Positions 1 to 64,000 of a stretch of DNA of 64,000 nucleotides are shown here, one piece after another. Position 1 is the first letter of the stretch. Every line of letters starts with the position of its first letter. A model generated the notes under the pieces. That model made no database searches. It had not been told where the DNA came from and saw only the letters and a program-made list of their open reading frames with translations. This DNA comes from Curtobacterium caseinilyticum (GTDB lineage Bacteria > Actinomycetota > Actinomycetes > Actinomycetales > Microbacteriaceae). The translations under genes were made by a program, and so were the position numbers. The stretch covers positions 1 through 64,000 of the forward strand of contig NZ_JAUCMN010000009.1 in assembly GCF_030363035.1 (NCBI RefSeq). The letters run 5' to 3'.

Positions 1-54
1 GGCAACGTGCTCAGCCTGTACTCGCTGGTCGACGAGAAGGGCCGGACCGCCTGA
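1..54 (+). CDS. C-terminal end of an unidentified gene (partial)
   Basis: Only the last 17 codons lie in the window, reading GNVLSLYSLVDEKGRTA before TGA at 52-54. The short polar tail allows no family assignment. The gene enters from the left and is convergent with the PadR gene. The roughly 100 bases after the stop are runs of C and G in which I see no clear hairpin or other feature. Confidence 0.55.
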   Translation, partial: GNVLSLYSLVDEKGRTA

Positions 55-157
55 GCCGCGACCACACGGCGGACGGGTGGCCCGTGGCGGGCCCGCCCCG
101 GGCCTCCCCGCCGTCCCGGGCCGGGGGCCGCCCCGGGGGGCCGCCCCCCCCGACCCG

Positions 158-835
158 CTAGTCGGCGAGGATCTGCAGCAGGTCCTTACGGAGCTGGTCG
201 ATCTTCGCGGTGGCGGCCTTCGTCTGCTCGTCGTCCGCGTTCGAGCGGTAGACGTGCAGCACGCCCATCGTCTTGCGGAACGCCTCGACGAACGCGCGCT
301 GCGTGTCCGGCATGCCGGGGGCGGCGTCGAAGGCGGCCGCGATCTCGTCGGCCTTCGACTCGGCCTCGGCCCGTCCGGCCTCGGTGAGCTCGAAGAGCGT
401 CTTGCGGCCGTCGCCCGTCGAGACGACGAGGTCCTCGTCGACGAGCTGCTGGAACGTCGGGTAGACCGAGCCGGGGCTCGGCTTCCAGGCGCCACCGGTG
501 CGTTCGGCGATGGTCTTGATCACGGCGTAGCCGTTCTGCGGACCCTCGGCCAGCAGGCCGAGGATCGCGAGACGGACGTCGCCGCGGCGACGGCGCTCGC
601 GGCCGAAGCCGGGGCCGCCGCCGAAGCCGGCGCCGAAGCCCGGGCCGAAGCCGCGTCCGCCGGGCCCGGGGCCGAAGCCGCCGCGCCCGCCGTGGTCGTG
701 GTCGCCGCGGTCACGGCCGGGGAACCCGTGGCCGTGGTGCTGCCGCGCGCCGCCGAAGCGGGGGCCGCGCGGACCGGTGCCGCGGGGGCCGCGGCGGGGC
801 GTGGTGCTGTCGAGGTCATCGTACGAGGGGCGCAT
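158..835 (-). CDS. PadR-family transcriptional regulator with His/Gly/Arg-rich N-terminus
   Basis: 225 residues. The C-terminal two thirds is a PadR winged helix: LAILGLLAEGPQNGYAVIK, then SPGSVYPTFQQLVDEDLV for the recognition helix and wing, then the usual charged dimerisation helix. The first 80 or so residues are low-complexity Gly/Arg/Phe with a His-rich patch (HHGHG, HDHGG) that could bind metal; this is speculation. The ATG at 835 is chosen because AGGAAGGAG precedes it by five bases; longer upstream readings lack such a site and run over the promoter. PadR proteins usually repress a nearby gene and themselves. Here the divergent neighbour is lhr, but regulation of lhr is not shown. 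Family call firm, ligand unknown. Confidence 0.9.
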   Translation of the reverse strand: MRPSYDDLDSTTPRRGPRGTGPRGPRFGGARQHHGHGFPGRDRGDHDHGGRGGFGPGPGGRGFGPGFGAGFGGGPGFGRERRRRGDVRLAILGLLAEGPQNGYAVIKTIAERTGGAWKPSPGSVYPTFQQLVDEDLVVSTGDGRKTLFELTEAGRAEAESKADEIAAAFDAAPGMPDTQRAFVEAFRKTMGVLHVYRSNADDEQTKAATAKIDQLRKDLLQILAD

Positions 836-885
836 GATGACTCCTTCCTGTCGGTGGTGACGTGGGCTCGCGATCCGTTCGTGCG

Positions 886-912
886 TATCGCGATGCAGTA
901 ACGATAGATCGC
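886..912. promoter_or_regulatory. Possible PadR operator / divergent promoter region
   Basis: Between padR and lhr lie overlapping inverted repeats: TATCG at 886-890 with CGATA at 902-906, and GCGAT at 890-894 with ATCGC at 908-912. Their position 50 to 75 bases upstream of padR would suit autoregulation. PadR sites are typically interrupted palindromes, but this one does not match the classic ATGT-N8-ACAT form, so the call is tentative. Confidence 0.3.
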
Positions 913-984
913 TACATGTCGCTTCGTCAAGGGGTACGTCTGCCGGGACCGCTGTCGGTGGCACCGGGCAGGATGGGACGGACC

Positions 985-3900
985 ATGACGGACGTCCTCG
1001 AGCGCTTCTCCCCCGCGACCGCGGAGTGGTTCCGCGGCGCGTTCCCCGCACCGACCGCCGCCCAGGCCGGGGCCTGGGACGCGGTGTCGACCGGGCAGCA
1101 CGCGCTCGTGATCGCCCCGACGGGCTCGGGCAAGACCCTGGCCTCGTTCCTGTGGTCGATCGACCGGCTCATCAGCGCCACGGACCGGCCGCCGGCGAAG
1201 CAACGCACACGCGTGCTCTACGTCTCCCCGCTCAAGGCGCTCGGCGTCGACGTCGAGCGGAACCTGCGCAGCCCGCTCGTCGGCATCACGCAGACCGCGC
1301 GGCGTCTCGGCACCGAGCCGCCCGAGGTCACGGTGGGCGTGCGGAGCGGCGACACCCCCTCGTCCGACCGACAGCGTCTGCTCCGACAGCCGCCGGACAT
1401 CCTCATCACCACGCCCGAGTCGCTGTACCTGATGCTGACGTCGAGCGCCCGCGAGACCCTGGTGAACGTCGACACCGTCATCGTGGACGAGGTGCACGCG
1501 GTCGCCTCGTCCAAGCGCGGCGCCCACCTGGCCGTGTCGCTCGAGCGGCTCGACGACCTGCTCGAGAAGCCCGTGCAGCGCATCGGGCTGTCCGCCACGG
1601 TGCGCCCCGCGGAAGAGGTCGCACGCTTCCTCGGCGGTCGGGCGCCGGTGACGATCATCGCCCCGCCGGCGCAGAAGACCTTCGACCTGCGCGTCGTCGT
1701 GCCCGTCGACGACATGACCGAGCTCGGCGCGCCGCCCGTCGGGGCCGACGCGACCGAGTCGCCGACGAACGGGTCGATCTGGCCCCACGTCGAGGAACGG
1801 GTCGTCGACCTGATCGAGGAACACCGGTCGACGATCGTGTTCGCGAACTCGCGGCGACTGGCCGAGCGCCTGACCGCCCGGCTCAACGAGATCCACGAGG
1901 AACGCGTGCTCGCCGCCGTCGAGGCACCCGCGGCCGAGGTCGCCGCCGTCGGTGCCGGACCGGTCACGCAGTCCCCGGGCCGGGCCTCCGCGCACGCGCC
2001 GGTCGCGCAGCCGAAGCGGCCGCCGGCGCAGGTGGTCGGGCAGTCCGGACAGACCGAGGGCGGCGGGTCCGACCCGGCCGTCCCGGTGCTCGCGCGCGCC
2101 CACCACGGGTCCGTGTCGAAGGACCAGCGTGCGATCATCGAGGACGACCTGAAGTCCGGACGGCTGCGGTGCGTGGTGGCCACCAGCTCGCTCGAGCTCG
2201 GCATCGACATGGGCGAGGTCGACCTGGTCGTGCAGGTCGAGGCACCGCCCTCGGTCGCCAGCGGCCTGCAGCGCGTCGGCCGCGCCGGCCACCAGGTGGG
2301 CGAGATCTCCCGCGGCGTGCTCTTCCCGAAGCACCGCGCCGACCTGGTGAACAGCGCGGTCACGGTCGAGCGCATGGTGTCCGGGCAGATCGAGTCGATC
2401 TCGGTGCCCGCGAACCCGCTCGACGTCCTCGCGCAGCACACCGTGGCGGCCGGGGCGATCGACACCGTCGACGTCGAGCACTGGTTCGAGCTGGTCCGTC
2501 GCAGCGCCCCGTTCAGCTCGCTGCCGCGCTCCGCGTTCGAGGCGACGCTCGACCTGGTGACCGGACGGTACCCGAGCGACGAGTTCGCCGAGCTCCGGCC
2601 GCGGCTGGTGTGGGACCGCGTGCACGGCACCCTGACCGGCCGGCCGGGGGCGCAGCGGCTCGCGGTGACGAGCGGCGGCACCATCCCCGACCGCGGCATG
2701 TTCGGCGTGTTCATGGTCGGCGAGAAGGCATCGCGCGTCGGCGAGCTCGACGAGGAGATGGTCTACGAGTCCCGCGTCGGCGACGTCTTCGCGCTCGGCG
2801 CCACGAGCTGGCGGATCGAGGAGATCACGCACGACCGGGTGATCGTCAGCCCGGCGTTCGGGCAACCCGGACGCGTGCCGTTCTGGAAGGGCGACGGCAT
2901 CGGCCGGCCCGCCGAGCTCGGCCGCGCGACCGGGGCGTTCGTGCGCGAGGTCGACGCCGCGTCCGACGACGACGCCCGCGCCCGTGTTGCCTCCGGTGGC
3001 CTCGACGAGCGTGCCGTGACGAACCTGCTGACCTTCCTGCGCGACCAACGCGCGGCCACCGGGCACGTGCCGAACGACACGACGCTCGTGGTCGAGCGCT
3101 TCCGCGACGAGCTCGGCGACTGGCGGCTCATCCTGCACTCGCCGTACGGCATGCAGGTGCACGCGCCCTGGGCCCTGGCGGTCGGTGCGCGCCTGCGCGA
3201 ACGGCACGGCATCGACGGTGACGCCATGGCGGCGGACGACGGCATCGTCGTCCGGATCCCGGAGACCGACGCCGAGCCGCCCGGTGCCGACCTGTTCGTC
3301 TTCGAGCGCGACGACCTCGAGGCACTCGTCACCGACGAGGTCGGGGGTTCGGCGCTGTTCGCCGCGCGGTTCCGTGAGTGCGCCGCACGTGCGCTCCTCC
3401 TGCCACGCCGGAACCCCGGGCAGCGGTCCCCGCTCTGGCAGCAGCGCCAGCGGGCGTCGCAGCTGCTCGAGGTCGCGCGGAAGTACCCGACGTTCCCGAT
3501 CGTGCTCGAGACCGTGCGCGAGGTCCTGCAGGACGTCTACGACGTGCCGGCCCTGCTCGGGATCTCGGACCAGATCGCCGAGCGACGCATCCGTCTGGTC
3601 GAGCGCGAGACCGAGCAGCCCTCGCCGTTCGCGCGGTCGATCCTGTTCGGGTACGTCGCGGCCTTCATGTACGAGGGCGACTCCCCGCTCGCCGAGCGTC
3701 GGGCGGCGGCACTGTCGCTCGACTCGACGCTGCTCGGCGAGCTGCTGGGCCGCGCGGAGCTGCGCGAGCTGCTCGACCCCACCGTCATCGCGTCCGTCGA
3801 GCGCGACCTGCAGCGGCTCTCGCCGGACCGTCGCGCGCGTGACGTCGAGGGCATCGTCGACGTGCTGCGGCTGGTCGGCGCGCTCGAACTCTCCGAGGTC

Positions 3901-5760
3901 GTCGAGCGGAGCTGGCTGGCGGGCACCCCGCCCGAGGACCCCGACGCCACCGGCGCCGACCCGGCCGGTGCCGGTGGCGGTGGCGGCGTGGCGATCCCTG
4001 CCGCTGCCGAGACCGTGCGCGCCGCACTCGAGACCCTCGAGCGCGACCGCCGCGTGCTGTCGTTCTCGCAGGGCGGCAGCACCCGCTGGGCCGTCATCGA
4101 GGACGCCTCCCGGCTCCGCGACGCCCTGGGCGTCCCCCTGCCGATCGGCGTCCCCACCGCCTTCGTCGAACCCGTCGCCGACCCGCTCGGCGACCTGGTC
4201 GGCCGGTACGCCCGCTCGCACGGGCCCTTCTCGGCGCAGGAGGCCGCGACGCGCCTGGGGCTCGGCGTCGCCGTGGTGCAGGACACCCTGCGTCGGCTCG
4301 TCGCCGACCGCCGCGTGGTCGAGGGCGAGTTCCGTCCGGACCGCCAGGGTGCGGAGTGGTGCGACGCCGAGGTCCTGCGTCGCATCCGCACGAAGTCGCT
4401 CGCAGCCCTCCGGCACGAGGTCGAACCGGTGGCCCCCGACGCCCTCGCCCGGTTCCTGCCCGCGTGGCAGCACGTCCAGGCCCCCGGCACCCGCGGTGGG
4501 CTGCGCGGGGTCGACGGTGTCCTGCAGGTCATCGACCAGCTCGCCGGGGTCGCCCTGCCCGCGAGCGCGTGGGAGACCCTCGTGCTGCCGTCGCGCGTGA
4601 CCGACTACTCGACGAGCATGCTCGACGAGCTCACCGCGACCGGCGAGGTCCTCTGGTCCGGGGGCGGCACCCTGCCGGGCAACGACGGTTGGGTGCGGCT
4701 GCACCTGGCCGAGACGGCGTCGACGACCCTGGCCGAACCCGCCGGCGACGAGACCACCGAGCTCCAACGCGACGTGCTCGGTGCCCTGGCCGGCGGCGGC
4801 GCGTACTTCTTCCGGCAGCTCGGCCAGGCGGTCGGCAGCACCGACGACCAGGCGCTGACGACGGCGCTCTGGGACCTGGTGTGGGCCGGGCAGATCACGA
4901 ACGACACGTTCGCCCCGCTCCGGGCGATGCTCGGCGGCAAGGCGAAGTCCACGAGCGCACCACGTGCCCGGGCGTACCGCGGTCGCCGTCGTCCGACGCT
5001 GCCGTCGCAGTCCGGGCCGCCGTCGGTCGGCGGGCGCTGGTCGATCCTGCCGCTGGCGGAGTCCGACTCGACCCTGCGCGCCGCGGCGACCGCGGAGCAG
5101 CTGCTCGAACGGTACGGCGTCGTCACGCGCGGCGCGGTGCAGGTCGAGGGCGTCCGCGGCGGCTTCGCCGGGGTCTACCGGGTGCTCAGCCGCTTCGAGG
5201 AGTCCGGTCGCGCGCGCCGCGGGTACTTCGTCGAGGGGCTCGGCGCGGCGCAGTTCGCGACCGGACCGACCATCGACCGGCTCCGCACGTTCGCGCGGGA
5301 CCTCGACGACGACGAGCGCGCCGACCCGGACCGGGAGCGCCAGGCGCTGACGCTCGCCGCGACCGACCCGGCCAACCCCTACGGCGCCGCGCTCCCGTGG
5401 CCGTCCGACGACGCACCCGTCGACCCCGCCGCGGAGGACGGGTCCGAGCCGGCGCCGACGACGACCACGACCGGGCGCGGACACCGGCCGGGACGGAAGG
5501 CCGGGGCGCTCGTCACGACGGTCGACGGGCGACTCGCCGTCTACGTCGAGCGCGGCGGCAAGTCGGTGCTGACCTTCACCGAGGACCCGGCGGACCTCGC
5601 GGTCGCGGCGCGCTCCATCGCCGCGGTCGTGCGCAGCGGCCTGCGGAAGCTCGCCGTCGAGCGCGTCGACGGCGACTTCGTGCTCGAGACGCCCCTCGGA
5701 TCGGCGCTGCGCGAGGCGGGGTTCACCGCGACCCCGCAGGGACTGCGGCTGCGTGTCTGA
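985..5760 (+). CDS. lhr: Lhr-type ATP-dependent superfamily 2 DNA helicase
   Basis: 1591 residues, the usual size of the long actinobacterial Lhr. Helicase motifs in order: Walker A APTGSGKT near residue 45, TTPES, DEVH box near 167, LSAT near 200, and in the second RecA domain SSLELGID followed by QRVGRAGHQVG near 428. The remaining 1100 residues match the Lhr core winged-helix/beta-barrel region and long C-terminal domain. Lhr is a 3'-5' translocating helicase linked to DNA repair. A proline/alanine-rich stretch (about 310-365) interrupts the second domain. Start at ATG 985 is preferred; ATG 973 is in frame and possible. Next is nei, a pairing also found in mycobacteria, which supports a joint role in base-damage repair. 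Confidence 0.93.
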   Translation: MTDVLERFSPATAEWFRGAFPAPTAAQAGAWDAVSTGQHALVIAPTGSGKTLASFLWSIDRLISATDRPPAKQRTRVLYVSPLKALGVDVERNLRSPLVGITQTARRLGTEPPEVTVGVRSGDTPSSDRQRLLRQPPDILITTPESLYLMLTSSARETLVNVDTVIVDEVHAVASSKRGAHLAVSLERLDDLLEKPVQRIGLSATVRPAEEVARFLGGRAPVTIIAPPAQKTFDLRVVVPVDDMTELGAPPVGADATESPTNGSIWPHVEERVVDLIEEHRSTIVFANSRRLAERLTARLNEIHEERVLAAVEAPAAEVAAVGAGPVTQSPGRASAHAPVAQPKRPPAQVVGQSGQTEGGGSDPAVPVLARAHHGSVSKDQRAIIEDDLKSGRLRCVVATSSLELGIDMGEVDLVVQVEAPPSVASGLQRVGRAGHQVGEISRGVLFPKHRADLVNSAVTVERMVSGQIESISVPANPLDVLAQHTVAAGAIDTVDVEHWFELVRRSAPFSSLPRSAFEATLDLVTGRYPSDEFAELRPRLVWDRVHGTLTGRPGAQRLAVTSGGTIPDRGMFGVFMVGEKASRVGELDEEMVYESRVGDVFALGATSWRIEEITHDRVIVSPAFGQPGRVPFWKGDGIGRPAELGRATGAFVREVDAASDDDARARVASGGLDERAVTNLLTFLRDQRAATGHVPNDTTLVVERFRDELGDWRLILHSPYGMQVHAPWALAVGARLRERHGIDGDAMAADDGIVVRIPETDAEPPGADLFVFERDDLEALVTDEVGGSALFAARFRECAARALLLPRRNPGQRSPLWQQRQRASQLLEVARKYPTFPIVLETVREVLQDVYDVPALLGISDQIAERRIRLVERETEQPSPFARSILFGYVAAFMYEGDSPLAERRAAALSLDSTLLGELLGRAELRELLDPTVIASVERDLQRLSPDRRARDVEGIVDVLRLVGALELSEVVERSWLAGTPPEDPDATGADPAGAGGGGGVAIPAAAETVRAALETLERDRRVLSFSQGGSTRWAVIEDASRLRDALGVPLPIGVPTAFVEPVADPLGDLVGRYARSHGPFSAQEAATRLGLGVAVVQDTLRRLVADRRVVEGEFRPDRQGAEWCDAEVLRRIRTKSLAALRHEVEPVAPDALARFLPAWQHVQAPGTRGGLRGVDGVLQVIDQLAGVALPASAWETLVLPSRVTDYSTSMLDELTATGEVLWSGGGTLPGNDGWVRLHLAETASTTLAEPAGDETTELQRDVLGALAGGGAYFFRQLGQAVGSTDDQALTTALWDLVWAGQITNDTFAPLRAMLGGKAKSTSAPRARAYRGRRRPTLPSQSGPPSVGGRWSILPLAESDSTLRAAATAEQLLERYGVVTRGAVQVEGVRGGFAGVYRVLSRFEESGRARRGYFVEGLGAAQFATGPTIDRLRTFARDLDDDERADPDRERQALTLAATDPANPYGAALPWPSDDAPVDPAAEDGSEPAPTTTTTGRGHRPGRKAGALVTTVDGRLAVYVERGGKSVLTFTEDPADLAVAARSIAAVVRSGLRKLAVERVDGDFVLETPLGSALREAGFTATPQGLRLRV

Positions 5761-5828
5761 GGCGACCAGGGCCTCCCGGCCGTCCGGTGCGGTCGGTGCG
5801 GTGACGCGTCGACGGACGGAGGTGCGCC

Positions 5829-6608
5829 GTGCCCGAGGGTGACACCGTCTTCCGCGCTGCCCGGCGCCTGCACACCGCGCTCGCGGGCAAGGTGCTCACC
5901 AGGTCGGACTTCCGCGTGCCGGCGTTCGCGACGCTCGACCTGGTCGGTCGCACCGTGGACGAGGTCGTGCCGCGTGGCAAGCACCTGCTGCACCGCATCG
6001 GCGACCTGACCGTGCACTCACACCTCAAGATGGAGGGCCGGTGGGACGTCTACGCGCCGGGTGAGCGCTGGCGTCGGCCGGCGCACCAGGCACGCGTGGT
6101 GCTCGACGCGGCCGACGTCTCGACCGTCGGGTTCACCCTCGGGGTGCTCGAGGTCGTCCCGCGCGACGAGGAGTCCGAGGTGGTGGGCCACCTCGGCCCC
6201 GACCTGCTCGGTCCGGACTGGGACGCCGACGTCGCGCAGGCGAACCTGACGGCGGACCCGGAGCGGCCGATCGGCCTCGCGCTGCTCGACCAGCGGGTGC
6301 TCGCGGGCCTGGGCAACGTGTACCGCAACGAGCTCTGCTTCCTGCGGGGCGTGCTGCCCACGCGGCCCGTCGGGCAGGTGCAGGACCCGGCGCGGGTGGT
6401 CGCGCTCGCACACCGGCTCATCACCATGAACCGCGACCGGAGCAACCGCGTGACGACCGGGGTGGATCGGCCGGGACGGCGGTTCTGGGTCTACGGCCGG
6501 GCGGGCAAGCCGTGCCTGCGCTGCGGCACACCGGTGCGGCGGGGTGAGCTCGGCGATTCCGAGCTCACCCTTCGGGACACCTACTGGTGCCCACGCTGCC
6601 AGAGCTGA
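5829..6608 (+). CDS. nei: Fpg/Nei-family DNA glycosylase (endonuclease VIII-like)
   Basis: 259 residues. It begins MPEGDTVFR, so after Met removal the N-terminal Pro nucleophile and adjacent Glu of the Fpg/Nei family are present; GKHLL supplies the conserved Lys region. A helix-two-turn-helix (GLALLDQRVLAGLGNVYRNE) lies near 155-175, and a C-terminal zinc finger has CLRCG then WCPRC. It excises oxidised bases and cuts the strand by beta/delta elimination. GTG 5829 is the start: GGAGG ends six bases upstream and the second codon must be Pro. It follows lhr by 68 bp and is probably co-transcribed. Nei rather than MutM is inferred from the PEGDT start; substrate range is not readable here. Confidence 0.92.
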   Translation: MPEGDTVFRAARRLHTALAGKVLTRSDFRVPAFATLDLVGRTVDEVVPRGKHLLHRIGDLTVHSHLKMEGRWDVYAPGERWRRPAHQARVVLDAADVSTVGFTLGVLEVVPRDEESEVVGHLGPDLLGPDWDADVAQANLTADPERPIGLALLDQRVLAGLGNVYRNELCFLRGVLPTRPVGQVQDPARVVALAHRLITMNRDRSNRVTTGVDRPGRRFWVYGRAGKPCLRCGTPVRRGELGDSELTLRDTYWCPRCQS

Positions 6609-6656
6609 GCAGCCGACGGCTCGGCGGCCCAGCGGCCGGCGGCGCAGCTGCTCAGC
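6604..6656. terminator. Inverted repeat containing both stop codons of convergent genes
   Basis: GCTGAGCAGC at 6604-6613 pairs with GCTGCTCAGC at 6647-6656. The left arm contains the TGA of nei and the right arm the stop of the convergent lipoprotein gene. The 33-base interior is itself GC-rich. A bidirectional terminator role is plausible but there is no T-tract. Confidence 0.4.
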
Positions 6657-7149
6657 GGTCGGCAGCCTCGACGACGCAGCTCTCGGCGCGCTTCGCGGCA
6701 TCGGAGTCGGCGCTGAACGCGCTCGGCGCCGGCGACGCCGACTTCGACTCGTCCGCGGTCGCTTCCTTGGCGGTGTCGTTCACCGCGTAGATGGTGCCCT
6801 TCCACCCGTCGTTCGTCGGGTCCGTCGTGGTCGCCCAGATCGTGACCTCGTCGTCGTTCGCGTCCTTGCTGTCCGACGGCACGATCGACGCCGCGAGGTA
6901 CCAGCCGCCGTCGCCCTCCGCGACGTTCGCGAACTCGGTGGTGTCGTGCGGACCGACCGCGGTGCCGATGGCGTCGACGGCGTTGCTCGAGGCGACCGCA
7001 CAGTCCGCGGACCGTGTCTGCTCCTCGTCACCGGGTACCTTGCCGACCGGGTCGATGTTCTGGGCTCCGCCGGGGTCGCACGCCGTCAGCAGGAGGGCGA
7101 GGGTGGCTGCGCCGAGGAGCGCGGTGGCGGTCTTGGCTCGCGTGGTCAT
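6652..7149 (-). CDS. Small secreted lipoprotein of unknown function
   Basis: 165 residues. A lipoprotein signal is clear: positive start MTTRAK, hydrophobic stretch, lipobox LLTAC near residue 24. The mature part is acidic and Ser/Asp/Ala-rich, with two cysteines (SADC and ESCVVE) that could form one disulfide. A central segment (GGWYLAASIV, EVTIWATT, GWKGTIYAVN) suggests a small beta domain. I do not recognise the family. It is convergent with nei and lies 118 bp downstream of the GH81 gene on the same strand, so it may be the last member of the polysaccharide operon or independent. Confidence 0.75.
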   Translation of the reverse strand: MTTRAKTATALLGAATLALLLTACDPGGAQNIDPVGKVPGDEEQTRSADCAVASSNAVDAIGTAVGPHDTTEFANVAEGDGGWYLAASIVPSDSKDANDDEVTIWATTTDPTNDGWKGTIYAVNDTAKEATADESKSASPAPSAFSADSDAAKRAESCVVEAADR

Positions 7150-7267
7150 GCAGTGGACGGTAGGCCGCGGTGCCCGTGGAGTGCCCCAGGGCGTCCGGGA
7201 AGCGAACGGCGGGCGGCGCGACTGCCCGGAGGCAGCGCGCCACCCGCGCGGGAGGGGACCGCTGTGG

Positions 7268-9349
7268 CTACGCCCGCGTCATGATCCACGCGAGCAGGTA
7301 CGACCGCGTGTTCGCCGAGTCGATCACCGCGTCGGGCAACTGCTGCGCCGCACGCAGGGCCGTCGCCGCGTCCGCCTTCCCGCCGAGCGCCCGGTACATG
7401 AGCAGGTAGTCCCCGAACTGCACGTCGTAGCGCCCGTTCGGCACGGCCTCGGCCAGCACCCGCTGGACCTGCTTCCGCCCGCCGGCACCGACGTACGCGC
7501 CCGCCATCGCCGGCATCGGGATGAGCTCGATCCCGGCGGGGGCCGCCGCCGCCGCGCTGAACCACGTCGCGTGGTCACGCTTGCCGCCCCAGGTCAGCGA
7601 GACCACCCGGTGCGTGAACCCCGGGAACGCCGACAGGTCCGGGTCGAGGACGTCGCGCTGCGCCGATGCGGCCTCGTTGGAGAGCAGCCACGTGCCGACG
7701 GAGCGCAGGGACGACGAGCCGGAGACCGCGCCCCAGCGTGCGACGCCGTTCCAGGCGGACACGGCCTCGGACGACGACTCCTGGTTGTTGCCGTCGGCGA
7801 AGGGCGAGTACCCGGACGCCCAGGAGTGCTGCGCGTACGGGTCGTAGACGCGGAGCGCCGGGAACGACGCGGTCGCGGTGGGCGAGGCGATGTCCGACGC
7901 CACCAGGTCGGCGACGGTCCGCCACCGCTGCACCAGGGACGCGTCGCCGTCCGCGACCATCGCAGCGGCGGACAGGACGTAGCCGTAGTGGAAGTGGTGG
8001 TCGTTGAACTCGTCGGAGCCGAACGACGCCTGCTGTCCGACGAGCCCCTTCACCGTCGGGTCGTAGGCGAAGCACCGCGCGGTGCGCCCGCCGCAGCCGG
8101 CCGGGTCGAACCACTGGTCGAGCTCGGCGACGATCGAGGTCTTCAGCGCCGACGCCTGCGCGTCGAGGCGCAGTGCTACCGCCAGGCGGTACAGGGACGC
8201 GACGCGGTACAGGTCCTTGCCCCCGCCGTAGCTGTCCGCCGCGTACGACGACGCGTCGACGCGCGCGGCGTCCTTGCGCACCTGTGCTGCGAGCGTGCTG
8301 CGCTGGGCCGAGGTCAGCCCGGACAGGTCCAGGCGGTCGGACGGCGTGACGGTGTCGACCGCGAAGCGCAGTGCCGTCCCGGTGCACACCGGGGCGGATC
8401 CCTGGATCGTCGCGTAGCGCAGACCGGTGCACGTGAGGCCGCTCGTCCCCTGCCCCGGCTGCGGCACGAGCACGCCGGCCCCGCCACGGAAGGCGTACGA
8501 CAGCGTGGTCCGCTGCGCACCGCCCGACGCGCTGCGCGCCAGGGTCGCGCCGGTGAGCGGCCGTGCGGCGGCGACGAGGGCCGCCACCTGCTTCGACGAG
8601 GCGCCGTCGGGAGTCGGGAGGAGCACGACGGAGCCACCGCGACGCAGCGTGACACCGCTCGCCGCGATCGTGCCGTCACGGACGACGACCTGCCACGTCC
8701 GACCGCCACCGGTCATGGTCGCGGTGCCGTCGCCGGTCCGCACCACCGGCACGGTCGCCGACAGCTTGCCGTCACGGGCGGCCGTGTAGGTCACCAGCGG
8801 CGATCCCTCGGCGATGACCGAGTGGCCGAGGACCGTGCTGCCCGCGCGGTGCTCGACCGTCACCGAGACGGCGTCGTACGCCGACACGAGGGTGCTCGTG
8901 GCGCCGAGGGTGAACCCGACCTGCTGCACGGCACCGCCGGCGATGGTCTTCTCGGTCGCGCTGACGACGGGCAGCCCGGCGGCGAAGCCGCGCCCCGTCA
9001 CCTGCCACGAGATCGGGGTCGGGAACACCGGCTGCGGGGCCGGCCCGAAGACCAGGCCGGAGAACCAGCGGTTCGTCGGCGGGGTCAGGCCCGTCGCCAG
9101 GCGCATCGTGCCGCCGGTCGACGACGCCACCGTGCCCAGGGCGGTGACCGCGCGGGTCTGGGCCGCCACGTCGACGGAGGCGGCCGTGTCGGTGGCGCTG
9201 GCCGACGGGGTCGGCTGCACCGTGCCTCCCGGCCCGGAGCAGGCGGTCGCCAGCAGGGCGACGACCGTCAGCACCGGGACCAGCAGCAGCGGACGGGAGG
9301 CACGGCGGCGGTCCGCAGGGCGGCCTGCGGCCCGGAGGGGGTCGCGCAC
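7268..9349 (-). CDS. GH81-type endo-1,3-beta-glucanase, predicted lipoprotein
   Basis: 693 residues. A lipoprotein signal (LLATAC near residue 37) anchors it outside the membrane. GH81 landmarks: PPTNRWFSGLVF near residue 95 at the start of the domain, and DEFNDHHFHYGY near 445 followed by NNQESSSEAVSAWNG near 520, where GH81 enzymes carry their catalytic acidic residues. GH81 enzymes are inverting hydrolases specific for beta-1,3-glucan. The GTG start lies three bases after the stop of the HlyD-like gene, so the two are co-translated with the GT2 synthase upstream. In that setting the enzyme may trim or release nascent beta-glucan, as cellulase subunits do in cellulose operons; a purely degradative role is the alternative. 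Confidence 0.88.
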   Translation of the reverse strand: MRDPLRAAGRPADRRRASRPLLLVPVLTVVALLATACSGPGGTVQPTPSASATDTAASVDVAAQTRAVTALGTVASSTGGTMRLATGLTPPTNRWFSGLVFGPAPQPVFPTPISWQVTGRGFAAGLPVVSATEKTIAGGAVQQVGFTLGATSTLVSAYDAVSVTVEHRAGSTVLGHSVIAEGSPLVTYTAARDGKLSATVPVVRTGDGTATMTGGGRTWQVVVRDGTIAASGVTLRRGGSVVLLPTPDGASSKQVAALVAAARPLTGATLARSASGGAQRTTLSYAFRGGAGVLVPQPGQGTSGLTCTGLRYATIQGSAPVCTGTALRFAVDTVTPSDRLDLSGLTSAQRSTLAAQVRKDAARVDASSYAADSYGGGKDLYRVASLYRLAVALRLDAQASALKTSIVAELDQWFDPAGCGGRTARCFAYDPTVKGLVGQQASFGSDEFNDHHFHYGYVLSAAAMVADGDASLVQRWRTVADLVASDIASPTATASFPALRVYDPYAQHSWASGYSPFADGNNQESSSEAVSAWNGVARWGAVSGSSSLRSVGTWLLSNEAASAQRDVLDPDLSAFPGFTHRVVSLTWGGKRDHATWFSAAAAAPAGIELIPMPAMAGAYVGAGGRKQVQRVLAEAVPNGRYDVQFGDYLLMYRALGGKADAATALRAAQQLPDAVIDSANTRSYLLAWIMTRA

Positions 9350-9352
9350 CGG

Positions 9353-10093
9353 CTACAGCCCGATCTGCCGCGAGAAGTCGCGGACGGCGTCGGTGACGCC
9401 GGCGAGCGTGCCGTCGTCGCGCAGGTGCAGCGTCGCGTCCACGGGGGTGCCGGGGCTCGTGATGCCGGACGACGGCGACGCGGACAACTCGGGGCTCTCG
9501 ACGTCGACGGTGGTCTTCGCCTGGCCGTCGTCGTTCGTCTGCACGCTCACGCTCTGCACGCGACCGGTGATGGTGCGGTCGTCGGGCAGGCGCAGCTCGA
9601 CCTCGGCACCGTTCTGGATGCGCCCGTAGTCGCGAGCGGAGACGGTGAAGCTCGAGGTGACGAACAGGCTGTCCTCCTTGTGGATGGTGCCCAGCTCGGA
9701 ACCGGCCTGCACGTAGCCGCCGGTCTTCACGTCGATCTTCGCCACCGTGCCGGAGACCTCGGCCTTGAACGTGATGAACCCGTCCTTGCCGATGTCGTAG
9801 GCGCTCGTCTGCGTGTCCGCGCCGACGACGCCCTTGCGGATGTCCTGGGCGAGCTGGAGGCTCTGCACCTGCAGGAGCTCGTCCCCCTTCTTCACGGAGT
9901 CGCCCTCCTCGACGTACTCCTCGGTCACGGTCCCGCCGTAGTCGGTGCCCACGGCGTACTCCTGCGCCGCGATCGCAGCCGAGGTGCTCGCCACGGCGCT
10001 CTGGCGCTGGTTGAAGACGAGCGTGCACGCGGCGACGATCACCAGGACGACCACCAGGCCGCCGAGGAGTCGGAGTCGGTTGGTCCAGGTCAT
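9353..10093 (-). CDS. HlyD-like membrane-anchored adaptor with lipoyl-type hairpin
   Basis: 246 residues. One N-terminal membrane anchor (about residues 8-27) is followed by two half-lipoyl segments, VEEGDSVKKGDELLQV and VSGTVAKIDVKTGGYVQAG, then a beta-barrel domain typical of membrane-fusion proteins. No long coiled coil. Such proteins pair with ABC exporters or, as Alg44 does with Alg8, with processive GT2 synthases. Its ATG overlaps the GT2 stop by four bases (ATGA), so translation is coupled. I infer a polymer-export or synthase-accessory role. No PilZ domain is visible, so no direct c-di-GMP control is indicated. The start is fixed by the overlap and the membrane segment. Confidence 0.85.
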   Translation of the reverse strand: MTWTNRLRLLGGLVVVLVIVAACTLVFNQRQSAVASTSAAIAAQEYAVGTDYGGTVTEEYVEEGDSVKKGDELLQVQSLQLAQDIRKGVVGADTQTSAYDIGKDGFITFKAEVSGTVAKIDVKTGGYVQAGSELGTIHKEDSLFVTSSFTVSARDYGRIQNGAEVELRLPDDRTITGRVQSVSVQTNDDGQAKTTVDVESPELSASPSSGITSPGTPVDATLHLRDDGTLAGVTDAVRDFSRQIGL

Positions 10094-12009
10094 GCGCGGC
10101 GTCCGTCCTGCATCGAGGCACCGGTGATCGCGGCGCGCTGGGGTTCGAGGGTGTCGGGCCGGACGACGGTCGTCCGGACCGGGCTGACCGGTGCCTGCGC
10201 GAGCGGGGCGGTCGGCCGGACCGCGTGGCCGTGGGCACGCTGGCGGTCGGCGACGCGGTTGCGGGCCTGCTCGCGGAAGGCGGCGACGATGAACGCCGCG
10301 AAGACCAGCGTGTTCGTGATGTTCCACGCGGTCGCCAGGGTGAACTGCCCGTTGCCGAGGTCACGCCACACCGCCACCACGCTCGTCAGGGTGAGGAACA
10401 CGAAGACGAGCACCTGCGGCACGATGAAGTTGAACGGCGAGGGTGTCCGGCCGCGGTCCGCGCCGGTGACGTGCCAGGCCTGCTCCTTGCCGCACAGGAC
10501 GTTCCAGAGGGCGCTGGCGTAGATCGGGAAGGACACGGCCGCGAGCAGCAGCGTCTCGTACCGGAACGAGCCGAGGGCGTAGAACGCGAGCACGACCTGC
10601 ATGAGGTAGAAGCCGAGGTAGAACAGCACCCACTCGCCGGCGCCGATCGACAGGTTCATCGGGCGCAGGTCGAAGTAGATCTCGAGCGGCGGCACGAGGA
10701 GCAGCAGGCCGGGCACGATGCCCGTCAGGTAGAAGCTCGCGGTGACCAGGTACTGCAGGCGCTGGTCCATCGTCAGCTTGTGCTTCGGGTTGAACGGGAA
10801 GTGCGTCAGCAGGATCTCGAACCCACCGGTCGCCCAGCGCAGCTGCTGCTTCGTGAAGCCCTCGATGGTCTCCGGGGCATCGCCGACCGCCAGGGTCATC
10901 GGGATGAAGACCGACTTCCAGCCGCGCTCGTGGAGCATCAGGCTGGTCCAGACGTCCTCGGACTTCGAGTCGGTGTGCATGCCGCCGATGTCGTCGATCG
11001 CGCTGCGGCGGAAGATGACGTTCGTGCCGACGCAGAACGCCGCGTTGAAGCGGTTGCGACCGGGCTGGATGAACTTGTAGAACACCGTCTGCATGTAGCC
11101 GGCGCCGCGCGAGACGAGGTTGTGCAGGTTGCCGTAGGTCTGCGGGGTCTGCACGAACGCGATGGCGTCGTCGGCGAAGAACGGGACCGTCTCGAACAGG
11201 AAGTCCTGCTCCGGCACGAAGTCGGCGTCGAACACCGCGTAGTAGTCGCCCTTCGCCAGGGTCAGGGCGTGGTTGATGTTGCCCGCCTTGGCGCCGTGGG
11301 ACGACAGGCGGCGGACGTACCGGGCGCCGAGCTCGGCCGCGAGCGCCTGCACCTCGTCGCTCCGACCGTCGTCGAGCACCCACGTGCGGTGCTCGCCGCG
11401 CATCGCGACGGCTGCACGCACGGTCGCGGCGATCTTCGCGAGCTCCTCGCCGTAGACGGTGACGAACACGTCGACCACGACCTGCTGGCCGCGGACGTGC
11501 ATCGGCCAGCGGTGCGGCTCGTCCGTGAGCCCGTCGCGGGCGACGGCGTCGCGGTCGAACAGGGTGTCCTGCGTGTGGTGGAACGCGAAGTCGCGGGGGT
11601 CGGCACCGCCGGACAGGATCGTCCACATCGACAGCAGGGCCTGCCCGACGAGCACGCTCTCGGCCACGATCACCAGGCCGTACGGCAGGAAGTCGCCGCG
11701 GTTCGCCGGGTCGAGCAGGAACACCGCGTAGGCCATGACGCCGAGCGTCGCGACGAGGACGATGAGCACCATCACGGGGCTGTGCGCGCGGCTCTCCGAC
11801 CGGGGGCGCACGTGCGGGACCTGCTCGGTCGAGCGACGTCGGCGGACCCGGTCGCGGTCGCGCAGGGTGAGCTGCTGCGGGATCGGCTGCTGGGCGCCCG
11901 GGGCCGGCACGAGGTGTGCGACGTCGGGTGACTGCGGCGGGGAGTTCCGTCGGTAGGGCGGTGTGCTGGCGTCCGGGCGCGATCGACGGACGTCCGTGGG
12001 TGCGGACAA
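10090..12009 (-). CDS. Processive GT2 glycosyltransferase (cellulose/curdlan synthase-like)
   Basis: 639 residues. Two membrane segments (about 80-130), a cytoplasmic GT-A domain, then several more helices to about 600. Processive GT2 signature: VLDDG near 210, FDADF near 260, SKSEDVW near 348 (SED in place of the common TED), QQLRWATGG near 388 as the QxxRW motif. The GFCVGTN-like segment FCVGTN is also typical of the BcsA/CrdS group. It should polymerise UDP-glucose or a related nucleotide sugar and extrude the chain. The first 75 residues are a disordered Arg/Pro tail and I see no PilZ domain. Start is TTG 12009, with AGGAG seven bases upstream. The downstream GH81 beta-1,3-glucanase suggests a beta-1,3-glucan, which is inference. 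Confidence 0.88.
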   Translation of the reverse strand: MSAPTDVRRSRPDASTPPYRRNSPPQSPDVAHLVPAPGAQQPIPQQLTLRDRDRVRRRRSTEQVPHVRPRSESRAHSPVMVLIVLVATLGVMAYAVFLLDPANRGDFLPYGLVIVAESVLVGQALLSMWTILSGGADPRDFAFHHTQDTLFDRDAVARDGLTDEPHRWPMHVRGQQVVVDVFVTVYGEELAKIAATVRAAVAMRGEHRTWVLDDGRSDEVQALAAELGARYVRRLSSHGAKAGNINHALTLAKGDYYAVFDADFVPEQDFLFETVPFFADDAIAFVQTPQTYGNLHNLVSRGAGYMQTVFYKFIQPGRNRFNAAFCVGTNVIFRRSAIDDIGGMHTDSKSEDVWTSLMLHERGWKSVFIPMTLAVGDAPETIEGFTKQQLRWATGGFEILLTHFPFNPKHKLTMDQRLQYLVTASFYLTGIVPGLLLLVPPLEIYFDLRPMNLSIGAGEWVLFYLGFYLMQVVLAFYALGSFRYETLLLAAVSFPIYASALWNVLCGKEQAWHVTGADRGRTPSPFNFIVPQVLVFVFLTLTSVVAVWRDLGNGQFTLATAWNITNTLVFAAFIVAAFREQARNRVADRQRAHGHAVRPTAPLAQAPVSPVRTTVVRPDTLEPQRAAITGASMQDGRRA

Positions 12010-12100
12010 GGCGGTCTCCTGTTCGGGTCGGGAGATGCTCGCGGCCCGCAGGCAGGGACGCCGGCGGGTCGCGAGACGGGCGTCGGCGACTGTGGCGACA

Positions 12101-12113
12101 TGGTTCCGAACCA
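12101..12113. repeat. 13-bp palindrome TGGTTCCGAACCA in the GT2 leader
   Basis: TGGTTC and GAACCA are perfect inverse complements around one central base. The same GGTTCC/GGAACC core occurs in the inverted repeats at 16338-16354, 48793-48852 and 53537-53554. Confidence 0.5.
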
Positions 12114-12126
12114 GGAGGTCCGGCTC

Positions 12127-12151
12127 GGCGCAGGACCAGGGATCCTGCGCC
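12127..12151. promoter_or_regulatory. Perfect 9-bp stem hairpin in the GT2 leader
   Basis: GGCGCAGGA (12127-12135) pairs with TCCTGCGCC (12143-12151) around a seven-base loop. On the transcribed strand it lies about 120 nt before the GT2 start codon, so it could be an RNA element or a repressor dyad. No T-tract follows, which argues against a simple terminator. Confidence 0.5.
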
Positions 12152-12158
12152 GGAGGAG

Positions 12159-12210
12159 GCGACCGAGGGTGCGGTCGCGGTGGTTCGCGACCGAGGGTGC
12201 GGTCGCGGTG
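12159..12210. repeat. Two tandem 28-bp units, each with a 6-bp-arm palindrome
   Basis: A 24-base sequence at 12159-12182 recurs exactly at 12187-12210, giving a 28-bp period. Each copy begins GCGACC and has GGTCGC eight bases later, so each can form a 6-bp stem with an 8-base loop. Twin palindromes upstream of an operon look like paired operator sites or paired RNA hairpins. Confidence 0.6.
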
Positions 12211-12446
12211 TTCGGTGTCGTGTGCGGTCGTGCGGCGACGGCCCGTCGCCGTCGGTCATCGTGACACTACGACGAGGCGGTGCGACCCGGATTGCGAACG
12301 TGTGAACTCGGCAAGGAAGCGCCGCTTTCTGCGGTTTCCCGCACGGACGTGTCCGTCGTCGTGACCTGCGCGGTACGGCCACGAGAGCGGTCGCCCGAGA
12401 CGGTGTCCGGCTGCGGGTGACCGCCCTCGTCGGACGGTGCGAGCGG

Positions 12447-13484
12447 TCAGGCGACGGCGGGCCGGTCGGCGAGCGGGCGGCGACGGAGCTCGGGCCGGAG
12501 GAGCGCCGGGGGCTGGTACTGCTGGTCGAGCCGGGTGACGTCGGTGCCCGGCGGGACGATCGCGTCGATGCGGTCCAGGACCTCGTCCGACAGCACGACG
12601 TCAGCGCCGGCGAGCAGGTCGTCGAGTTGCTCCATCGAACGCGGACCGATGAGCGCGCTCGTGACGCCGGGGTGCGCGGTCACGAACGCCAGGGCCAGGT
12701 GGGTCATGGGGATGCCGGTCTCCTCGGAGAGCGCCACGACCTGCTCGACGGCGTCGATCCGTCGCTCGTCCTGGTCGTGCCGGAACATGCCGCCACGGGC
12801 CAGGTCGCTCTGCTGCCCGCGGCGGAACCGGCCGGTCAGCATGCCCCCGGCGAGGGGACTCCAGACGAGCGTCCCCATGCCGTACCGCTGGGCGACGGGG
12901 AGCACCTCCCGCTCGATGCCCCGGCTGAGGATCGAGTAGGTCGGCTGCTCCGACCGGAAGCGCTCGAGGCCCCGGCGCTCCGAGGTCCACTGTGCCTCGA
13001 CCTGCATCGACGCCGGGAAGTCCGACGAGCCGATCGCACGGACCTTGCCGCTGCGCACCAGGTCGGTCAGGGCGGACAGCGTCTCCTCGAGGTCGACGGT
13101 GTCGTCCGGGCGGTGTGCCTGGTACAGGTCGATGTGGTCGGTCTGCAGCCGTCGGAGCGAGTCCTCGACCGCGGTCGTGATCCAGCGGCGGGAGTTGCCG
13201 CGGCGGTTGGGGTCCTCGCCCATCGGCCCGTTGAACTTGGTGGCGAGGACGACGTCGTCCCGTCGACCCTTGATCGCCTTGCCGACGAGCCGTTCGGACC
13301 CGCCCTGGGAGTAGCGGTCCGCCGTGTCGATGAGGTTGATCCCGGCGTCGAGGGCGCGGTGGACGATGCGGACCGAGTCCTGCTCGTCGCCGTTCCCGAT
13401 GCTGCCGTCGGTGCCGAGCATCATGGCGCCGAGCGCGAAGGGGCTGACCTGGATGCCGGTGCGGCCGAGCGTGCGGTACTGCAT
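12447..13484 (-). CDS. Aldo/keto reductase
   Basis: 345 residues, a full AKR barrel. Catalytic tetrad visible: Asp in DTADRYSQGG with Tyr four residues on, Lys in ATKFNGP, His in QAHRPDD. The C-terminal ALIGPRSMEQLDD matches the NADPH-binding segment. It reduces aldehydes or ketones with NAD(P)H in the cytosol; substrate unknown. ATG 13484 has a strong AGGAGG nine bases upstream. It is transcribed away from the TetR gene with a dyad-rich gap between, so it is the likely target of that repressor. Members of this group often cope with reactive carbonyls. Confidence 0.88.
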   Translation of the reverse strand: MQYRTLGRTGIQVSPFALGAMMLGTDGSIGNGDEQDSVRIVHRALDAGINLIDTADRYSQGGSERLVGKAIKGRRDDVVLATKFNGPMGEDPNRRGNSRRWITTAVEDSLRRLQTDHIDLYQAHRPDDTVDLEETLSALTDLVRSGKVRAIGSSDFPASMQVEAQWTSERRGLERFRSEQPTYSILSRGIEREVLPVAQRYGMGTLVWSPLAGGMLTGRFRRGQQSDLARGGMFRHDQDERRIDAVEQVVALSEETGIPMTHLALAFVTAHPGVTSALIGPRSMEQLDDLLAGADVVLSDEVLDRIDAIVPPGTDVTRLDQQYQPPALLRPELRRRPLADRPAVA

Positions 13485-13549
13485 GGTGGTGCCTCCTGTC
13501 GGTGGCGTCCCGTGGCCCGGTGCCGTAGTCTGGCCCGAAGTGGAACGCT

Positions 13550-13579
13550 CTTCCGGAAGAATACGGAACGGCTTTCCGT
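13550..13579. promoter_or_regulatory. Candidate TetR operator between AKR and TetR genes
   Basis: Two adjacent dyads: CTTCCGGAAG (13550-13559), a perfect 10-bp palindrome, and ACGGAA-N5-TTCCGT (13563-13579). They sit between divergent genes, 60 to 90 bp upstream of each start, where a TetR protein would block both promoters. The repeated TTCCG/CGGAA half-site supports one protein binding both. Confidence 0.5.
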
Positions 13580-13639
13580 TTCCGCAACCCCTGCTCGTGT
13601 CCGGTCACGGCCCGAGCACCCGATCCGGACGGAGCACCC

Positions 13640-14185
13640 GTGCGCGCCGACGCCCGCCGCAACCTCGACGCACTCGTCGACGCCGCCCGCGAGGTCTTCG
13701 CCGACCAGGGCGTGGACGTCCCCGCAAAGGTGGTCGCCGATCGGGCCGGTGTGGGCGTCGGGACGCTCTACCGGCACTTCCCGCAGCGGTCCGACCTCGT
13801 CGTCGCGGTGTTCCACCAGGCCGTCGAGGCCTGCGCGGACGCCGCCGACGAACTCAGCGCCGACCACGAGCCGGACGAGGCACTCGCGCTCTGGCTCCAG
13901 CGGTTCACGGGGTTCGTCGCCACCAAACGGGGACTCGCGGCCGCACTGCAGTCCGGCGATCCGGCGTTCGAGGGACTGCACCCGTACTTCCTCGACCGCC
14001 TCGGCGGCGCGCTGACGGGGCTGCTCGACGCCGCGTCGGCCGCGGGGACGATCCGCAACGACCTCGACGCCACCCAGCTGCTCCGGGCGGTCGCCGACCT
14101 GTGCCACGGGGCCCCGACCGCCGAGCAGAGCCAGCGACTGGTCGGGCTGCTCGTCGACGGGCTGCGCTTCCGCGCCACCGCCTGA
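13640..14185 (+). CDS. TetR-family transcriptional repressor
   Basis: 181 residues. The N-terminal 50 residues form the TetR HTH, ending GVGVGTLYRHFPQRSDLVVAVF, the standard recognition helix. The C-terminal ligand domain is all-alpha. GTG 13640 follows GGAG by six bases. It is divergent from the aldo/keto reductase and convergent with the LysR-type gene with only 12 bp between stops. It probably represses itself and the reductase and is released by a small molecule that cannot be read from the sequence. Confidence 0.88.
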   Translation: MRADARRNLDALVDAAREVFADQGVDVPAKVVADRAGVGVGTLYRHFPQRSDLVVAVFHQAVEACADAADELSADHEPDEALALWLQRFTGFVATKRGLAAALQSGDPAFEGLHPYFLDRLGGALTGLLDAASAAGTIRNDLDATQLLRAVADLCHGAPTAEQSQRLVGLLVDGLRFRATA

Positions 14186-14197
14186 CGCCGCTCGCGG

Positions 14198-15121
14198 TCA
14201 GGCGGGCTGGTGCAGTCGGTCCCGCGCGGTCGTCCGGACCGCGTCGGTCACGTGTTCGAGCAGCGGTGACGCCAGGTTCCACCGCTGCCACCACAGCGCC
14301 ACGTCCGCACGACGCCCCGGCGTGAGCTCGACGAACGCACCCGTCCGCAGGCCCTCGAGGCACTGTGCCTCGGGCAGCATCCCCCAGCCGAAGCCGAGCG
14401 AGACCGCGCGGGCGAAGTCCGCCGAGGTCGGGACGAAGTGCCGCGGACCGCGCGGCGCGTGGCCGAGGACGCGGCGGAGGTAGCCCTGCTGCAGGTCGTC
14501 GTCGCGGTCGTAGTCCACGAGCGGGACCGTGTCGAGCCGTGCCGTCATCCGCCGCTCGGTGTCCGCGCCGACGAGGTAGCGGTCCACGAAGGCGGGCGAC
14601 GCCACCGCCCGGTACCGGTCGACGCCGAGCGGTACGGACGAGCAGCCCTGCACGGGATCGGCCTCGGCCGTCACCGCCGCCATGACGGTGCCGGCGCGCA
14701 GGAGCTCGGCGGTCCGCTCCTGGTCCTCGCGGTGCAGGTCGAACACGACCTCGGTGTCCGCACGCACGAGGGCGAGGGCGTCGAGGAACCACGTGCCGAG
14801 CGAGTCCGCGTTCACGGCGAGCGGGATGGACGGCACCGCCGTGGCGGCGTCCGTCCCCGCGGCCGCACCGAGCGCCCTTGCGGTCTCGTCGTCGAGCAGC
14901 CGCGCCTGGCGGGCGTGGCGGAGCACGACCTCGCCGTCGGCCGTCGGGGAGACCGGTGTCGTGCGCTGCAGGAGGACCCGTCCGAGCTGCTGCTCCATCG
15001 CCTTGATCCGCTGCGAGACCGCCGACGGGGTGATCGCGAGGGCACGGGCAGCGGCGTCGAGCGTCCCGTGGTCGACCGCGGCGAGCAGGGTCTCGAGGTG
15101 GTCCCGCTGCAGTCGGAGCAT
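14198..15121 (-). CDS. lysG: LysG/ArgP-type LysR regulator
   Basis: 307 residues. An N-terminal LysR winged helix (DAAARALAITPSAVSQRIKAMEQQLGR) is followed by a periplasmic-binding-like effector domain. The position head to head with a LysE exporter is the LysG-LysE arrangement known from Corynebacterium glutamicum, where LysG senses Lys, Arg or His and activates lysE. ATG 15121 is chosen because the HTH begins there. TAAGCT ends seven bases before it, so the gene may be leaderless. Upstream Met codons would add an arginine/cysteine-rich tail unlike the family. LysG versus ArgP naming is by context. Confidence 0.88.
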   Translation of the reverse strand: MLRLQRDHLETLLAAVDHGTLDAAARALAITPSAVSQRIKAMEQQLGRVLLQRTTPVSPTADGEVVLRHARQARLLDDETARALGAAAGTDAATAVPSIPLAVNADSLGTWFLDALALVRADTEVVFDLHREDQERTAELLRAGTVMAAVTAEADPVQGCSSVPLGVDRYRAVASPAFVDRYLVGADTERRMTARLDTVPLVDYDRDDDLQQGYLRRVLGHAPRGPRHFVPTSADFARAVSLGFGWGMLPEAQCLEGLRTGAFVELTPGRRADVALWWQRWNLASPLLEHVTDAVRTTARDRLHQPA

Positions 15122-15128
15122 GCAGCGG

Positions 15129-15134
15129 AGCTTA
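15129..15134 (-). promoter_or_regulatory. -10 element, leaderless lysG
   Basis: TAAGCT on the minus strand lies seven bases before the ATG at 15121, matching TAnnnT for a transcript starting at or near the start codon. Confidence 0.5.
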
Positions 15135-15179
15135 CGGCACCGAAGGAACGTGAGCTGGACTGCATGTGCACGTGCTCCG

Positions 15180-15185
15180 TAGCGT
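15180..15185 (+). promoter_or_regulatory. -10 element, leaderless lysE
   Basis: TAGCGT is followed by CGGACC and the GTG at 15192. An almost identical block precedes the gene at 56940. Confidence 0.55.
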
Positions 15186-15191
15186 CGGACC

Positions 15192-16277
15192 GTGACCGCA
15201 CTGCTCCCCCTGCTCGCCGGACTCGGTACCGGCCTCGCCCTGATCGTCGCGATCGGCGTGCAGAACACCTACCTGCTCCGACTCGCGGTGAGCGCCCCGG
15301 TCCGGGTCGTGACCGCCGCCGTGGTGGTCTGCGCGGTCTCCGACGCCGTGCTCATCCTGGCCGGGGTGCTCGGCGTCGGGGTCGTCGTCGAGCGGTTCCC
15401 GGTGGCGCTCGTGGTCGTGCGCTTCGTGGGCGCGGCGTTCCTCGTGGTCTACGGGCTGCTGGCCGCCCGTCGGGCACTGCGGCCGTCGGGGGACGCGATG
15501 CTGGTCGACCGGACGGCCGACGACGACGGGGTGCCGGGGGCCGTGCCGGGCTCCGCGACGGGCGGGCCCGGACCGGCCGAGGCCATCGCACCCCCGCACG
15601 CAGGTCGCGCCCAGGCGCAGCGGGGCGCGACGTCCGTGACGGGGTGCGACGTCGGCGCGGAGCGCGACACGGCGGCGCAGCACCACGCGGCGGAACGGGA
15701 CGCAGCGGTGCAGCGCGACACGGCGACGCAGCGCGACGACGTGGCGACACAGCACGCCGGCGCGGCGACGCAGCGCGACGACGTGGCGGCGCAGCACGAC
15801 GACGTGGCGATGCAGCACGACGCGGCGGGGGCGACCACGGCGGTCGACTCGACCACCGGCGTGGCGACGGCGGCGGGGCGGACGCGCACCGCGCCTCCCG
15901 GCCGCAGCGAGCCGGCCGGCCGCACCGCGCCTCCCGGCCGCAGCGAGCCGGCCGGCCGCACCGCGACGCCCGGACCCGTCGTCCCGACCATGCGGGCGGC
16001 CGTCCTCACGATGCTCGTCTTCACGTGGGCGAACCCGCACGTGTACCTGGACACGCTCGTGTTCCTCGGGTCGGTGGCGAACCAGCAGGGGGTCGACGAC
16101 CGGTGGTGGTGGACGATCGGCGCGGTCGCGGCGAGCTGCCTGTGGTTCGGAGCGCTCGGGTTCGGCGGGCGGCTGCTCCGACCGCTGTTCGCGAAGCCGC
16201 TGACCTGGCGGGTGTTCGACGGCTTGGTCGCCGTCGTGATGCTGTCGTTCGGCATCGCCCTGGCCGTCGGCGCGTAG
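15192..16277 (+). CDS. lysE: LysE-type basic amino-acid exporter with large repetitive loop insertion
   Basis: 361 residues against 200 to 236 for usual LysE. The outer parts are canonical: three N-terminal membrane segments (residues 1-93) starting LLAGLGTGLALIVAIGVQNT, and a C-terminal half from about residue 267 with FTWANPHVYLDTLVFLGSVA, the LysE signature. Between them is about 170 residues of Ala/Gln/Asp/Arg-rich sequence replacing the cytoplasmic loop, built from tandem repeats (ATQRDDVA-like, and two copies of a 12-residue Pro/Gly/Arg unit). The reading frame is open throughout, so the protein is predicted to be made. GTG 15192 appears leaderless. Exporting excess Lys or Arg fits the divergent LysG and the nearby cationic permease. 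Whether the insertion is tolerated is not known. Confidence 0.85.
   Translation: MTALLPLLAGLGTGLALIVAIGVQNTYLLRLAVSAPVRVVTAAVVVCAVSDAVLILAGVLGVGVVVERFPVALVVVRFVGAAFLVVYGLLAARRALRPSGDAMLVDRTADDDGVPGAVPGSATGGPGPAEAIAPPHAGRAQAQRGATSVTGCDVGAERDTAAQHHAAERDAAVQRDTATQRDDVATQHAGAATQRDDVAAQHDDVAMQHDAAGATTAVDSTTGVATAAGRTRTAPPGRSEPAGRTAPPGRSEPAGRTATPGPVVPTMRAAVLTMLVFTWANPHVYLDTLVFLGSVANQQGVDDRWWWTIGAVAASCLWFGALGFGGRLLRPLFAKPLTWRVFDGLVAVVMLSFGIALAVGA
15721..15788 (+). repeat. 42-bp-period direct repeat inside lysE
   Basis: A 26-base sequence at 15721-15746 recurs exactly at 15763-15788, an in-frame spacing of 14 codons. Looser copies of the same Gln-Arg/His-Asp-rich coding unit extend across roughly 15655-15845. 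Confidence 0.6.
15885..15965 (+). repeat. 36-bp tandem repeat inside lysE
   Basis: Two exact 36-base units start at 15885 and 15921, with nine bases of a third at 15957. Each unit encodes RTAPPGRSEPAG and carries the GCCTCCCGGCC word found in many intergenic sites of this window. Confidence 0.75.
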
Positions 16278-16303
16278 GCGAGCACCCGACGGCACCGCGG
16301 AAC

Positions 16304-16354
16304 GGACACAGCACCACGGAAGACCGTGGTGCTGTGTCCGGAACCTGGTTCCGG
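16304..16354. terminator. 16-bp perfect hairpin plus 17-bp palindrome between convergent genes
   Basis: GGACACAGCACCACGG (16304-16319) pairs exactly with 16324-16339 around AAGA. Overlapping its end is the palindrome CCGGAACC-T-GGTTCCGG (16338-16354). It sits between convergent lysE and permease genes, where a bidirectional terminator is expected. Its segment 16334-16353 is identical to 48833-48852, so it is also one copy of a dispersed element. Confidence 0.6.
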
Positions 16355-16384
16355 GGCGGGGCGGGGGCGGGGAACCGAGCGCCG

Positions 16385-17860
16385 CTACTGCAGGCCCTGA
16401 CCCACCCGGCTGTGCCGGCGGCTGTAGCCGAAGTAGATCGCGAAGCCGATCGCCAGCCAGACGATGAAGCGCAGCCAGGTCTCGACCTCGAGGTTGAGCA
16501 TCAGCCAGAAGCACAGCACCGCGGACAGGATCGGCAGCACCGGCACCCACGGCACCCGGAAGGCCCGCGGGGCGTCCGGACGGGTCTTGCGGAGCACCAC
16601 GATGCCGATCGACACGAGCACGAACGCCGAGAGCGTCCCGATGTTGATCATGCCCTCGAGCTTGTCGACCGCGGTGAACCCGGCGATGAAGGCGACGATC
16701 ACACCCGCGACGACCTGCACACGGACGGGGGTCTGCGTCTTCGGGTTGGTCTTCGAGAACCAGCGGGGCAGCAGGCCGTCGCGGCTCATCGAGAACACGA
16801 TGCGGGACAGGCCGAGCAGCAGCACCATGACGACGGTGGTGAGACCGATGAGCGAGCCGATCGCGATGATGCCCGCAGCCCACGGCAGCCCGACGATCTT
16901 GAACGCCGAGGCGAGGGACGGCGCGTCCTCCTCGGCGAGCCGCTGGTACGACACCATGCCGGTGATGACGATGCTGACGCCCACGTAGAGCAGGGTCACG
17001 ATGCCGAGGCCGATGAAGATGCCGCGCGGCAGGGTCTTCTGCGGGTTCTCGGTCTCCTCGGCGCTGGTCGCGACGACGTCGAAGCCGATGAACGCGAAGA
17101 AGACCAGCGACGCTGCGGCGAGCAGCCCGAAGACGCCGTACTGCGCGGGGGCCTGGCCGGTGACGAAGGAGACGAGCGACTGCGTCAGCACGCCACCCTC
17201 GGCACCCTTCGAGGCCTCGGCCGGCGGGACGAAGGGCGTGAAGTTCGCGGCCTTGACGAAGAAGGCGCCGGCGACGATGACGAAGACGACGATCGCGACC
17301 TTGATGACCGTGATGACGGCCGAGACGCGGGACGACAGGCGCGTGCCGAACGCCAACAGCACGGTGAACACACCGACGATGAGCACCGGACCCCAGGTGA
17401 AGCCGATCGGGCCGAGCTGGATCGTCGAGGGCAGGTCGACGCCGAACACCCCGAACGCGGTGCTCAGGTAGATGCCCCAGTACTTCGCGATGACGGCGCT
17501 CGCGGTGAGGGTCTCGAGGATGAGGTCCCACCCGACGATCCACGCGAGCAGCTCGCCCATCGTGGCGTACGTGAAGGTGTACGCGGAGCCGGCCACCGGG
17601 ATCGTGGACGCGAACTCGGCGTAGCACATGATCGCCAGGCCGCACGTGACGGCGGCGAGCAGGAACGAGATGATGACGCTCGGTCCGGCGAAGTTCGCGG
17701 CGGCGTTCGCGCCGACCGAGAAGATGCCGGCACCCACGGCGACCGCGATGCCCATCGCGGCGATGTCGAACGTCTTGAGGGACCGCTTGAGCGAGCGGCC
17801 CTTCTCCTCGGAGTCGGCGAGGGAGGCCTCGATCGACTTGATGCGGAGCGGTGATGCCAT
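16385..17860 (-). CDS. APC-superfamily cationic amino-acid permease (CAT type)
   Basis: 491 residues with about 12-14 membrane helices. CAT/YhdG features: N-terminal SLKTFDIAAMGIAVAVGAGI, the glycine-rich substrate segment of helix 1, FIGFDVVATSAEETENPQKT in the middle, and SRDGLLPRWFSK in a later cytoplasmic loop. Imports Lys, Arg or related amino acids with protons. It is convergent with lysE, so import and export of basic amino acids sit side by side. ATG 17860 starts the conserved N-terminal amphipathic stretch. A sigma70-like promoter lies about 40 bp upstream. The exact substrate is inferred. Confidence 0.87.
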   Translation of the reverse strand: MASPLRIKSIEASLADSEEKGRSLKRSLKTFDIAAMGIAVAVGAGIFSVGANAAANFAGPSVIISFLLAAVTCGLAIMCYAEFASTIPVAGSAYTFTYATMGELLAWIVGWDLILETLTASAVIAKYWGIYLSTAFGVFGVDLPSTIQLGPIGFTWGPVLIVGVFTVLLAFGTRLSSRVSAVITVIKVAIVVFVIVAGAFFVKAANFTPFVPPAEASKGAEGGVLTQSLVSFVTGQAPAQYGVFGLLAAASLVFFAFIGFDVVATSAEETENPQKTLPRGIFIGLGIVTLLYVGVSIVITGMVSYQRLAEEDAPSLASAFKIVGLPWAAGIIAIGSLIGLTTVVMVLLLGLSRIVFSMSRDGLLPRWFSKTNPKTQTPVRVQVVAGVIVAFIAGFTAVDKLEGMINIGTLSAFVLVSIGIVVLRKTRPDAPRAFRVPWVPVLPILSAVLCFWLMLNLEVETWLRFIVWLAIGFAIYFGYSRRHSRVGQGLQ

Positions 17861-17897
17861 GGGGGGTTCCCGTCATCGGCTGGCGGTGGACCCCGTG

Positions 17898-17927
17898 AGG
17901 GTACTGGTGTACCACCCCGGCTCGCAA
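17898..17927 (-). promoter_or_regulatory. Sigma70-like promoter of the cationic permease
   Basis: On the minus strand TTGCGA (17922-17927) and TACCCT (17898-17903) are separated by 18 bp, leaving a leader of about 30 nt to the ATG at 17860. Confidence 0.5.
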
Positions 17928-18026
17928 ACGGTGGCGTACCAGCGGCGGGGTGGGATGCGCGGTGACGGCCGAACGGGAGGCGCGGCGCCGGCCCGTCATG
18001 CGGGCTCGCCTGCGCCGCGGTGCGGC

Positions 18027-18899
18027 TCAGGCCCCGCGGCGCCAGTCCGCCAGGAAGCGCGCGCCCGCCTCGTCGTGGATGACGCCCTCGGGAGCGGTGA
18101 GCACCGGGTACGGCGTCTCCGGCACGCCGTCGACCGGGCGGACGTCCACGTGCGCGACGTCGTGCCCGTTGGCGTGCAGCCAGTCCGCCATCGCGTAGTC
18201 GCTCCGGGAGTCCCCGACGGTCCGCCACGTCACCGGGAGTTCCCCGTCCTGCGCGAGCAGCTCGAGGGCGCGCTCGGCACCCATGTCCTTGCCCGACCGG
18301 TCGGACTCGACGTCGGTGGAGATGATCGTCGGGTCGACGCGCCACTGCACCGCGCCGTCGGCGTCCGGCCGCACGTCGTCGAGCCGACGGACACCGAGGC
18401 CGCGGCGCTCGAGCGCGGCGACCGCCTTCGCGTCGAACTCGGCCTGACGCGCCAGGTACGTGCTGTTCGGCACCTCGACGCGCTGCTCGATCGACACCAT
18501 CGCGTGCTTCGTCTCGTCGAAGAACACCAGGTCCGCGTACTCGTCACGGACCAGCTCGCGCATCTCGTCGGCGTAGTCGCGGGGCAGGGCGAGGTCCTCG
18601 GCGATGGTCAGGTCGCTCATGCCGCCGTCGTACTGCGGGCCGATCGAGCACCAGACGGCGCCCTTCTCGCACACCGCGTGCACCCGGCCGCCGGCTGCGA
18701 GGCCGCCCTCGAGGAGGGGTCCGACGACCTCCTGCCGGATGAACGCGTCACTCCGACCGGTGTTGAAGACGATCGGGATCCCCTCGGCGGCGAGCGCGAC
18801 GAGGTCCGCCACGATGGACGGGATCGCGATCGTCCGGGTCACCGGGCTGGCGATGGGGCCGTCGACGTCGAGCAGGAGACCGAGGCGGGGAGCAGTCAC
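18027..18899 (-). CDS. HAD-superfamily hydrolase (Cof/sucrose-phosphatase-like)
   Basis: 290 residues. Motif I is LLLDVDGPIASP (nucleophile Asp plus Asp+2), motif II FNTGRSD, and motif IV VGDSRSDYAMADWL, the DxxxD metal site. The long region between motifs II and III indicates a C2 cap, as in Cof-type sugar phosphatases. It probably dephosphorylates a small sugar phosphate. GTG 18899 places motif I near residue 10, as usual; GAGGAT six bases upstream may be a weak -10 for a leaderless transcript. It lies upstream of the alpha/beta hydrolase in the opposite sense of reading order (hydrolase gene first), so co-transcription is possible. Confidence 0.8.
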   Translation of the reverse strand: MTAPRLGLLLDVDGPIASPVTRTIAIPSIVADLVALAAEGIPIVFNTGRSDAFIRQEVVGPLLEGGLAAGGRVHAVCEKGAVWCSIGPQYDGGMSDLTIAEDLALPRDYADEMRELVRDEYADLVFFDETKHAMVSIEQRVEVPNSTYLARQAEFDAKAVAALERRGLGVRRLDDVRPDADGAVQWRVDPTIISTDVESDRSGKDMGAERALELLAQDGELPVTWRTVGDSRSDYAMADWLHANGHDVAHVDVRPVDGVPETPYPVLTAPEGVIHDEAGARFLADWRRGA

Positions 18900-18952
18900 G
18901 GCTCCATCCTCTCGCACCCGTCGCGCACCGCGGCACCGGTGTGCGGCCGGCG

Positions 18953-19801
18953 TCACTCGGTGGCCGGCACCCCGGAGAAGCGGTCGACGAGCTGCCGGAG
19001 CACTCGAGCGTCGGGCACGTGCCCCTGGCCGGGGACGACGAGGTGCCGCGAGCCGGGCACCGCATCGGCCACCGCGGCCGCCGCGGCGTGCATCCACGCC
19101 GGCCCCTTGTCGCCCGATGCCACCAGGACCGGCACCCCGACGGACGCGGCCATCCGCTCGGGCACGGACAGGCCGTTGAGCACGCGGACGTCCCGCGAGA
19201 GCACGTGGGCGTCGGCGAGGAGCGCCCGCCACAGCCCGGGCTTGAGCCGTGCAGCCGTGATGTACGGGATGGGGACACCGAGCACCTGTGCGAGGAAGGC
19301 GCGCACCGCCTGCGCCCGACGACCCGCGGCGACGTGCCCGTCGAGGAAGTCGGCGAACAGGACGTCGTCGCCGTGCGGGTCGACGGTGGCACGGTAGGGC
19401 GGTTCCCAGAGCACGGCGCGACCGAACGGCACCCCGGCAGCGAGCCCACGGAGCACGACGCCCGCACCGACGCACGAGCCGACCGCGTCGACCGGGCCGT
19501 CGACGGAGTCGACGACCGCGGCGAGGTCCTCGACCTCGCGCTCGATCGACCACGGAGCGGTGTCACCGCTCGCACCACGACCGCGCCGGTCGTACGTGAC
19601 GACGCGGTAGCGGTCGCGCAGGGCCGCGACGACCTTGTCGACCGCCGGCGTGCCGTGGTGGTCCCAGGCGCCGCCGACCACGACGAGGGCCGACCCCGAC
19701 CCGGCCTCGGCGACCGCCAGCGGGGTACCGTCGGTCGACACCACGGTGCGGTCGAGGTGGTCGTCCGGACCGCCGGGCGGTGCGTGCTGGTCTGCGTGCA
19801 T
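18953..19801 (-). CDS. Alpha/beta-hydrolase with Cys at the nucleophile elbow
   Basis: 282 residues. Fold markers: VVVGGAWDHHG for the oxyanion loop, VTYDRRGRGASGD, the elbow VGSCVGAG near residue 110, acid in ASGDKGP, and His in VPGQGHVPD. The elbow reads G-S-C-V-G, so the nucleophile position is Cys, not Ser, as in dienelactone hydrolase. Cytoplasmic, substrate unknown. ATG 19801 is the first Met and gives a normal N-terminus. It precedes the HAD gene by 53 bp on the same strand. Whether Cys keeps the enzyme active, lowers it or changes its substrate cannot be told here. Confidence 0.8.
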   Translation of the reverse strand: MHADQHAPPGGPDDHLDRTVVSTDGTPLAVAEAGSGSALVVVGGAWDHHGTPAVDKVVAALRDRYRVVTYDRRGRGASGDTAPWSIEREVEDLAAVVDSVDGPVDAVGSCVGAGVVLRGLAAGVPFGRAVLWEPPYRATVDPHGDDVLFADFLDGHVAAGRRAQAVRAFLAQVLGVPIPYITAARLKPGLWRALLADAHVLSRDVRVLNGLSVPERMAASVGVPVLVASGDKGPAWMHAAAAAVADAVPGSRHLVVPGQGHVPDARVLRQLVDRFSGVPATE

Positions 19802-19983
19802 GGGTCCTCACGAGGTGGTGCGACGGCGCTGCGTCGGCTCCTCGGAGGGACCGTGCGGGTCGGTACCCAGAGCATGACAGTCGGACCTCGGCACGTCACC
19901 ACCCGCAACCAGGGGGAGCGCTCCACGTTCCCTGTGCCCGTGCGATGCGCGTGCCGGTGCCCGTACCCGCCGCGGCCGCCACG

Positions 19984-20532
19984 TCACACGAGCGCGGTGA
20001 CCCCCACCGACTCCCGCTCGAGCAGGGAACGCTTGACGTCGAGCCCCCACGCGAACCCTCCGAGCGTGCCGTCGGAGCGGAGCACCCGGTGGCACGGCAC
20101 GAAGAGCGCCGGGGCGTTCCGAGCGCAGACGCTCGCCGCCGCGCGCACGGCGTCCGGTCGGCCCATCGCCGCCGCGAGCTCCGTGTACGTGAGCACCGTG
20201 CCGGCCGGGATCGCCCGGAGCTGCTGCCACCCCTCGGTGAAGAGCTCGGTGCCGTGCTGGCGGACCGGCACCTGCATCGCGTGCTCGACCTCGCCCGCGT
20301 AGTACGCGTCGACCGCCTCGGCAGCGGCGACCCGACCCACCGTCACGTGCTCGGGCCGGTGCCGGTCGGCCAGGCGTGCGAGCAGCCGCGCGGTGTCGTC
20401 CGTCCAGCCCGAGGCGAGGACCCGCCCCTCCGTGTCCTCGAGCACGGTGAAGGGCCCGTCGGGGGTGTCCAGCGTCTGCATGGTCGCCGTCGGTGTGCCG
20501 TCGAGCATCGTCCGCGTCGTCGCTCCGGTCAT
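19984..20532 (-). CDS. ogt: Methylated-DNA-protein-cysteine methyltransferase
   Basis: 182 residues. The active-site block [21 protein letters not shown] is near residues 145-165, with the acceptor Cys in PCHRV. The helix-turn-helix [20 protein letters not shown] precedes it. It transfers the methyl group of O6-methylguanine in DNA to itself in a single turnover. Its ATG overlaps the stop of the Ada-AlkA gene by four bases (ATGA), so the two repair proteins are translationally coupled. Start fixed by the overlap. Confidence 0.94.
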
Positions 20533-22133
20533 CGTTCGTCCTCCTGGTGGGTCGTGGTGGCAGCCGCCGCCTCGGCCGCCGCGCTCGCGCGGTCGACGAT
20601 CGGACGCCAGCAGTGCATCGTCAGGTAGCTCCGCCACGGAGCCGTCTGCTCCGACCGTAGGGAGAGCTCGCGCGCCCCACCGGGCAGCCCGAGTTCCTGT
20701 GCACCGTTCCGCACGGCGAGGTCGCTGTGCAGGAACACGTCCGGGTGGTGCCGGACCCGGAGTGCGACGTAGTCGGCGGTCCACGGTCCGATGCCCTTGA
20801 CCGCGAGGAGACCGGCGCGGAGGTCCGCGAGCGACTGCCCGGCGTCGACGACGAGCGACCCGTCGGCGAGCATGCCGGCGACCCGCAGGATCGTGTCCAC
20901 ACGGGCGGCCGGGCCCCGCAGCACCTCGTGTCCCCGAGCCGCGATCGTCGCCGCCGTCGGGAAGAGCAGGCCGTCCGCCGCGAGCGCCGGGTCGACGGGC
21001 TCGCCGAGCGCGGCCACGAGCCGGGTCTGGGCGGTGCGGGCAGCGGCCACCGAGACCTGCTGTCCGATCAGGGTCCGGAACACCACCTCGTGCGCGTCGA
21101 CCGCGCCCGGCAGCCGGATGCCCGGCACCCGGGCGACCGCCGGCGCGAGGAGCGGGTCGGCGGCCAGGACGGCGTCGACCGCCTCGGGGTCGGCGTCGAG
21201 GTCGAACAGGGCCCGGACCCGCGCCACGAGCGTCGGCAGGTCGGAGAGCGAGGTGAGCCGGACGCGGAGGGCGACCCCGGCGCGCCCCGCGCCCGAGCCG
21301 GCCGTGCCGGGGACGGGGGCCGAGGCGGTGAAGCGGGCCGGGCCTCCCGGCAGGGTGAGCAGGCGACCGTACGCGGTGACCCGACCCGTCCCGTCCCGCT
21401 CGACGTGCTCGAGCCGGGGCAGGGCGTGCAGTGCGTGCCAGTCGAGCAGCCCCTGCAGGTCGAACGGGGCGCGGGCGGGCAGGTGGACGTGCAGCCAGCC
21501 GTCGTCCGCAGGCCGCAGGCCGGGCCCCGGGGCCCGGCGTGCGCGGAGCTCGGTCGGGGTGAGGGCGAAGACCTCGCGGACGGTGTCGTTGAACTGTCGG
21601 ACGCTCGCGAAGCCGGCGGCGAACGCGACGTCCGCGACGGGCAGGTCCGACGAGGTGAGGAGCGTCCGGGCCGTCTGCGCGCGGTGCGCGCGGCTCAGCG
21701 CCTTCGGGCCGGCACCGAGCTCCTCGGTCATGATGCGGTTCAGCTGCCGTTCGGAGTAGCCGACACGGGCGGCGAGGCCTGGGACCCCCTCGCGCTCGAC
21801 CACCCCGTCGAGGACGAGTCGGACAGCGCGGCCGGCGACGTCCTCGCGCAGGTCCCACTCCGGGCTGCCGGGGGTCGCCTCGGGCAGGCAGCGCTTGCAC
21901 GCCCGGAACCCGGCCAGGTGGGCGGCGGCGCTCGTGCGGTAGAAGGTGACGCCCTCGGTGCGCGGGGTGCGGGCGGGGCAGCTCGGGCGGCAGTAGATGC
22001 CGGTGGAGTGCACGGCGGTGACGAACTGGCCGTCGAAGCGGGCGTCCCGCGAGGCCACGGCGCGGTAGCGCTCGGCGTGCAGCTCGTCGCGCTGCTGGCC
22101 GGGGTCGGCGTCGTACGGGGCGGGGTGCGTCAC
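20529..22133 (-). CDS. Ada-like / AlkA fusion: methyl-phosphotriester sensor and 3-methyladenine glycosylase
   Basis: 534 residues. Residues 1-85: Ada N-terminal zinc domain with [11 protein letters not shown] and ACKRCLP giving four Cys, one of which accepts methyl from phosphotriesters. Residues 90-200: two AraC helix-turn-helices ([20 protein letters not shown]). Then an AlkA N-terminal domain and an HhH-GPD glycosylase with [17 protein letters not shown] and catalytic Asp in HSDLAVRNG. It senses methylation damage, activates transcription and excises alkylated bases. GTG 22133 places the Ada domain at the N-terminus; CAGGCT six bases upstream is a weak leaderless -10. It is the first gene of a two-gene adaptive-response operon with ogt. 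Confidence 0.92.
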
Positions 22134-22229
22134 GCGGCCAGCCTGGCACGGGCGACCGACAGGCACTGGCGGGAATCGGACACGGTAGCGGGCGGCGTCC
22201 CGGGGGCGGGCGCGGCCGGGAGGCGCGAC

Positions 22230-22235
22230 TACCGT
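22230..22235 (+). promoter_or_regulatory. -10 element, leaderless MOSC gene
   Basis: TACCGT is followed by GGACCC and the GTG at 22242. Confidence 0.5.
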
Positions 22236-22241
22236 GGACCC

Positions 22242-22802
22242 GTGACCTCCGTCGACGACGTGGCCGGCCCCGGCGAGCTGCCCTACCGCACGGACGTCGA
22301 GGTCGCGATGCTGCTCGTGTCCCCGCGACACCGCTACGAGGGGCGTCCGGCGGACGGGGCGCTCCCCGCCGACGGTCCGGAGCTGCGCGACCGGGTCGAG
22401 CTCCGTGCGGGCCTCGGGATCGTCGGCGATCGCTACTTCGCCGCCCGCGCGCATGTGCACGCCACCGTCACGGTGATCGGGCTCGAGGGGCTGGACGCCG
22501 TCGGGCACGCTCTCGGCACGACGATCGACCCCGCTGCGACCCGGCGGAACGTGTACCTGCGCGGTGCCGACGTCGAGGCACTGCGGGGCGAGCCGTTCTC
22601 GCTGCAGGTCCCGGGCGAGGAGCCCGTGCTGTTCCGCGGGTACCGCCCCGCGAACCCGTGCGCCTGGATGGACCACGAGGTGGCACCGGGGGCGTTCCGG
22701 GCGATGCGCGGGCTGGGTGGGGTGCGCTGCGACCCGGAGTCCGACGGCGTGCTCACCCTCGGCCCCGCGGTCCTCCGGACGGCACGGCCGGTCGCGCGCT
22801 GA
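22242..22802 (+). CDS. MOSC-domain protein
   Basis: 186 residues. The MOSC core is recognisable: [37 protein letters not shown], and the conserved Cys in [14 protein letters not shown] domains bind sulfur or molybdenum-cofactor ligands and are found in proteins such as YiiM and mARC. The partner reductase is not nearby. The GTG at 22242 fits the family start (other GTG codons occur shortly after) and is preceded by a TAnnnT six bases upstream. It is divergent from the Ada-AlkA gene. Confidence 0.85.
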
Positions 22803-22840
22803 GTCCCCGCGGCAACGACCCGCGCTCGCACGACCGCGAA

Positions 22841-22900
22841 ACGCAACGAAGGCGGTTCCTCGCAGCGGTACAGCGCTGCGGAGAACCGCCTCCATTGCGT
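22841..22900. terminator. 27-bp imperfect inverted repeat between convergent genes (repeat family 1)
   Basis: Arms 22841-22867 and 22874-22900 match at 23 of 27 positions around GTACAG. The left arm matches the one at 28355-28381 in 25 of 27 bases. It lies between the convergent MOSC and PfpI genes, suiting a bidirectional terminator, but the shared arm marks it as a dispersed element too. Confidence 0.6.
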
Positions 22901-22921
22901 GTTGCGGCGGGGAGCCGGGTG

Positions 22922-23467
22922 TCAGGCGGTCAGGGCCTGCTCGATCGCGTCGACGAACGCCGGCAGGTCGTCGGGGTTGCGGGAGGTGATGAGGCCGCCG
23001 TCGACCTGGACCTCCTGGTCGACCCACTCGGCACCGGCGTTGCGCACGTCGGTCTGCAGCGAGGGGAACGAGGTGAGCGTCTTGCCCTCGACCACGCCGG
23101 CCTCGATGAGGGTCCACGGGCCGTGGCAGATCGCTGCGACGGGCTTGCCCGCCTCGGCGAACGCCTTGACGAGCGCGACCGCGTCCGAGTCCTGGCGGAT
23201 GGTGTCCGCGTTGATGGTACCACCGGGGACGACGAGCGCGTCGTGGTCGCCCGCGCCGCTGACACTGGCGATGGTGGTGTCTACGGACACCGTCTTGCCC
23301 GGGTCCTTGTCGCCGACGAGGGTCTCGATCGAACCGGACTCCTGCGCTGCGACCGTCACGTCGGCACCGCGCTCGCGGAGCTGCTCGGTGGGGACGACGA
23401 TCTCGTCCTGCTCCACGCCGTAGTTCGTCGCGATGACGAGGATCTTCTTGCCGTCGAGGGCTGCCAT
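22922..23467 (-). CDS. DJ-1/PfpI-family protein
   Basis: 181 residues. KILVIATNYGVEQDE opens the flavodoxin-like fold and AICHGPW near residue 115 is the nucleophile elbow with the reactive Cys; a conserved Glu lies in the early ELVP-like segment VVPTEQLRERG. Members act as proteases, deglycases or glyoxalases. Soluble. ATG 23467 has AAGGAG at the right distance. The general-stress type PfpI call is likely; the exact reaction is not. Confidence 0.87.
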   Translation of the reverse strand: MAALDGKKILVIATNYGVEQDEIVVPTEQLRERGADVTVAAQESGSIETLVGDKDPGKTVSVDTTIASVSGAGDHDALVVPGGTINADTIRQDSDAVALVKAFAEAGKPVAAICHGPWTLIEAGVVEGKTLTSFPSLQTDVRNAGAEWVDQEVQVDGGLITSRNPDDLPAFVDAIEQALTA

Positions 23468-23579
23468 GGTCGCTCCTTCCGGGCCGGGATCGTCCGGCCG
23501 CACCAGCGGTCGAGGGTCCGACCGCACGGTCGACGGTCGTCGCGTCGGCCTGGGCACGTTCGCAGCCCGGAGGCGACGC

Positions 23580-24233
23580 TCAGCCGCGGATGCGGAAAGC
23601 GGACCCCTCGGGCGTGACGTCGATCCCGTCGTACCCCGCGATGCGCGGCAGCCCCTCGGTGACGGGCGCCTCGAGCATCCCGACGACGACGGTGGTCGCA
23701 CCGGAGGCCACGGCGGCTTCGACCCCGGCGGGAGCGTCCTCGAACGCCAGGCACCGTTCGGCGGGGACCCCGAGCAGGGCGGCGCCACGGAGGTACCCCT
23801 CGGGGTGCGGCTTGCTGCGCTCGGCGTCCTCCGACGGCACGAGCGCCTCGGGCACCGGGACCCCCGCGGCGATCATCCGCTTGACGGCGAGTTCCCGGGG
23901 AGCGCTCGTGACGAGGGCGACCGGGACGCCGGCGTCGACCAGGCGCTGCACGAACGCACCGGCACCGGGCACCTCGACGATGCCCTCGGTGTAGTCGATC
24001 TCGGCGGCGATCATCGTGTCGACGATCACGCGCTGCTCGTCCGGCGTCAGGTGCGGCAGGAAGCGCTGCACGGTGTCGATCGTCTGCCGGCCGTGCGAGA
24101 AGCCGAGGATCTCGACGGGGTCGATGCCGTGCTCGGCGCCGAACCGGCTCCAGGCCGCCTCGACCACCGTTGTCGAGTCGACGAGCGTCCCGTCCATGTC
24201 GAACAGGACCCCGGACACCACGACGTCGATCAC
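23580..24233 (-). CDS. HAD-IA sugar-phosphate phosphatase
   Basis: 217 residues. Motif I VLFDMDGTLVDST, motif II VTSAPRE, Lys region RSKPHPEGYL, motif IV FEDAPAGVEAA. The small alpha-helical cap (about residues 17-80) is that of beta-PGM-like HAD proteins such as YfbT/YniC or glycerol-3-phosphate phosphatase. It should hydrolyse a small phosphorylated sugar or polyol. GTG 24233 is chosen since motif I follows at once; TAGGGT lies seven bases upstream, so it appears leaderless. Monocistronic as far as I can see. Confidence 0.84.
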   Translation of the reverse strand: MIDVVVSGVLFDMDGTLVDSTTVVEAAWSRFGAEHGIDPVEILGFSHGRQTIDTVQRFLPHLTPDEQRVIVDTMIAAEIDYTEGIVEVPGAGAFVQRLVDAGVPVALVTSAPRELAVKRMIAAGVPVPEALVPSEDAERSKPHPEGYLRGAALLGVPAERCLAFEDAPAGVEAAVASGATTVVVGMLEAPVTEGLPRIAGYDGIDVTPEGSAFRIRG

Positions 24234-24240
24234 GCGTCCG

Positions 24241-24246
24241 ACCCTA
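24241..24246 (-). promoter_or_regulatory. -10 element, leaderless HAD gene
   Basis: TAGGGT on the minus strand lies seven bases before the GTG at 24233. Confidence 0.45.
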
Positions 24247-24288
24247 GCGCCCGGGACCGTGCGGGGTGCCGGGCGAGCCCCGGCCGCT

Positions 24289-24359
24289 CCGAGTCTCGCG
24301 TCCAGCGACCGTTCTCGCGCCGACGCGCGCGAGAACGGTCGCCCAGCCCGAGTCTCGCG
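24289..24359. terminator. 16-bp perfect hairpin flanked by 12-bp direct repeats, end of the fol-like operon
   Basis: GCGACCGTTCTCGCGC (24305-24320) pairs exactly with 24327-24342 around a six-base loop. CCGAGTCTCGCG flanks it on both sides (24289-24300 and 24348-24359). It lies just past the RibD-like stop, so termination of the folE-folP operon is the simplest reading. The flanking direct repeats are unusual for a terminator. Confidence 0.6.
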
Positions 24360-24390
24360 GCCGAGCCGGCCCGCGCACGGCGCGGCTGCC

Positions 24391-25131
24391 CTACCGCGTG
24401 CGCACCCACCGGGTCAGGAGGACGCCCCCGTCGCCGAGCAGCACGTGCGCCGGGCGCATCCGGCGCAGCTCCGGCGACGACCCCACGGCGATCCGCGGCC
24501 CCTCGCCGCCCTCGAGCGACGGGTCGATGGTCAGCGTCAGTTCGTCGACCGCGTCCGCCGCGACGAGGGAGCCGAGCAACGACGGGCCACCCTCGCAGTG
24601 GATCCGGCCGAGTCCGCGCGCAGCCAGGGCGTCCCGCACGGCGTCGATGTCCACCGATGAGGAGCCGCACTCCACCACATCGGCCACTGACTCCAGGGCG
24701 CGGCCGGACGAGGACGCCGTCGCATCCGCCGACGTCAGCACGATCGGCCGCACCGGTGCCTCGGTGAACACCCGCGAGTCCGGGTCGAGCGACGCCGAGC
24801 CGGTCAGGATCGCGAACACCGGGTGGTCCGGCATCCCGTGCGCCCGGCGCCACGCGACATCCGCGTCGTGCAGCACCATCGGGCCGTACTCCTCGGCGCG
24901 CACGGTCCCAGCGGCGACGAGCACGACGTCGGCGACCCGGCGGAGCAGGTCGAACACGCGCAGGTCGTCGTCCCCGCCGAGCGACGCCGTGCGCCCGGAC
25001 GCCGAGGCCGACCCGTCGAGCGTCGCGACGAAGTTCACCCGCAGCCACGGGCCGTCGGCGACGTCCGCGGTGTACAGCTCGAGCAGGTCGTCGTCGGTCA
25101 GGTCCGCGACGGACGGGGGCAGGAGTCTCAC
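24391..25131 (-). CDS. RibD C-terminal-domain reductase (possible DHFR-like)
   Basis: 246 residues, a single RibD_C/DHFR-like domain with no deaminase half. Landmarks: WLRVNFVATLDGSASASG, VVLVAAGTVRAEEYGP, IHCEGGPSLLGSL, ELTLTIDP. Such stand-alone proteins reduce pyrimidine or pterin substrates with NADPH. The protein resembles Mycobacterium tuberculosis Rv2671, reported to have dihydrofolate-reductase-like activity (from memory, not checked). The GTG start overlaps the FolP-type stop by four bases (GTGA), tying it to folE and folP. A pterin-related reduction is therefore more likely than riboflavin synthesis. Confidence 0.8.
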   Translation of the reverse strand: MRLLPPSVADLTDDDLLELYTADVADGPWLRVNFVATLDGSASASGRTASLGGDDDLRVFDLLRRVADVVLVAAGTVRAEEYGPMVLHDADVAWRRAHGMPDHPVFAILTGSASLDPDSRVFTEAPVRPIVLTSADATASSSGRALESVADVVECGSSSVDIDAVRDALAARGLGRIHCEGGPSLLGSLVAADAVDELTLTIDPSLEGGEGPRIAVGSSPELRRMRPAHVLLGDGGVLLTRWVRTR

Positions 25132-26066
25132 GTGTTGTGCCTCGCTTCCAGTGGTTCGCGCCAGCCGAGCACGGCCTCGACCATGTGCATCGCGTCGACG
25201 CTCTCGACGACGTCGTGCATCCGGACGATCCGGGCGCCGAGCATCGCGCTGACGGTCGCCGCGGCGAGCGACCCCGACAGGCGTGAACCGCGAGGGCGCC
25301 CGAGGGACTCCCCCACGAAGTCCTTGTTCGACACCGCTGCGAGCACCGGGTACCCGAGCGCGACGACCTCGGGCAGCCGGCGGGTCAGCTCGAGGGTGTG
25401 CACGGTGTTCTTGTTGAGGTCGTGCCCCGGGTCGACGACGATCCGCGACTCCGGGATCCCCGCGGCGAGCGCCCGGTCGACGCGCTCGCGCAGGAAGTCG
25501 ACGACGGAGCGCGTCACGTCGTCGTACTGCGGAGGCGCCGGCAGCTCCTGCCGCGGCGGGGCGATCGAGTGCGTGATGACGATCGTCGCGTCGGAGTCGG
25601 CGACGACGGCGGCCATCCGCGGGTCGGACAGGCCCGTGGTGTCGTTGACGACACTGGCACCCGCGGCGATCGTCGCCGCGGCGACCTCCGGCCGGAAGGT
25701 GTCGACCGAGATCACCACGTCCGACTCCTGCGCGAGCTGCGACACCACCGGCAGGACGCGGTCGAGCTCGTCATCGGCCGAGAGCTCGGGGCCCGGCGCG
25801 AACTTCACCCCGCCGATGTCGACCCAGTCGGCGCCCTGGTCGGCGGCGCGGACGGCAGCCTCGACGGCGCGGTCGAGGGCGAAGGTCGCACCCTTGTCGT
25901 GGAACGAGTCGGGTGTGCGGTTCACGATCGCCATGACCGCGATGCGTCGGTCGAAGTCGAAGGTGCGACGGCCGATGGTGCGGACCGGGTCGCGCAGGTC
26001 GGGTACGACCCAGCCGGGTGCGGAGGACACCGTCGGGAGGCTCGTGGTCGGCTGCTCGGTCGTCAT
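25128..26066 (-). CDS. Dihydropteroate synthase-like protein, FolP2-type variant
   Basis: 312 residues, a full pterin-binding TIM barrel: MAIVNRTPDSFHDKGATF at the first strand, NDTTGL, VVDPGHDLNKNTVHTLEL, and RMHDVV near the end. The usual second loop containing S-T-R-P-G reads DIGGVKFAPGPE here, so residues that normally bind the pterin pyrophosphate and pABA are absent. Mycobacterial FolP2 proteins show the same kind of change and M. leprae FolP2 is reported to lack synthase activity (from memory). It overlaps folE and the RibD-like gene by four bases on each side. Its true reaction is open. Confidence 0.8.
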   Translation of the reverse strand: MTTEQPTTSLPTVSSAPGWVVPDLRDPVRTIGRRTFDFDRRIAVMAIVNRTPDSFHDKGATFALDRAVEAAVRAADQGADWVDIGGVKFAPGPELSADDELDRVLPVVSQLAQESDVVISVDTFRPEVAAATIAAGASVVNDTTGLSDPRMAAVVADSDATIVITHSIAPPRQELPAPPQYDDVTRSVVDFLRERVDRALAAGIPESRIVVDPGHDLNKNTVHTLELTRRLPEVVALGYPVLAAVSNKDFVGESLGRPRGSRLSGSLAAATVSAMLGARIVRMHDVVESVDAMHMVEAVLGWREPLEARHNT

Positions 26067-26695
26067 GCGTCCGCCCCGTGGTCGGCCCCGGCACCGGCGG
26101 CAGCACCGGCAGCACCGGCACCGGCTCCGATGAGCGCGATCGCCTCGGCCCGGCCAGCCGCGTCCGCCAGGGACCCGGTCGCCGCGACGGTCACCGTCGA
26201 CGAACCGGACTGCCGTTCGCCGCGCGTCGTCACGCACTGGTGGGTGGCGTCGAGCACGACGAGCACGCCCGCGGCGTCGAGCCCCTCGGCGACGGCCTCC
26301 GCGACCTGCTCACCGAGTCGCTCCTGCAGCTGCGGCCGCGAGGCCACGGCGTCCAGCACGCGGGACAGCGTGCCGAGGCCGATGAGCTGCTCCCCAGGCG
26401 CGTAGGCCAGGTGCGCGACCCCGATGAACGGCAGCAGGTGGTGCTCGCACATCGAACGGAACCGCAGGTCCCGGACGACCACGAGCTGCCCGCGCTCACC
26501 GTCCTCCGAGTGCACGGCTCCCGCACGGGCGATCGCGGTGGCGTCGACGCCCATGCCGGCGAAGAACTCGGCGTACGAGTCGGCCACACGAGCGGGTGTC
26601 CGTTCGAGCTCGGGGCGGTCGGGGTCGTCGCCGACGGCGACCAGGAGCTCGCGCACGGCAGCTTCGATGCGCGCGCGGTCCAGACGTTCGTTCAC
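26063..26695 (-). CDS. folE: GTP cyclohydrolase I
   Basis: 210 residues from the GTG chosen here (GTG 26710 adds five). GCYH-I marks: RFRSMCEHHLLPFIGVAHLAY with zinc Cys and His, SRVLDAVASRPQLQERL, and HQCVTTRG with the second zinc Cys. It converts GTP to dihydroneopterin triphosphate, the first step of pterin and folate synthesis. The C-terminal 40 residues are an Ala/Gly-rich tail. It is the first gene of the three-gene operon, and its stop overlaps the FolP-type start (ATGA). No strong ribosome site marks either start. folB and folK, usual partners, are absent. Confidence 0.9.
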   Translation of the reverse strand: MNERLDRARIEAAVRELLVAVGDDPDRPELERTPARVADSYAEFFAGMGVDATAIARAGAVHSEDGERGQLVVVRDLRFRSMCEHHLLPFIGVAHLAYAPGEQLIGLGTLSRVLDAVASRPQLQERLGEQVAEAVAEGLDAAGVLVVLDATHQCVTTRGERQSGSSTVTVAATGSLADAAGRAEAIALIGAGAGAAGAAAGAGADHGADA

Positions 26696-26833
26696 GCACT
26701 CATCCAACACCGTGGACTGGCCGGAGAACGCGGCCGTCTGCCGGACGCGCCGTACCCCGTGGTGGCGGGCCGCGCCTCCCGTCCGTCACGTCGTCCCGGA
26801 ACCAGGGCGACCCGCCGCGCTCCCAGCGTTCTG

Positions 26834-26839
26834 TAAACT
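26834..26839 (+). promoter_or_regulatory. -10 element, leaderless purine permease
   Basis: TAAACT is followed by CGTTCG and the GTG at 26846. It is one of the most A/T-rich hexamers in the surrounding sequence. Confidence 0.55.
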
Positions 26840-26845
26840 CGTTCG

Positions 26846-28318
26846 GTGAGCGCCCAGCAGACCGACACCCCGCCCCGGAACCGCTTCGCATCCGGCCTCG
26901 ACCGCTTCTTCTCGATCACGCAACGCGGCTCGAGCATCCCCCGTGAGATCCGTGGTGGTCTCGTCTCCTTCGTGACGATGGCGTACATCGTCATCCTCAA
27001 CCCGCTCATCCTCGGCGGGTTCAGCCAGGACCAGGCGCCGCAGGACGTCCTCGGTGGCTGGCTGCAGAACGCGCAGGTCGCCGCCGCGACCGGTCTCGTC
27101 GCCGGCGTGATGACGATCGCGATGGGCCTCGTGGCGAACCTGCCGTTCGGCATCGCCGCGGGCCTCGGGATCAACTCGTTCCTCGCCGTGAGCGTCGTGC
27201 AGCAGGTCACGTGGGCCGAGGCGATGGGCCTCGTGGTCATCAACGGCGTCGTCATCGTGATCCTCGCGCTGACGGGCATCCGGACGATGATCTTCACCGC
27301 CGTGCCCGCGCAGCTCAAGGCTGCGATCACCGTCGGCATCGGTCTGTTCATCGCGTTCATCGGGCTCGTCGACTCGGGCTTCGTGCGCACCACGAAGAAC
27401 GCCTCGCCGCCGCTGCAGCTCGGTGAGGACGGCTCCGTCGCCGCCCTGCCGACCATCGTGTTCCTGATCGGCCTCGTCGTCATCGGCACGCTCATGGCCC
27501 GGCGGGTCAAGGGCGCGCTGCTCATCGGCATCGTCGGCACCACGATCGTCGCGATCATCCTGCAGGCGATCTTCAGGGTCCCGACCTCGGTGGACTCCCC
27601 CACGGGCTGGAACCTCAACGCACCGGGCCTGCCGAACGCACTCTTCGCGCTCCCCGACCTGTCGCTCGTCGGCCACGCGGACGTCTTCGGCGCGTTCACC
27701 CGCATCGGCCCGGTCGCCGCGTCGATGCTCGTCTTCACCCTGGTCTTCACGAACTTCTTCGACGCCATGGGCACGATGACCGGTCTGGCGAAGGCCGCCG
27801 GTGTCGCGCACCCCGACGGCACCTTCCCCCGCCTGAAGTCGGCGCTCGTCGTCGAGGGTGCCGGTGCGATCGCCGGTGGCGGGGCCTCGGTGTCGTCGAA
27901 CACCGTGTTCATCGACTCGGCGTCCGGAATCGGCGAGGGCGCCCGCACCGGCATGGCGTCGGTCGTCACGGGCCTGCTGTTCCTGGCGTCGATGTTCCTC
28001 ACACCGTTGACCCAGGTCGTCCCGCTCGAGGTCGCCGCCGCCGGACTCGTGGTCGTCGGTGCGCTCATGGTGGCGCAGGTGAAGGACATCGAGTGGACCG
28101 ACTTCGGCGCTGCGCTGCCGGCGTTCCTGACGATCGTCGTGATGCCGCTGACGTACTCGATCGCGAACGGCATCGGGGCGGGCTTCATCAGCTGGGTGCT
28201 CATCAAGCTGCTGTCCGGCCGCGGTCGCGAGGTCTCGTGGCTGCTCTACGTCGTCGCCGCGGGCTTCCTGCTGTACTTCGCGCGCGGGCCGCTCGAGGCG
28301 CTGCTCGGCGTCGGGTAG
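26846..28318 (+). CDS. NCS2/AzgA-type purine permease
   Basis: 490 residues, about 12-14 helices. AzgA/PbuG features: SSIPREIRGGLVSFVTMAYI-like start near residue 35, NLPFGIAAGLGINSFLAVSV near 105, FFDAMGTMTGLAKAAG and GGGASVSSNTVFIDSASGI, the paired segments that bind the base. Takes up hypoxanthine, guanine or adenine with protons. The GTG at 26846 lies six bases after a TAnnnT, so the transcript is probably leaderless and no purine riboswitch is possible at this promoter. Divergent from folE, which uses GTP. Confidence 0.88.
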   Translation: MSAQQTDTPPRNRFASGLDRFFSITQRGSSIPREIRGGLVSFVTMAYIVILNPLILGGFSQDQAPQDVLGGWLQNAQVAAATGLVAGVMTIAMGLVANLPFGIAAGLGINSFLAVSVVQQVTWAEAMGLVVINGVVIVILALTGIRTMIFTAVPAQLKAAITVGIGLFIAFIGLVDSGFVRTTKNASPPLQLGEDGSVAALPTIVFLIGLVVIGTLMARRVKGALLIGIVGTTIVAIILQAIFRVPTSVDSPTGWNLNAPGLPNALFALPDLSLVGHADVFGAFTRIGPVAASMLVFTLVFTNFFDAMGTMTGLAKAAGVAHPDGTFPRLKSALVVEGAGAIAGGGASVSSNTVFIDSASGIGEGARTGMASVVTGLLFLASMFLTPLTQVVPLEVAAAGLVVVGALMVAQVKDIEWTDFGAALPAFLTIVVMPLTYSIANGIGAGFISWVLIKLLSGRGREVSWLLYVVAAGFLLYFARGPLEALLGVG

Positions 28319-28354
28319 GCGCGCGGCCCTTCCGTCCTTCCGTCCTTCCGCAAG

Positions 28355-28414
28355 ACGCAACGTGGGCGGTTCCTCGCAGCGGAATGTCGCTGCGAGGAAC
28401 CGCCCACGTTGCGT
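28355..28414. terminator. Perfect 27-bp inverted repeat between convergent genes (repeat family 1)
   Basis: Arms 28355-28381 and 28388-28414 are exact inverse complements around GAATGT. It lies between the convergent permease and the 28458-28922 gene. The left arm shares GGCGGTTCCTCGCAGCG and eight further bases with the repeat at 22841. Confidence 0.7.
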
Positions 28415-28457
28415 TTCGCGAGAGTGTGTCCGGTGCGTCCGGCCGGGAGGCCCGGGC

Positions 28458-28922
28458 TCAGTCCGGCAGGTCGGCCGGCTTCGCCTCGTGGCGGCGACGG
28501 CCCGGCGTGCGCCGGTCCTCCTTCATGCTCGCCTCGTACAGGTGGCGCTTGCCACCGACGAGCTGGTCACGGGCGGTCTTCTCGAGCTCCTTGGCGAGCG
28601 CGTAGTAGTTGTCGTCGTAGTCCTCGACGATCTGGAACGTCCACCGCCCGTCGATCACGTTGCGCCCCACCAGCTCGGTGTCGATCCGCTCGGCGAGCTC
28701 GGTGTGCCCCGCCTTCCGGAGCTGCTCGACCGCCTCGCCGAGGTTCAGGTCCGCCGTCCCCGTCAGCCGGTGGAACCCGTAGAGCAGCCCCCGGGCGTGC
28801 TCGAGCACCTCGACCGCGGCCGACAGCGTGCCGAGGGCCTCGACGGTCGCCTCGGACACCCCCTCGGGCACCACGTGTGCGTCGTCCGGTCCCTGTCCGT
28901 CGTCGTGTCGCTCGTCGTTCAT
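28458..28922 (-). CDS. Conserved actinobacterial protein of unknown function
   Basis: 154 residues, soluble. An acidic N-terminal tail is followed by a helical region (EALGTLSAAVEVLEHARGLL), the segment VGRNVIDGRWTFQIVEDYDDNYYA, and a basic C-terminal tail (RRTPGRRRHEAKP). I have a sense of this as a widespread small actinobacterial protein but cannot assign a function. ATG 28922 has TAGACG six bases upstream, near the leaderless pattern. Convergent with the purine permease. Confidence 0.75.
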   Translation of the reverse strand: MNDERHDDGQGPDDAHVVPEGVSEATVEALGTLSAAVEVLEHARGLLYGFHRLTGTADLNLGEAVEQLRKAGHTELAERIDTELVGRNVIDGRWTFQIVEDYDDNYYALAKELEKTARDQLVGGKRHLYEASMKEDRRTPGRRRHEAKPADLPD

Positions 28923-28961
28923 GCACCACGTCTACCGGAGGATCGCTCGGCCCGCTCCGAG

Positions 28962-30233
28962 TTACTTCGTCGCATCCGCAGGAAGCGGCTGCGCCCGCTG
29001 CACGGCAGGGACGCGCCGCTCCATCAGTCGCCACGACCCGCCGAGCAGCGGGGACAGCGTCACGACCGTGTAGACCACGGCCACCACCCCGAACGTCGCC
29101 GTCACGCCGATGCCGTCCGCGACGATCCCGCCGGCCAGCCCACCGAGCGGGATGCCCGCCCAGGACCCGGCCGAGAGCAGCCCGAAGACCCGCGCCCGCA
29201 TCGAGGAGGGGATCCGCTCGAGCTCCACGGCACCGAGGATCGGGTTGAGCGCGCCCGCCGCGAGCCCGGACACGACGCAGGCACCGAGCACCCACGGCAG
29301 CCCGAGCCCGAACGCCGGCACCACGAGCGAGGGACCGCCTGCCAGGACGAAGCAGACCACGAAGGTGATCCGTCGGGGCACCCGGTGCGCCACGTACCCG
29401 AACGCGAGCGACCCGAGGAACGCCGCGCCCCCGAACGTCCCACTGACGATGCCGAGCGACTGCGCACCGTCGAGCACCCGGTCGGCGTAGAGCGGCAGGA
29501 GCGCCGTCGACCGCGCGGCATCGAGCAGGTTCGTCACGAGCACGAGCGCGATGACGAGCCGGAAGAGCGGGTCCCGCACGCAGAACCGCAGCCCGGAGCC
29601 CAGGTCGCGCCAGTACCCGGCGGACGGCTCGACCGGGTCGGCGTCCGGCACCGCGGTGGCTCCGGCGCCGCGCAGCGTCAGCACCGCCAGCAGTGCCGCC
29701 GCCGCGAACACGGCTGCCGTGACGGCCAACGCCGCCATCGGGCCGACGGCACCGACGAGGAGCCCTGCGGCGGGCGCGCCGAGCAGCACCGAGAAGCGGA
29801 CCGACGCCTCGAAGTGGCCCACGGCACGCTCGAGCGGGATCCCCGCAGCCGTCGCGAGCCCCGGGAGCAGCACCCGACGACCGGACTCCCCCGGGGTGTC
29901 GAACAGCCCGCCGAGGAAGACGAGCACGAGCAGCGCCCAGGCCGGCAGTCCGACCGTCCACGCCAGCAGCGGGATCGTGACGAGGGTGACCGCGCTGACC
30001 AGGTCCGACGCGACGCTGGACCGCACGAACCCGAACCGCTCGACGAGCACACCGCCGAACGCTCCGCCGAGCACGATCGGCACCGTGGCCGCGAACGCCG
30101 CGATCCCCACGTCCGTCGCCGATCCGCCCCGCGAGAGCACGACGAACGGGACCGCGATCGTCGTCGCCACGTTGCCCGTGCGCGAGACGACCTGCACCGC
30201 GAGCAGCGACCGAAGCCGCCAGTGCGCGTTCAC
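28962..30233 (-). CDS. MFS-type drug/metabolite exporter
   Basis: 423 residues, 12 membrane helices of the MFS_3/enterobactin-exporter type: RTGNVATTIAVPFVVLSRGG and GGVLVERFGFVRSSVASDL carry the loop 2-3 motif, with a matching pair in the second half. The GTG overlaps the ArsR-type stop by four bases (GTGA), so repressor and exporter are one operon. Such pairs export toxic compounds sensed by the repressor. Substrate unknown. TAA stop at 28962. Confidence 0.86.
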   Translation of the reverse strand: MNAHWRLRSLLAVQVVSRTGNVATTIAVPFVVLSRGGSATDVGIAAFAATVPIVLGGAFGGVLVERFGFVRSSVASDLVSAVTLVTIPLLAWTVGLPAWALLVLVFLGGLFDTPGESGRRVLLPGLATAAGIPLERAVGHFEASVRFSVLLGAPAAGLLVGAVGPMAALAVTAAVFAAAALLAVLTLRGAGATAVPDADPVEPSAGYWRDLGSGLRFCVRDPLFRLVIALVLVTNLLDAARSTALLPLYADRVLDGAQSLGIVSGTFGGAAFLGSLAFGYVAHRVPRRITFVVCFVLAGGPSLVVPAFGLGLPWVLGACVVSGLAAGALNPILGAVELERIPSSMRARVFGLLSAGSWAGIPLGGLAGGIVADGIGVTATFGVVAVVYTVVTLSPLLGGSWRLMERRVPAVQRAQPLPADATK

Positions 30234-30802
30234 GCCCGGGCCGATCGGTAGCTCTGCACGACGGCGGTGACGCGCTCGGACCCGTCGCCCGGCTCGTGGC
30301 CGGCGCTGACGGCCTCCCAGCGGTCGAGGACGCCCGCCAACTCGGCACCGAGCGCACGCAGTTCGTCCACGGTCAGCCGGAGGGTCCGGTCGCCGCTGTT
30401 CGATGCCGCGACCCACTCGCGCCCGAGTGCCGGCACGTGGTCGAGGAACGCCGTGTACTCGTCCGCGTACGCCTGCGCGACGGTCCGGTCGAGCGCGGTC
30501 CCGGCGAGCATCCGGTCGGGATCGTCGAACCCGTCGGCGAGGTTCCACGAGGTGTGCTGGGCGACCGCCCGCCACCACCGCTCGCGCCGGTCGGTGCCGA
30601 GCTCCGGTGCAGGTTCGATGAACCCGGCGTCCGCGAGACGCTTGCAGTGGTAGCTGATCGTCCCCGGGGCCTCGTCGACCTGGTCGCCGAGCATCGCGGC
30701 GGTCTGCGGACCGCCGGTCCGGAGCAGGCCGAGGAGCCGGAGCCGGGTCGGGTGCGCAAGCGCGCGCATGTGCGCTGCATCGTCGAGTCGCTGCACGTCC
30801 AT
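30230..30802 (-). CDS. ArsR-type winged-helix transcriptional repressor
   Basis: 190 residues. HPTRLRLLGLLRTGGPQ, then GTISYHCKRLADAGFIEPAP, the ArsR-like HTH (HTH_20). The C-terminal 120 residues form an extra domain with Trp and acidic residues that may bind a ligand; no Cys metal-site pair is seen. It sits first in an operon with the MFS exporter. A TAGTGT -10 lies six bases before the ATG, with TTGCAC 17 bp further up and palindromes between them, so autorepression is well supported. Confidence 0.88.
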   Translation of the reverse strand: MDVQRLDDAAHMRALAHPTRLRLLGLLRTGGPQTAAMLGDQVDEAPGTISYHCKRLADAGFIEPAPELGTDRRERWWRAVAQHTSWNLADGFDDPDRMLAGTALDRTVAQAYADEYTAFLDHVPALGREWVAASNSGDRTLRLTVDELRALGAELAGVLDRWEAVSAGHEPGDGSERVTAVVQSYRSARA

Positions 30803-30808
30803 GCGGCG

Positions 30809-30836
30809 ACACTACGTGCACAAGACTCGTTGTGCA
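30809..30836 (-). promoter_or_regulatory. Promoter and operator of the arsR-mfs operon
   Basis: On the minus strand TTGCAC (30832-30837 region) and TAGTGT (30809-30814) are 17 bp apart, with the ATG six bases after the -10. Within the spacer TGCACAA (30817-30823) and TTGTGCA (30830-30836) form a perfect 7-bp dyad with six bases between. A second smaller dyad, CAAGA-CC-TCTTG, follows immediately upstream (30836-30847 region). A bound repressor would block RNA polymerase. Confidence 0.65.
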
Positions 30837-30887
30837 AGACCTCTTGTGGATCCGGCCGGGAGGCTCGCCTCACCACGCGACGCACGC

Positions 30888-30893
30888 TACGGT
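30888..30893 (+). promoter_or_regulatory. -10 element, leaderless DUF1697 gene
   Basis: TACGGT is followed by TCCGAC and the ATG at 30900. Confidence 0.5.
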
Positions 30894-30899
30894 TCCGAC

Positions 30900-31415
30900 A
30901 TGGCCAGGTGGGTCGCGCTGCTGCGCGGGGTGAACGTCAACGGGATCACGATCCGGAGCGCCGACCTCGCGACGCTGTTCCGGGACCTCGGGTACGCCGA
31001 CGTCCGGACCGTCCTGGCCTCCGGCAACGTCGTGTTCACCGCGGACGGCGAGGCCGAGGCGATCACGGGGGCGGTCGAACAGGGCCTGCGGGACCGCTTC
31101 GGGTACGACGCCTGGATCGTCCTCGTGCCGCACGAGCGCCTCGCCGCCGTCGTCGAGCAGTTCCCGTTCCCCTCGGACCCCGACCGGCACGACTACGTGG
31201 TGTTCGGCTCGGCGGACGACGCACTCGACGACCTGCTCGCCGACCTGACGCTCGACGACGACGTCGAACGGGTCGCCCGCGGCGACGGGGTCGTGTACTG
31301 GTCGTGTCCGAAGGGGTCGAGCACCGACACCGTGTTCGCAAAGCGGGCCGCCGCCGCGCGCTTCAAGCGCACGACGACGACCCGCAACGCGAACACGCTC
31401 CGGAAGCTCCTGTGA
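30900..31415 (+). CDS. DUF1697 family protein
   Basis: 171 residues. The DUF1697 start WVALLRGVNVNG and LGYADVRTVLASGNVVF are textbook, as is the closing ARFKRTTTTRNANTLRKL. The family is common and soluble but its function is not known to me. ATG 30900 opens the conserved region and has a TAnnnT six bases upstream. Divergent from the arsR gene; convergent with the SDR gene with 13 bp between stops. Confidence 0.85.
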   Translation: MARWVALLRGVNVNGITIRSADLATLFRDLGYADVRTVLASGNVVFTADGEAEAITGAVEQGLRDRFGYDAWIVLVPHERLAAVVEQFPFPSDPDRHDYVVFGSADDALDDLLADLTLDDDVERVARGDGVVYWSCPKGSSTDTVFAKRAAAARFKRTTTTRNANTLRKLL

Positions 31416-31428
31416 CGGAGCAGGACGG

Positions 31429-32196
31429 TCAGGACTGGGCCGGCTGCCCGTTGCTCGCAGTGGTCCCGCCGTCGACGGGGAGGACCGCGCCGGTGATGTA
31501 GCTCGCCGCGTCGCTGGCGAGGAAGAGGATCGCCGCAGCGACCTCCTCCGCGCGTCCGCCGCGACCGAGGGACACACGGTCGGCGAAGGCGTGCTGCAGT
31601 TCCTCGTCCTCGGCCTGCTGCTGGGTCATGTCGGTCCAGATGAGTCCCGGCGCGACCGCGTTCACCCGGACGCCGAAGTGCCCGTTGTCGAGCGCGGCCG
31701 CCTTCGTGAAGTTCGTGACCCCGCCCTTGGCTGCGTTGTACGGGCTCATGCGCCAGTCGGCGTCCTCGCCCGAGACGGACGAGGTGTTGACGATCGACCC
31801 CTTGGTCTCACGCAGGAACGGCAGCGCTGCCCGCGTGCCGTAGAAGACGCTCGACAGGTCCGTGTCGATCACGCGGCGCCACTCGTCGGGCTCGATGTCG
31901 GTGATGTCCCCGGAGGTGAACGTCCCGGCGTTGTTCACGAGCACGTCGAGACGGTCCCACCGGTCGACCGCGTCCGACACGATCGTCTCCCACGCCGCCG
32001 GGTCGGCCACGTCGGCCTGGAGCGCCACCGCACGACCGGTCGGCAGGCTGTCGGCGACGGCGCGGACCTTGTCCTCGACACTGTCGACGAGGAGCACGTC
32101 GGCGCCCTCGTCGACGAAGGCGCGCGCGGTGGCCTCGCCGATGCCGGAACCCGCTCCCGTGACGATCGCGACCTTGCCCTCGAAGCGCTTGTCCAT
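31429..32196 (-). CDS. Short-chain dehydrogenase/reductase
   Basis: 255 residues, classical SDR: VTGAGSGIGEATARAF for NAD(P) binding, VLVNNAGTF, catalytic Ser in NTSSVSG, and SPYNAAKGG with Tyr and Lys. Asp after the second strand (LLVDSVEDK) points to NAD rather than NADP. ATG 32196 has GAGGAG seven bases upstream. It seems to be monocistronic. Substrate unknown. Confidence 0.88.
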   Translation of the reverse strand: MDKRFEGKVAIVTGAGSGIGEATARAFVDEGADVLLVDSVEDKVRAVADSLPTGRAVALQADVADPAAWETIVSDAVDRWDRLDVLVNNAGTFTSGDITDIEPDEWRRVIDTDLSSVFYGTRAALPFLRETKGSIVNTSSVSGEDADWRMSPYNAAKGGVTNFTKAAALDNGHFGVRVNAVAPGLIWTDMTQQQAEDEELQHAFADRVSLGRGGRAEEVAAAILFLASDAASYITGAVLPVDGGTTASNGQPAQS

Positions 32197-32333
32197 GTGT
32201 GTCTCCTCTCGTTGCACGGCACGTGCCGCAGGAGACGCCGTCGGCCCGGGGGCACGGAGGACACGCTGCCCGGCCGCGGCTGGACGCGTGTGGAGGCGAA
32301 CCAGGAGCGACCCGCACCGCCCGGCAGCGACCC

Positions 32334-32383
32334 GACCGGAGGCACGGTGCGGGACGGACCCGCGCCGTGCCTCCCGGCCGGTC
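32334..32383. terminator. Imperfect hairpin downstream of the GH65 gene
   Basis: The segment 32334-32353 and the segment 32359-32383 are inverse complements apart from a four-base insertion and one mismatch. The right arm carries GCCTCCCGGCC (32369-32379). It could terminate the leftward GH65 transcript; it lies in the 252-bp gap before the SDR gene. Confidence 0.4.
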
Positions 32384-32410
32384 GTTCTCCAGTCCGGCCG
32401 CCAAGCAACC

Positions 32411-32457
32411 AGGCCGTCAGGCCGTCAGGCCGTCAGGCCGTCAGGCCGTCAGGCCGT
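32411..32457. repeat. Tandem octamer AGGCCGTC, about 5.9 copies
   Basis: Five exact copies of AGGCCGTC (32411-32450) are followed by seven bases of a sixth. On the GH65 coding strand each unit brings one TGA, and since the period is eight, successive units place TGA in all three frames. The GH65 stop codon at 32449-32451 is part of this array. Confidence 0.8.
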
Positions 32458-34959
32458 GGTGTCGTCGAGGTCGAGGTCCCGGTCGAGCGAGATCATCGGG
32501 ATCGACGCGGTGATCACCGAGCCGTCAGCGCGCAGCGTGCCCTGGATGTCGCTCGTCGTCGGAGCGTGCCCGGTGATCCGCGGCCCGTGGTGCGGCAGCG
32601 GCACGACGGTCGACGCACCGGCGGTGACGTCCCACTGCTGGTTGTGCACCCACGCCGTGAAGCCCTCGCCGGTCTCGACCGTGAAGGTCATCGACTCCTC
32701 CTCGAGGTCGACCCGGACGCGCGAGCCGTGGACCGTCAGCCGGTAGGTGAGCCGCTCCCAGTCCTTCGGCAGTCGCGGGTTGAAGGTCATCCGGCCGCCG
32801 TGGTCGCGCATGCCGCCGAAGCCGTTCACGAGCGCGCCCCAGATGCCGCCGGTCGACGCGATGTGCACGCCGTCCGAGGTGTTGCCGTGCAGGTCCGCCA
32901 GGTCGACGTACAACGCGGTCAGGAAGTACTGCGCCGCCAGGTCGTGGTAGCCGACCTCGGCCGCCATGATCGACTGCACGACCGCGGACAGCGTCGAGTC
33001 ACCGGTGGTGAGCGCGTCGTAGTAGTCGAAGTCCCGACGCTTCTCGGCCGCCGTGAACTCGTGACCCTGCAGGAACAGCGCGAGCACGACGTCCGCCTGC
33101 TTGAGCACCTGGAACCGGTAGATCACCAGCGGGTGGTAGTGCAGCAGCAGCGGGCGCTTCGAGTCGGGGGTGTTCTCGAGGTCCCAGAGCTCCTTGTCGA
33201 GGAACTGGGCGTCCTGCGGGTGGATGCCGCGGTGCGGGTCGAAGGGGATCTCCATCGACTCGGCCGCGTGCTCCCACTCGGTCACCTCGTCCTCGGCGAG
33301 CCCGGTGCGCCGGACCATGCGGCCGTACTCCTCCGGATCGTCGATCGCGAGCTGCCGCGTGGCGTTCACCGCGAACCACAGGTTCGCCCGCGCCATGACG
33401 TTCGTGTAGAGGTTGTCGTCGACGACCGTCGTGTACTCGTCGGGCCCGGTGACGCCGTCGATGTGGAACTTCCGGTCACCGTTCGACCGCCAGAACCCGA
33501 GGTCGGACCACAGTCGCGCGGTCTCGACCAGGATGTCGATCGCGCCGCGCTTGAGGAAGTCGGTGTCGCCCGAGGCACGGACGTACTGCATCAGCGCGTG
33601 GGCGATGTCCGCGTCGATGTGGTACTGCGCGGTGCCGGCGGCGTAGTAGGCGCTCGACTCCTCGCCGTTGATCGTCCGCCACGGGAACAGCGCCCCGCGC
33701 TGGTTCAGCTCACGCGCCCGCGAGCGGGCGGCGTCGAGCATGTTGTAGCGGAAGCGCAGCGCGTTCCGAGCGACGATCGGCGCCGTGTACGACAGGAACG
33801 GCAGGACGTAGATCTCCATGTCCCAGAAGTAGTGGCCGCCGTACCCGGACCCCGTGACGCCCTTCGCCGCGATGCCGTGCCCGTCGGTCCGGGCAGTGGC
33901 CTGCGCGAGCATGAACAGGTTCCACCGGACGGCCTGCTGGATCGCGGGCTGTCCGGGGATCTCGACGTCGCTCCGGGTCCAGTAGTCGTCCATCCACGCG
34001 CGCTGCTTCGCGAAGGTCTCCTCGACCGTCTCGGCGCGCGCACGGTCCAGCGTGCGCTCGCAGCGGTCGGCGAGCTCACGCGCCGGCACCCCGCGGGACG
34101 TGTGGTACACCATGTGCTTCACGAGCCGGATCGGCACACCCCGCCGAGCCTGCACCCGGTACACGTGCTTCGCGAGGTCGTCGTCGATCGACGAGGCCTC
34201 GTCCCAGTGGTTCTCGGTCTCCAGGTGGTGCTCGACGCCCACGCAGATCGTCATGCCCGAGCTCGACGCCTGGTAGCCGAGCAGGGAGCGGCCACCCGAG
34301 CTGCGCTTGAGCTTCGGCTCGAGCACGCGCTCGGTGAAGGCCTCGGCCTTGCGGGGGTCGAAGGCGTTCGCCGCGGCGCGCATGCCCGCGTGGTACTCGT
34401 CCTGCACGTCCTGCCGGTTGAGGATCTGGCTCGACAGCAGGATCGAGGCGTCCCCGTCGAGCACGGTGACCTCGTAGTCGATGACGGCGAGGTGCCGGTC
34501 GGTGAAGGACACCAGGCGGCGGGACCGGATGAGCACCCGCTTGCCGGAGGGCGTCGACCACTCGGTCTCGCGGTACAGGTAGCCGCCACGGAACTCGAGG
34601 CGCCGGGTGTGGCGGAGGATGTCCGCCTCGGCCAGCACGAGCGGTTCGTCGTCGACGTAGAGCCGGATCACCTTGGCGTCCGGCGCGTTGATGATCGTCT
34701 GCCCGGTCTTGGCGAAGCCGAAGGCGTCCTCGGCGTGCCGGATGGGCCAGGTCTCGTGGAACCCGTTGACGTACGTGCCGTACTGCACGCCGCCACGGCC
34801 CTCGTCGAGGTTGCCCCGAAGACCGAGGTAGCCGTTGCCGACGGCGAAGTTCGTCTCCGCCACGCCCTGTTCGTCCGGCGTGTACTCGGTCTCGACGAGT
34901 GCCCACTCGTCGACCGGGTAGCGCACGCGGTCGAGGGGGTCCGAGGTGATGGGGTTCAT
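32449..34959 (-). CDS. GH65 disaccharide phosphorylase (maltose/trehalose/kojibiose type)
   Basis: 836 residues, the full GH65 length. N-terminal beta domain begins ETNFAVGNGYLGLRGNLDEG; the (alpha/alpha)6 barrel holds FWDMEIYVLPF and GVTGPDEYTTVVDDNLYTN, whose Glu is the general acid; KQADVVLALFL and TSDGVHIASTGGIWGALVNG form the phosphate/substrate region. These enzymes split an alpha-glucosidic disaccharide with phosphate, inverting to beta-glucose 1-phosphate. The gene follows beta-phosphoglucomutase by 49 bp, and together they yield glucose 6-phosphate. Which disaccharide is used cannot be read. ATG 34959 has GGAG upstream. The stop is inside an octamer repeat. Confidence 0.9.
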   Translation of the reverse strand: MNPITSDPLDRVRYPVDEWALVETEYTPDEQGVAETNFAVGNGYLGLRGNLDEGRGGVQYGTYVNGFHETWPIRHAEDAFGFAKTGQTIINAPDAKVIRLYVDDEPLVLAEADILRHTRRLEFRGGYLYRETEWSTPSGKRVLIRSRRLVSFTDRHLAVIDYEVTVLDGDASILLSSQILNRQDVQDEYHAGMRAAANAFDPRKAEAFTERVLEPKLKRSSGGRSLLGYQASSSGMTICVGVEHHLETENHWDEASSIDDDLAKHVYRVQARRGVPIRLVKHMVYHTSRGVPARELADRCERTLDRARAETVEETFAKQRAWMDDYWTRSDVEIPGQPAIQQAVRWNLFMLAQATARTDGHGIAAKGVTGSGYGGHYFWDMEIYVLPFLSYTAPIVARNALRFRYNMLDAARSRARELNQRGALFPWRTINGEESSAYYAAGTAQYHIDADIAHALMQYVRASGDTDFLKRGAIDILVETARLWSDLGFWRSNGDRKFHIDGVTGPDEYTTVVDDNLYTNVMARANLWFAVNATRQLAIDDPEEYGRMVRRTGLAEDEVTEWEHAAESMEIPFDPHRGIHPQDAQFLDKELWDLENTPDSKRPLLLHYHPLVIYRFQVLKQADVVLALFLQGHEFTAAEKRRDFDYYDALTTGDSTLSAVVQSIMAAEVGYHDLAAQYFLTALYVDLADLHGNTSDGVHIASTGGIWGALVNGFGGMRDHGGRMTFNPRLPKDWERLTYRLTVHGSRVRVDLEEESMTFTVETGEGFTAWVHNQQWDVTAGASTVVPLPHHGPRITGHAPTTSDIQGTLRADGSVITASIPMISLDRDLDLDDTTA

Positions 34960-35008
34960 GCAGTCTGCTCCGTGGGAGGGAGTTCGAGGGGTGTTCGGGG
35001 AGGGTCGG

Positions 35009-35758
35009 TCAGCCGGGCAGCTGGTCCACGAGCTCGTCGAGGTCGCGCACGACGACGTCGGCACCGTGCTCGCGCAGGGCGTCCGCGCCGGCACCGCGGT
35101 CGACACCGACGACGAGGCCGAAGGCGCCGTTCCGCCCGGCCGCGACCCCGCTCGTGGCGTCCTCGACCACGACGCACTCCGCCGGGGCGAGTCCGAACCG
35201 CCCCGCGGCGTCGAGGTAGGTGTCGGGCGCCGGCTTGCCGGCCAGGCCGTCCTGGCGCGCGACGAGCCCGTCCACGACGACCGGGAAGCGGTCGAGGATG
35301 CCCGCCGTGCGGAGGACCTGGGTGGCGTTCGCCGAGCTCGACACGACCGCGACCTGCATGCCGGCCGCGATCGCCGCGGTGAGGAACCGGAGCGAGCCGG
35401 GGTAGGGCTGGACACCGTGCTCGGTCAGCTCGGCGGTGAACTCGGCGTTCTTCCGGTTGCCGAGCGCGCAGACGGTGTCATCGCCCGGGGCGTCGTCCGG
35501 CGTGCCCTGCGGCAGGTGGATGCCCCGTGCCTCGAGCAGGGAGCGGACACCGTCGTACCGGGGCCTGCCGTCGATGTGGTCGAAGTAGTCCTGCTCGGTG
35601 TACGGCGCGACTCCGTGCTCGGCCAGGAACGGCGTGAACAGCCGGCTCCACGCGCGCATGTGCACGTCGGCGGTCGGGGTGAGGACCCCGTCGAGGTCGA
35701 ACAGGAGCGCTCGCGTGTCGGCCAGTCGTGCTGGGGTGTGCCGGTCCGGCGTCGTCAT
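35009..35758 (-). CDS. pgmB: Beta-phosphoglucomutase
   Basis: 249 residues. HAD motif I ALLFDLDGVLTPTADVH with the two Asp, cap domain with YTEQDYFDHIDGRPRYDGVRSLL (the beta-PGM substrate segment), motif II VSSSANA, Lys in GLAGKPAPDTYLDAA, motif IV VVEDATSGVAAG. It turns beta-glucose 1-phosphate into glucose 6-phosphate, the product of the GH65 enzyme next door. ATG 35758 has AGAGGA at a usable distance. First gene of the two-gene operon. Well supported by both motif and context. Confidence 0.92.
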   Translation of the reverse strand: MTTPDRHTPARLADTRALLFDLDGVLTPTADVHMRAWSRLFTPFLAEHGVAPYTEQDYFDHIDGRPRYDGVRSLLEARGIHLPQGTPDDAPGDDTVCALGNRKNAEFTAELTEHGVQPYPGSLRFLTAAIAAGMQVAVVSSSANATQVLRTAGILDRFPVVVDGLVARQDGLAGKPAPDTYLDAAGRFGLAPAECVVVEDATSGVAAGRNGAFGLVVGVDRGAGADALREHGADVVVRDLDELVDQLPG

Positions 35759-35799
35759 CGGTGTTCCTCTGCTCGCGGTGGTCGGTTCGGCTCCGACCG

Positions 35800-35805
35800 A
35801 GTCTA
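35800..35805 (-). promoter_or_regulatory. Likely -10 of the pgmB-GH65 operon
   Basis: TAGACT on the minus strand lies about 41 bp before the pgmB ATG. A short dyad, GTCGG-N7-CCGAC, lies between -10 and start (about 35781-35797) and could be an operator. No good -35 is seen. Confidence 0.35.
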
Positions 35806-35943
35806 GGACCGCTCCAGCCCCCGCGTTCAGGCTCGACGGGACCTGTGGAGAACCGTTCACCGGGGCGTCGACCGCGCTCGGCGGACCTTCCGGGAGCGCC
35901 CGGACCGCTGCACGTCGACCCTGGACGCGACGAAAGGCACCGC

Positions 35944-37293
35944 ATGAGCACCCCCACGACGGCCCAGGACGGCTCCGGCTCCAAGCTCAAGCAGGCGATC
36001 ACCGGCCCGCTCCTGTTCCTGTTCATCCTCGGCGACGTGCTCGGCGCCGGGATCTACGCCCTGATGGGCACCCTGTCGAAGGACGTCGGCGGCGCGCTCT
36101 GGGCGCCACTGGTCCTCGCCCTGCTGCTGGCCCTGCTCACGGCGGGCTCGTACGCCGAACTCGTGACGAAGTACCCGAAGGCCGGCGGTGCCGCGGTCTT
36201 CGCCGAGCGCGCGTACAAGACGCCGATCGTGTCGTTCCTGGTCGGCTTCAGCATGCTGGCCGCCGGGGTCACGAGCGCCGCCGGGCTGTCCCTCGCCTTC
36301 GCCGGCGACTACCTCGGCACCTTCGTCGACCTGCCGCCGGTGCCGACCGCGATCGTGTTCCTCGCGCTGATCGCCTGCCTCAACGCCCGCGGCATCTCGG
36401 ACTCGCTGAAGAGCAACGTCGTCATGACGATCATCGAGGTGTCCGGTCTCGTCATCGTGATCGTCGTCGTCGCGGTGATGCTCGGCGGTGGAGGCGGCGA
36501 CGTCTCGCGCATCGGTGCGTTCCCGGCGGAGGCGAACCCGGCGCTCGCGACACTCAGCGCGGCGATCGTCGCGTACTACTCGTTCGTCGGGTTCGAGACC
36601 TCGGCCAACATCGCCGAAGAGGTCCGCGAACCCCGCCGCGTCTACCCCCGTGCGCTGTTCGGCGCCCTCGCCACCGCCGGCGTCGTCTACGTGCTCGTCG
36701 CGCTCGCCAGCTCGATCGCGCTGCCCGCGTCGGAGCTGGCCGACTCGAGCGGACCGCTCCTCGCCGTCGTGTCGGCCACCGGCGTCCCGATCCCCGACTG
36801 GGTGTTCAGCATCATCGCCCTGGTCGCCGTCGCGAACGGCGCCCTGCTCACCATGATCATGGCGAGCCGCGTGACGTACGGCATGGCCGAACAGCGGCTG
36901 CTGCCCGCCCTGCTCGCGAAGGTCCTGCCGAACCGGAAGACCCCGTGGGTCGCCATCGTCGCCACCACGGTCGTCGCGATGGCCCTGACGCTGGTCGGAG
37001 ACGTCGGCACGCTGGCCGAGACCGTGGTGCTCCTGCTGCTCTTCGTGTTCATCAGCACGAACGTCGCCGTGCTGGTGCTGCGGAAGGACCACGTCGAGCA
37101 CGACCACTTCCGCGTGTGGACGTGGGTGCCGGTGCTCGGGGTCGCGTCCTGCATCCTGCTGCTCACGCAGCAGAGCGGGCAGGTGTGGCTGTACGCGGCG
37201 CTGCTGCTGGCCGTCGGCGTGGTGCTCTACTTCATCGCCCGTGCGACGGGCCGCCGGACCGGTCGCGACCACGAGGCGGGCCGCATCCACTGA
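35944..37293 (+). CDS. APC-superfamily amino-acid permease
   Basis: 449 residues, about 12 helices. LFLFILGDVLGAGIYALMG is the glycine-rich first helix; TKYPKAGGAAVFAERA, YYSFVGFETSANIAEEVREP (mid-protein) and SRVTYGMAEQRLLP are typical APC loops. It takes up an amino acid or polyamine with protons. ATG 35944 has GAAAGG eight bases upstream. Divergent from pgmB and convergent with the hydrolase at 37371; nothing nearby fixes its substrate. Confidence 0.84.
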   Translation: MSTPTTAQDGSGSKLKQAITGPLLFLFILGDVLGAGIYALMGTLSKDVGGALWAPLVLALLLALLTAGSYAELVTKYPKAGGAAVFAERAYKTPIVSFLVGFSMLAAGVTSAAGLSLAFAGDYLGTFVDLPPVPTAIVFLALIACLNARGISDSLKSNVVMTIIEVSGLVIVIVVVAVMLGGGGGDVSRIGAFPAEANPALATLSAAIVAYYSFVGFETSANIAEEVREPRRVYPRALFGALATAGVVYVLVALASSIALPASELADSSGPLLAVVSATGVPIPDWVFSIIALVAVANGALLTMIMASRVTYGMAEQRLLPALLAKVLPNRKTPWVAIVATTVVAMALTLVGDVGTLAETVVLLLLFVFISTNVAVLVLRKDHVEHDHFRVWTWVPVLGVASCILLLTQQSGQVWLYAALLLAVGVVLYFIARATGRRTGRDHEAGRIH

Positions 37294-37311
37294 GCGGTCA
37301 CGGGACCACGT

Positions 37312-37359
37312 GACGGACGGGAGGCGCGGTGCCAGCTGGCACCGCGCCTCCCGTCCGTC
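37312..37359. terminator. Perfect 48-bp palindrome between convergent genes
   Basis: Every base from 37312 to 37335 pairs with 37336 to 37359, with GCCAGCTGGC at the centre. It lies between the APC permease and the 37371 hydrolase and would act as a bidirectional terminator or cruciform. Each arm contains GGACGGGAGGC, a one-base variant of the iterated word. Confidence 0.65.
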
Positions 37360-37370
37360 GGGTCGTCGCG

Positions 37371-38093
37371 TCAGCGCAGGGTGCGCACCCAGTCCTCGAT
37401 CGTGGCGCTGATCTGCGCCCGTGCGTCCTCGCGCGGGATCGTCGCGGTGCGGTCCCCCGGCTGGTCGCCGTAGGCGCCGAAGGCGGCGTGGTTCGCGCCC
37501 TCGATCTCGACCATCCGCGCCGTGGAGGGGAGCTCATCGCGGGCGGTGGCAACCTTGTCGGGCGTCGAGAGCCCGTCCCGGGAGCCGGAGACGCTGAGCA
37601 CCTGGACGTACGAGCGGGCGATGTCGTTCGCGCAGTAGCTGCCGAGCAGCAGCAGACCGTCCGCGTCCTGCGCGAGCTGGCACGCACGGACGCCACCGAG
37701 TGAGTGGCCGCCGACGGCCCAGGTGCGGACCTCGGGAGCGTGCGCCTCGAAGGTCGTGAGCGGACGGGTGTCGAAGAACGCGAGGTTCAGCGTCGGCTTC
37801 GTGATCACGACCGTGGTGCCCGCGGCCACGACCTGCCGGAAGGTCGCCATGTAGGCGTACGGGTCCACCTTCGCACCGGGGATGAACACGATCCCCACGC
37901 CGCCGGCCTCGCCCGTCGGGGTCATCACGACGCTGTCGCCGGCGTCTCGCACCGCCACGCGGTCGTCGCGCCAGACCTGCAGCGCGGCGCTGCGGGTGCC
38001 CTCCATGACGATGTTCGCGTAGACGAGGAACACCACGGCCAGCAGCACCACCACGGTGACGGTCCACGCGGTCCAGCGCAGGGCTCGGTTCAC
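37371..38093 (-). CDS. Membrane-anchored alpha/beta-hydrolase
   Basis: 240 residues. One N-terminal membrane helix (about residues 10-28) then an outer-facing alpha/beta-hydrolase: GVGIVFIPGAKVDPYAY, nucleophile in AVGGHSLGGVRA, SVSGSRDGLSTP with the acid, and EGANHAAFG with the His. This is the PF12695-type group of small hydrolases. GTG 38093 overlaps the preceding stop by four bases (GTGA), so it is translated with the GNAT-methyltransferase gene. Substrate unknown. Confidence 0.82.
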   Translation of the reverse strand: MNRALRWTAWTVTVVVLLAVVFLVYANIVMEGTRSAALQVWRDDRVAVRDAGDSVVMTPTGEAGGVGIVFIPGAKVDPYAYMATFRQVVAAGTTVVITKPTLNLAFFDTRPLTTFEAHAPEVRTWAVGGHSLGGVRACQLAQDADGLLLLGSYCANDIARSYVQVLSVSGSRDGLSTPDKVATARDELPSTARMVEIEGANHAAFGAYGDQPGDRTATIPREDARAQISATIEDWVRTLR

Positions 38094-39175
38094 AGCTCGT
38101 CCTCCTCCGGACGTCGGGCAGTCACGGTGATCCAGCGCTCCTCGGCGCCGGAGCGGGTGGTGTCGCGGACCACGACGTCGGCCCAGCCGGCCACGCCGGC
38201 CGCGGCGGCGAGGGCGTCCTCGGTCCAGTAGGTGAACCAGCGGGGGTCGTCGAGCTTCCGGTCGCTCCACCCGTCGCCATCGCCGTGCTTCACGGTCGCG
38301 GCCAGCACCCCGCCGGGTCGGACGGCGTGACGGGCACGGGCGAGGACGGTGCCCATCACCGCTCGGTCCACGTGCAGCAGGACAGCGTTCGCGAACACGG
38401 CGTCGTAGGGGCCGCCCCAGTCGACCTGCCGGACGTCGAGCACGCGGGCGTCGTGGCCGGCGGCCCGCAGACGATCGACGAACGCCGTGGTGCCGTCGGT
38501 GCGGTCGACGCGGAGACCCGCTGCCTCGAGCGCGTCGGCGTCCCGCCCCGGACCCGAGCCCAGTTCGAGGACGTGCGCGCCGGCCGGCACGAGGGCGAGC
38601 AGGTCGTCGACGAGCCCGGCGCGGTGGTCGTCGGTGCGTTCGGCGTACCGGTCGACACCGCGTTCGTAGGCGAGGAGCGTGCGCTCGGCCGTGAGGTCAC
38701 GGCGCATCACGGTCTCGTGCCGGCCGTCGGCGAGCCGGTCCCCGGGGATGTCCGTCGTCGTGAATCCGGCACGCTCGTAGGTCCGGCGGGCTCGGTGGTT
38801 GTCGGGCATCACCGAGAGCTCGAGCCGGTGTGCGCCGCCCGTCGCGACCGTCCTGGCCACCGCATCGACGAGTTGCGCGGCCAGGCCGTGTCCGCGGGCC
38901 TCGGGCGCCACCCACATCGAGACGAGCTCGGCACGGGCGGGGTCGTCGGCATCGGGCACGCCGGATGCCATGCCGACGACCCTGCCGCCGTCGACGGCGA
39001 GCAGGTCGACCGCTCCGGGCAGCGAGAGCCGGGCGCGCCAGCGGTGCTCCGGGGCGTCCCGCCAGTCGGCGAGCGTCGAGCCGAACGCCTCCGGCGCGTC
39101 GGCGAGCGCGGCGAGGCGGACCGGGCGCCACGTGGCCCAGTCGTCCGCGATCACCCGGCGCAGCTCGATGGTCAC
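38090..39175 (-). CDS. GNAT acetyltransferase - SAM methyltransferase fusion
   Basis: 361 residues in one frame. Residues 1-165 are a GNAT domain: LVSMWVAPEARGHGLAAQLVD binds acetyl-CoA and VMPDNHRARRTYERAGF follows. Residues 170-361 are a class I methyltransferase with VLELGSGPGRDADALEAAG as motif I and AVFANAVLLHVDRA. I see no stop or frameshift between them. The pairing suggests two modifications of one small substrate or detoxification of related ones. GTG 39175 lies six bases after TACGGT, so it appears leaderless. The stop overlaps the hydrolase start. Confidence 0.85.
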   Translation of the reverse strand: MTIELRRVIADDWATWRPVRLAALADAPEAFGSTLADWRDAPEHRWRARLSLPGAVDLLAVDGGRVVGMASGVPDADDPARAELVSMWVAPEARGHGLAAQLVDAVARTVATGGAHRLELSVMPDNHRARRTYERAGFTTTDIPGDRLADGRHETVMRRDLTAERTLLAYERGVDRYAERTDDHRAGLVDDLLALVPAGAHVLELGSGPGRDADALEAAGLRVDRTDGTTAFVDRLRAAGHDARVLDVRQVDWGGPYDAVFANAVLLHVDRAVMGTVLARARHAVRPGGVLAATVKHGDGDGWSDRKLDDPRWFTYWTEDALAAAAGVAGWADVVVRDTTRSGAEERWITVTARRPEEDEL

Positions 39176-39181
39176 GGGACG

Positions 39182-39187
39182 ACCGTA
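39182..39187 (-). promoter_or_regulatory. -10 element, leaderless GNAT-methyltransferase gene
   Basis: TACGGT on the minus strand is followed by CGTCCC and the GTG at 39175. Confidence 0.5.
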
Positions 39188-39265
39188 CCGCCCGCCCGTG
39201 TCCGTGCTCCTCCCCTCGCCCGCGCCTCGCCCGTGCCTCGCCCGTGCCCTCGCCTCGCCGCGCCC

Positions 39266-39344
<79 letters not shown>

Positions 39345-39435
39345 TCGACGGGCCCCGGGGGCGAGCGCGGGGGCCCGGGGGCGGGCGCGCGGCCGTGCGT
39401 GGCGCGGGGTGCGGGGCGGGGTCTGCGGGCGGCGA

Positions 39436-41574
39436 TCAGGACGTCGGGGTGAGGTCGTACATCGTCACGCCGTCGACCGTCGTGGCCTCGTAGTGGTCGG
39501 CCACCCACTCCGCGATCTGCTCGGCCGCGTCACTGCCGCTGCTGCTGCTCGTCGCGCCCGAGCTGCCACCGACGAACCAGTGCACCCTGCCGGCGGCGAC
39601 GAGCTCCTGGAACTCCGCGAGGGTCGGCGCGGGGTCGGTGCCGTTGTACCCGCCGATCGCCATCACCGGGTCGCCGGTCGCGAGCTGGTACGTCGCGGCG
39701 CTGTTCGAGCCGACGGTCGCCGCGGCCCAGGTGTAGTCGGCGGCGTCCTCGGAGAGGGCGGACACGACCTCGTCCGAGACCTCGGTGGAGCCGCCGAGCA
39801 GGTTCGTGCCCCCACCACCACCGGGTCGGGCTGCTCCGCCGTCGCCGGTCACGCTCCCGGCACCCTGGCCCTGGCCGGTCTGGCTCTGTTGCCCGCCCGG
39901 CGCCGTGCCCCCGGTCCCGCCGAAGCCCTGCCCGCCGCCGCCCTGGCCGCCGGGAGCGTTCTGGCCACCGGGAGCGTTCTGGCCGCCGGGGCCGCCCTGG
40001 CCGCCGGGGCCGCCCTGGCCGCCGGGGCCACCACCACGTCCAGCGCCGAACCCGGTCGACGAGACGCTCGGACCGGCCGACGGCAGCGCACCGGTGTGTC
40101 CGACCGTGGTGGTCTGCACCGAGAACGCCGTCGGCCCGAGCAGCGCCGCCACGAGCACCGCGACGACCGCGGCACCGGCGTGCACCCGACCCCGCGGGGG
40201 CAGCAGCACGAGCACGACTGCGACCACGGACGCGACGAGCACGACCCACCGGATCCACGGCTGCCACGACGACGCCTGTGCGAGCAGGACGAACGACCAC
40301 GTCCCGGAGACCGCCACGACACCGGCAGTGACGATGCGCCACGCGAGCACCGTCCGTCGCTGCCACAGCAGTCCCGCGCCGATGCCGACGAGCCCGGCGA
40401 CGTACGGTGCGAGCGCCACCGTGTAGTACGGGTGGAAGATCCCGCCCATGAAGCTGAAGACCAGGCCCGTCACGAGCAGCGAGCCGCCGAGCACGAGCAC
40501 CGTCGCGAGCCGCGGGTCCGTGCGCCGCCGGAGTCCGACGGCCACGAGTGCGACGACGAGCAGCACGAGCGCGGTCGGGAGCAGCCAGGTGACCTGCGTG
40601 CCGAACTCGGAGCCGAACAGCCGGGTGAGGCCGGTCGAGCCCCACGACCCAGCCCCGGTCGTCCCGCCCGGCACCACGCTCCCCGTCTCGTCGCCCGTGA
40701 CCCGGCCGAGGCCGTTGTAGCCGAAGGTGAGCTCGAGGAAGCTGTTCGTCTGCGACCCGCCGATGTACGGTCTCGCCGATGCCGGCACGAGCTCGACGAT
40801 CGCGACCCACCACCCGGCGGACACCACCACGGCGAGCGCCGCGACGAGCAGGTGCCCGATCCGCCGGAGCACCGGGCGGGGCGACGCGACGAGGTACACG
40901 CCCACCAGGGGCGGCAGCACGAGGAACGCCTGCAGCTGCTTCGTCAGGAACCCGAGTCCGACGAGCACCCCCGCCCAGACGACCCACCGCACGCGCCCGG
41001 ACTCGACGCCGCGCAGGGTCAGGGCGATCGCGCCGACGGTGAGCAGCACGAGGAGCGCATCCGGGTTGTCGTAGCGGAACATGAGCGTGGCGACCGGAGT
41101 GGTGGCGAGGACCGCCCCCGCCGTGAGGGCGGCGCCGGCCGAGAAGCGCCGCCGGACGATCCGGTACAGGACCGCCACCGACGCGACGCCCATCAGCGCC
41201 TGCGGCACGAGGATCGACCACGAGTTCAGCCCGAACAGCCGGACGGAGATGCCGATCACCCAGAGGAAGGCCGGCGGCTTGTCGACCGTGATCGCGTTCG
41301 CGGCGTCGGACGAGCCGTAGAAGAACGCCTCCCAGCTCTGGCTCCCCGCCTGCACGGCCGCGGAGTAGAACGCGTTCGCCCAACCGTTCACACCGAGGTT
41401 CACGACGTACAGCACACCGGTGACCAGCAGCAGCGCGAGGAAGGCCGGGCGCTCCCACCGTGCGGCGTCGGCGCGACCAAGGACCAGTCCCGCCAGGCGC
41501 GCTCGGAGGGCACTCGGTCGCGGGGTCGGTGGCGGCAGGAGGCGCGGGCGCTCGGCGGGGATCGTGTCGGTCAT
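39436..41574 (-). CDS. GT39-type membrane glycosyltransferase (YkcA/B-like) with Gly-Gln repeats
   Basis: 712 residues. About 11-12 membrane helices over the first 470 residues; VDKPPAFLWVIGISVRLFG and the early extracytoplasmic loop match the ArnT/PMT-like group that transfers sugars from polyprenyl phosphates outside the membrane. Residues 490-590 are a low-complexity (GGPGGQ)n and NAPGGQ segment, then an extracytoplasmic domain (QLATGDPVMAIGGYNGTDP, VHWFVGG) typical of actinobacterial members. Likely adds a sugar to a cell-wall polymer or lipid. ATG 41574. The substrate is not known and the repeat length may vary between strains. Confidence 0.82.
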   Translation of the reverse strand: MTDTIPAERPRLLPPPTPRPSALRARLAGLVLGRADAARWERPAFLALLLVTGVLYVVNLGVNGWANAFYSAAVQAGSQSWEAFFYGSSDAANAITVDKPPAFLWVIGISVRLFGLNSWSILVPQALMGVASVAVLYRIVRRRFSAGAALTAGAVLATTPVATLMFRYDNPDALLVLLTVGAIALTLRGVESGRVRWVVWAGVLVGLGFLTKQLQAFLVLPPLVGVYLVASPRPVLRRIGHLLVAALAVVVSAGWWVAIVELVPASARPYIGGSQTNSFLELTFGYNGLGRVTGDETGSVVPGGTTGAGSWGSTGLTRLFGSEFGTQVTWLLPTALVLLVVALVAVGLRRRTDPRLATVLVLGGSLLVTGLVFSFMGGIFHPYYTVALAPYVAGLVGIGAGLLWQRRTVLAWRIVTAGVVAVSGTWSFVLLAQASSWQPWIRWVVLVASVVAVVLVLLPPRGRVHAGAAVVAVLVAALLGPTAFSVQTTTVGHTGALPSAGPSVSSTGFGAGRGGGPGGQGGPGGQGGPGGQNAPGGQNAPGGQGGGGQGFGGTGGTAPGGQQSQTGQGQGAGSVTGDGGAARPGGGGGTNLLGGSTEVSDEVVSALSEDAADYTWAAATVGSNSAATYQLATGDPVMAIGGYNGTDPAPTLAEFQELVAAGRVHWFVGGSSGATSSSSGSDAAEQIAEWVADHYEATTVDGVTMYDLTPTS
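39941..40032 (-). repeat. 18-bp tandem repeats encoding (GGPGGQ)n
   Basis: Near-identical 18-bp units encode GGPGGQ three times and NAPGGQ twice in the GT39-type protein. The repeat keeps the frame and lies in a loop outside the membrane. Confidence 0.6.
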
Positions 41575-41629
41575 GCCCAGAGCGTGCGACCTCCACGTGC
41601 GCGGATCGTCGGCGCCGCCTTGGACCTGC

Positions 41630-42118
41630 CTAAGGGACGAACGGGACGGGCGCGACCAGCGGCCGGCTCCAGGCGACCTCGCGCCCGAGCTGCCCGGTCG
41701 TGCGGAACAACTCGACCTGCGTCGTCCCGGCGAGCACGGTCGCCAGCTCCGCGCGGTCGGCCGGCGCGAAGCCGAGGCCCTGCCAGAACGGCCCGGACCG
41801 CCGGCTGAACAGCCACGCTCGCTGTGCGCCGCCCGCCGTCGCATCGGCCATCGCGAACCGGGCGAGCGCCGCCCCGCGGCCCGAACCGCGCAGCGCCGGT
41901 CCGACGGCGACGCTGCGGAGGAGGGCGTGCCTCCCGTCCGGCCCGGTCTCGTACCCGGTGGTACCGACGACGGCGCCGGTCGCACCACGGACCGCCCAGA
42001 GCCGGACGCCGGGGTCGGCCAGGCCCGCGACCGTCAGGTCGCACGCCGACAGGAACGCGCGGACCTCGTCGACGTCGTCCGGGCCGACGCGGACCGGCGT
42101 CGGCTCAGCGAGCGGCAC
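41630..42118 (-). CDS. GNAT-family N-acetyltransferase
   Basis: 162 residues. LLRSVAVGPALRGSGRGAALA is the acetyl-CoA loop; FSRRSGPFWQGLGFAPADRAEL follows, as in arsenate-linked or MarR-linked GNATs. GTG 42118 lies upstream of the stop of the HTH-2TM gene, overlapping it by 14 bp, so translation is likely coupled. Substrate unknown. Confidence 0.8.
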   Translation of the reverse strand: MPLAEPTPVRVGPDDVDEVRAFLSACDLTVAGLADPGVRLWAVRGATGAVVGTTGYETGPDGRHALLRSVAVGPALRGSGRGAALARFAMADATAGGAQRAWLFSRRSGPFWQGLGFAPADRAELATVLAGTTQVELFRTTGQLGREVAWSRPLVAPVPFVP

Positions 42119-42626
42119 GGACCGGCACGTCGGTCGCGGACGACAGCGGCCAGCGCCGGTCGAGCCGCGACCCCAGCACGGTGTCGAGCAGGAACCGCCC
42201 GACCGGCTGCCGGACCGCCCAGTACGCGCCGACGAGCAGGAACACCAGCGCGGACCACACGTGCAGGACGAGGAGCAGGACGGTGACGATGCCGAACACG
42301 ACGCCGACGGCGGTGGAGAACGACCAGAACCCGGCCACGAACCGGTCGCGTGCCGCCTGCTGCGTCGCCGCTGCAGCAACCGCAGCCTCGGTCCGCTCGT
42401 CGAGTCCGCGCACGCCCGGATCGAGTTCCGCGAGGTCGTCCTGGGCGAAGAGCTCCCGCACCGGCACCTCGAGCGCCCGGGCGATGGCGGACAGGGTCTC
42501 GAGGCTCGCGTCGTTGCCGCGCTCGAGTCGTTGGACGGTCCGGACGGCGATCCCGCTCGTCTCGGCCAGCCGTTCCTGGGTCCAGCCCCGCTCGCGTCGG
42601 AGGGTGGCGATCCGTGTCTCGTTCAT
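42105..42626 (-). CDS. XRE-type HTH protein with two membrane helices
   Basis: 173 residues. Residues 5-60 are a Cro/C1 HTH (RGWTQERLAETSGIAVRTVQ). After a linker, two membrane helices span about 105-145 (a 2TM domain). Membrane-tethered HTH proteins can sense the envelope or be held from DNA until released. ATG 42626 has TAGGCT seven bases upstream, so probably leaderless. The gene overlaps the GNAT that follows, its most likely partner. Confidence 0.84.
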   Translation of the reverse strand: MNETRIATLRRERGWTQERLAETSGIAVRTVQRLERGNDASLETLSAIARALEVPVRELFAQDDLAELDPGVRGLDERTEAAVAAAATQQAARDRFVAGFWSFSTAVGVVFGIVTVLLLVLHVWSALVFLLVGAYWAVRQPVGRFLLDTVLGSRLDRRWPLSSATDVPVRAAR

Positions 42627-42633
42627 GGTGCCG

Positions 42634-42639
42634 AGCCTA
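42634..42639 (-). promoter_or_regulatory. -10 element, leaderless HTH-2TM gene
   Basis: TAGGCT on the minus strand lies seven bases before the ATG at 42626. Confidence 0.5.
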
Positions 42640-42727
42640 GGAACGCCGGGGGCGACAGCACCACGACACGGACACGACAGCCACCCGCCAGTGCCCCGCC
42701 ACCCGGCCGACAGCGCCCTGCGGCGGG

Positions 42728-43378
42728 TCAGTCGTCGGTGTCGACGGTGTTCGTGACGACCTCGCCGCTGCCGGCGTCGATCCGGATGCTGTGCTTCGTG
42801 CCGGCGTCGTCGCGGACGTCACCCTCCCAGACGACCGTGCCGGCGTGGTCGTCGAGTCCGAGCTCGGTGACGGTGCCGGGCACCGTCTCGACGAGCGTCG
42901 ATGCGGCCTGCGCGACGGACAGGTCGGCGGCGTCGACGAACCGCTGGTTCTCCGCGACGTCCTCGGCGTCCGTGGTGTCCTCCGTCGGACCGGCGGTGGT
43001 GCGCTCCCCGTCGGCGGCCACGTGGACCTCCTGCTCGTTGCCGTCCGCGGTCACGACGAGCACCTCCCACGAGGTACCGCCGGCCTCCTGCTCGATCGAG
43101 GTGACGGTACCCGAGCCGACGGCCTCCCGTGCGGTCTCCGCAGCGGCTCCGAGGGCGTCGTTCCCGGCGGCGTCGGAACCGCTGCCCGTGCGGCCGCTGC
43201 CCGTGCTGCCGCTCGCGCTGCCGTCGGTCGCCGTCACGGAGGGTGCCGAGGCAGCCGGGGCGGCCGTGTCGTCGCGGTCGTCGTCACCGGCGCAGCCGGC
43301 GAGCGCCAGCGCCCCGACGAGCGGGAGCGCGGAGAGGAGGGCGATGCGGCGGGCGGTGGTCTTCGTCGTGGTCTGCAT
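42728..43378 (-). CDS. PepSY-domain lipoprotein
   Basis: 216 residues. Signal with lipobox LALAGC near residue 22, a Ser/Gly/Thr linker, then two PepSY-like repeats: AAETAREAVGSGTVTSIEQE with SWEVLVV, and AASTLVETVPGTVTELGLDD with VWEGDVRDDAGTKHSIRID. PepSY domains are thought to inhibit proteases or sense the envelope. ATG 43378 gives a clean signal peptide. The promoter carries a CTGAAG direct repeat almost identical in layout to that of the response regulator upstream, so control by that system is likely. Confidence 0.86.
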   Translation of the reverse strand: MQTTTKTTARRIALLSALPLVGALALAGCAGDDDRDDTAAPAASAPSVTATDGSASGSTGSGRTGSGSDAAGNDALGAAAETAREAVGSGTVTSIEQEAGGTSWEVLVVTADGNEQEVHVAADGERTTAGPTEDTTDAEDVAENQRFVDAADLSVAQAASTLVETVPGTVTELGLDDHAGTVVWEGDVRDDAGTKHSIRIDAGSGEVVTNTVDTDD

Positions 43379-43384
43379 GCGGCA

Positions 43385-43418
43385 AGCCTGCGGAACGGGC
43401 ACTGAAGCAGGCCTGAAG
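43385..43418 (-). promoter_or_regulatory. Promoter of the PepSY gene with CTGAAG direct repeat
   Basis: On the minus strand CAGGCT (43385-43390) lies six bases before the ATG. Just upstream CTGAAG occurs at 43402-43407 and 43413-43418 (plus-strand reading), an 11-bp period typical of OmpR/PhoB-type regulators, placed over the -35 position. Confidence 0.6.
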
Positions 43419-43467
43419 CCACCTGGGGTGACGCCGGGGGCGTCCGGAACGCCCCTCGGGCAGCGCA

Positions 43468-44811
43468 TCAGTCGTGCAGCAGCGGGAACCGGACCGTGAA
43501 CCGGGCCCCGCCCGTCGGGGCCGTCGAGAGCGCGACGCTGCCGCCGTGCGCCCGGACGACGGCGTCGACGATCGCGAGCCCCAGCCCGGACCCACCGGCG
43601 TCGCGGGCGCGGCCCTCGTCGAGCCGCACGAAGCGGTCGAACACGCGCTGCCGGTCCCGCTCCGGGATCCCCGGCCCGTCGTCGTCGACGCTGAGGACCG
43701 CGTCACGGCCGACCCCGCCGAGCGTGACGGTCACGGTGCTCGCGGCGTGCCGGACGGCGTTGTCGACGAGGTTCCGCACCACCCGGGCGAGCAGCCGGTC
43801 GTCCCCGCCGACCCGTGCAGGAGCGACACCGGACACGTCCACCCGGACGGCCGCGGACCCGGCCGACCGCGACCGCGACCCCTCCGCGAACACCAGGTCG
43901 TCGAGGTCCACCGCCCGGTCACGGTCGCGCCCCCGCTCGTCGACACGGGTGAGCAGGAGGAGCGACTCGACCAGGTCCTGCAGCCGGGCTCCCTCGTCGA
44001 GGACGACCGCGGCGAGGTCGGCCGTACCGGTGACCTCGGGGTGCGCCCGGGCGACCTCGGCGTGCTGCCGGATCGTCGCGAGCGGGGACCGCAGCTCGTG
44101 CGACGCATCGGAGACGAACCGCTGCTGGGCCTGCTGCGACGCCTCGAGCCGCGCGAGCATCCGGTTCATCGTGGTGGCGAGGCGGTCGACCTCGTCCCCG
44201 GAGCCCGGTTCCGCGACGCGCGCGTGCAGGTTGGTGCCCTCGACGTCGTCGACCTCGCGGCGCATCCGGTCGACCGGACGGAGCGCCCGACCGACGACGA
44301 ACCACGTCACGAGCGACATGAGCGCCACGACGACCGGGACGGCGACGACGAGCAGCACGGACACGGTCTGCACGGCGGCATCGGCGTCCTCGAGCGGCAT
44401 CCCGACGACGAGCACACCCTCGGTGCCGTCCGGCATCTCGACGTCGTCGGCCACGAGGAACCACCGCTCGCCGTCGTGCCGGTACCGGGACTCCTCGGCA
44501 GCGGCGAGTGCCGTGTCGGGGCTGTCCTCCGCCCGCGCGAGCACCCGGCCGCTGCCGTCCTGCAGCTGGGCGAGCACGTCGTCGCCCTCGGCACGGACGG
44601 CGGCGGGGCCGTCCGCCTCCACCCGGCCGGCCAGCCGGTCGAGGGTCTGCTCGGCGGCGGTCCGCACACCTGCGGTGAGCGACCCCCGGAGCACCCCGAC
44701 GAAGGCGACCGCCCCGACCACGAGCGCGACGAGGACCACGATCGCCGCGCCGGACGTCGCGCGCGCACGGATGCTGCGTGGTCGGCGTGCCCGTCGCGAC
44801 CGGTCAGCCAC
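43468..44811 (-). CDS. Sensor histidine kinase
   Basis: 447 residues. Two membrane helices (about 15-40 and 160-185) flank an outside sensor domain; HAMP, then HisKA with RFVSDASHELRSPLATI (His near 235), N box NLVDNAVRHA, G1 DDGPGIPERD, G2 GGSGLGLAIVDA. It phosphorylates the response regulator upstream. GTG 44811 lies inside the end of that gene, overlapping by eight bases. The PepSY lipoprotein gene follows 89 bp downstream and may feed back on the sensor. The signal is unknown. Confidence 0.92.
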   Translation of the reverse strand: MADRSRRARRPRSIRARATSGAAIVVLVALVVGAVAFVGVLRGSLTAGVRTAAEQTLDRLAGRVEADGPAAVRAEGDDVLAQLQDGSGRVLARAEDSPDTALAAAEESRYRHDGERWFLVADDVEMPDGTEGVLVVGMPLEDADAAVQTVSVLLVVAVPVVVALMSLVTWFVVGRALRPVDRMRREVDDVEGTNLHARVAEPGSGDEVDRLATTMNRMLARLEASQQAQQRFVSDASHELRSPLATIRQHAEVARAHPEVTGTADLAAVVLDEGARLQDLVESLLLLTRVDERGRDRDRAVDLDDLVFAEGSRSRSAGSAAVRVDVSGVAPARVGGDDRLLARVVRNLVDNAVRHAASTVTVTLGGVGRDAVLSVDDDGPGIPERDRQRVFDRFVRLDEGRARDAGGSGLGLAIVDAVVRAHGGSVALSTAPTGGARFTVRFPLLHD

Positions 44812-45481
44812 CGTCGGCGTCCAGACGGTAGCCGGCGCCGCGGACGGTCTCGATCCCGATCCGGCCGAACGGCCGGTCGACCTTCCGGCGCAGGTGCCCG
44901 ACGTACACCTCGACGATGTTCGGGTCACCCGCGAAGTCGTCGTCCCAGACGTTCGCGATGACGTCACGCTTCGACAGCACCCGGCCCGGGTGCCGCATCA
45001 GGTACTCGAGGACGGCGAACTCACGGCTCGTCAGGTCGAGCAGGTCCTCGCCCCGCCACACCCGTCGCTCCGCCGGGTCCAGACGCAGGTCGCCGGCCTG
45101 GAGGACCGTGGGGCGTTCCCGGGACCCCCTGCGCACCAGCGCGCGGAGCCGCGCGACGAGCACCGGGAACGAGAAGGGCTTCGTCACGTAGTCGTCGGCG
45201 CCGGCGTCGAGGGCGTCGACCTGGTCCCACTCGCCGTCCTTGGCCGTGAGCATGAGCACCGGGGTCCAGTCCTGCTCGGCCCGGAGCGTCTCGCAGACCT
45301 TCCACCCGCTCATGCCCGGCATCATCAGGTCGAGCACGATGGCGTCGTACGGGTGCTCACGGGCGTACCAGAGGCCGTCGACCCCGTCGTGCGCGACGTC
45401 GACGGCGAAGCCCTCGGCCTGCAGCCCGGCGCGGATGCCGTCAGCGAGCCGGACCTCGTCGTCGACCACCAGCACGCGCAT
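44804..45481 (-). CDS. OmpR-family response regulator
   Basis: 225 residues. Receiver with DD at 7-8, phospho-acceptor Asp51 in IVLDLMMPGMSG, Thr and Lys in LTAKDG and TKPFSFP. C-terminal winged helix ending VRGAGYRLDADGG. Partner of the following kinase (8-bp overlap). A direct repeat CTGAA-N6-CTGAA lies just upstream of its own start, where an OmpR-type protein would bind, so autoregulation is likely. The group resembles MprA/TcrA of mycobacteria; this is by eye only. Confidence 0.93.
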   Translation of the reverse strand: MRVLVVDDEVRLADGIRAGLQAEGFAVDVAHDGVDGLWYAREHPYDAIVLDLMMPGMSGWKVCETLRAEQDWTPVLMLTAKDGEWDQVDALDAGADDYVTKPFSFPVLVARLRALVRRGSRERPTVLQAGDLRLDPAERRVWRGEDLLDLTSREFAVLEYLMRHPGRVLSKRDVIANVWDDDFAGDPNIVEVYVGHLRRKVDRPFGRIGIETVRGAGYRLDADGG

Positions 45482-45487
45482 CGTCCG

Positions 45488-45519
45488 AGCATGTCGTGGT
45501 GGCCTGAACCGGCGCTGAA
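45488..45519 (-). promoter_or_regulatory. Promoter of the response-regulator operon with CTGAA direct repeat
   Basis: CATGCT (45488-45493, minus strand) lies six bases before the ATG at 45481. CTGAA occurs at 45504-45508 and 45515-45519 (plus-strand reading), 11 bp apart, over the -35 position. The same layout is found at the PepSY gene. Confidence 0.6.
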
Positions 45520-45527
45520 GCGAGGGC

Positions 45528-46229
45528 TCAGTCCCCGCTCGGGTCGAAGCGGTAGCCCATGCCCGACTCGGTCACCAGGTACCGCGGGTGCGACGGCTCG
45601 GGTTCGAGCTTCCGCCGCAGCTGCGCCATGTACAGCCGCAGGTACCCGGAGTCGCTGCCGTGCGTCGGACCCCACACCTCGGTCAGGAGCATCTCGCGGG
45701 TCATCAGCCGCCCGGGGTTCGTCACGAGCACCTCGAGCAGCCGCCACTCGGTCGGGGTCAGCCGGATCGCGGGGCCGGTCGGCGGCGTGACCTGCTTCGC
45801 GACGAGGTCCACCACGAGGTCCCCGACCGTCACGGTGGGCGTCGCACCGGCCGTCGCGGCCGCGGTCACCTGCCGCCGGCCGAGCGCCCGGAGCCGGGCG
45901 AGCAGCTCGTCCATCTGGAACGGCTTCGTCACGTAGTCGTCCGCGCCGGCGTCGAGCGCGTCGACCTTGTCGGACGAGTCGGTCCGGCCGGAGAGCACCA
46001 GCACGGGCACCTGCGACCAGGCACGGATGCCCTCGAGGACGCCGATGCCGTCGAGCCGGGGCATGCCGAGGTCGAGCATCACGATGTCCGGTCGCTCGGT
46101 GATCACGGCGTCGATCGCGGCCCGGCCGTCCCGAGCGGTCGCGACGTCGTAGCCGCGGGCGGCGAGCGTGACGGACAACGCTCGGACGAGCTGCGCGTCG
46201 TCGTCCGCGATGAGGACCTTCGTGCTCAC
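45528..46229 (-). CDS. kdpE: KdpE response regulator
   Basis: 233 residues. Receiver with DDD near 9-11 and Asp53 in VMLDLGMPRLDG, Lys in TKPFQMDELL, then OmpR-type winged helix (WRLLEVLVTNPGRLMTREMLL, SGMGYRFDPSGD). Phosphorylated by KdpD under K+ limitation or osmotic stress, it activates kdpFABC. GTG 46229 overlaps the kdpD stop by four bases. It is the last gene of the kdp operon; the next response-regulator operon starts 46 bp further. Confidence 0.94.
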   Translation of the reverse strand: MSTKVLIADDDAQLVRALSVTLAARGYDVATARDGRAAIDAVITERPDIVMLDLGMPRLDGIGVLEGIRAWSQVPVLVLSGRTDSSDKVDALDAGADDYVTKPFQMDELLARLRALGRRQVTAAATAGATPTVTVGDLVVDLVAKQVTPPTGPAIRLTPTEWRLLEVLVTNPGRLMTREMLLTEVWGPTHGSDSGYLRLYMAQLRRKLEPEPSHPRYLVTESGMGYRFDPSGD

Positions 46230-48718
46230 TTGACATCCACTCCCAGGTGTCCGGCGATCGGCAGCCGCACGACGACGGTCAGGCCGCCGCCGGGGGTGTC
46301 GTCGACCTCGATGGTGCCGCCCATGCCCTCGGTGAAGCCGCGCGCCAGCGCGAGGCCGAGCCCGAGGCCGGTCTCGTTGTCGGTGTCGCCGAGCCGCTGG
46401 AACGGCTGGAACACGTCGTCGCGTCGGTCCTCCGGGATGCCCGGTCCGTGGTCGGCGACGCGGAGCTCGACGCCGCCGCCGAACGCGCTCGCCGCGATGC
46501 GGACCCGGGTGCCCTCGGGGGCGTAGCGGCTGGCGTTCGCGAGCAGGTTCACGACGACGCGCTGTAGCAGCACCGGGTCGGCGAGGACGGGCGGCAGTTC
46601 CGCGGGCAGGTCGAGGTCGACGTCATCCGGTCCGAGCTCGAGTTCGTCGAGCGCGGGGGCGACGACCGTCTCGAGGGCTGTGGGCAGCGGGGTGACGGCG
46701 AGCACCCCCGCCTGCACGCGGCTCACGTCGAGCAGGTCGGCCAGCAGCACCGCCAGCTGACCGAGGCTCTCGTCGGCGGTGGCGAGCAGCGCCTCCCGGT
46801 CGGGAGCCGAGAGCTGGATGTCGGACGCACGCAGGGTCTGCACGGCGGCGGAGGCCGCCGCGATCGGCCGGCGGACGTCGTGGCCGACGGCCGCGAGGAT
46901 GGCGCTGCGGACCCGGTCCGCTGCGGCGATGCGCTCCGCGTCGACCGCGGTGCGGGTGAGCCGGCGGTGCTCCACCGCCGCGTCGAGCTGCTGCTCGACG
47001 ACACGCAGCAGCCGGCGCTGGGTCGGGTCGTCGGGTGCACCCGCGAACTCGAGGACGGCTCCGGACGGGAGGCTCGTGGTCGCGTCCGGTGCGTCGGCGA
47101 ACGTCCCCGACGTGGCCGGCACCTCGTCGCCCTGCCGGATCCGGACGCCGGTGAAGCCGAACGCCTCGCGGGTCCGGTCGAGCAGCGCCTGCAGGGCGTC
47201 GTCGCCGCGGAGCACGCTGCCGGCGATCCCGACCAGGAGCCCCGACTCGGCGGCCGCCCGACGCGCGGCACGACTGCGGCGAGCGGACCGGTCGACCACG
47301 AAGCTGACCAGCACGGCGCTGATCACGTACATCACGAGGGCCACCAGGTGCCACGGCTGCTGGACGGTGACCATGTAGAGGGGTTGCACGAAGAAGTAGT
47401 CGAGGCTCAGCCCGGACAGCACCGCGGTGAAGACCGCCGGCCACATCCCGCCGGTGAGCGCGACGACGAGCACGAGCAGCTGGTACGACAGCACGTCGAC
47501 GGTGATCGAGTCCGGGTCGCTCCCGAGCGAGAGCAGCCAGGTGAGGAGCGGGCCGAGCAGGAGCGACACCGCGAACGCTGCGACGATCCGCCCGCGGGAC
47601 AGGCTGCCGCCGAGCTTCGGCAGGGCGAACCCGCCGCCGGCGCGCTCGTGGGTGACGACGTGCACGTCGATGTCGCCCGACTCGCGGACGACGGTGTTGC
47701 CGATGCCCGGACCGGTCAGCGCCGCCGACAGGCGGCTGCGGCGGCTCACGCCGATCACGATCTGGGTCGCGTCGACCGACTTCGCGAACCGCACGAGCGT
47801 GGAGGGCACGTCGTCGCCGACCACCTGGTGGTAGGTCCCGCCGAGCTGCTCGAGCAGGGAGCGCTGCTTGCCGAGCGCGCCGGGGTGCCGTTCGCGCAGC
47901 CCGTCGTTCGTCGTGACGTGCACGGCGGCGAGTTCCCCGCCGGCGCTGCGGGCGGCGATCCGGGCGCCGCGGCGGAGCAGGGTCTCGCCCTCGGGGCCGC
48001 CGGTCAGGGCGACGAGGACGCGCTCGCGGGTCTCCCACCGGTGGTCGATGCCGTGCTCGGCGCGGTAGGCCTTGAGCGCGTCGTCGACCTCGTCGGCGAG
48101 CCAGAGCAGGGCGATCTCCCGCAGGGCGGTGAGGTTGCCGAGGCGGAAGTAGTTCGACAGCGCGGCGTCGATGCGGGTGGCGGGGTAGACGAGCCCGTCC
48201 GAGAGCCGCTCGCGCAGGGACGCGGGCGCCAGGTCGACGACCTCGATCTGGTCGGCCGCGCGCACCACGGCGTCCGGCACGGTCTCGCGCTGCACGGTCC
48301 CGGTGATCTCGCGCACGACGTCGCCGAGGGACTGCATGTGCTGGATGTTCACCGTCGAGATCACGCTGATGCCCGCGGCGAGGAGCACCTCGACGTCCTG
48401 CCACCGCTTCTCGTTCGGGCTGCCGGGGGCGTTCGTGTGCGCGAGCTCGTCGACGAGGGCGACGTCCGGGGCCCTGGCCACCACGGCGTCCAGGTCCATG
48501 TCGTCGAGGGCGACGCCGCGGTGCTCGACGATCCGGCGGGGGACGACCTCGAGCCCGTCGACGAGCGCAGCCGTGGCGGCCCGCTCGTGGGTCTCGACGA
48601 CGGCGACCACGACGTCGCGGCCCTCGGCTCGGAGCCGGTGTCCCTCCTCGAGCATCGTGTAGGTCTTGCCGACACCGGGGGCGGCGCCGAGCAGCACCCG
48701 GAGTTTCCCGCGCTTCAC
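46226..48718 (-). CDS. kdpD: KdpD sensor kinase
   Basis: 830 residues. N-terminal KdpD domain with Walker A GAAPGVGKTYTMLEEGHRL and DELAHTNAPGS, a USP-like domain (about 230-350), four membrane helices (about 400-490), GAF-like region, then the kinase. The H box reads AVGHDVRRPIAAA near 612, with Arg where most kinases have Thr (HDLRTPL). N box NLLANASRYAPEG, G1 DHGPGIPEDR, G2 GLGLGLAL. GTG 48718 follows GAGAGG. It senses potassium and turgor. A long inverted repeat separates it from kdpC. Confidence 0.94.
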   Translation of the reverse strand: MKRGKLRVLLGAAPGVGKTYTMLEEGHRLRAEGRDVVVAVVETHERAATAALVDGLEVVPRRIVEHRGVALDDMDLDAVVARAPDVALVDELAHTNAPGSPNEKRWQDVEVLLAAGISVISTVNIQHMQSLGDVVREITGTVQRETVPDAVVRAADQIEVVDLAPASLRERLSDGLVYPATRIDAALSNYFRLGNLTALREIALLWLADEVDDALKAYRAEHGIDHRWETRERVLVALTGGPEGETLLRRGARIAARSAGGELAAVHVTTNDGLRERHPGALGKQRSLLEQLGGTYHQVVGDDVPSTLVRFAKSVDATQIVIGVSRRSRLSAALTGPGIGNTVVRESGDIDVHVVTHERAGGGFALPKLGGSLSRGRIVAAFAVSLLLGPLLTWLLSLGSDPDSITVDVLSYQLLVLVVALTGGMWPAVFTAVLSGLSLDYFFVQPLYMVTVQQPWHLVALVMYVISAVLVSFVVDRSARRSRAARRAAAESGLLVGIAGSVLRGDDALQALLDRTREAFGFTGVRIRQGDEVPATSGTFADAPDATTSLPSGAVLEFAGAPDDPTQRRLLRVVEQQLDAAVEHRRLTRTAVDAERIAAADRVRSAILAAVGHDVRRPIAAASAAVQTLRASDIQLSAPDREALLATADESLGQLAVLLADLLDVSRVQAGVLAVTPLPTALETVVAPALDELELGPDDVDLDLPAELPPVLADPVLLQRVVVNLLANASRYAPEGTRVRIAASAFGGGVELRVADHGPGIPEDRRDDVFQPFQRLGDTDNETGLGLGLALARGFTEGMGGTIEVDDTPGGGLTVVVRLPIAGHLGVDVK

Positions 48719-48792
48719 GTGCTCATCCTCTCGCTTGTCGCTGCCGGTCTGGTGTGGTGCGCGTCGCGATGCGGCCGGGTGGCTGTCCGCGG

Positions 48793-48852
48793 ACCAGGTT
48801 CCGGACACCACACCACGCCGTTGCGCGGTGCAGTGTCCGGAACCTGGTTCCG
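48793..48852. repeat. Long inverted repeat between kdpC and kdpD (repeat family 2)
   Basis: ACCAGGTTCCGGACAC (48793-48808) pairs exactly with 48833-48848 around 24 bases that can themselves form a near-perfect stem (CACCACGC with GCGCGGTG). The stretch 48833-48852 is identical to 16334-16353. Inside the operon it could act as a partial terminator that lowers kdpDE relative to kdpFABC, or protect the upstream mRNA. Confidence 0.65.
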
Positions 48853-48862
48853 CCGGGCGCGG

Positions 48863-49468
48863 TCAGGACGCCTCCGCCAGTGCCAGGTTCAGCTCGAGGA
48901 CGTTCACGACCGGCTCGCCGAGGAACCCCAGCTGCCGGGACTCGGTGTGCTGCTCGACCAGGTCGCGGACCCGCCGCTCCGACAGCCCCCGGGCGTCGGC
49001 CACCCGGGACACCTGCTGCAGCGCGTACTCCGGGCTGATGTCCGGGTCGAGGCCGGAGCCCGAGGCCGTGACCGCGTCGGCGGGCACCTCGGCCGCGCTG
49101 ACGCCGTCGGCCTTCGCCACGGCAGCACGGCGCTCCTCGATGCTCTTCCGGAGGTCGGGGTTGTTCGGCCCGAGGTTCGAGCCGGACGAGGCGTTCGCGT
49201 CGTAGCCGTCCTCGCCGGCCGCGCTCGGGCGGGACTGGAACCAGCGGTCGGCACCCTTCCCGGCGAAGGACTGGCCGATCAGCGACGAGCCCACGACCTT
49301 CCCCGACGAATCGGTGACCATCGAGCCGTTCGCCTGGTCGTGGAAGGCCGCCTGCCCGACGCCCCACACCGCGAGCGGGTAGGCGACGCCGAGGACGACG
49401 GTGGACAGCAGGGTGAGGCGGACGGCCACACCGGTGGAGCGGAGGAAGGAGCGAGAGGAGGAAGCCAT
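48863..49468 (-). CDS. kdpC: Kdp potassium-transporting ATPase subunit C
   Basis: 201 residues. One membrane helix (about 15-40) followed by an outside domain with GSSLIGQSFAGKGADRWFQSRPSA and SSGSNLGPNNPDL, both KdpC marks; LGFLGEPVVNVLELNLAL closes it. It supports the KdpA-KdpB complex. ATG 49468 begins three bases after the kdpB stop, with GAGAGGAGG just upstream. Confidence 0.95.
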   Translation of the reverse strand: MASSSRSFLRSTGVAVRLTLLSTVVLGVAYPLAVWGVGQAAFHDQANGSMVTDSSGKVVGSSLIGQSFAGKGADRWFQSRPSAAGEDGYDANASSGSNLGPNNPDLRKSIEERRAAVAKADGVSAAEVPADAVTASGSGLDPDISPEYALQQVSRVADARGLSERRVRDLVEQHTESRQLGFLGEPVVNVLELNLALAEAS

Positions 49469-49471
49469 GGT

Positions 49472-51625
49472 CTAGAACCCCGGGATGAGACCGACCACGA
49501 GGTCGATCAGCTTGATGCCGATGAAGGGGACGATGACGCCGCCCAGCCCGTAGACGAGCAGGTTGCGTCCGAGGACGGACGACGCCGAGGCCGCCCGGTA
49601 GCGCACGCCCCGCAGCGAGAGCGGGATGAGCGCGACGATGACGAGGGCGTTGAACACGACGGCCGACAGGATCGCCGACGACGGGCTGTGCAGCCCCATG
49701 ACGTTCAGCGCCGCGAGGCCGGGGAACGCCGCCTGGAACATCGCCGGGATGATCGCGAAGTACTTCGCGACGTCGTTGGCGATCGAGAACGTGGTGAGCG
49801 CGCCGCGGGTGATGAGCAGCTGCTTGCCGATCCGGACGACGTCGATGAGCTTCGTCGGGTCCGAGTCGAGGTCGACCATGTTGCCGGCCTCCTTCGCGGC
49901 GGTCGTGCCGGTGTTCATCGCCACGCCGACGTCCGCCTGCGCCAGGGCCGGGGCGTCGTTCGTGCCGTCACCGGTCATCGCGACGAGGTTGCCGCCCTCC
50001 TGCTCCTTGCGGATGTAGGCGAGCTTGTCCTCGGGCGTGGCCTCGGCCAGGAAGTCGTCGACACCGGCCTCGGCGGCGATCGCGGCCGCGGTGCGCGGGT
50101 TGTCGCCGGTGATCATCACCGTGCGGATGCCCATGGACCGCATCTCGGCGAAGCGCTCCGCCATGCCGTCCTTGACGACGTCCTTCAGGTGGACGACACC
50201 GAGCAGGGCGACGGAGCCGGAGGCCGACCGTCGTCCGACGACGAGCGGCGTCCCGCCCTGGTCGGAGACCTCGGCGACGGTGGCGTCGATCGACGCGACC
50301 ACGGCGGCGTCGGACGCCCCGCCCGCCGCGGCCCAGTCGAGCACGGCCGCCGCGGCGCCCTTGCGGATCTGCGAGCCGTCCGCCAGGTCGAGCCCGGACA
50401 TCCGGGTCTGCGCGGTGAACGGCACCTCGACGGCACCGGCGGGGAGTCCGGGGGCCGCACCCTCGGTCGCCGCGAGCGCGACGATCGAGCGGCCCTCGGG
50501 TGTGCTGTCCGCGGCGCTGGAGAGCGCGGCGGCCTCGAGCAGCGAGCGCTCGGGCACCCCGGGCACGGGCACCACGCGGGACGCCTGGCGGTTGCCGTAC
50601 GTGATCGTGCCGGTCTTGTCGAGCAGCAGCGTGGTGATGTCACCCGCGGCCTCGACCGCGCGTCCGGACATGGCGAGCACGTTGTGCTGCACGAGCCGGT
50701 CCATGCCGGCGATGCCGATCGCGGAGAGCAGGGCGCCGATGGTGGTCGGGATGAGGCAGACGAGCAGGGCGATGAGCACCGGCACGCTGACCGTCGCGCC
50801 GACGAGCCCCGCGATGGGCTGCATCGTCAGGCAGACGATCACGAACACGATCGACAGCGACGCGAGCAGGATGTTCAGCGCGATCTCGTTCGGCGTCTTC
50901 TGGCGGGCCGCGCCCTCGACGAGCCGGATCATCCGGTCGATGAAGGTCTCGCCGGGCGTCGAGGTGATCCGCACGACGATCCGGTCGGACAGCACGCGGG
51001 TGCCGCCCGTGACGGCGCTCCGGTCCCCGCCGGACTCGCGGATGACGGGCGCGGACTCACCGGTGACCGCCGACTCGTCGACGCTCGCGATGCCCTCGAC
51101 CACGTCGCCGTCGCCGGGGATCACCTCGCCCGCGACGACGACCACGACGTCACCCTTGGCCAGGTCGACCGAGGCGACGTCCTCGGTCTCGTTGCCCGTC
51201 GCGGCCGCGTCGGACGCGTCCCAGCGCAGCACCCGGCGGGCCGTGGTGGTGGAGCGGGTCTTGCGCAGCGTGTCGGCCTGCGCCTTGCCCCGGCCCTCGG
51301 CGACGGCCTCGGCCAGGTTGGCGAAGACGACGGTGAGCCACAGCCACACCGCGATCGCGGCGGTGAAGACGGACGGCTCGACGAAGGCGGTGACCGTCGT
51401 GAGCGCGGCGCCGACCTCGACGATGAACATGACGGGGTTCCGCCACATCAGGCGCGGGTCGAGCTTGCGCAGGGCGCCCGGCAGGCCCGCCGCGAGTTGA
51501 CGGGGTCCGAAGGCGGACGAGCGGGTGACCGGCCGGGAGGCGCTGCTCGCCTCCGTAGCGTCGGCTGGGGTCGCGCTGGTCACGGTTGACGAGGGGGTCG
51601 GGGTGGACACGGGTTCGGTTCCCAT
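49472..51625 (-). CDS. kdpB: Kdp potassium-transporting ATPase subunit B
   Basis: 717 residues. P-type ATPase: TGES actuator motif in [14 protein letters not shown], phosphorylation site [12 protein letters not shown] near 335, and hinge [17 protein letters not shown]. Seven or so membrane helices. It hydrolyses ATP to drive K+ uptake through KdpA. The first 35 residues are a Ser/Thr/Pro tail not needed for the fold; it encodes a copy of the GGCCGGGAGGC word (51531-51541). Its ATG shares one base with the kdpA stop (TGATG). Confidence 0.96.
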
Positions 51626-53304
51626 CAGGAGAGTGCCTCCGCGAGCGGGCCCAGGGCGAGCACGGGGAAGTAGGTGAGTGCGGTGACGATCACGGCGACG
51701 GCACCGAGCAGGCCGATGAACAGCGGCCGGTGCGTCGGCAGGGTGCCGACGGTCGCGGGCACCTTGTCCTGCGCGGCGAGGGACCCGGCGAGCGCCAGGA
51801 CGAGCGCGATCGGGATGAACCGACCGAGCAGCATCACGACGCCGAGCGCCGAGTTCATCCAGGTGGTGTTCGCGGTCAGACCCCCGAACGCCGACCCGTT
51901 GTTGTTCGCGCCGGAGGTGAAGGCGTAGAGCAGCTCGGACAGGCCGTGGTTGCCCGGGTTGAAGATGCTCGTGCCGAGGACCTGCTCACGGACGCCCGGG
52001 ATCACCAGGGACAGTCCGGTCCCGAGCAGCACGAGGGTCGGCGTGACCAGGATGTACAGCGCGGCGAAGGTCATCTCGCGAGCGCGGATCTTCTTGCCGA
52101 GGTACTCCGGGGTGCGCCCGACGAGCAGACCGCCGATGAACACCGTGATGACGGCGAGCACGAGCATGCCGTACAGGCCGGAGCCGACGCCGCCGGGGGT
52201 GACCTCGCCGAGCATCATGTTGACGAGCGCCATCATCCCGCCGATCGGGGTGTAGCTGTCGTGCATCGCGTTGACCGCACCGGTGGACGTCGAGGTGGTC
52301 GCGGTCGAGAAGAGCGTCGAACCGAGGATGCCGAAGCGGCTCTCCTTGCCCTCCATCGCGGCCCCGGCAGCGTGTGTGGCGACACCACCGCCGCCGAGCT
52401 CGGCGATCGACATGACCGACAGCGACACGAGGAAGATCGCGCCCATCACGGCGAGGATCGCGTACCCCTGGCGGTCGTCGCCGACGAGCCGGCCGAAGGT
52501 GCGGGGCAGCGAGAACGGGATGACGAGCATGAGGAAGACCTCGACGAGGTTCGTCCACGCCTGCGGGTTCTCGAACGGGTGCGCGGAGTTCGCGTTGAAG
52601 TAGCCGCCACCGTTCGTGCCCAGTTCCTTGATCGCCTCCTGCGACGCGACGAAGCCGTCCGGCACGTGCTGGGTCCCGCCGGCCAGGGTGGCGACGTCGA
52701 TCCCGGTGCCCCAGGACTGCACGACGCCGCCCGCGACCAGGACGATCGCGAAGACGAAGGCCCCCGGCAGGAGCAGTCGACCGGTGCCGCGCACCACGTC
52801 GACCCAGACGTTGCCGAGCGTGCCGGACTTCCGACGAGCGAACCCGCGCACCAGCGCGACGGCGACGGACAGACCGACCGCGGCGGACAGGAAGTTCTGC
52901 ACCGCCAGGCCCGCCATCTGCACGGAGTACCCGACCGTGGCCTCGGGCGAGTACGACTGCCAGTTCGTGTTCGCGACGAACGACGCCGCCGTGTTGAACG
53001 CGAGGGCCGGGCCGACGTTCGGCAGCCCGAGGTCACCCGGCAGCACGACCTGGATGCGCTGGAGCAGGTAGACGAGCAGGAGCCCGACGGCGCTGAAGAG
53101 CAGCACGCCGCGCAGGTACGCGGGCCAGGACTGCTCGGCGTCCGGGTCGACCCCGATCACCCGGTAGACGCCGCGCTCGACGCGGGTGTGCTTCGTCGGG
53201 GTGTACACGCGCGCCATCCAGTCGCCGACCGGGCGGTACGCGACGACCAGGAGCAGGACGAGCGTGGCGACCTGGGCGATGCCGGCCCAGACGTCCGCGC
53301 TCAT
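51625..53304 (-). CDS. kdpA: Kdp potassium-transporting ATPase subunit A
   Basis: 559 residues, about ten membrane helices in a channel-like superfamily of K+ transporters. Filter-like loops: [33 protein letters not shown] and [13 protein letters not shown], all standard for KdpA. It binds and conducts K+. ATG 53304 shares one base with the kdpF stop (TGATG). Confidence 0.96.
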
Positions 53305-53393
53305 CAGAACCGCTCCGGGTGCACGAGCGCCCACACGAGGTAGACGACCGAGGCGATGCCGAGGACGGCGGCGGCGATGGTCACGACGATCAC
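53304..53393 (-). CDS. kdpF: KdpF small subunit
   Basis: 29 residues, mostly one membrane helix, ending [14 protein letters not shown], the typical KdpF tail. It stabilises the KdpABC complex. Too short for usual gene calling. GTG 53393 overlaps the stop of a smaller ORF upstream by four bases (GTGA) and the stop shares a base with the kdpA ATG. Confidence 0.85.
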
Positions 53394-53473
53394 AGCCGCT
53401 CCACCCCCTTGGCGATGAGTGCCACCACGCCGAACACGGCGAGGACACCGGCGACGACGAAGACGTCGAACAC
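53390..53473 (-). CDS. 27-residue membrane micro-ORF preceding kdpF
   Basis: GTG 53473 to TGA ending at 53390 encodes 27 residues: MFDVFVVAG, a hydrophobic run, then [10 protein letters not shown]. It predicts a single membrane helix with a positive C-terminus. CTGGAG lies eight bases upstream of the GTG, and its stop overlaps kdpF by four bases, so it is coupled to the operon. I have an impression that similar ORFs precede kdpF in other actinobacteria, not verified. It may be an extra Kdp subunit, a regulator or a leader that tunes translation. Confidence 0.6.
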
Positions 53474-53520
53474 GAGGGACTCCAGAGGTTCTTCCTTGCC
53501 CGCGCCGGGTGACGCGGACC

Positions 53521-53555
53521 GCACCACGTGTGGTGCGGAACCGATGCTGGTTCCG
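53521..53555. repeat. Palindrome pair in the kdp leader (degenerate family 2)
   Basis: GCACCACGTGTGGTGC (53521-53536) is a perfect 16-bp palindrome, followed at once by GGAACC-N6-GGTTCC (53537-53554). The second part shares the GGAACC/GGTTCC core with the repeats near 16345 and 48845. It is transcribed if the kdp promoter lies further upstream. Confidence 0.55.
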
Positions 53556-53586
53556 GTGACGTGCCTCCAGGCCGGCCCTAACGGGA

Positions 53587-53604
53587 TCCTGACGCCCTCC
53601 TGAC
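53587..53604 (-). promoter_or_regulatory. Candidate KdpE site upstream of the kdp operon
   Basis: TCCTGAC occurs at 53587-53593 and 53598-53604, an 11-bp period expected for an OmpR-family dimer. It lies about 115 bp before the micro-ORF start. Next to it is the palindrome GGACGCATGCGTCC (53605-53618). No clean -10 is seen, so the promoter itself is unplaced. Confidence 0.4.
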
Positions 53605-53620
53605 GGACGCATGCGTCCCG

Positions 53621-54574
53621 CTAACGCCCGGCTGCGCTCCCGAGGCGGACGGCCACCGCGGCCACGGCGACCCGCAGCGCGTCGGGCCCCTCGACCGTGA
53701 AGTCCACCGCGAAGCCCGCGAACCGTCCGGCGAGCCCCTCCCACGACCAGGACCCGAGCCGCACCCGGCAGCGGCCGGGCCCGAGGTCCTCGACCTCGGC
53801 CTCCGGCGGCAGGTAGGGCGCCACGTCACGGGCCGCCACCGCGAGCACGGCCGTCCCCGTGCACGGCCAGACGTCGTCGCGGTCGGACCCCTTGAAGCGC
53901 GCAGCGACGAAGGCACCCGGGTCACCGCCGGGCACCGGCCGCGGCTCGAAGCGGGCGCGGGTGCGCATCCGCGGTGTGATCCGGTCCAGCCGGTACGTAC
54001 GCCAGTCGTCGCGGTCGAGGTCCCACGCCAGCAGGTACCACCGGCCGTCGCGGGCGACCACGGCATGGGGTTCGACGTGCCGGGGAGCCTCGTCGGCGCC
54101 GTGGCCGAAGCGGAGCCGCTCGCGCAGGTGCACGGCCTCGCTGACCGCGACGAGCACGTCCGGGTCGACCCGCGAACCCGGCGCGCGGACGACGGCGTCC
54201 ACCACGTCCACCCGGTGCCGTAGCCGCTGGGGCATCACCTGCCGCACGGTCGCGAGGGCCCGCACGGCGGCCTCGGCGATGTCCGCGCCGGACGCCGGGG
54301 CGACCGCGAGCGCGACGGCGATCGCCACGGCCTGGTCGTCGTCGAACAGCAGGGGTGGCAGGTCCGACCCGGCCGCGAGCCGGTACCCGCCGGCGGGACC
54401 GCGGACGGAGTCGATCCGGTAGCCGAGCTCGCGCAGTCGATCGACGTCGCGGCGGAGCGTCCGGGGACTGACCGTCAAGCGACCCGCGAGCTCGTCACCC
54501 GACCATTCGCGGTGCACCTGGAGCAGGGAGAGCAGCGCGAGCATGCGGGAGGACGGTCCGGACATGCCGTCCAT
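53621..54574 (-). CDS. WYL-domain transcriptional regulator (DeoR-type HTH)
   Basis: 317 residues from ATG 54574. LAGRLTVSPRTLRRDVDRLRELGY is the HTH_11/DeoR helix; the WYL domain has RWYLLAWDLDRDDWRTYRLDRI in the middle and a C-terminal WCX part. WYL regulators bind ligands or nucleic acid. Starts at 54565 and GTG 54595 are also possible; no ribosome site decides. It is divergent from the VOC gene with 53 bp between, and may control it. Confidence 0.86.
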   Translation of the reverse strand: MDGMSGPSSRMLALLSLLQVHREWSGDELAGRLTVSPRTLRRDVDRLRELGYRIDSVRGPAGGYRLAAGSDLPPLLFDDDQAVAIAVALAVAPASGADIAEAAVRALATVRQVMPQRLRHRVDVVDAVVRAPGSRVDPDVLVAVSEAVHLRERLRFGHGADEAPRHVEPHAVVARDGRWYLLAWDLDRDDWRTYRLDRITPRMRTRARFEPRPVPGGDPGAFVAARFKGSDRDDVWPCTGTAVLAVAARDVAPYLPPEAEVEDLGPGRCRVRLGSWSWEGLAGRFAGFAVDFTVEGPDALRVAVAAVAVRLGSAAGR

Positions 54575-54627
54575 CGTGGTCGGAGTAGCGGTCACGATCT
54601 GACCGCAACGCCGGACACACTCGTGCC

Positions 54628-55047
54628 ATGAGCATCGAGACCACGACCCACATCAACTTCGACGGACGGGCCCGCGAGGCCCTCGACTTCTGGGCGGCAG
54701 CGTTCGGCGGGACCGTCACCGCGGCGACCTACGGCCAGATGGGCGCCTCACCGGACCCCGCCTGGGCGGACCGGATCGTCTTCGGTCAGGTGACGACCGA
54801 CGCCGGCTTCCGCATCATGGCGTTCGACGTCTGGCCCGACCAGCCGTACGACCAGGGCGCGAACGCCTTCTACGTCTTCGTGCACGGCGACGACGCGGAC
54901 GAGGTCACGCGCTACTGGGACGGCCTGTCCGAGGGCGCCGAGGTCCGGCAGCCGCTCGGTCCGTCGCCGTGGGCGCCGCTCGCCGGGCAGCTGCGCGACC
55001 GCTTCGGCGTCGTCTGGCAGCTGGACGTGGCGCCCGACGCGAGCTGA
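54628..55047 (+). CDS. VOC-superfamily (PhnB-like) protein
   Basis: 139 residues. PhnB/3-demethylubiquinone-9-like fold: THINFDGRAREALDFWAAAF at the start, GANAFYVFVHGDDADEVTRYW in the middle, DRFGVVWQLDV at the end. These proteins are glyoxalase-related and often have no known substrate; they commonly sit beside WYL/YafY regulators as here. ATG 54628; CACACT six bases upstream may be a weak -10. Confidence 0.85.
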   Translation: MSIETTTHINFDGRAREALDFWAAAFGGTVTAATYGQMGASPDPAWADRIVFGQVTTDAGFRIMAFDVWPDQPYDQGANAFYVFVHGDDADEVTRYWDGLSEGAEVRQPLGPSPWAPLAGQLRDRFGVVWQLDVAPDAS

Positions 55048-55103
55048 GCGGCCAGCACGCGCGGGCCGGCGCCGCGCCGTGCGGCTGCCACGCCGTCCGT
55101 CTG

Positions 55104-55154
55104 TGGAGCAGAACACGTCGGGTCGCGATCGTCGACCCGACGTCTTCTGCTCCA
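55104..55154. terminator. 22-bp inverted repeat between convergent genes (repeat family 3)
   Basis: Arms 55104-55125 and 55133-55154 pair with one mismatch around seven bases. The right arm, read on the minus strand, starts TGGAGCAGAAGACGTCG, identical to the arm at 39294. It lies between the convergent VOC and RlmA-type genes. Confidence 0.65.
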
Positions 55155-55217
55155 TGGACAGCGCCCGCGCTCGCGCCCGCCGCGTGCGCCAGCGCTCGCG
55201 CCCGCCCGCGCCCGCGG

Positions 55218-56081
55218 TCAGCGCGCGGGAGCCCAGGTGCTGACCGTCACGGCGGCGGTGACGGTCAGCGGCGCGAAGGTCCGGGCCGGGTCGACGTGGT
55301 GGTGACTCGGTCCCATGTGCACGACGTCGTGGACGTCCTCGGCGGACAGGTCCATCGTCCACGTCAGGTCGTCCGAGGACAGGAGCGCGAACGACGGCGT
55401 CAACGAGTCGTGCAGCCGTCGCTCCTTCTCGGGGTCGACGGCGATGGTCGCCTCCGCGAGCTCGGCGAGGTGCCCGGTCCGCGGGGTCACCACCGCGAGC
55501 ACCCCGTCCGGGTGCAGCACGCGCGCGTACTCGCGCTGGTTGCGGGGCGCGAAGACGTCGAGCACGACGGCGGCCGCGTCGTCGACGACCGGGAGGCGCT
55601 CGGTCACGTCACCGACGACGGCTCCCGCCCGCGCGTGGACGCGAGCAGCACGTCGGATCGCCACCGCGGACAGGTCCAGCGCGACCCCGAGGCGGGCCGC
55701 AGCGGCGTCCGCCGGGCCGGAGCCGGGCCTCCCGGCCGGTGCCGGACCGTCGGCCGCGTCGAGGGCGTGCGCCAGGTAGGTGCCGGGGCCGGACCCGACG
55801 TCCAGGACGACGCCGGGTGCCGACGCCGCCGCGACGACGGTGCCGAGCGCCCGCTCGACGGGCGCGTAGTGCCCGCGACCCAGGAACCGGACGCGGGCGT
55901 CGACCATCTCCGGGGTGTCCGCGGTGAGGGCCCGCCGCTTCGCGGGCAGGAGCGTGAGGTGGCCCTGCTTCGCCTCGTCGAACCGGTGCCCGGTCGCGCA
56001 CCCGACGGTGCCGGCGGCCACACGGGCGAGGGGCTCGGCGCAGACGGGGCAGGCGAGCACGGGGAGCAGGTCGTCGCGCAC
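55218..56081 (-). CDS. RlmA/TlrB-type 23S rRNA (guanine) methyltransferase
   Basis: 287 residues. N-terminal zinc finger LACPVCAEPL with GCATGHRFDEAKQG (Cys, Cys, Cys, His), then methyltransferase motif I VVLDVGSGPGTYLAHAL and later VVLDVFAPRNQREYARVL. This is the RlmA family, which methylates G745 or G748 of 23S rRNA and in some actinobacteria affects macrolide sensitivity. An insertion after motif I (about 110-130, Gly/Pro/Ala-rich) carries a GCCTCCCGGCC word. GTG 56081 lies six bases after TACGCT, so it appears leaderless. Divergent from the SDR gene by 34 bp. Confidence 0.88.
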   Translation of the reverse strand: MRDDLLPVLACPVCAEPLARVAAGTVGCATGHRFDEAKQGHLTLLPAKRRALTADTPEMVDARVRFLGRGHYAPVERALGTVVAAASAPGVVLDVGSGPGTYLAHALDAADGPAPAGRPGSGPADAAAARLGVALDLSAVAIRRAARVHARAGAVVGDVTERLPVVDDAAAVVLDVFAPRNQREYARVLHPDGVLAVVTPRTGHLAELAEATIAVDPEKERRLHDSLTPSFALLSSDDLTWTMDLSAEDVHDVVHMGPSHHHVDPARTFAPLTVTAAVTVSTWAPAR

Positions 56082-56087
56082 CGACCC

Positions 56088-56109
56088 AGCGTACGGGCGT
56101 CGGTAGCCT
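56088..56109. promoter_or_regulatory. Two divergent leaderless -10 elements
   Basis: TACGCT on the minus strand (56088-56093) serves the GTG at 56081, and TAGCCT on the plus strand (56104-56109) serves the ATG at 56116, each with six bases between. The whole gap is 34 bp, so each promoter's -35 region lies at or inside the other gene's start. Confidence 0.6.
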
Positions 56110-56115
56110 GGCCGG

Positions 56116-56871
56116 ATGTCGCTCGAGCAGCTCTTCGGTCTGGACGGACGCCGCGCCCTCGTGACCGGGGGCAGCTCCGGGATCGGCCGGGCGATCGCAG
56201 GAGCACTCGCAGACGCCGGAGCACACGTCGTCGTCGCGGCCCGCACCCGGTCGACCCTCGACGACACGGTCGCGACGATCGAGCAGGCCGACGGGTCCGC
56301 CGAGGGCGTCGTGGCCGACCTGGCGACTCGCTCCGGTGCCCACGCGCTCGCGGACGCCGTCGGCGACGTGGACGTCCTCGTCAACTCGGCGGGCATCAAC
56401 CTGCGGCCGCCGATGCCCGACCTCGACGAGGACACCTGGGACGCGACGATGGCGGTCAACCTCGACGCCCCGTTCGTCCTCGGGCAACGGCTCGCCCCGG
56501 GCATGGCGGCGCGGGGGTACGGCCGGATCATCGGCATCAGCTCGCAGCAGGCGCACCGCCCCTTCGCCGCGAGCGGGGCGTACGGCGTCTCGAAGGCCGG
56601 CCTGGAGGCACTGGCCCGGTCGCAGGCCGAGGCCTGGTCGGGCAGCGGGGTCACCTCGAACGTCCTCGTGCCCGGGTTCGTGCAGACGCCGCTCAACCGG
56701 CGGCTCTCCACCGACCCCGACCGGGTCGCCGCGCTCGCGGCACGGACGCTGGTCGGGCGCAACGGCCTGGCCTCCGACTTCGCCGCGGCAGCCGTCTTCC
56801 TCGCCGGACCCGGTTCGGCGTACGTGACGGGGCAGTCGATCGCGGTCGACGGCGGCTTCTCGGTGCACTGA
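56116..56871 (+). CDS. Short-chain dehydrogenase/reductase (gluconate 5-dehydrogenase-like)
   Basis: 251 residues. VTGGSSGIGRAIAGALADAG for the cofactor, VLVNSAGIN, GISSQQAHRP with catalytic Ser, and GAYGVSKAGLEAL with Tyr and Lys; the end DGGFSVH is usual. AARTRS after the second strand suggests NADP. Resembles gluconate 5-dehydrogenase/2-deoxygluconate dehydrogenase by eye. Leaderless start at ATG 56116. Confidence 0.87.
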   Translation: MSLEQLFGLDGRRALVTGGSSGIGRAIAGALADAGAHVVVAARTRSTLDDTVATIEQADGSAEGVVADLATRSGAHALADAVGDVDVLVNSAGINLRPPMPDLDEDTWDATMAVNLDAPFVLGQRLAPGMAARGYGRIIGISSQQAHRPFAASGAYGVSKAGLEALARSQAEAWSGSGVTSNVLVPGFVQTPLNRRLSTDPDRVAALAARTLVGRNGLASDFAAAAVFLAGPGSAYVTGQSIAVDGGFSVH

Positions 56872-56927
56872 TCGCGGCACCGGCGCACGCAGCGGCGGGC
56901 CGTCGGCGTCACCTGAGGTGTGCTCGG

Positions 56928-56933
56928 TAGCGT
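56928..56933 (+). promoter_or_regulatory. -10 element, leaderless Mak-cap gene
   Basis: TAGCGT is followed by CGGACC and the ATG at 56940, the same block as before lysE. Confidence 0.55.
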
Positions 56934-56939
56934 CGGACC

Positions 56940-57551
56940 ATGGCAGTGATCCACGACGCAGTCCTCCGACCCTCCAAGGCCGAGGCGCTCGCCGCCTGGC
57001 TGCCCGCGCAGCCGTGGAGCGGCCTGACGGCAGGGCAGGCGGTCGAGGTCGTCACCCGCTTCCGGTTCGACGACCCGGCGGGCGAGGTCGGTGTCGAGGT
57101 GTACCTCGTCCGCACCCCGGACGGACGGGTCCTGCACACGCCGCTGACCTACCGCGGGGCGCCGCTCGACGGCGCGGGCGCCCACCTGGTCACGGAGATG
57201 CACCACTCGGCGCTCGGTCGCCGCTGGGTGTACGACGCCGTGGGCGACCCCGTGTACGCCGACGTCGTCCGCCGTGCGATCGCGACCGGCGGGCACGAGG
57301 CCGAGCTCGAACGGGCCGACGGTGCGGGGACCCTCGACAAGGAGGGCACGGCGGTCGGCAGCGGCACCGCGCCCTCGTCCCTCACGGTGACCACGGTGGC
57401 GGCCCGCACCGACGGCGCCGAGACCACGGTCCGGACCGACCACGGCGACCTCGTCGTGCTGCGGGTCGTGGGCCTGCCGGTACCCGCGGGCGCGGCCCTG
57501 ACCGCCACCTGGGGCGACCACCACGCGGTCGTCGCGGTGCTGCCCGACTGA
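56940..57551 (+). CDS. Stand-alone maltokinase N-terminal cap-like protein
   Basis: 203 residues. It resembles the N-terminal cap domain of actinobacterial maltokinase: VIHDAVLRPSKAEALAAWLPAQPW, EVYLVRTPDGRVLHTPLTYRGAPL, HSALGRRWVYDAVGDPVY. The kinase half is missing and no frameshift of one is seen downstream, so it is a separate protein. Family members without the kinase are common but uncharacterised as far as I know. ATG 56940 is leaderless. Possibly linked to glucan or maltose metabolism. Confidence 0.72.
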   Translation: MAVIHDAVLRPSKAEALAAWLPAQPWSGLTAGQAVEVVTRFRFDDPAGEVGVEVYLVRTPDGRVLHTPLTYRGAPLDGAGAHLVTEMHHSALGRRWVYDAVGDPVYADVVRRAIATGGHEAELERADGAGTLDKEGTAVGSGTAPSSLTVTTVAARTDGAETTVRTDHGDLVVLRVVGLPVPAGAALTATWGDHHAVVAVLPD

Positions 57552-57703
57552 GCACTGGTCCTGGCGCACCCTCCCCCGGCATGGTCGGACCACCGGACGG
57601 CGGGCGGGTGTCCGCCGTCGCCGTGCCTCCCGCCCACCCGGCGGTCGCGACCGGCACCGACAGGGCCTGTCTCCCCGGACCCGCCGCTGGCAGGATCGGT
57701 CTG

Positions 57704-58642
57704 GTGAAGACACTGGAGTTGCCACAGACCGACCTCACCGCGTCCGACGTCGTCGTCGGGCTCATGCGGATCACCGACATGAGCGACGAGGACATCCGGT
57801 CGCTGTACACCGCCTCGCGCGACGCGGGCGTGACGATGTTCGACCACGCCGCGGTCTACGGCGGGTGGCACGGCTGCGAACAGCGCTTCGGCGAGGCCGT
57901 CACCCTGTCGTCCTCCGAGCGCGAGGCGATCCAGCTGCAGACCAAGGTCGGCATCCGCCCCACGACGAACGGCGCCTACTTCGACTTCTCGTACGAGCAC
58001 ATCATCGAGTCGGTGCACGAGTCCCTCGAGGCACTGCGGACCGACTACGTCGACGTCCTGCTCCTGCACCGCCCCGACGCCCTGGTCGAGCCGGAGGAGG
58101 TCGCGAAGGCCTTCGACGAGCTGCACGCCGCCGGCAAGGTCCACCACTTCGGCGTCTCGAACCACACGCCCGGTCAGGTCGCCCTGCTCGAGCAGCACGT
58201 CCGGCAGCCGCTCGCGTTCAACCAGGTGCAGCTGAGCATCACGCACGCGAACGTCATCGCGCAGGGCCTCACGGCCAACATGGCGGGGCTCGACCAGTCG
58301 ATCGACCGCGACAACGACATCCTCAACGCGGCGCGGGTGAAGGGCGTGACGCTGCAGGCGTGGTCGCCGTTCCAGAAGGGCTTCTTCGACGGCGTCTTCC
58401 TGGGCGACCGCGAGCAGTACGCCGAGCTGAACGACGTCCTCGACGAGGTGGCGGCCGCGCACGGCGTCACGCCGACCGGCATCGCCGTGGCGTGGATCAC
58501 CCGGCACCCCGCGCACTTCCAGGTCGTCCTCGGCACGACGAACCCGCAGCGCGTGCGGGACTCGGCGGCCGGCTCGGACGTCGTGCTGTCGCGCGAGGAG
58601 TGGTACCGGATCTTCACCGCGGCGGGGCACACCGTCCCCTGA
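57704..58642 (+). CDS. Aldo/keto reductase (YdhF-like oxidoreductase)
   Basis: 312 residues. Tetrad: MFDHAAVYGG with Asp and Tyr, LQTKVGI with Lys, LLHRPDALVEP with His. AWSPFQKGFFDGVF and VLGTTNPQRVRD match the YdhF group. It reduces carbonyls with NADPH; substrate unknown. GTG 57704 with CAGGAT seven bases upstream (weak leaderless -10). It is separate from the Mak-cap gene by 152 bp, in which I see only the promoter and a variant GCCTCCCGCCC word. Confidence 0.87.
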   Translation: MKTLELPQTDLTASDVVVGLMRITDMSDEDIRSLYTASRDAGVTMFDHAAVYGGWHGCEQRFGEAVTLSSSEREAIQLQTKVGIRPTTNGAYFDFSYEHIIESVHESLEALRTDYVDVLLLHRPDALVEPEEVAKAFDELHAAGKVHHFGVSNHTPGQVALLEQHVRQPLAFNQVQLSITHANVIAQGLTANMAGLDQSIDRDNDILNAARVKGVTLQAWSPFQKGFFDGVFLGDREQYAELNDVLDEVAAAHGVTPTGIAVAWITRHPAHFQVVLGTTNPQRVRDSAAGSDVVLSREEWYRIFTAAGHTVP

Positions 58643-58745
58643 GCCCGGTCCGACGCCAGGACCAGCACCGGCCGGTGCCCACGGCCCCGACCACCGCGAC
58701 CTCGTGTCGACGGCGGCCGGGGCTGCGTCGTCCGGACGGGTCGAT

Positions 58746-58751
58746 TAGGGT
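58746..58751 (+). promoter_or_regulatory. -10 element, leaderless acyltransferase gene
   Basis: TAGGGT is followed by CCTCAC and the GTG at 58758. Confidence 0.5.
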
Positions 58752-58757
58752 CCTCAC

Positions 58758-59930
58758 GTGACGCAAGCACCCACCGACGCCGAGATCGTCGCCGAGCCCG
58801 CCCGCCGGGTGCGCTTCGGCTACAACCCCGCACTCGACGGTCTCCGGGCGATCTCCGTGTTCGGCGTGATCGCCGGCCACGCGCACTTCAACGGCCGCGT
58901 GGCCGGCTACCACGGCGTCACCGTGTTCTTCGTGATCAGCGGGTACCTCATCACGAGCCTCCTCACGCAGGAGCACGCCGAGCGCGGACGCATCGCGCTC
59001 GGCCGCTTCTACGGCCGACGCTTCGCCCGCCTGGCCCCCGCGCTCGTGCTCGTCGTCCTCGTCACGACGGTGTGGCTCCTGCTGATCCGCGAGCCGGTCA
59101 GCACGTGGTGGGCGGGGCCGCTCGGCGCACTCACGTACACGACGAACCTCATCCAGTACTTCGTCGGGAACGGCCAGGTCGGGCCGTACTTCCAGTACAC
59201 GTGGTCGCTCGCGCTCGAGGAGCAGTTCTACCTGGTGTGGCCGGTGCTGCTCGTGCTGCTGCTGAAGTTCCGCTCCTCGACGGTGACGCTGTGGTTCCTC
59301 GGCGTCGTGTACGTCGCCTTCTGGGTGCTGCGCTGGACGCAGGGCCAGTCGACACCGACGCACGAGGCGCTCATGTACGGCCCGATCTCGCACACCGACG
59401 CGCTCGTGCTCGGCTGCATCCTGGCGATCGTCCTCGAGCGCTGGTCCGGCTCCCGCTGGCTCGAGCGGGTCGTCGTCGTCGCCGGGCCGCTCGGCGTGGT
59501 GCTGCTCTGCTGGGTCGCGGTCGTGCCGTCCGGTGTGAAGGGTTTCGACCAGATCGACTCCGGCGGCTTCGGGCAGACCGCACTGGCGTCGGCCGCCGTC
59601 GTCGCGTGGCTCGCCCTCGAGCGCGGCGGCTTCCTCGCCCGCTTCCTGTCGCTGCGTCCGATGGTCTTCCTCGGCAAGCTGTCCTACGGCCTGTACCTGT
59701 GGAACCTGCTCGCCGCGTTCGCCTTCGTGCACGTCACCGGGCACGACGCCGGCAACTCGAAGTTCCTGCTCCCCTGGCTCGCCGGACTCGTCCTGGTGTC
59801 CTGGCTGTCCTACCGGTTCGTCGAGAACCCGCTGCGCCTGCGCTTCGCGCCGCCCGGCAACCACGCCGTGGTCGGGCCGGTGCGCACCGCGACGACGAAG
59901 GCGCCCGCCGAGGTCGGTCGGACCCGCTAG
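58758..59930 (+). CDS. Acyltransferase 3 family membrane protein
   Basis: 390 residues, ten or so helices. AT3 marks: YNPALDGLRAISVFGVIAGH, GYHGVTVFFVISGYLITSLL, RFYGRRFARLAPAL, SLALEEQFYLVWPVLL, LGKLSYGLYLWN and LSYRFVENPLR. The His in the second helix region and Arg residues are those used for acyl transfer. It acylates a sugar on a cell-surface polymer or lipid. There is no SGNH domain. Stop TAG at 59928-59930 overlaps the stop of the opposite gene. Confidence 0.9.
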   Translation: MTQAPTDAEIVAEPARRVRFGYNPALDGLRAISVFGVIAGHAHFNGRVAGYHGVTVFFVISGYLITSLLTQEHAERGRIALGRFYGRRFARLAPALVLVVLVTTVWLLLIREPVSTWWAGPLGALTYTTNLIQYFVGNGQVGPYFQYTWSLALEEQFYLVWPVLLVLLLKFRSSTVTLWFLGVVYVAFWVLRWTQGQSTPTHEALMYGPISHTDALVLGCILAIVLERWSGSRWLERVVVVAGPLGVVLLCWVAVVPSGVKGFDQIDSGGFGQTALASAAVVAWLALERGGFLARFLSLRPMVFLGKLSYGLYLWNLLAAFAFVHVTGHDAGNSKFLLPWLAGLVLVSWLSYRFVENPLRLRFAPPGNHAVVGPVRTATTKAPAEVGRTR

Positions 59931-60130
59931 TCCCGGGGCGACGGGGCGCTCGGCACCCGCACGTCGGCCGGTGACACGCGCGCCGGGTCGGCGGACGCGC
60001 CACCCACGACGTCGAACGAGATCCCGAGCTCCGCTGCGGTGTCCTCGTCGAGCTCGAGCCCGTCCTCGCTGACCTGGTCCTCGGGGATGGCGCGACCCTT
60101 CGACGGGTCCCATGCACTCGCGAACGTCAT
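59927..60130 (-). CDS. Small protein of unknown function
   Basis: 67 residues from ATG 60130 (ATG 60142 adds four). The sequence is acidic: MTFASAWDPSKGRAIPED, then DEDTAAELGISFDVVGG and a Pro-rich tail. I do not recognise it. Its stop and that of the acyltransferase are read from the same CTAG. No ribosome site decides the start. Confidence 0.55.
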   Translation of the reverse strand: MTFASAWDPSKGRAIPEDQVSEDGLELDEDTAAELGISFDVVGGASADPARVSPADVRVPSAPSPRD

Positions 60131-60167
60131 GCGGACGAGCATGCCGCCCGTGGCTGGCAGCGAGGTG

Positions 60168-60413
60168 TCAGAGGTCGTCCGGGTGCAGGCGGTCACCCGC
60201 CTGCGGACGGCGGGAGACCGGTCCGCCGCCGGCCTCGTCCTCGTCCTGGTGGGAGGCCGGCGACACACTCAGGTCGGCGGAGTCTGGGCCGACGTCGGCG
60301 CCGCGGTCCTCCTCGACCTCGACCTCGGTCTGGTCGGTGTCCTCGGGCTGGCTGCCGTCCACGGGGAGGTCGGCACCGGGCTGCTGCGGATCGAACGGTG
60401 TGCTCATCGACAT
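60168..60413 (-). CDS. Small acidic protein of unknown function
   Basis: 81 residues, rich in Asp, Glu, Pro and Gln, with no hydrophobic core and so probably disordered. GTEVEVEE-like acidic runs are in the centre (TEVEVEEDRGADVGPD). Coding strength is modest but the frame is open and has the codon bias of neighbours. The palindrome GGAGCATGCTCC (60418-60429) lies just upstream. No known family. Confidence 0.45.
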   Translation of the reverse strand: MSMSTPFDPQQPGADLPVDGSQPEDTDQTEVEVEEDRGADVGPDSADLSVSPASHQDEDEAGGGPVSRRPQAGDRLHPDDL

Positions 60414-60447
60414 GACCGGAGCATGCTCCCGGCGGGTGGACGTCAGG

Positions 60448-63400
60448 TCAACGCTGTCCGTCCGCCGCGATCAGCTCGAGCTGCCTGAGCGGCAGGGTCG
60501 TGTCAGCGGTGAGGGTGAGCACGTCACCGGTGCCGATCAGCCGGAACACCCGCGTCTGCCCCGGGTACGCGAACACCGCGTCACGGACCGCGACCTCGGT
60601 GTCCCCGAGCGTCACCCGCCACGAGTACGACCCGGGTTCGGCGACCGTCACCGTGAGCAGCGACGCGACGGCGCCCGGCGTGGGGACCGTGACGGTCTCA
60701 CCAGCCGACAGCGTCGTCACGGTGCGGCCGGTGTCGTCGGTGAGCGGTGAGGGACCGACGGGCAGCAGGTCGACCGGGACGTCCCGGTACCCGTGGACCT
60801 CGGACGCCGAGACGGGGCGGGTGTCGGCCGCCCAGCCGGTGGGCTCCTCGGACAGCGTGAACACGATCCGTGACGCCGCCAGGAGGACGGCGTGCGGGAT
60901 GCTGACCGACGTCCAGGGCGAGCCGTCGACCGTCACCGACGCGACGTACGCACCCCCGGAGCCGTCGGCGACCTCGATGACGGTGGGCGTGCCTCCCGGC
61001 TGCCGCAGCACCGTCCGCCGGACGGAGGGCGGCACGAGCACCCAGGTCCCCGTCGACGGCGCCAGCGGGTAGAGCCCGATCGTCGTGAGGACGTACCAGG
61101 CGCTCATCTCGCCGTTGTCCTCGTCGCCGGGGTAGCCCTGCCCGAGGTCCGAGCCGACGAACAGCCGATCGAGGCACTCGCGGACGATCCGGTGCGCGTC
61201 GTCGTGGCGTCCGGTGAACATCGGGAAGAACGGGATGTGGTGCGCCGGCTGGTTCGACAAGCCGAGCATGCCCATCCGGACGTCCCGGGCCTCGGTCATC
61301 TCGTGGATCGCGAACCCGTACGAGCCGGACCGGTCGGTCGCACCCGTCTCCGGCGTCGCGAAGAACGTTTCGAGCGCGGCGTCGAACCGGGCGGGTCCGC
61401 CGTGCAGGTCGACGACACCCGCGCCGTCGTGCGGCGCGGTGAACGCCGTCCCCCACGCGTTCGTCTCGGTGTAGTCGTCGCCCCAGTCCCGGGGGTCGAA
61501 CTCGGTGCCGACGCGCCACGAGCCGTCCGGGTCGCGCCCGATGAAGAAGCCCCGCTCCGCGTCGAAGACGTTGCGGTACTGCAGGGACCGGCGGGCGAAC
61601 CACTCCGCCTCGGCCTCGTACCGGCTGAGCTCCTCCGGCGTCGTCGCACGCGACGCGAGCAGGCCGGCCATCACCGCGATGCCCCAGTCGTTGATCGCCG
61701 CGTCGAGGGTCCAGCTCATCCCCTCGTGCGTCGCGGTGTCGACGTGGCCGCGGAAGGCGGCCGGGAGGCTCCCCTTCCGTCCGACCCGCTCGTCTCGCGG
61801 CGGGACGGTCGCGTTCCGCACCGCGCTCCGGTACGCCTCCGGCAGGTCGAAGCCGGTGACGCCCTTCACCGCGAGGTCCGCGAACACGGTGTCGCTGGTG
61901 GTGCCGGTCATCACGTCCTCGGCGCCGGGCGCGCTCCACCGCGGCGTCCACCCGCCGTCGTGGAAGTGGCCGACGAAGCCCTGCGCGAGCTCGCCCGCGG
62001 TGTCCGGCGTGAGGAGCGCGAGCAGCGGCCAGGCGGTCCGGTAGGTGTCCCAGAACCCGTTCGTCGTGGTGAACGGGCCCTCGACGACCTCGGGTCCGGG
62101 CTCGTCGCGGATCGGGTCGGCGAGCACCGAGCCGTACGGGGAGCGGTGCCGCGGGACGCCGTCGCGGGCGGTCTCGCCGGCACGGTCCGGGTACAGGAAG
62201 AGCCGGTACAGGCCGGAGTACAGCGCGGTCAGCTGGTCCGGGGTCGCGCCCTCGACGGTGAGCGTCGCGAGCTTCGCCGTCCACTCCTGCTCGGCGCGCA
62301 CGAGCATCGCGTCCACGGACCCGGCCTCGGCGGCGTTCGCGCGGGCGTCCTCGACGGAGACGGTCGAGATGCCGACCACGACGTCGGTGTCCCCGTCGAC
62401 ACCGATGAACCCGCCGATCGTCCCGTCGTCGGCGACGGTGTGGTCGCCGGTCGCGCCCGAGACGCGCACGTGCAGGTGGTGCGGCGGGGTACCGGGTCGG
62501 TCGTCGAGCGTGCACTCGACCACCGCGGTGCCGTCCTCGACCGTGACCGCCACGTCCGTGACCCGGCCGTGGTGGTCGAGCACGACGGACCGGGTGCCGG
62601 AGAACCGGAACCCGAGTGCGAACGGCCCCGCGGTCATCGTCGCGGTGACGCCGCCGTCCAGGGCGACCCGGTAGCGGTGCGGGCCGTCCTGCTCGTCGTC
62701 GTGGTCGAAGCCGAGCGCGCGGGCCCGCCGGTCGGTGTCGGGCTCGTCGAGCGGCGAGGGCATCACCTGGAACACGCCCCGGTCCCCCATCCACGGCGAC
62801 GGCAGGTGGCTCGTGGCGAGGGCCTGGAGTGCCGGGCGGACCCGGCCGTCCTCGGTCGTCACGCTGTGCTCGTGGTACGCGTAGGGCCACCGGTTGCTCG
62901 ACGCGTCGGTCATCGGCAGGCCGAACACCCCGCCGTGCGGCAGCCCGACGAGCGGGGCGGTGTTGCCGCGGGAGAACCGGGACGACGCCTGCGTGCCGCG
63001 GGTCGTGCGCACGTGCCCGAGCGGGGTGTCGGGCACGGCGCGTGCCGGGCCGATGCGGACGTCGTCGAGCCAGCCGCGGAGGGCCGGGCGGCCACCGTCG
63101 GACGCGGGCGACGTGTCGGAGCCGAGCCGGGCCTCCAGGCGGTCGACGACGCGGCCCGCGAACGGCGTGAGGTCCACTGCGCGGCGGTTCCACTGGTCGA
63201 CCCACTGCGTGCGTGCCGCGGCCTGCGCGTCAGGCGTCAGCGCGGTGCCGTACTGGTCGGTCGCCGTGTCGCTCAGCCGGGTGCCGTCGTCGAAGACGAC
63301 GTCGACCGAGCACGCGGTCGCGTCCCAGAAGTGCGCGAGGTCCGCCTCGTCGGGTTCGTCGTGCCCCGCGGGCAGGGTGCGCTCGGGGAACCAGACCCAC

Positions 63401-63573
63401 GAGAGCTCGTCGCCCGCAGCCACGGCGCGACCGTCGAGTCCGGGGACGGTGCCCACAGCCTGGGCGTCGCCGGCCGGGCGTTCGAGCGACCAGGCCTCGG
63501 CCGAGGTCCACCCGACGCCGTTCCGGGCCGCCACCGCGGTCGTGGGGCCACCGCTCCGTTGCAGTTCACGCAC
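60448..63573 (-). CDS. GH92 alpha-1,2-mannosidase, no signal peptide
   Basis: 1041 residues. GH92 marks: GGVFGLPMTDAS, FWDTYRTAWPLLALL, HFHDGGWTPRWSAPG, NQPAHHIPFFPMF, and GYPGDEDNGEMSAWYVL with the catalytic Glu/Asp of this Ca2+-dependent inverting family. Some 190 N-terminal residues and 200 C-terminal residues form extra beta-rich domains. No signal peptide or anchor is present at GTG 63573 (VRELQRSGG) so it appears cytosolic. The start is supported by TAGGCT six bases upstream. It would trim alpha-1,2-mannose from imported mannan or N-glycan pieces. Confidence 0.9.
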   Translation of the reverse strand: MRELQRSGGPTTAVAARNGVGWTSAEAWSLERPAGDAQAVGTVPGLDGRAVAAGDELSWVWFPERTLPAGHDEPDEADLAHFWDATACSVDVVFDDGTRLSDTATDQYGTALTPDAQAAARTQWVDQWNRRAVDLTPFAGRVVDRLEARLGSDTSPASDGGRPALRGWLDDVRIGPARAVPDTPLGHVRTTRGTQASSRFSRGNTAPLVGLPHGGVFGLPMTDASSNRWPYAYHEHSVTTEDGRVRPALQALATSHLPSPWMGDRGVFQVMPSPLDEPDTDRRARALGFDHDDEQDGPHRYRVALDGGVTATMTAGPFALGFRFSGTRSVVLDHHGRVTDVAVTVEDGTAVVECTLDDRPGTPPHHLHVRVSGATGDHTVADDGTIGGFIGVDGDTDVVVGISTVSVEDARANAAEAGSVDAMLVRAEQEWTAKLATLTVEGATPDQLTALYSGLYRLFLYPDRAGETARDGVPRHRSPYGSVLADPIRDEPGPEVVEGPFTTTNGFWDTYRTAWPLLALLTPDTAGELAQGFVGHFHDGGWTPRWSAPGAEDVMTGTTSDTVFADLAVKGVTGFDLPEAYRSAVRNATVPPRDERVGRKGSLPAAFRGHVDTATHEGMSWTLDAAINDWGIAVMAGLLASRATTPEELSRYEAEAEWFARRSLQYRNVFDAERGFFIGRDPDGSWRVGTEFDPRDWGDDYTETNAWGTAFTAPHDGAGVVDLHGGPARFDAALETFFATPETGATDRSGSYGFAIHEMTEARDVRMGMLGLSNQPAHHIPFFPMFTGRHDDAHRIVRECLDRLFVGSDLGQGYPGDEDNGEMSAWYVLTTIGLYPLAPSTGTWVLVPPSVRRTVLRQPGGTPTVIEVADGSGGAYVASVTVDGSPWTSVSIPHAVLLAASRIVFTLSEEPTGWAADTRPVSASEVHGYRDVPVDLLPVGPSPLTDDTGRTVTTLSAGETVTVPTPGAVASLLTVTVAEPGSYSWRVTLGDTEVAVRDAVFAYPGQTRVFRLIGTGDVLTLTADTTLPLRQLELIAADGQR

Positions 63574-63579
63574 CCGACG

Positions 63580-63585
63580 AGCCTA
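63580..63585 (-). promoter_or_regulatory. -10 element, leaderless GH92 gene
   Basis: TAGGCT on the minus strand is followed by CGTCGG and the GTG at 63573. Confidence 0.5.
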
Positions 63586-63635
63586 TTGGCTCCTCGGCGT
63601 GGTCCGTCCACCTCCCGACGGAAGACGCTGCGGTG

Positions 63636-64000
63636 TCAGCCCTGACCGGGTCCGGCGCCCGGGCCGCCGGGCAGGGAACCGACGGTCGTTCCGCTGGTCT
63701 GGTCGACGGTGGTCGTGTCCAGCGCCCCGGCGCCCTTCCCCTTGCCGCTGTTGCTGCCGGGGCCGTTCCCGTTCCCGTTGTTGCCGGTGCCGGTGCCGGT
63801 GCCGCCCTGCGGCGCCTCGACCGGGTTCGACGCCGGGCCACCGGGTTCCGGGCCGACGCTCGGGTCGTCCGCCGGCTGGCTCGGCTGCTGCTCCGGCTCG
63901 CTCGGCTGCTGTTCCGGCTCGCTCGGCTGCTGCTCCGGCTCGCTGGGCTGCTGCTCCGGTTCACTCGGCTGCTGTTGCTCCTGGCTCGGCTGCTGCTCCG
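63636..64000 (-). CDS. Repetitive C-terminus of a gene running off the window (partial)
   Basis: About 121 residues. It starts (at the window edge) with at least five EQQPSEP-type heptapeptides from 21-bp repeats (about 63879-64000), then a Gly/Asn/Pro-rich stretch GTGNNGNGNGPGSNSGKGKG and ends PGGPGAGPGQG. Disordered and extracytoplasmic in style. Such tails are found on actinobacterial penicillin-binding proteins and surface proteins, but nothing of the functional part is visible. Stop TGA at 63636. Confidence 0.55.
   Translation of the reverse strand, partial: EQQPSQEQQQPSEPEQQPSEPEQQPSEPEQQPSEPEQQPSQPADDPSVGPEPGGPASNPVEAPQGGTGTGTGNNGNGNGPGSNSGKGKGAGALDTTTVDQTSGTTVGSLPGGPGAGPGQG
63879..64000 (-). 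repeat. 21-bp tandem repeats encoding EQQPSEP
   Basis: Units of GGCTGCTGCTCCGGCTCGCT with one or two changes recur every 21 bases up to the window edge, five to six copies. They keep frame, so they expand the protein tail. Confidence 0.65.

What the first reader, a model, noticed from the sequence alone, without database searches (positions are those of the whole stretch)
7268..12009. GT2 synthase - HlyD-like adaptor - GH81 beta-1,3-glucanase operon: candidate beta-glucan export system
Seen: three genes joined by a 4-bp overlap and a 3-bp gap; the synthase has VLDDG, FDADF, SED and QQLRW motifs; the adaptor has a membrane anchor and split lipoyl halves; the third is a GH81 lipoprotein. Known: processive GT2 synthases often travel with a periplasmic accessory protein and a matching glycanase (cellulose, alginate); GH81 is specific for beta-1,3-glucan. 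Inference: the operon makes and trims a curdlan-like glucan in a Gram-positive cell with a single membrane. I know of no described system with exactly this trio.
Basis: partly seen in the sequence, partly recalled or inferred. Interest (0 to 1): 0.72.

Follow-up and report, generated by a model that had tools for sequence, protein, structure and literature searches.

The report
Actinobacterial curdlan-like glucan synthesis operon
Curtobacterium and many related Gram-positive bacteria carry the same three neighbouring genes (a cellulose-synthase-like membrane enzyme, a short adaptor protein and a GH81-family glucanase), which likely work together to make, secrete and trim a curdlan-like beta-1,3-glucan and would supply candidate curdlan genes for this group.

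Summary
The trio is real and exactly placed: GT2 synthase (12009-10090, minus), 246-aa HlyD-type adaptor (10093-9353), GH81 (9349-7268), with a 4-bp overlap and a 3-bp gap. It is a conserved unit: all 18 Curtobacterium genomes with the synthase (one GH81 cut by a contig end), 7 of 7 orthologs in a 296-genome class sample, 79 of 80 named loci, and 39 of 40 Cellulomonas-group genomes for the GH81 (adaptor 30 of 30 checked); both exceptions lie at contig ends. Five distant GT2s had neither partner. Candidate catalytic Asp/Glu residues of the GH81 are invariant. The synthase is cellulose-synthase-like, not hyaluronan/chitin-like, but forms its own clade; grouping with CrdS is rejected. HlyD proteins also sit beside the Agrobacterium-type curdlan synthase and the mixed-linkage synthase BgsA, so the pair is a known layout; new are the synthase lineage, an adaptor without alpha-hairpin, and the constant GH81. 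Cellulomonas is a reported curdlan maker with only candidate GT2s listed in the papers read; C. fimi and C. uda carry this synthase. Best reading: beta-1,3-glucan synthesis, secretion and trimming. The linkage is inferred, not shown; mixed-linkage glucan is the main rival.

The parts
10090..12009 (-). GT2 processive beta-glucan synthase (function predicted), 639 aa, TTG start; D,D,SED,QQLRW motifs; no PilZ hit; gating loop reads WHVTG instead of FxVTxK
9353..10093 (-). HlyD/RND-type membrane-anchored adaptor, 246 aa; one N-terminal helix, barrel-sandwich and beta-barrel, no alpha-hairpin in the model
7268..9349 (-). GH81 endo-beta-1,3-glucanase family protein, 693 aa, predicted lipoprotein; conserved D450, E524, E528
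12010..12446 (.). long intergenic stretch upstream of the synthase, presumed to hold the promoter; no sigma-70-like promoter and no Rfam element found

Best explanation
Three adjoining genes, conserved as a unit across many Actinobacteria, encode a cellulose-synthase-like GT2, a short HlyD-type adaptor and a GH81-family protein with invariant Asp/Glu residues, and together they likely make, secrete and trim a curdlan-like beta-1,3-glucan. Mechanism (inferred): the GT2 would polymerise glucose from UDP-glucose on the cytoplasmic face and thread the chain through its own membrane channel. The adaptor, held by one helix, would cap the outer mouth of that channel, as HlyD partners are thought to do for BgsA; with no outer membrane to reach, it would have lost the long alpha-hairpin. 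The GH81, predicted to be anchored by lipid (here) or by a membrane helix (some Cellulomonas), would cut the emerging chain: setting length, clearing stalled polymer, or recovering the glucan later. Shown: gene order, families, conserved residues, conservation. Predicted by model: adaptor shape. Inferred: sugar, linkage, direction of transport, role of cutting.
For: Trio co-conservation: 18 of 66 Curtobacterium genomes have the GT2 and all 18 have adaptor and short GH81 downstream (one GH81 cut by a contig end); none of the 48 GT2-negative genomes has the short GH81 (Fisher p about 1e-16, not corrected for relatedness). Class sample: 7 of 296 have an ortholog (own included; one, G315, has a TGA inside the matched stretch), 7 of 7 with both partners; 5 distant GT2s (33-40%) show neither by tblastn at 1e-4; GH81 base rate is 40 of 296. 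Cellulomonas-group sample: 40 of 60 have the GT2; 39 of 40 have a GH81 1.7-2.5 kb downstream, the other (G375) ends 1.35 kb after the GT2; adaptor downstream in 30 of 30 loci held of those (G375 included); 35 of 40 GT2-positive against 0 of 20 GT2-negative genomes carry a further GH81 of 985-1330 aa. Named loci: 80 of 80 adaptor, 79 of 80 GH81, same strand. GH81 D450 86 of 86 distinct sequences, E524/E528 84 of 84 with the columns present; solved relatives are GH81 endo-beta-1,3-glucanases. HlyD-GT2 pairing occurs in crdASC-type loci (L166, L168) and bgsBA (L134). C. flavigena, and in small amount C. fimi, are reported curdlan makers (PMC3544764, passages); C. fimi and C. uda carry this GT2 by name.
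Against: The GT2 is no closer to CrdS (29.0% core) than to BgsA (29.2%) or to three BcsAs (29.4-32.7%), and a clade with CrdS is rejected (p-AU 0.00026; test chosen after a first tree had been seen). Of six CrdS residues named as distinct glucan contacts (PMC6821405 Table 2), only Gln237 is kept, and that Gln is also in every non-BcsA GT2 compared; Lys270 is Arg as in BgsA, and His374, Lys382, Trp422, His442 are V, G, V/I, L/M (alignment at low identity). The gating-loop Lys of FxVTxK is absent. No glucan phenotype for Curtobacterium was found (listing only). C. flavigena was not among the 120 listed relatives by name, and the reported non-producer C. gelida (PMC3035266, passage) was not tested. 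For C. fimi and C. uda only the GT2 was seen, not the neighbours. GH81 could serve attack on fungal or plant beta-1,3-glucan.
Confidence: 0.64

Rival explanations
1. The same machinery likely makes a mixed-linkage (1,3;1,4)-beta-glucan, as BgsBA does, and the GH81 cuts at stretches of 1,3 bonds.
For: BgsA is partnered by a HlyD protein; the trio GT2 shares Gln and Arg with BgsA at the positions of CrdS Gln237/Gln259 and Lys270; a Gram-positive GT2 (Romboutsia RiGT2) can make mixed-linkage glucan (PMC10374906, passages).
Against: GH81 is a beta-1,3-glucanase family, whereas a mixed-linkage maker would rather be expected to carry a lichenase (inference); the model has no folded C-terminal domain like that described for BgsA; the trio GT2 is not in the BgsA clade.
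Confidence: 0.2
2. The GT2-adaptor pair makes cellulose or another polymer, and the GH81 is a degradative enzyme for fungal or plant callose that merely shares the operon.
For: Automatic names call many of the relatives cellulose synthase; CelA is the best NCBIfam model, far under its cut-off (236 of 699 bits); the model's fold is nearest BcsA; GH81 of the plant-associated genus Frigoribacterium was listed among secreted beta-1,3-glucan-acting enzymes, with role left undetermined (PMC12823222, passages).
Against: Linkage of GH81 to this GT2 clade is essentially invariant over many genera; no PilZ hit and no BcsB neighbour; BcsA-type residues at His276, Asn298, Leu309 and Glu480 are absent; large GH81s (open frames 1679-2484 aa) exist apart from the trio and are presumably the degradative ones.
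Confidence: 0.11
3. The GT2 transfers another sugar (for example GlcNAc or mannose) and the GH81 acts on a different or modified substrate.
For: The substrate cannot be read from sequence; GT2 is a broad family.
Against: PgaC (75 bits) and NodC (27 bits) models score far below CelA; solved GH81 relatives are named endo-beta-1,3-glucanases.
Confidence: 0.05

Closest known systems
Agrobacterium-type curdlan operon crdASC (L166 Agrobacterium plasmid, L168 Rhizobium plasmid)
   Same: A membrane GT2 with D,D,ED,QxxRW next to a HlyD-type adaptor (CrdA passes HlyD_3 narrowly, 23.9 and 25.6 bits against 22.2); product of the family is beta-1,3-glucan
   Different: Trio GT2 is a separate clade and lacks most CrdS contact residues; adaptor 246 aa against 463-484 aa and lies after, not before, the synthase; GH81 third; a crdC homolog was not searched for
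Sinorhizobium bgsBA mixed-linkage glucan synthase
   Same: HlyD adaptor gene overlapping a GT2 gene; GT2 without PilZ (PMC10374906, PMC5567048, passages)
   Different: Adaptor 410 aa; BgsA has a C-terminal c-di-GMP-binding region (PMC5567048); no glycanase annotated in the pair
Bacterial cellulose synthase Bcs (BcsA-BcsB with GH8)
   Same: GT2 core and fold; a glycanase in the operon
   Different: No PilZ hit, no BcsB; GH81 instead of GH8; BcsA signature residues absent
Clostridial ccsZABHI
   Same: Gram-positive synthase with a cognate, polymer-matched glycanase (PMC7710045, passages)
   Different: Glycanase is beta-1,4-specific and the operon has O-acetylation genes; sequences not compared here
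Cellulomonas curdlan production
   Same: The GT2 is in C. fimi and C. uda; C. fimi is reported to make small amounts (PMC3544764, passages)
   Different: That paper lists two CrdS-like GT2s per genome by percent identity; no adaptor or GH81 linkage in the passages read; whether one of each pair is the trio GT2 was not verified

Membership tests
CrdS curdlan synthase clade | GT2 groups with CrdS in a tree | tested here: not met
   Trio clade 100/100 apart; held-together clade p-AU 0.00026
CrdS curdlan synthase clade | CrdS contact residues Q237, K270, H374, K382, W422, H442 | tested here: not met
   Trio: Q kept; R, V, G, V/I, L/M at the others in 18 trio GT2s
crdASC-type system | HlyD-type adaptor beside the GT2 | tested here: met
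crdASC-type system | crdC gene | not tested
   No homology search with CrdC was run on the trio loci
BgsA mixed-linkage synthase | C-terminal c-di-GMP-binding domain | tested here: not met
   By model only: no folded domain after the last membrane helix, residues 595-639 under pLDDT 50; binding itself not testable
BcsA cellulose synthase | PilZ domain and BcsB partner | tested here: not met
   No PilZ hit; neighbour is a HlyD protein
BcsA cellulose synthase | QTPH and BcsA-type channel residues | tested here: not met
   QTPQ, Q at the Asn298 position, R at Leu309, L/M at Glu480
GH81 | Catalytic-domain profile over cut-off and conserved Asp/Glu | tested here: met
   150.6 bits against 25.6; D450 86/86, E524/E528 84/84; which of these is catalytic is recalled, not from a call
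GH81 | N-terminal beta-sandwich domain | tested here: inconclusive
   No Pfam hit; weak alignment of residues 90-160 to 6fop
GH81 | Endo-beta-1,3-glucanase activity | not testable with these tools
   Needs an assay
HlyD/RND membrane-fusion proteins | Barrel-sandwich and beta-barrel domains | tested here: met
   HlyD_3 60.1 bits; model matches ZneB, BesA, MexA, AcrA, TM-score up to 0.59
HlyD/RND membrane-fusion proteins | Long alpha-helical hairpin | tested here: not met
   Only an 8-residue helix (79-86) between lipoyl halves in the model; the stretch is short in all 39 aligned
Hyaluronan, chitin and PNAG synthases | Best profile or fold match in these families | tested here: not met
   CelA 236 bits, PgaC 75, NodC 27; BcsA ahead of HAS and CHS in Foldseek

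The most novel reading that the evidence does not exclude
This is the Gram-positive curdlan machine: a second, independently evolved lineage of bacterial beta-1,3-glucan synthase, with a hairpin-less one-membrane adaptor and an obligatory GH81 trimmer, spread over many actinobacterial families and accounting for the long-reported curdlan of Cellulomonas.
Probability: 0.5. Interest if true: 0.75.

Novelty: new variant of a known kind. Interest (0 to 1): 0.62.

Why it matters
Curdlan from Cellulomonas has long been reported (a 1990 patent and a 2005 paper are cited in PMC3544764), yet that paper lists candidate GT2s only by percent identity and calls re-use of the polymer unclear. A near-invariant synthase-adaptor-GH81 trio would give defined genes to delete, in non-pathogenic strains, and puts a predicted cutting enzyme in the same operon. 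It would also show that 1,3-specificity arose in a GT2 lineage outside CrdS, useful for finding what sets linkage, and that a HlyD adaptor works in a one-membrane cell without a hairpin.

Tried and rejected
Hyaluronan/chitin/PNAG synthase: rejected by profiles and fold. Cellulose synthase proper: no PilZ hit, no BcsB neighbour, signature residues absent. Reading linkage from CrdS/BcsA residues: inconclusive, as the trio fits neither set. RNA element (for example a c-di-GMP riboswitch): none in the window at Rfam gathering thresholds. Promoter/terminator scan: no promoter (0.0 expected); one terminator-like site against 0.7 by chance. Conserved fourth gene: the commonest non-trio neighbour cluster is in 31 of 104 loci (a DNA glycosylase, as beside the window), so none is general; the taxa of each cluster were not tabulated. 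A 165-aa lipoprotein gene beyond the GH81 is in 13 of 18 Curtobacterium loci, not always adjacent. First tree: 7 of 40 rows were lost by an automatic cut and NodC had a very long branch; its 'NodC' row is an unannotated frame taken at a recalled place on pSymA and picked by motif, so I rest nothing on it. The second tree has 37 rows, without NodC, PgaC and OpgH. 'BgsA' (L134) is so named from its place beside an adaptor gene on S. meliloti pSymB; 'CrdS' (L166, L168) from 14 numbered residues. The lipobox count (64 of 96) is an underestimate because many called starts are too long, and some Cellulomonas copies have a membrane helix instead. GH81 residues: 96 of 104 loci gave a called frame, 86 of them distinct. 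The samples overlap (for instance L039 and L054 are one contig); my attempt to count shared members failed through a wrong pattern, so samples must not be added up. In the class search only the best 4 candidates per genome were scored; L161 is a contig of 7.5 kb. No printed description of the trio was found: the full-text search 'GH81'+'HlyD'+'glycosyltransferase' gave 0 papers; searches showed none in the listings, nor did the passages read; subscription papers and preprints are not held.
Full report
OBSERVATION. The GT2 stop and adaptor start share ATGA; three bases separate adaptor and GH81. The GT2 begins with TTG, six bases after AGGAG. Pfam gives GT2 families up to 84 bits, HlyD_3 at 60 bits and the GH81 C-terminal domain at 151 bits. 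Names of close hits place the window in Curtobacterium.

CONSERVATION. In 66 Curtobacterium genomes, 18 have a GT2 ortholog of 70% identity or more. I fetched the 17 others; all have the adaptor next to it and a GH81 after it, one cut by a contig end. The short GH81 (open frames of 686-1089 aa, apart from cut pieces in G065) occurs in those 18 and in none of the other 48; the GH81s elsewhere in the genus have open frames of 1763-2484 aa. A scan of named genomes gave 551 relatives of which the best 80 were kept, so it is biased to close ones: 80 of 80 have the adaptor downstream on the same strand and 79 of 80 the GH81; the last ends just after the adaptor. They span Curtobacterium, Frigoribacterium, Frondihabitans, Naasia, Cryobacterium, Agromyces, Microbacterium, Cellulomonas, Cellulosimicrobium, Isoptericola, Sanguibacter, Demequina, Serinibacter, Microlunatus and others. 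L130 (Demequina) has two GT2-adaptor pairs before one GH81.

UNSELECTED SAMPLES. To reduce that bias I searched 296 genomes drawn evenly from the class (best 4 candidates per genome scored). Twelve had a GT2 match at 1e-60: seven orthologs (own included; the others 55-69% identical, one, G315, with a TGA inside the match) and five distant ones at 33-40%. All seven have adaptor and GH81; the five show neither by tblastn at 1e-4, one of them on a contig of only 7.5 kb. GH81 occurs in 40 of the 296 genomes, so its place beside seven of seven orthologs is far above the base rate. In 60 genomes of the genus of the C. persica genome, 40 have the GT2 (one, G401, in two frames; one, G392, with a TGA inside the match); 39 have a GH81 about 1.7-2.5 kb downstream on the same strand, and the fortieth contig ends 1.35 kb after the GT2. 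The adaptor was checked in the 30 of these loci that I hold: 30 of 30, the fortieth genome included. In addition 35 of the 40, and 0 of the 20 without the GT2, carry a further GH81 of 985-1330 aa (Fisher p about 1e-11, not corrected for relatedness). The samples overlap and must not be summed.

THE SYNTHASE. Its best solved relatives are BcsA cellulose synthases, as is its predicted fold (mean pLDDT 68, catalytic core mostly 80-97; best match TM-score 0.54). CelA scores 236 bits, PgaC 75, NodC 27, all below their cut-offs. For references I took BgsA with BgsB (L134, Sinorhizobium pSymB), BcsA (L136, L138, L169) and two plasmid loci with the order HlyD protein - GT2 - unknown protein of 423-426 aa (L166, L168). 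In both, all 14 numbered residues that PMC6821405 gives for CrdS in the section read are in place, so I treat them as crdASC. Core identity of the window GT2 is 29.0% to CrdS, 29.2% to BgsA and 29.4-32.7% to three BcsAs; the 18 trio GT2s form a clade with 100/100 support, and forcing them with CrdS lowers the likelihood by 93 units (p-AU 0.00026; long branches are present, and the test followed a first tree). The trio has Gln where BcsA has His276 and Asn298, as CrdS and BgsA do, but so have most other non-BcsA GT2s compared, and only one of six CrdS-specific contacts is kept. Its gating loop reads WxVTG or a variant in place of FxVTxK, a motif which that paper calls fully conserved in BcsA, CrdS and BgsA (section 5, part 1). 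So the linkage cannot be read from the synthase alone.

THE ADAPTOR. HlyD_3 is over cut-off also in CrdA of both crdASC loci (narrowly) and in BgsB, and PMC9495663 (passages) says of the Rhizobium etli BgsB homolog that its HlyD-like domain is likely involved in a channel that expels the glucan. The pairing of a HlyD protein with a beta-glucan synthase is therefore an established layout. The actinobacterial form is 246 aa against 410-484 aa; its model (pLDDT 84) has one N-terminal helix, barrel-sandwich and beta-barrel domains and only an 8-residue helix where such proteins have a long hairpin. I infer that the hairpin is lost because there is no outer membrane to reach.

THE GLUCANASE. Solved relatives are GH81 endo-beta-1,3-glucanases. 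D450 is present in 86 of 86 distinct sequences and E524 and E528 in 84 of 84 in which those columns are present; that these include the catalytic pair is recalled. The window copy has a lipobox; at least 64 of 96 called copies do, and several Cellulomonas copies have a membrane helix instead. An active, cell-anchored cutter is the simplest reading, untested.

WHAT IT DOES. The synthase is a processive glucosyltransferase by family; the one constant partner besides the adaptor is of an enzyme family that cuts beta-1,3-glucan; and a genus rich in the trio is a reported curdlan maker. PMC3544764 (passages) reports abundant curdlan in C. flavigena, small amounts in C. fimi, two GT2s per genome with 35-39% identity to CrdS, GH81 in all three genomes, and says it is unclear how C. 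flavigena re-uses its curdlan. In my comparison CrdS matches three Cellulomonas trio GT2s (L082, L112, L124) at 35.5-40.9% over 254-318 residues, a similar range; I did not verify that one of those two is the trio GT2. C. fimi and C. uda carry the trio GT2 by name (their neighbours were not seen); C. flavigena did not appear by name in the 120 listed, and C. gelida, a reported non-producer (PMC3035266, passage), could not be checked. I therefore put curdlan-like glucan at about 0.64 and mixed-linkage glucan at 0.2.

NOVELTY. Full-text searches found no description of the trio (open-access papers only, mostly listings). It works like the crdAS/bgsBA pair plus a polymer-matched glycanase as in Bcs or Ccs operons, but its GT2 is outside the CrdS, BgsA and BcsA clades as tested. 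Hence: new variant of a known kind.

Noticed in passing
L051 6755-10975 (+); same kind of match in nine Curtobacterium genomes (loci L022-L029 hold eight): A different GT2 in one open frame of about 1270-1406 aa; in the one tested (L051) it is followed by an acyltransferase-3 and an SGNH domain: a predicted one-protein synthase and O-acetylase of an unknown polymer.
   Followed up: partly
L053 7930-9957 (-) and 4977-7856 (-), own genome contig C3: A second cellulose-synthase-like GT2 (675 aa, QTPQ, QRLRW) next to an OpgC-domain membrane protein and near an fn3-domain protein; no relative of the adaptor or GH81 found in the 18-kb stretch.
   Followed up: partly
L159 5808-8951 (-): Distant GT2 (40% core identity) in one open frame with a PMT_2 mannosyltransferase domain.
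   Followed up: no
Cellulomonas-group genomes G380, G384, G386, G392, G414, G417, G418: A second GH81 of about 1100-1300 aa follows the trio about 4.5 kb after the synthase, and GH81s of this size class occur only in synthase-positive genomes of the 60 sampled.
   Followed up: partly
G401:C1:360067-361748: The synthase match is split over two overlapping frames: a real break or a sequencing error; described only.
   Followed up: no
L130: Demequina locus with two consecutive GT2-adaptor pairs ahead of one GH81.
   Followed up: no
window 6652-7149 (-): 165-aa predicted lipoprotein with no Pfam hit beyond the GH81, found in 13 of 18 Curtobacterium trio loci but not always adjacent.
   Followed up: partly
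L137 2348-5518, L140 2217-5530, L170 1832-4932: Further HlyD-GT2 pairs on proteobacterial plasmids, related to but distinct from CrdS and BgsA in the tree; L170 has a GH8 gene nearby.
   Followed up: partly
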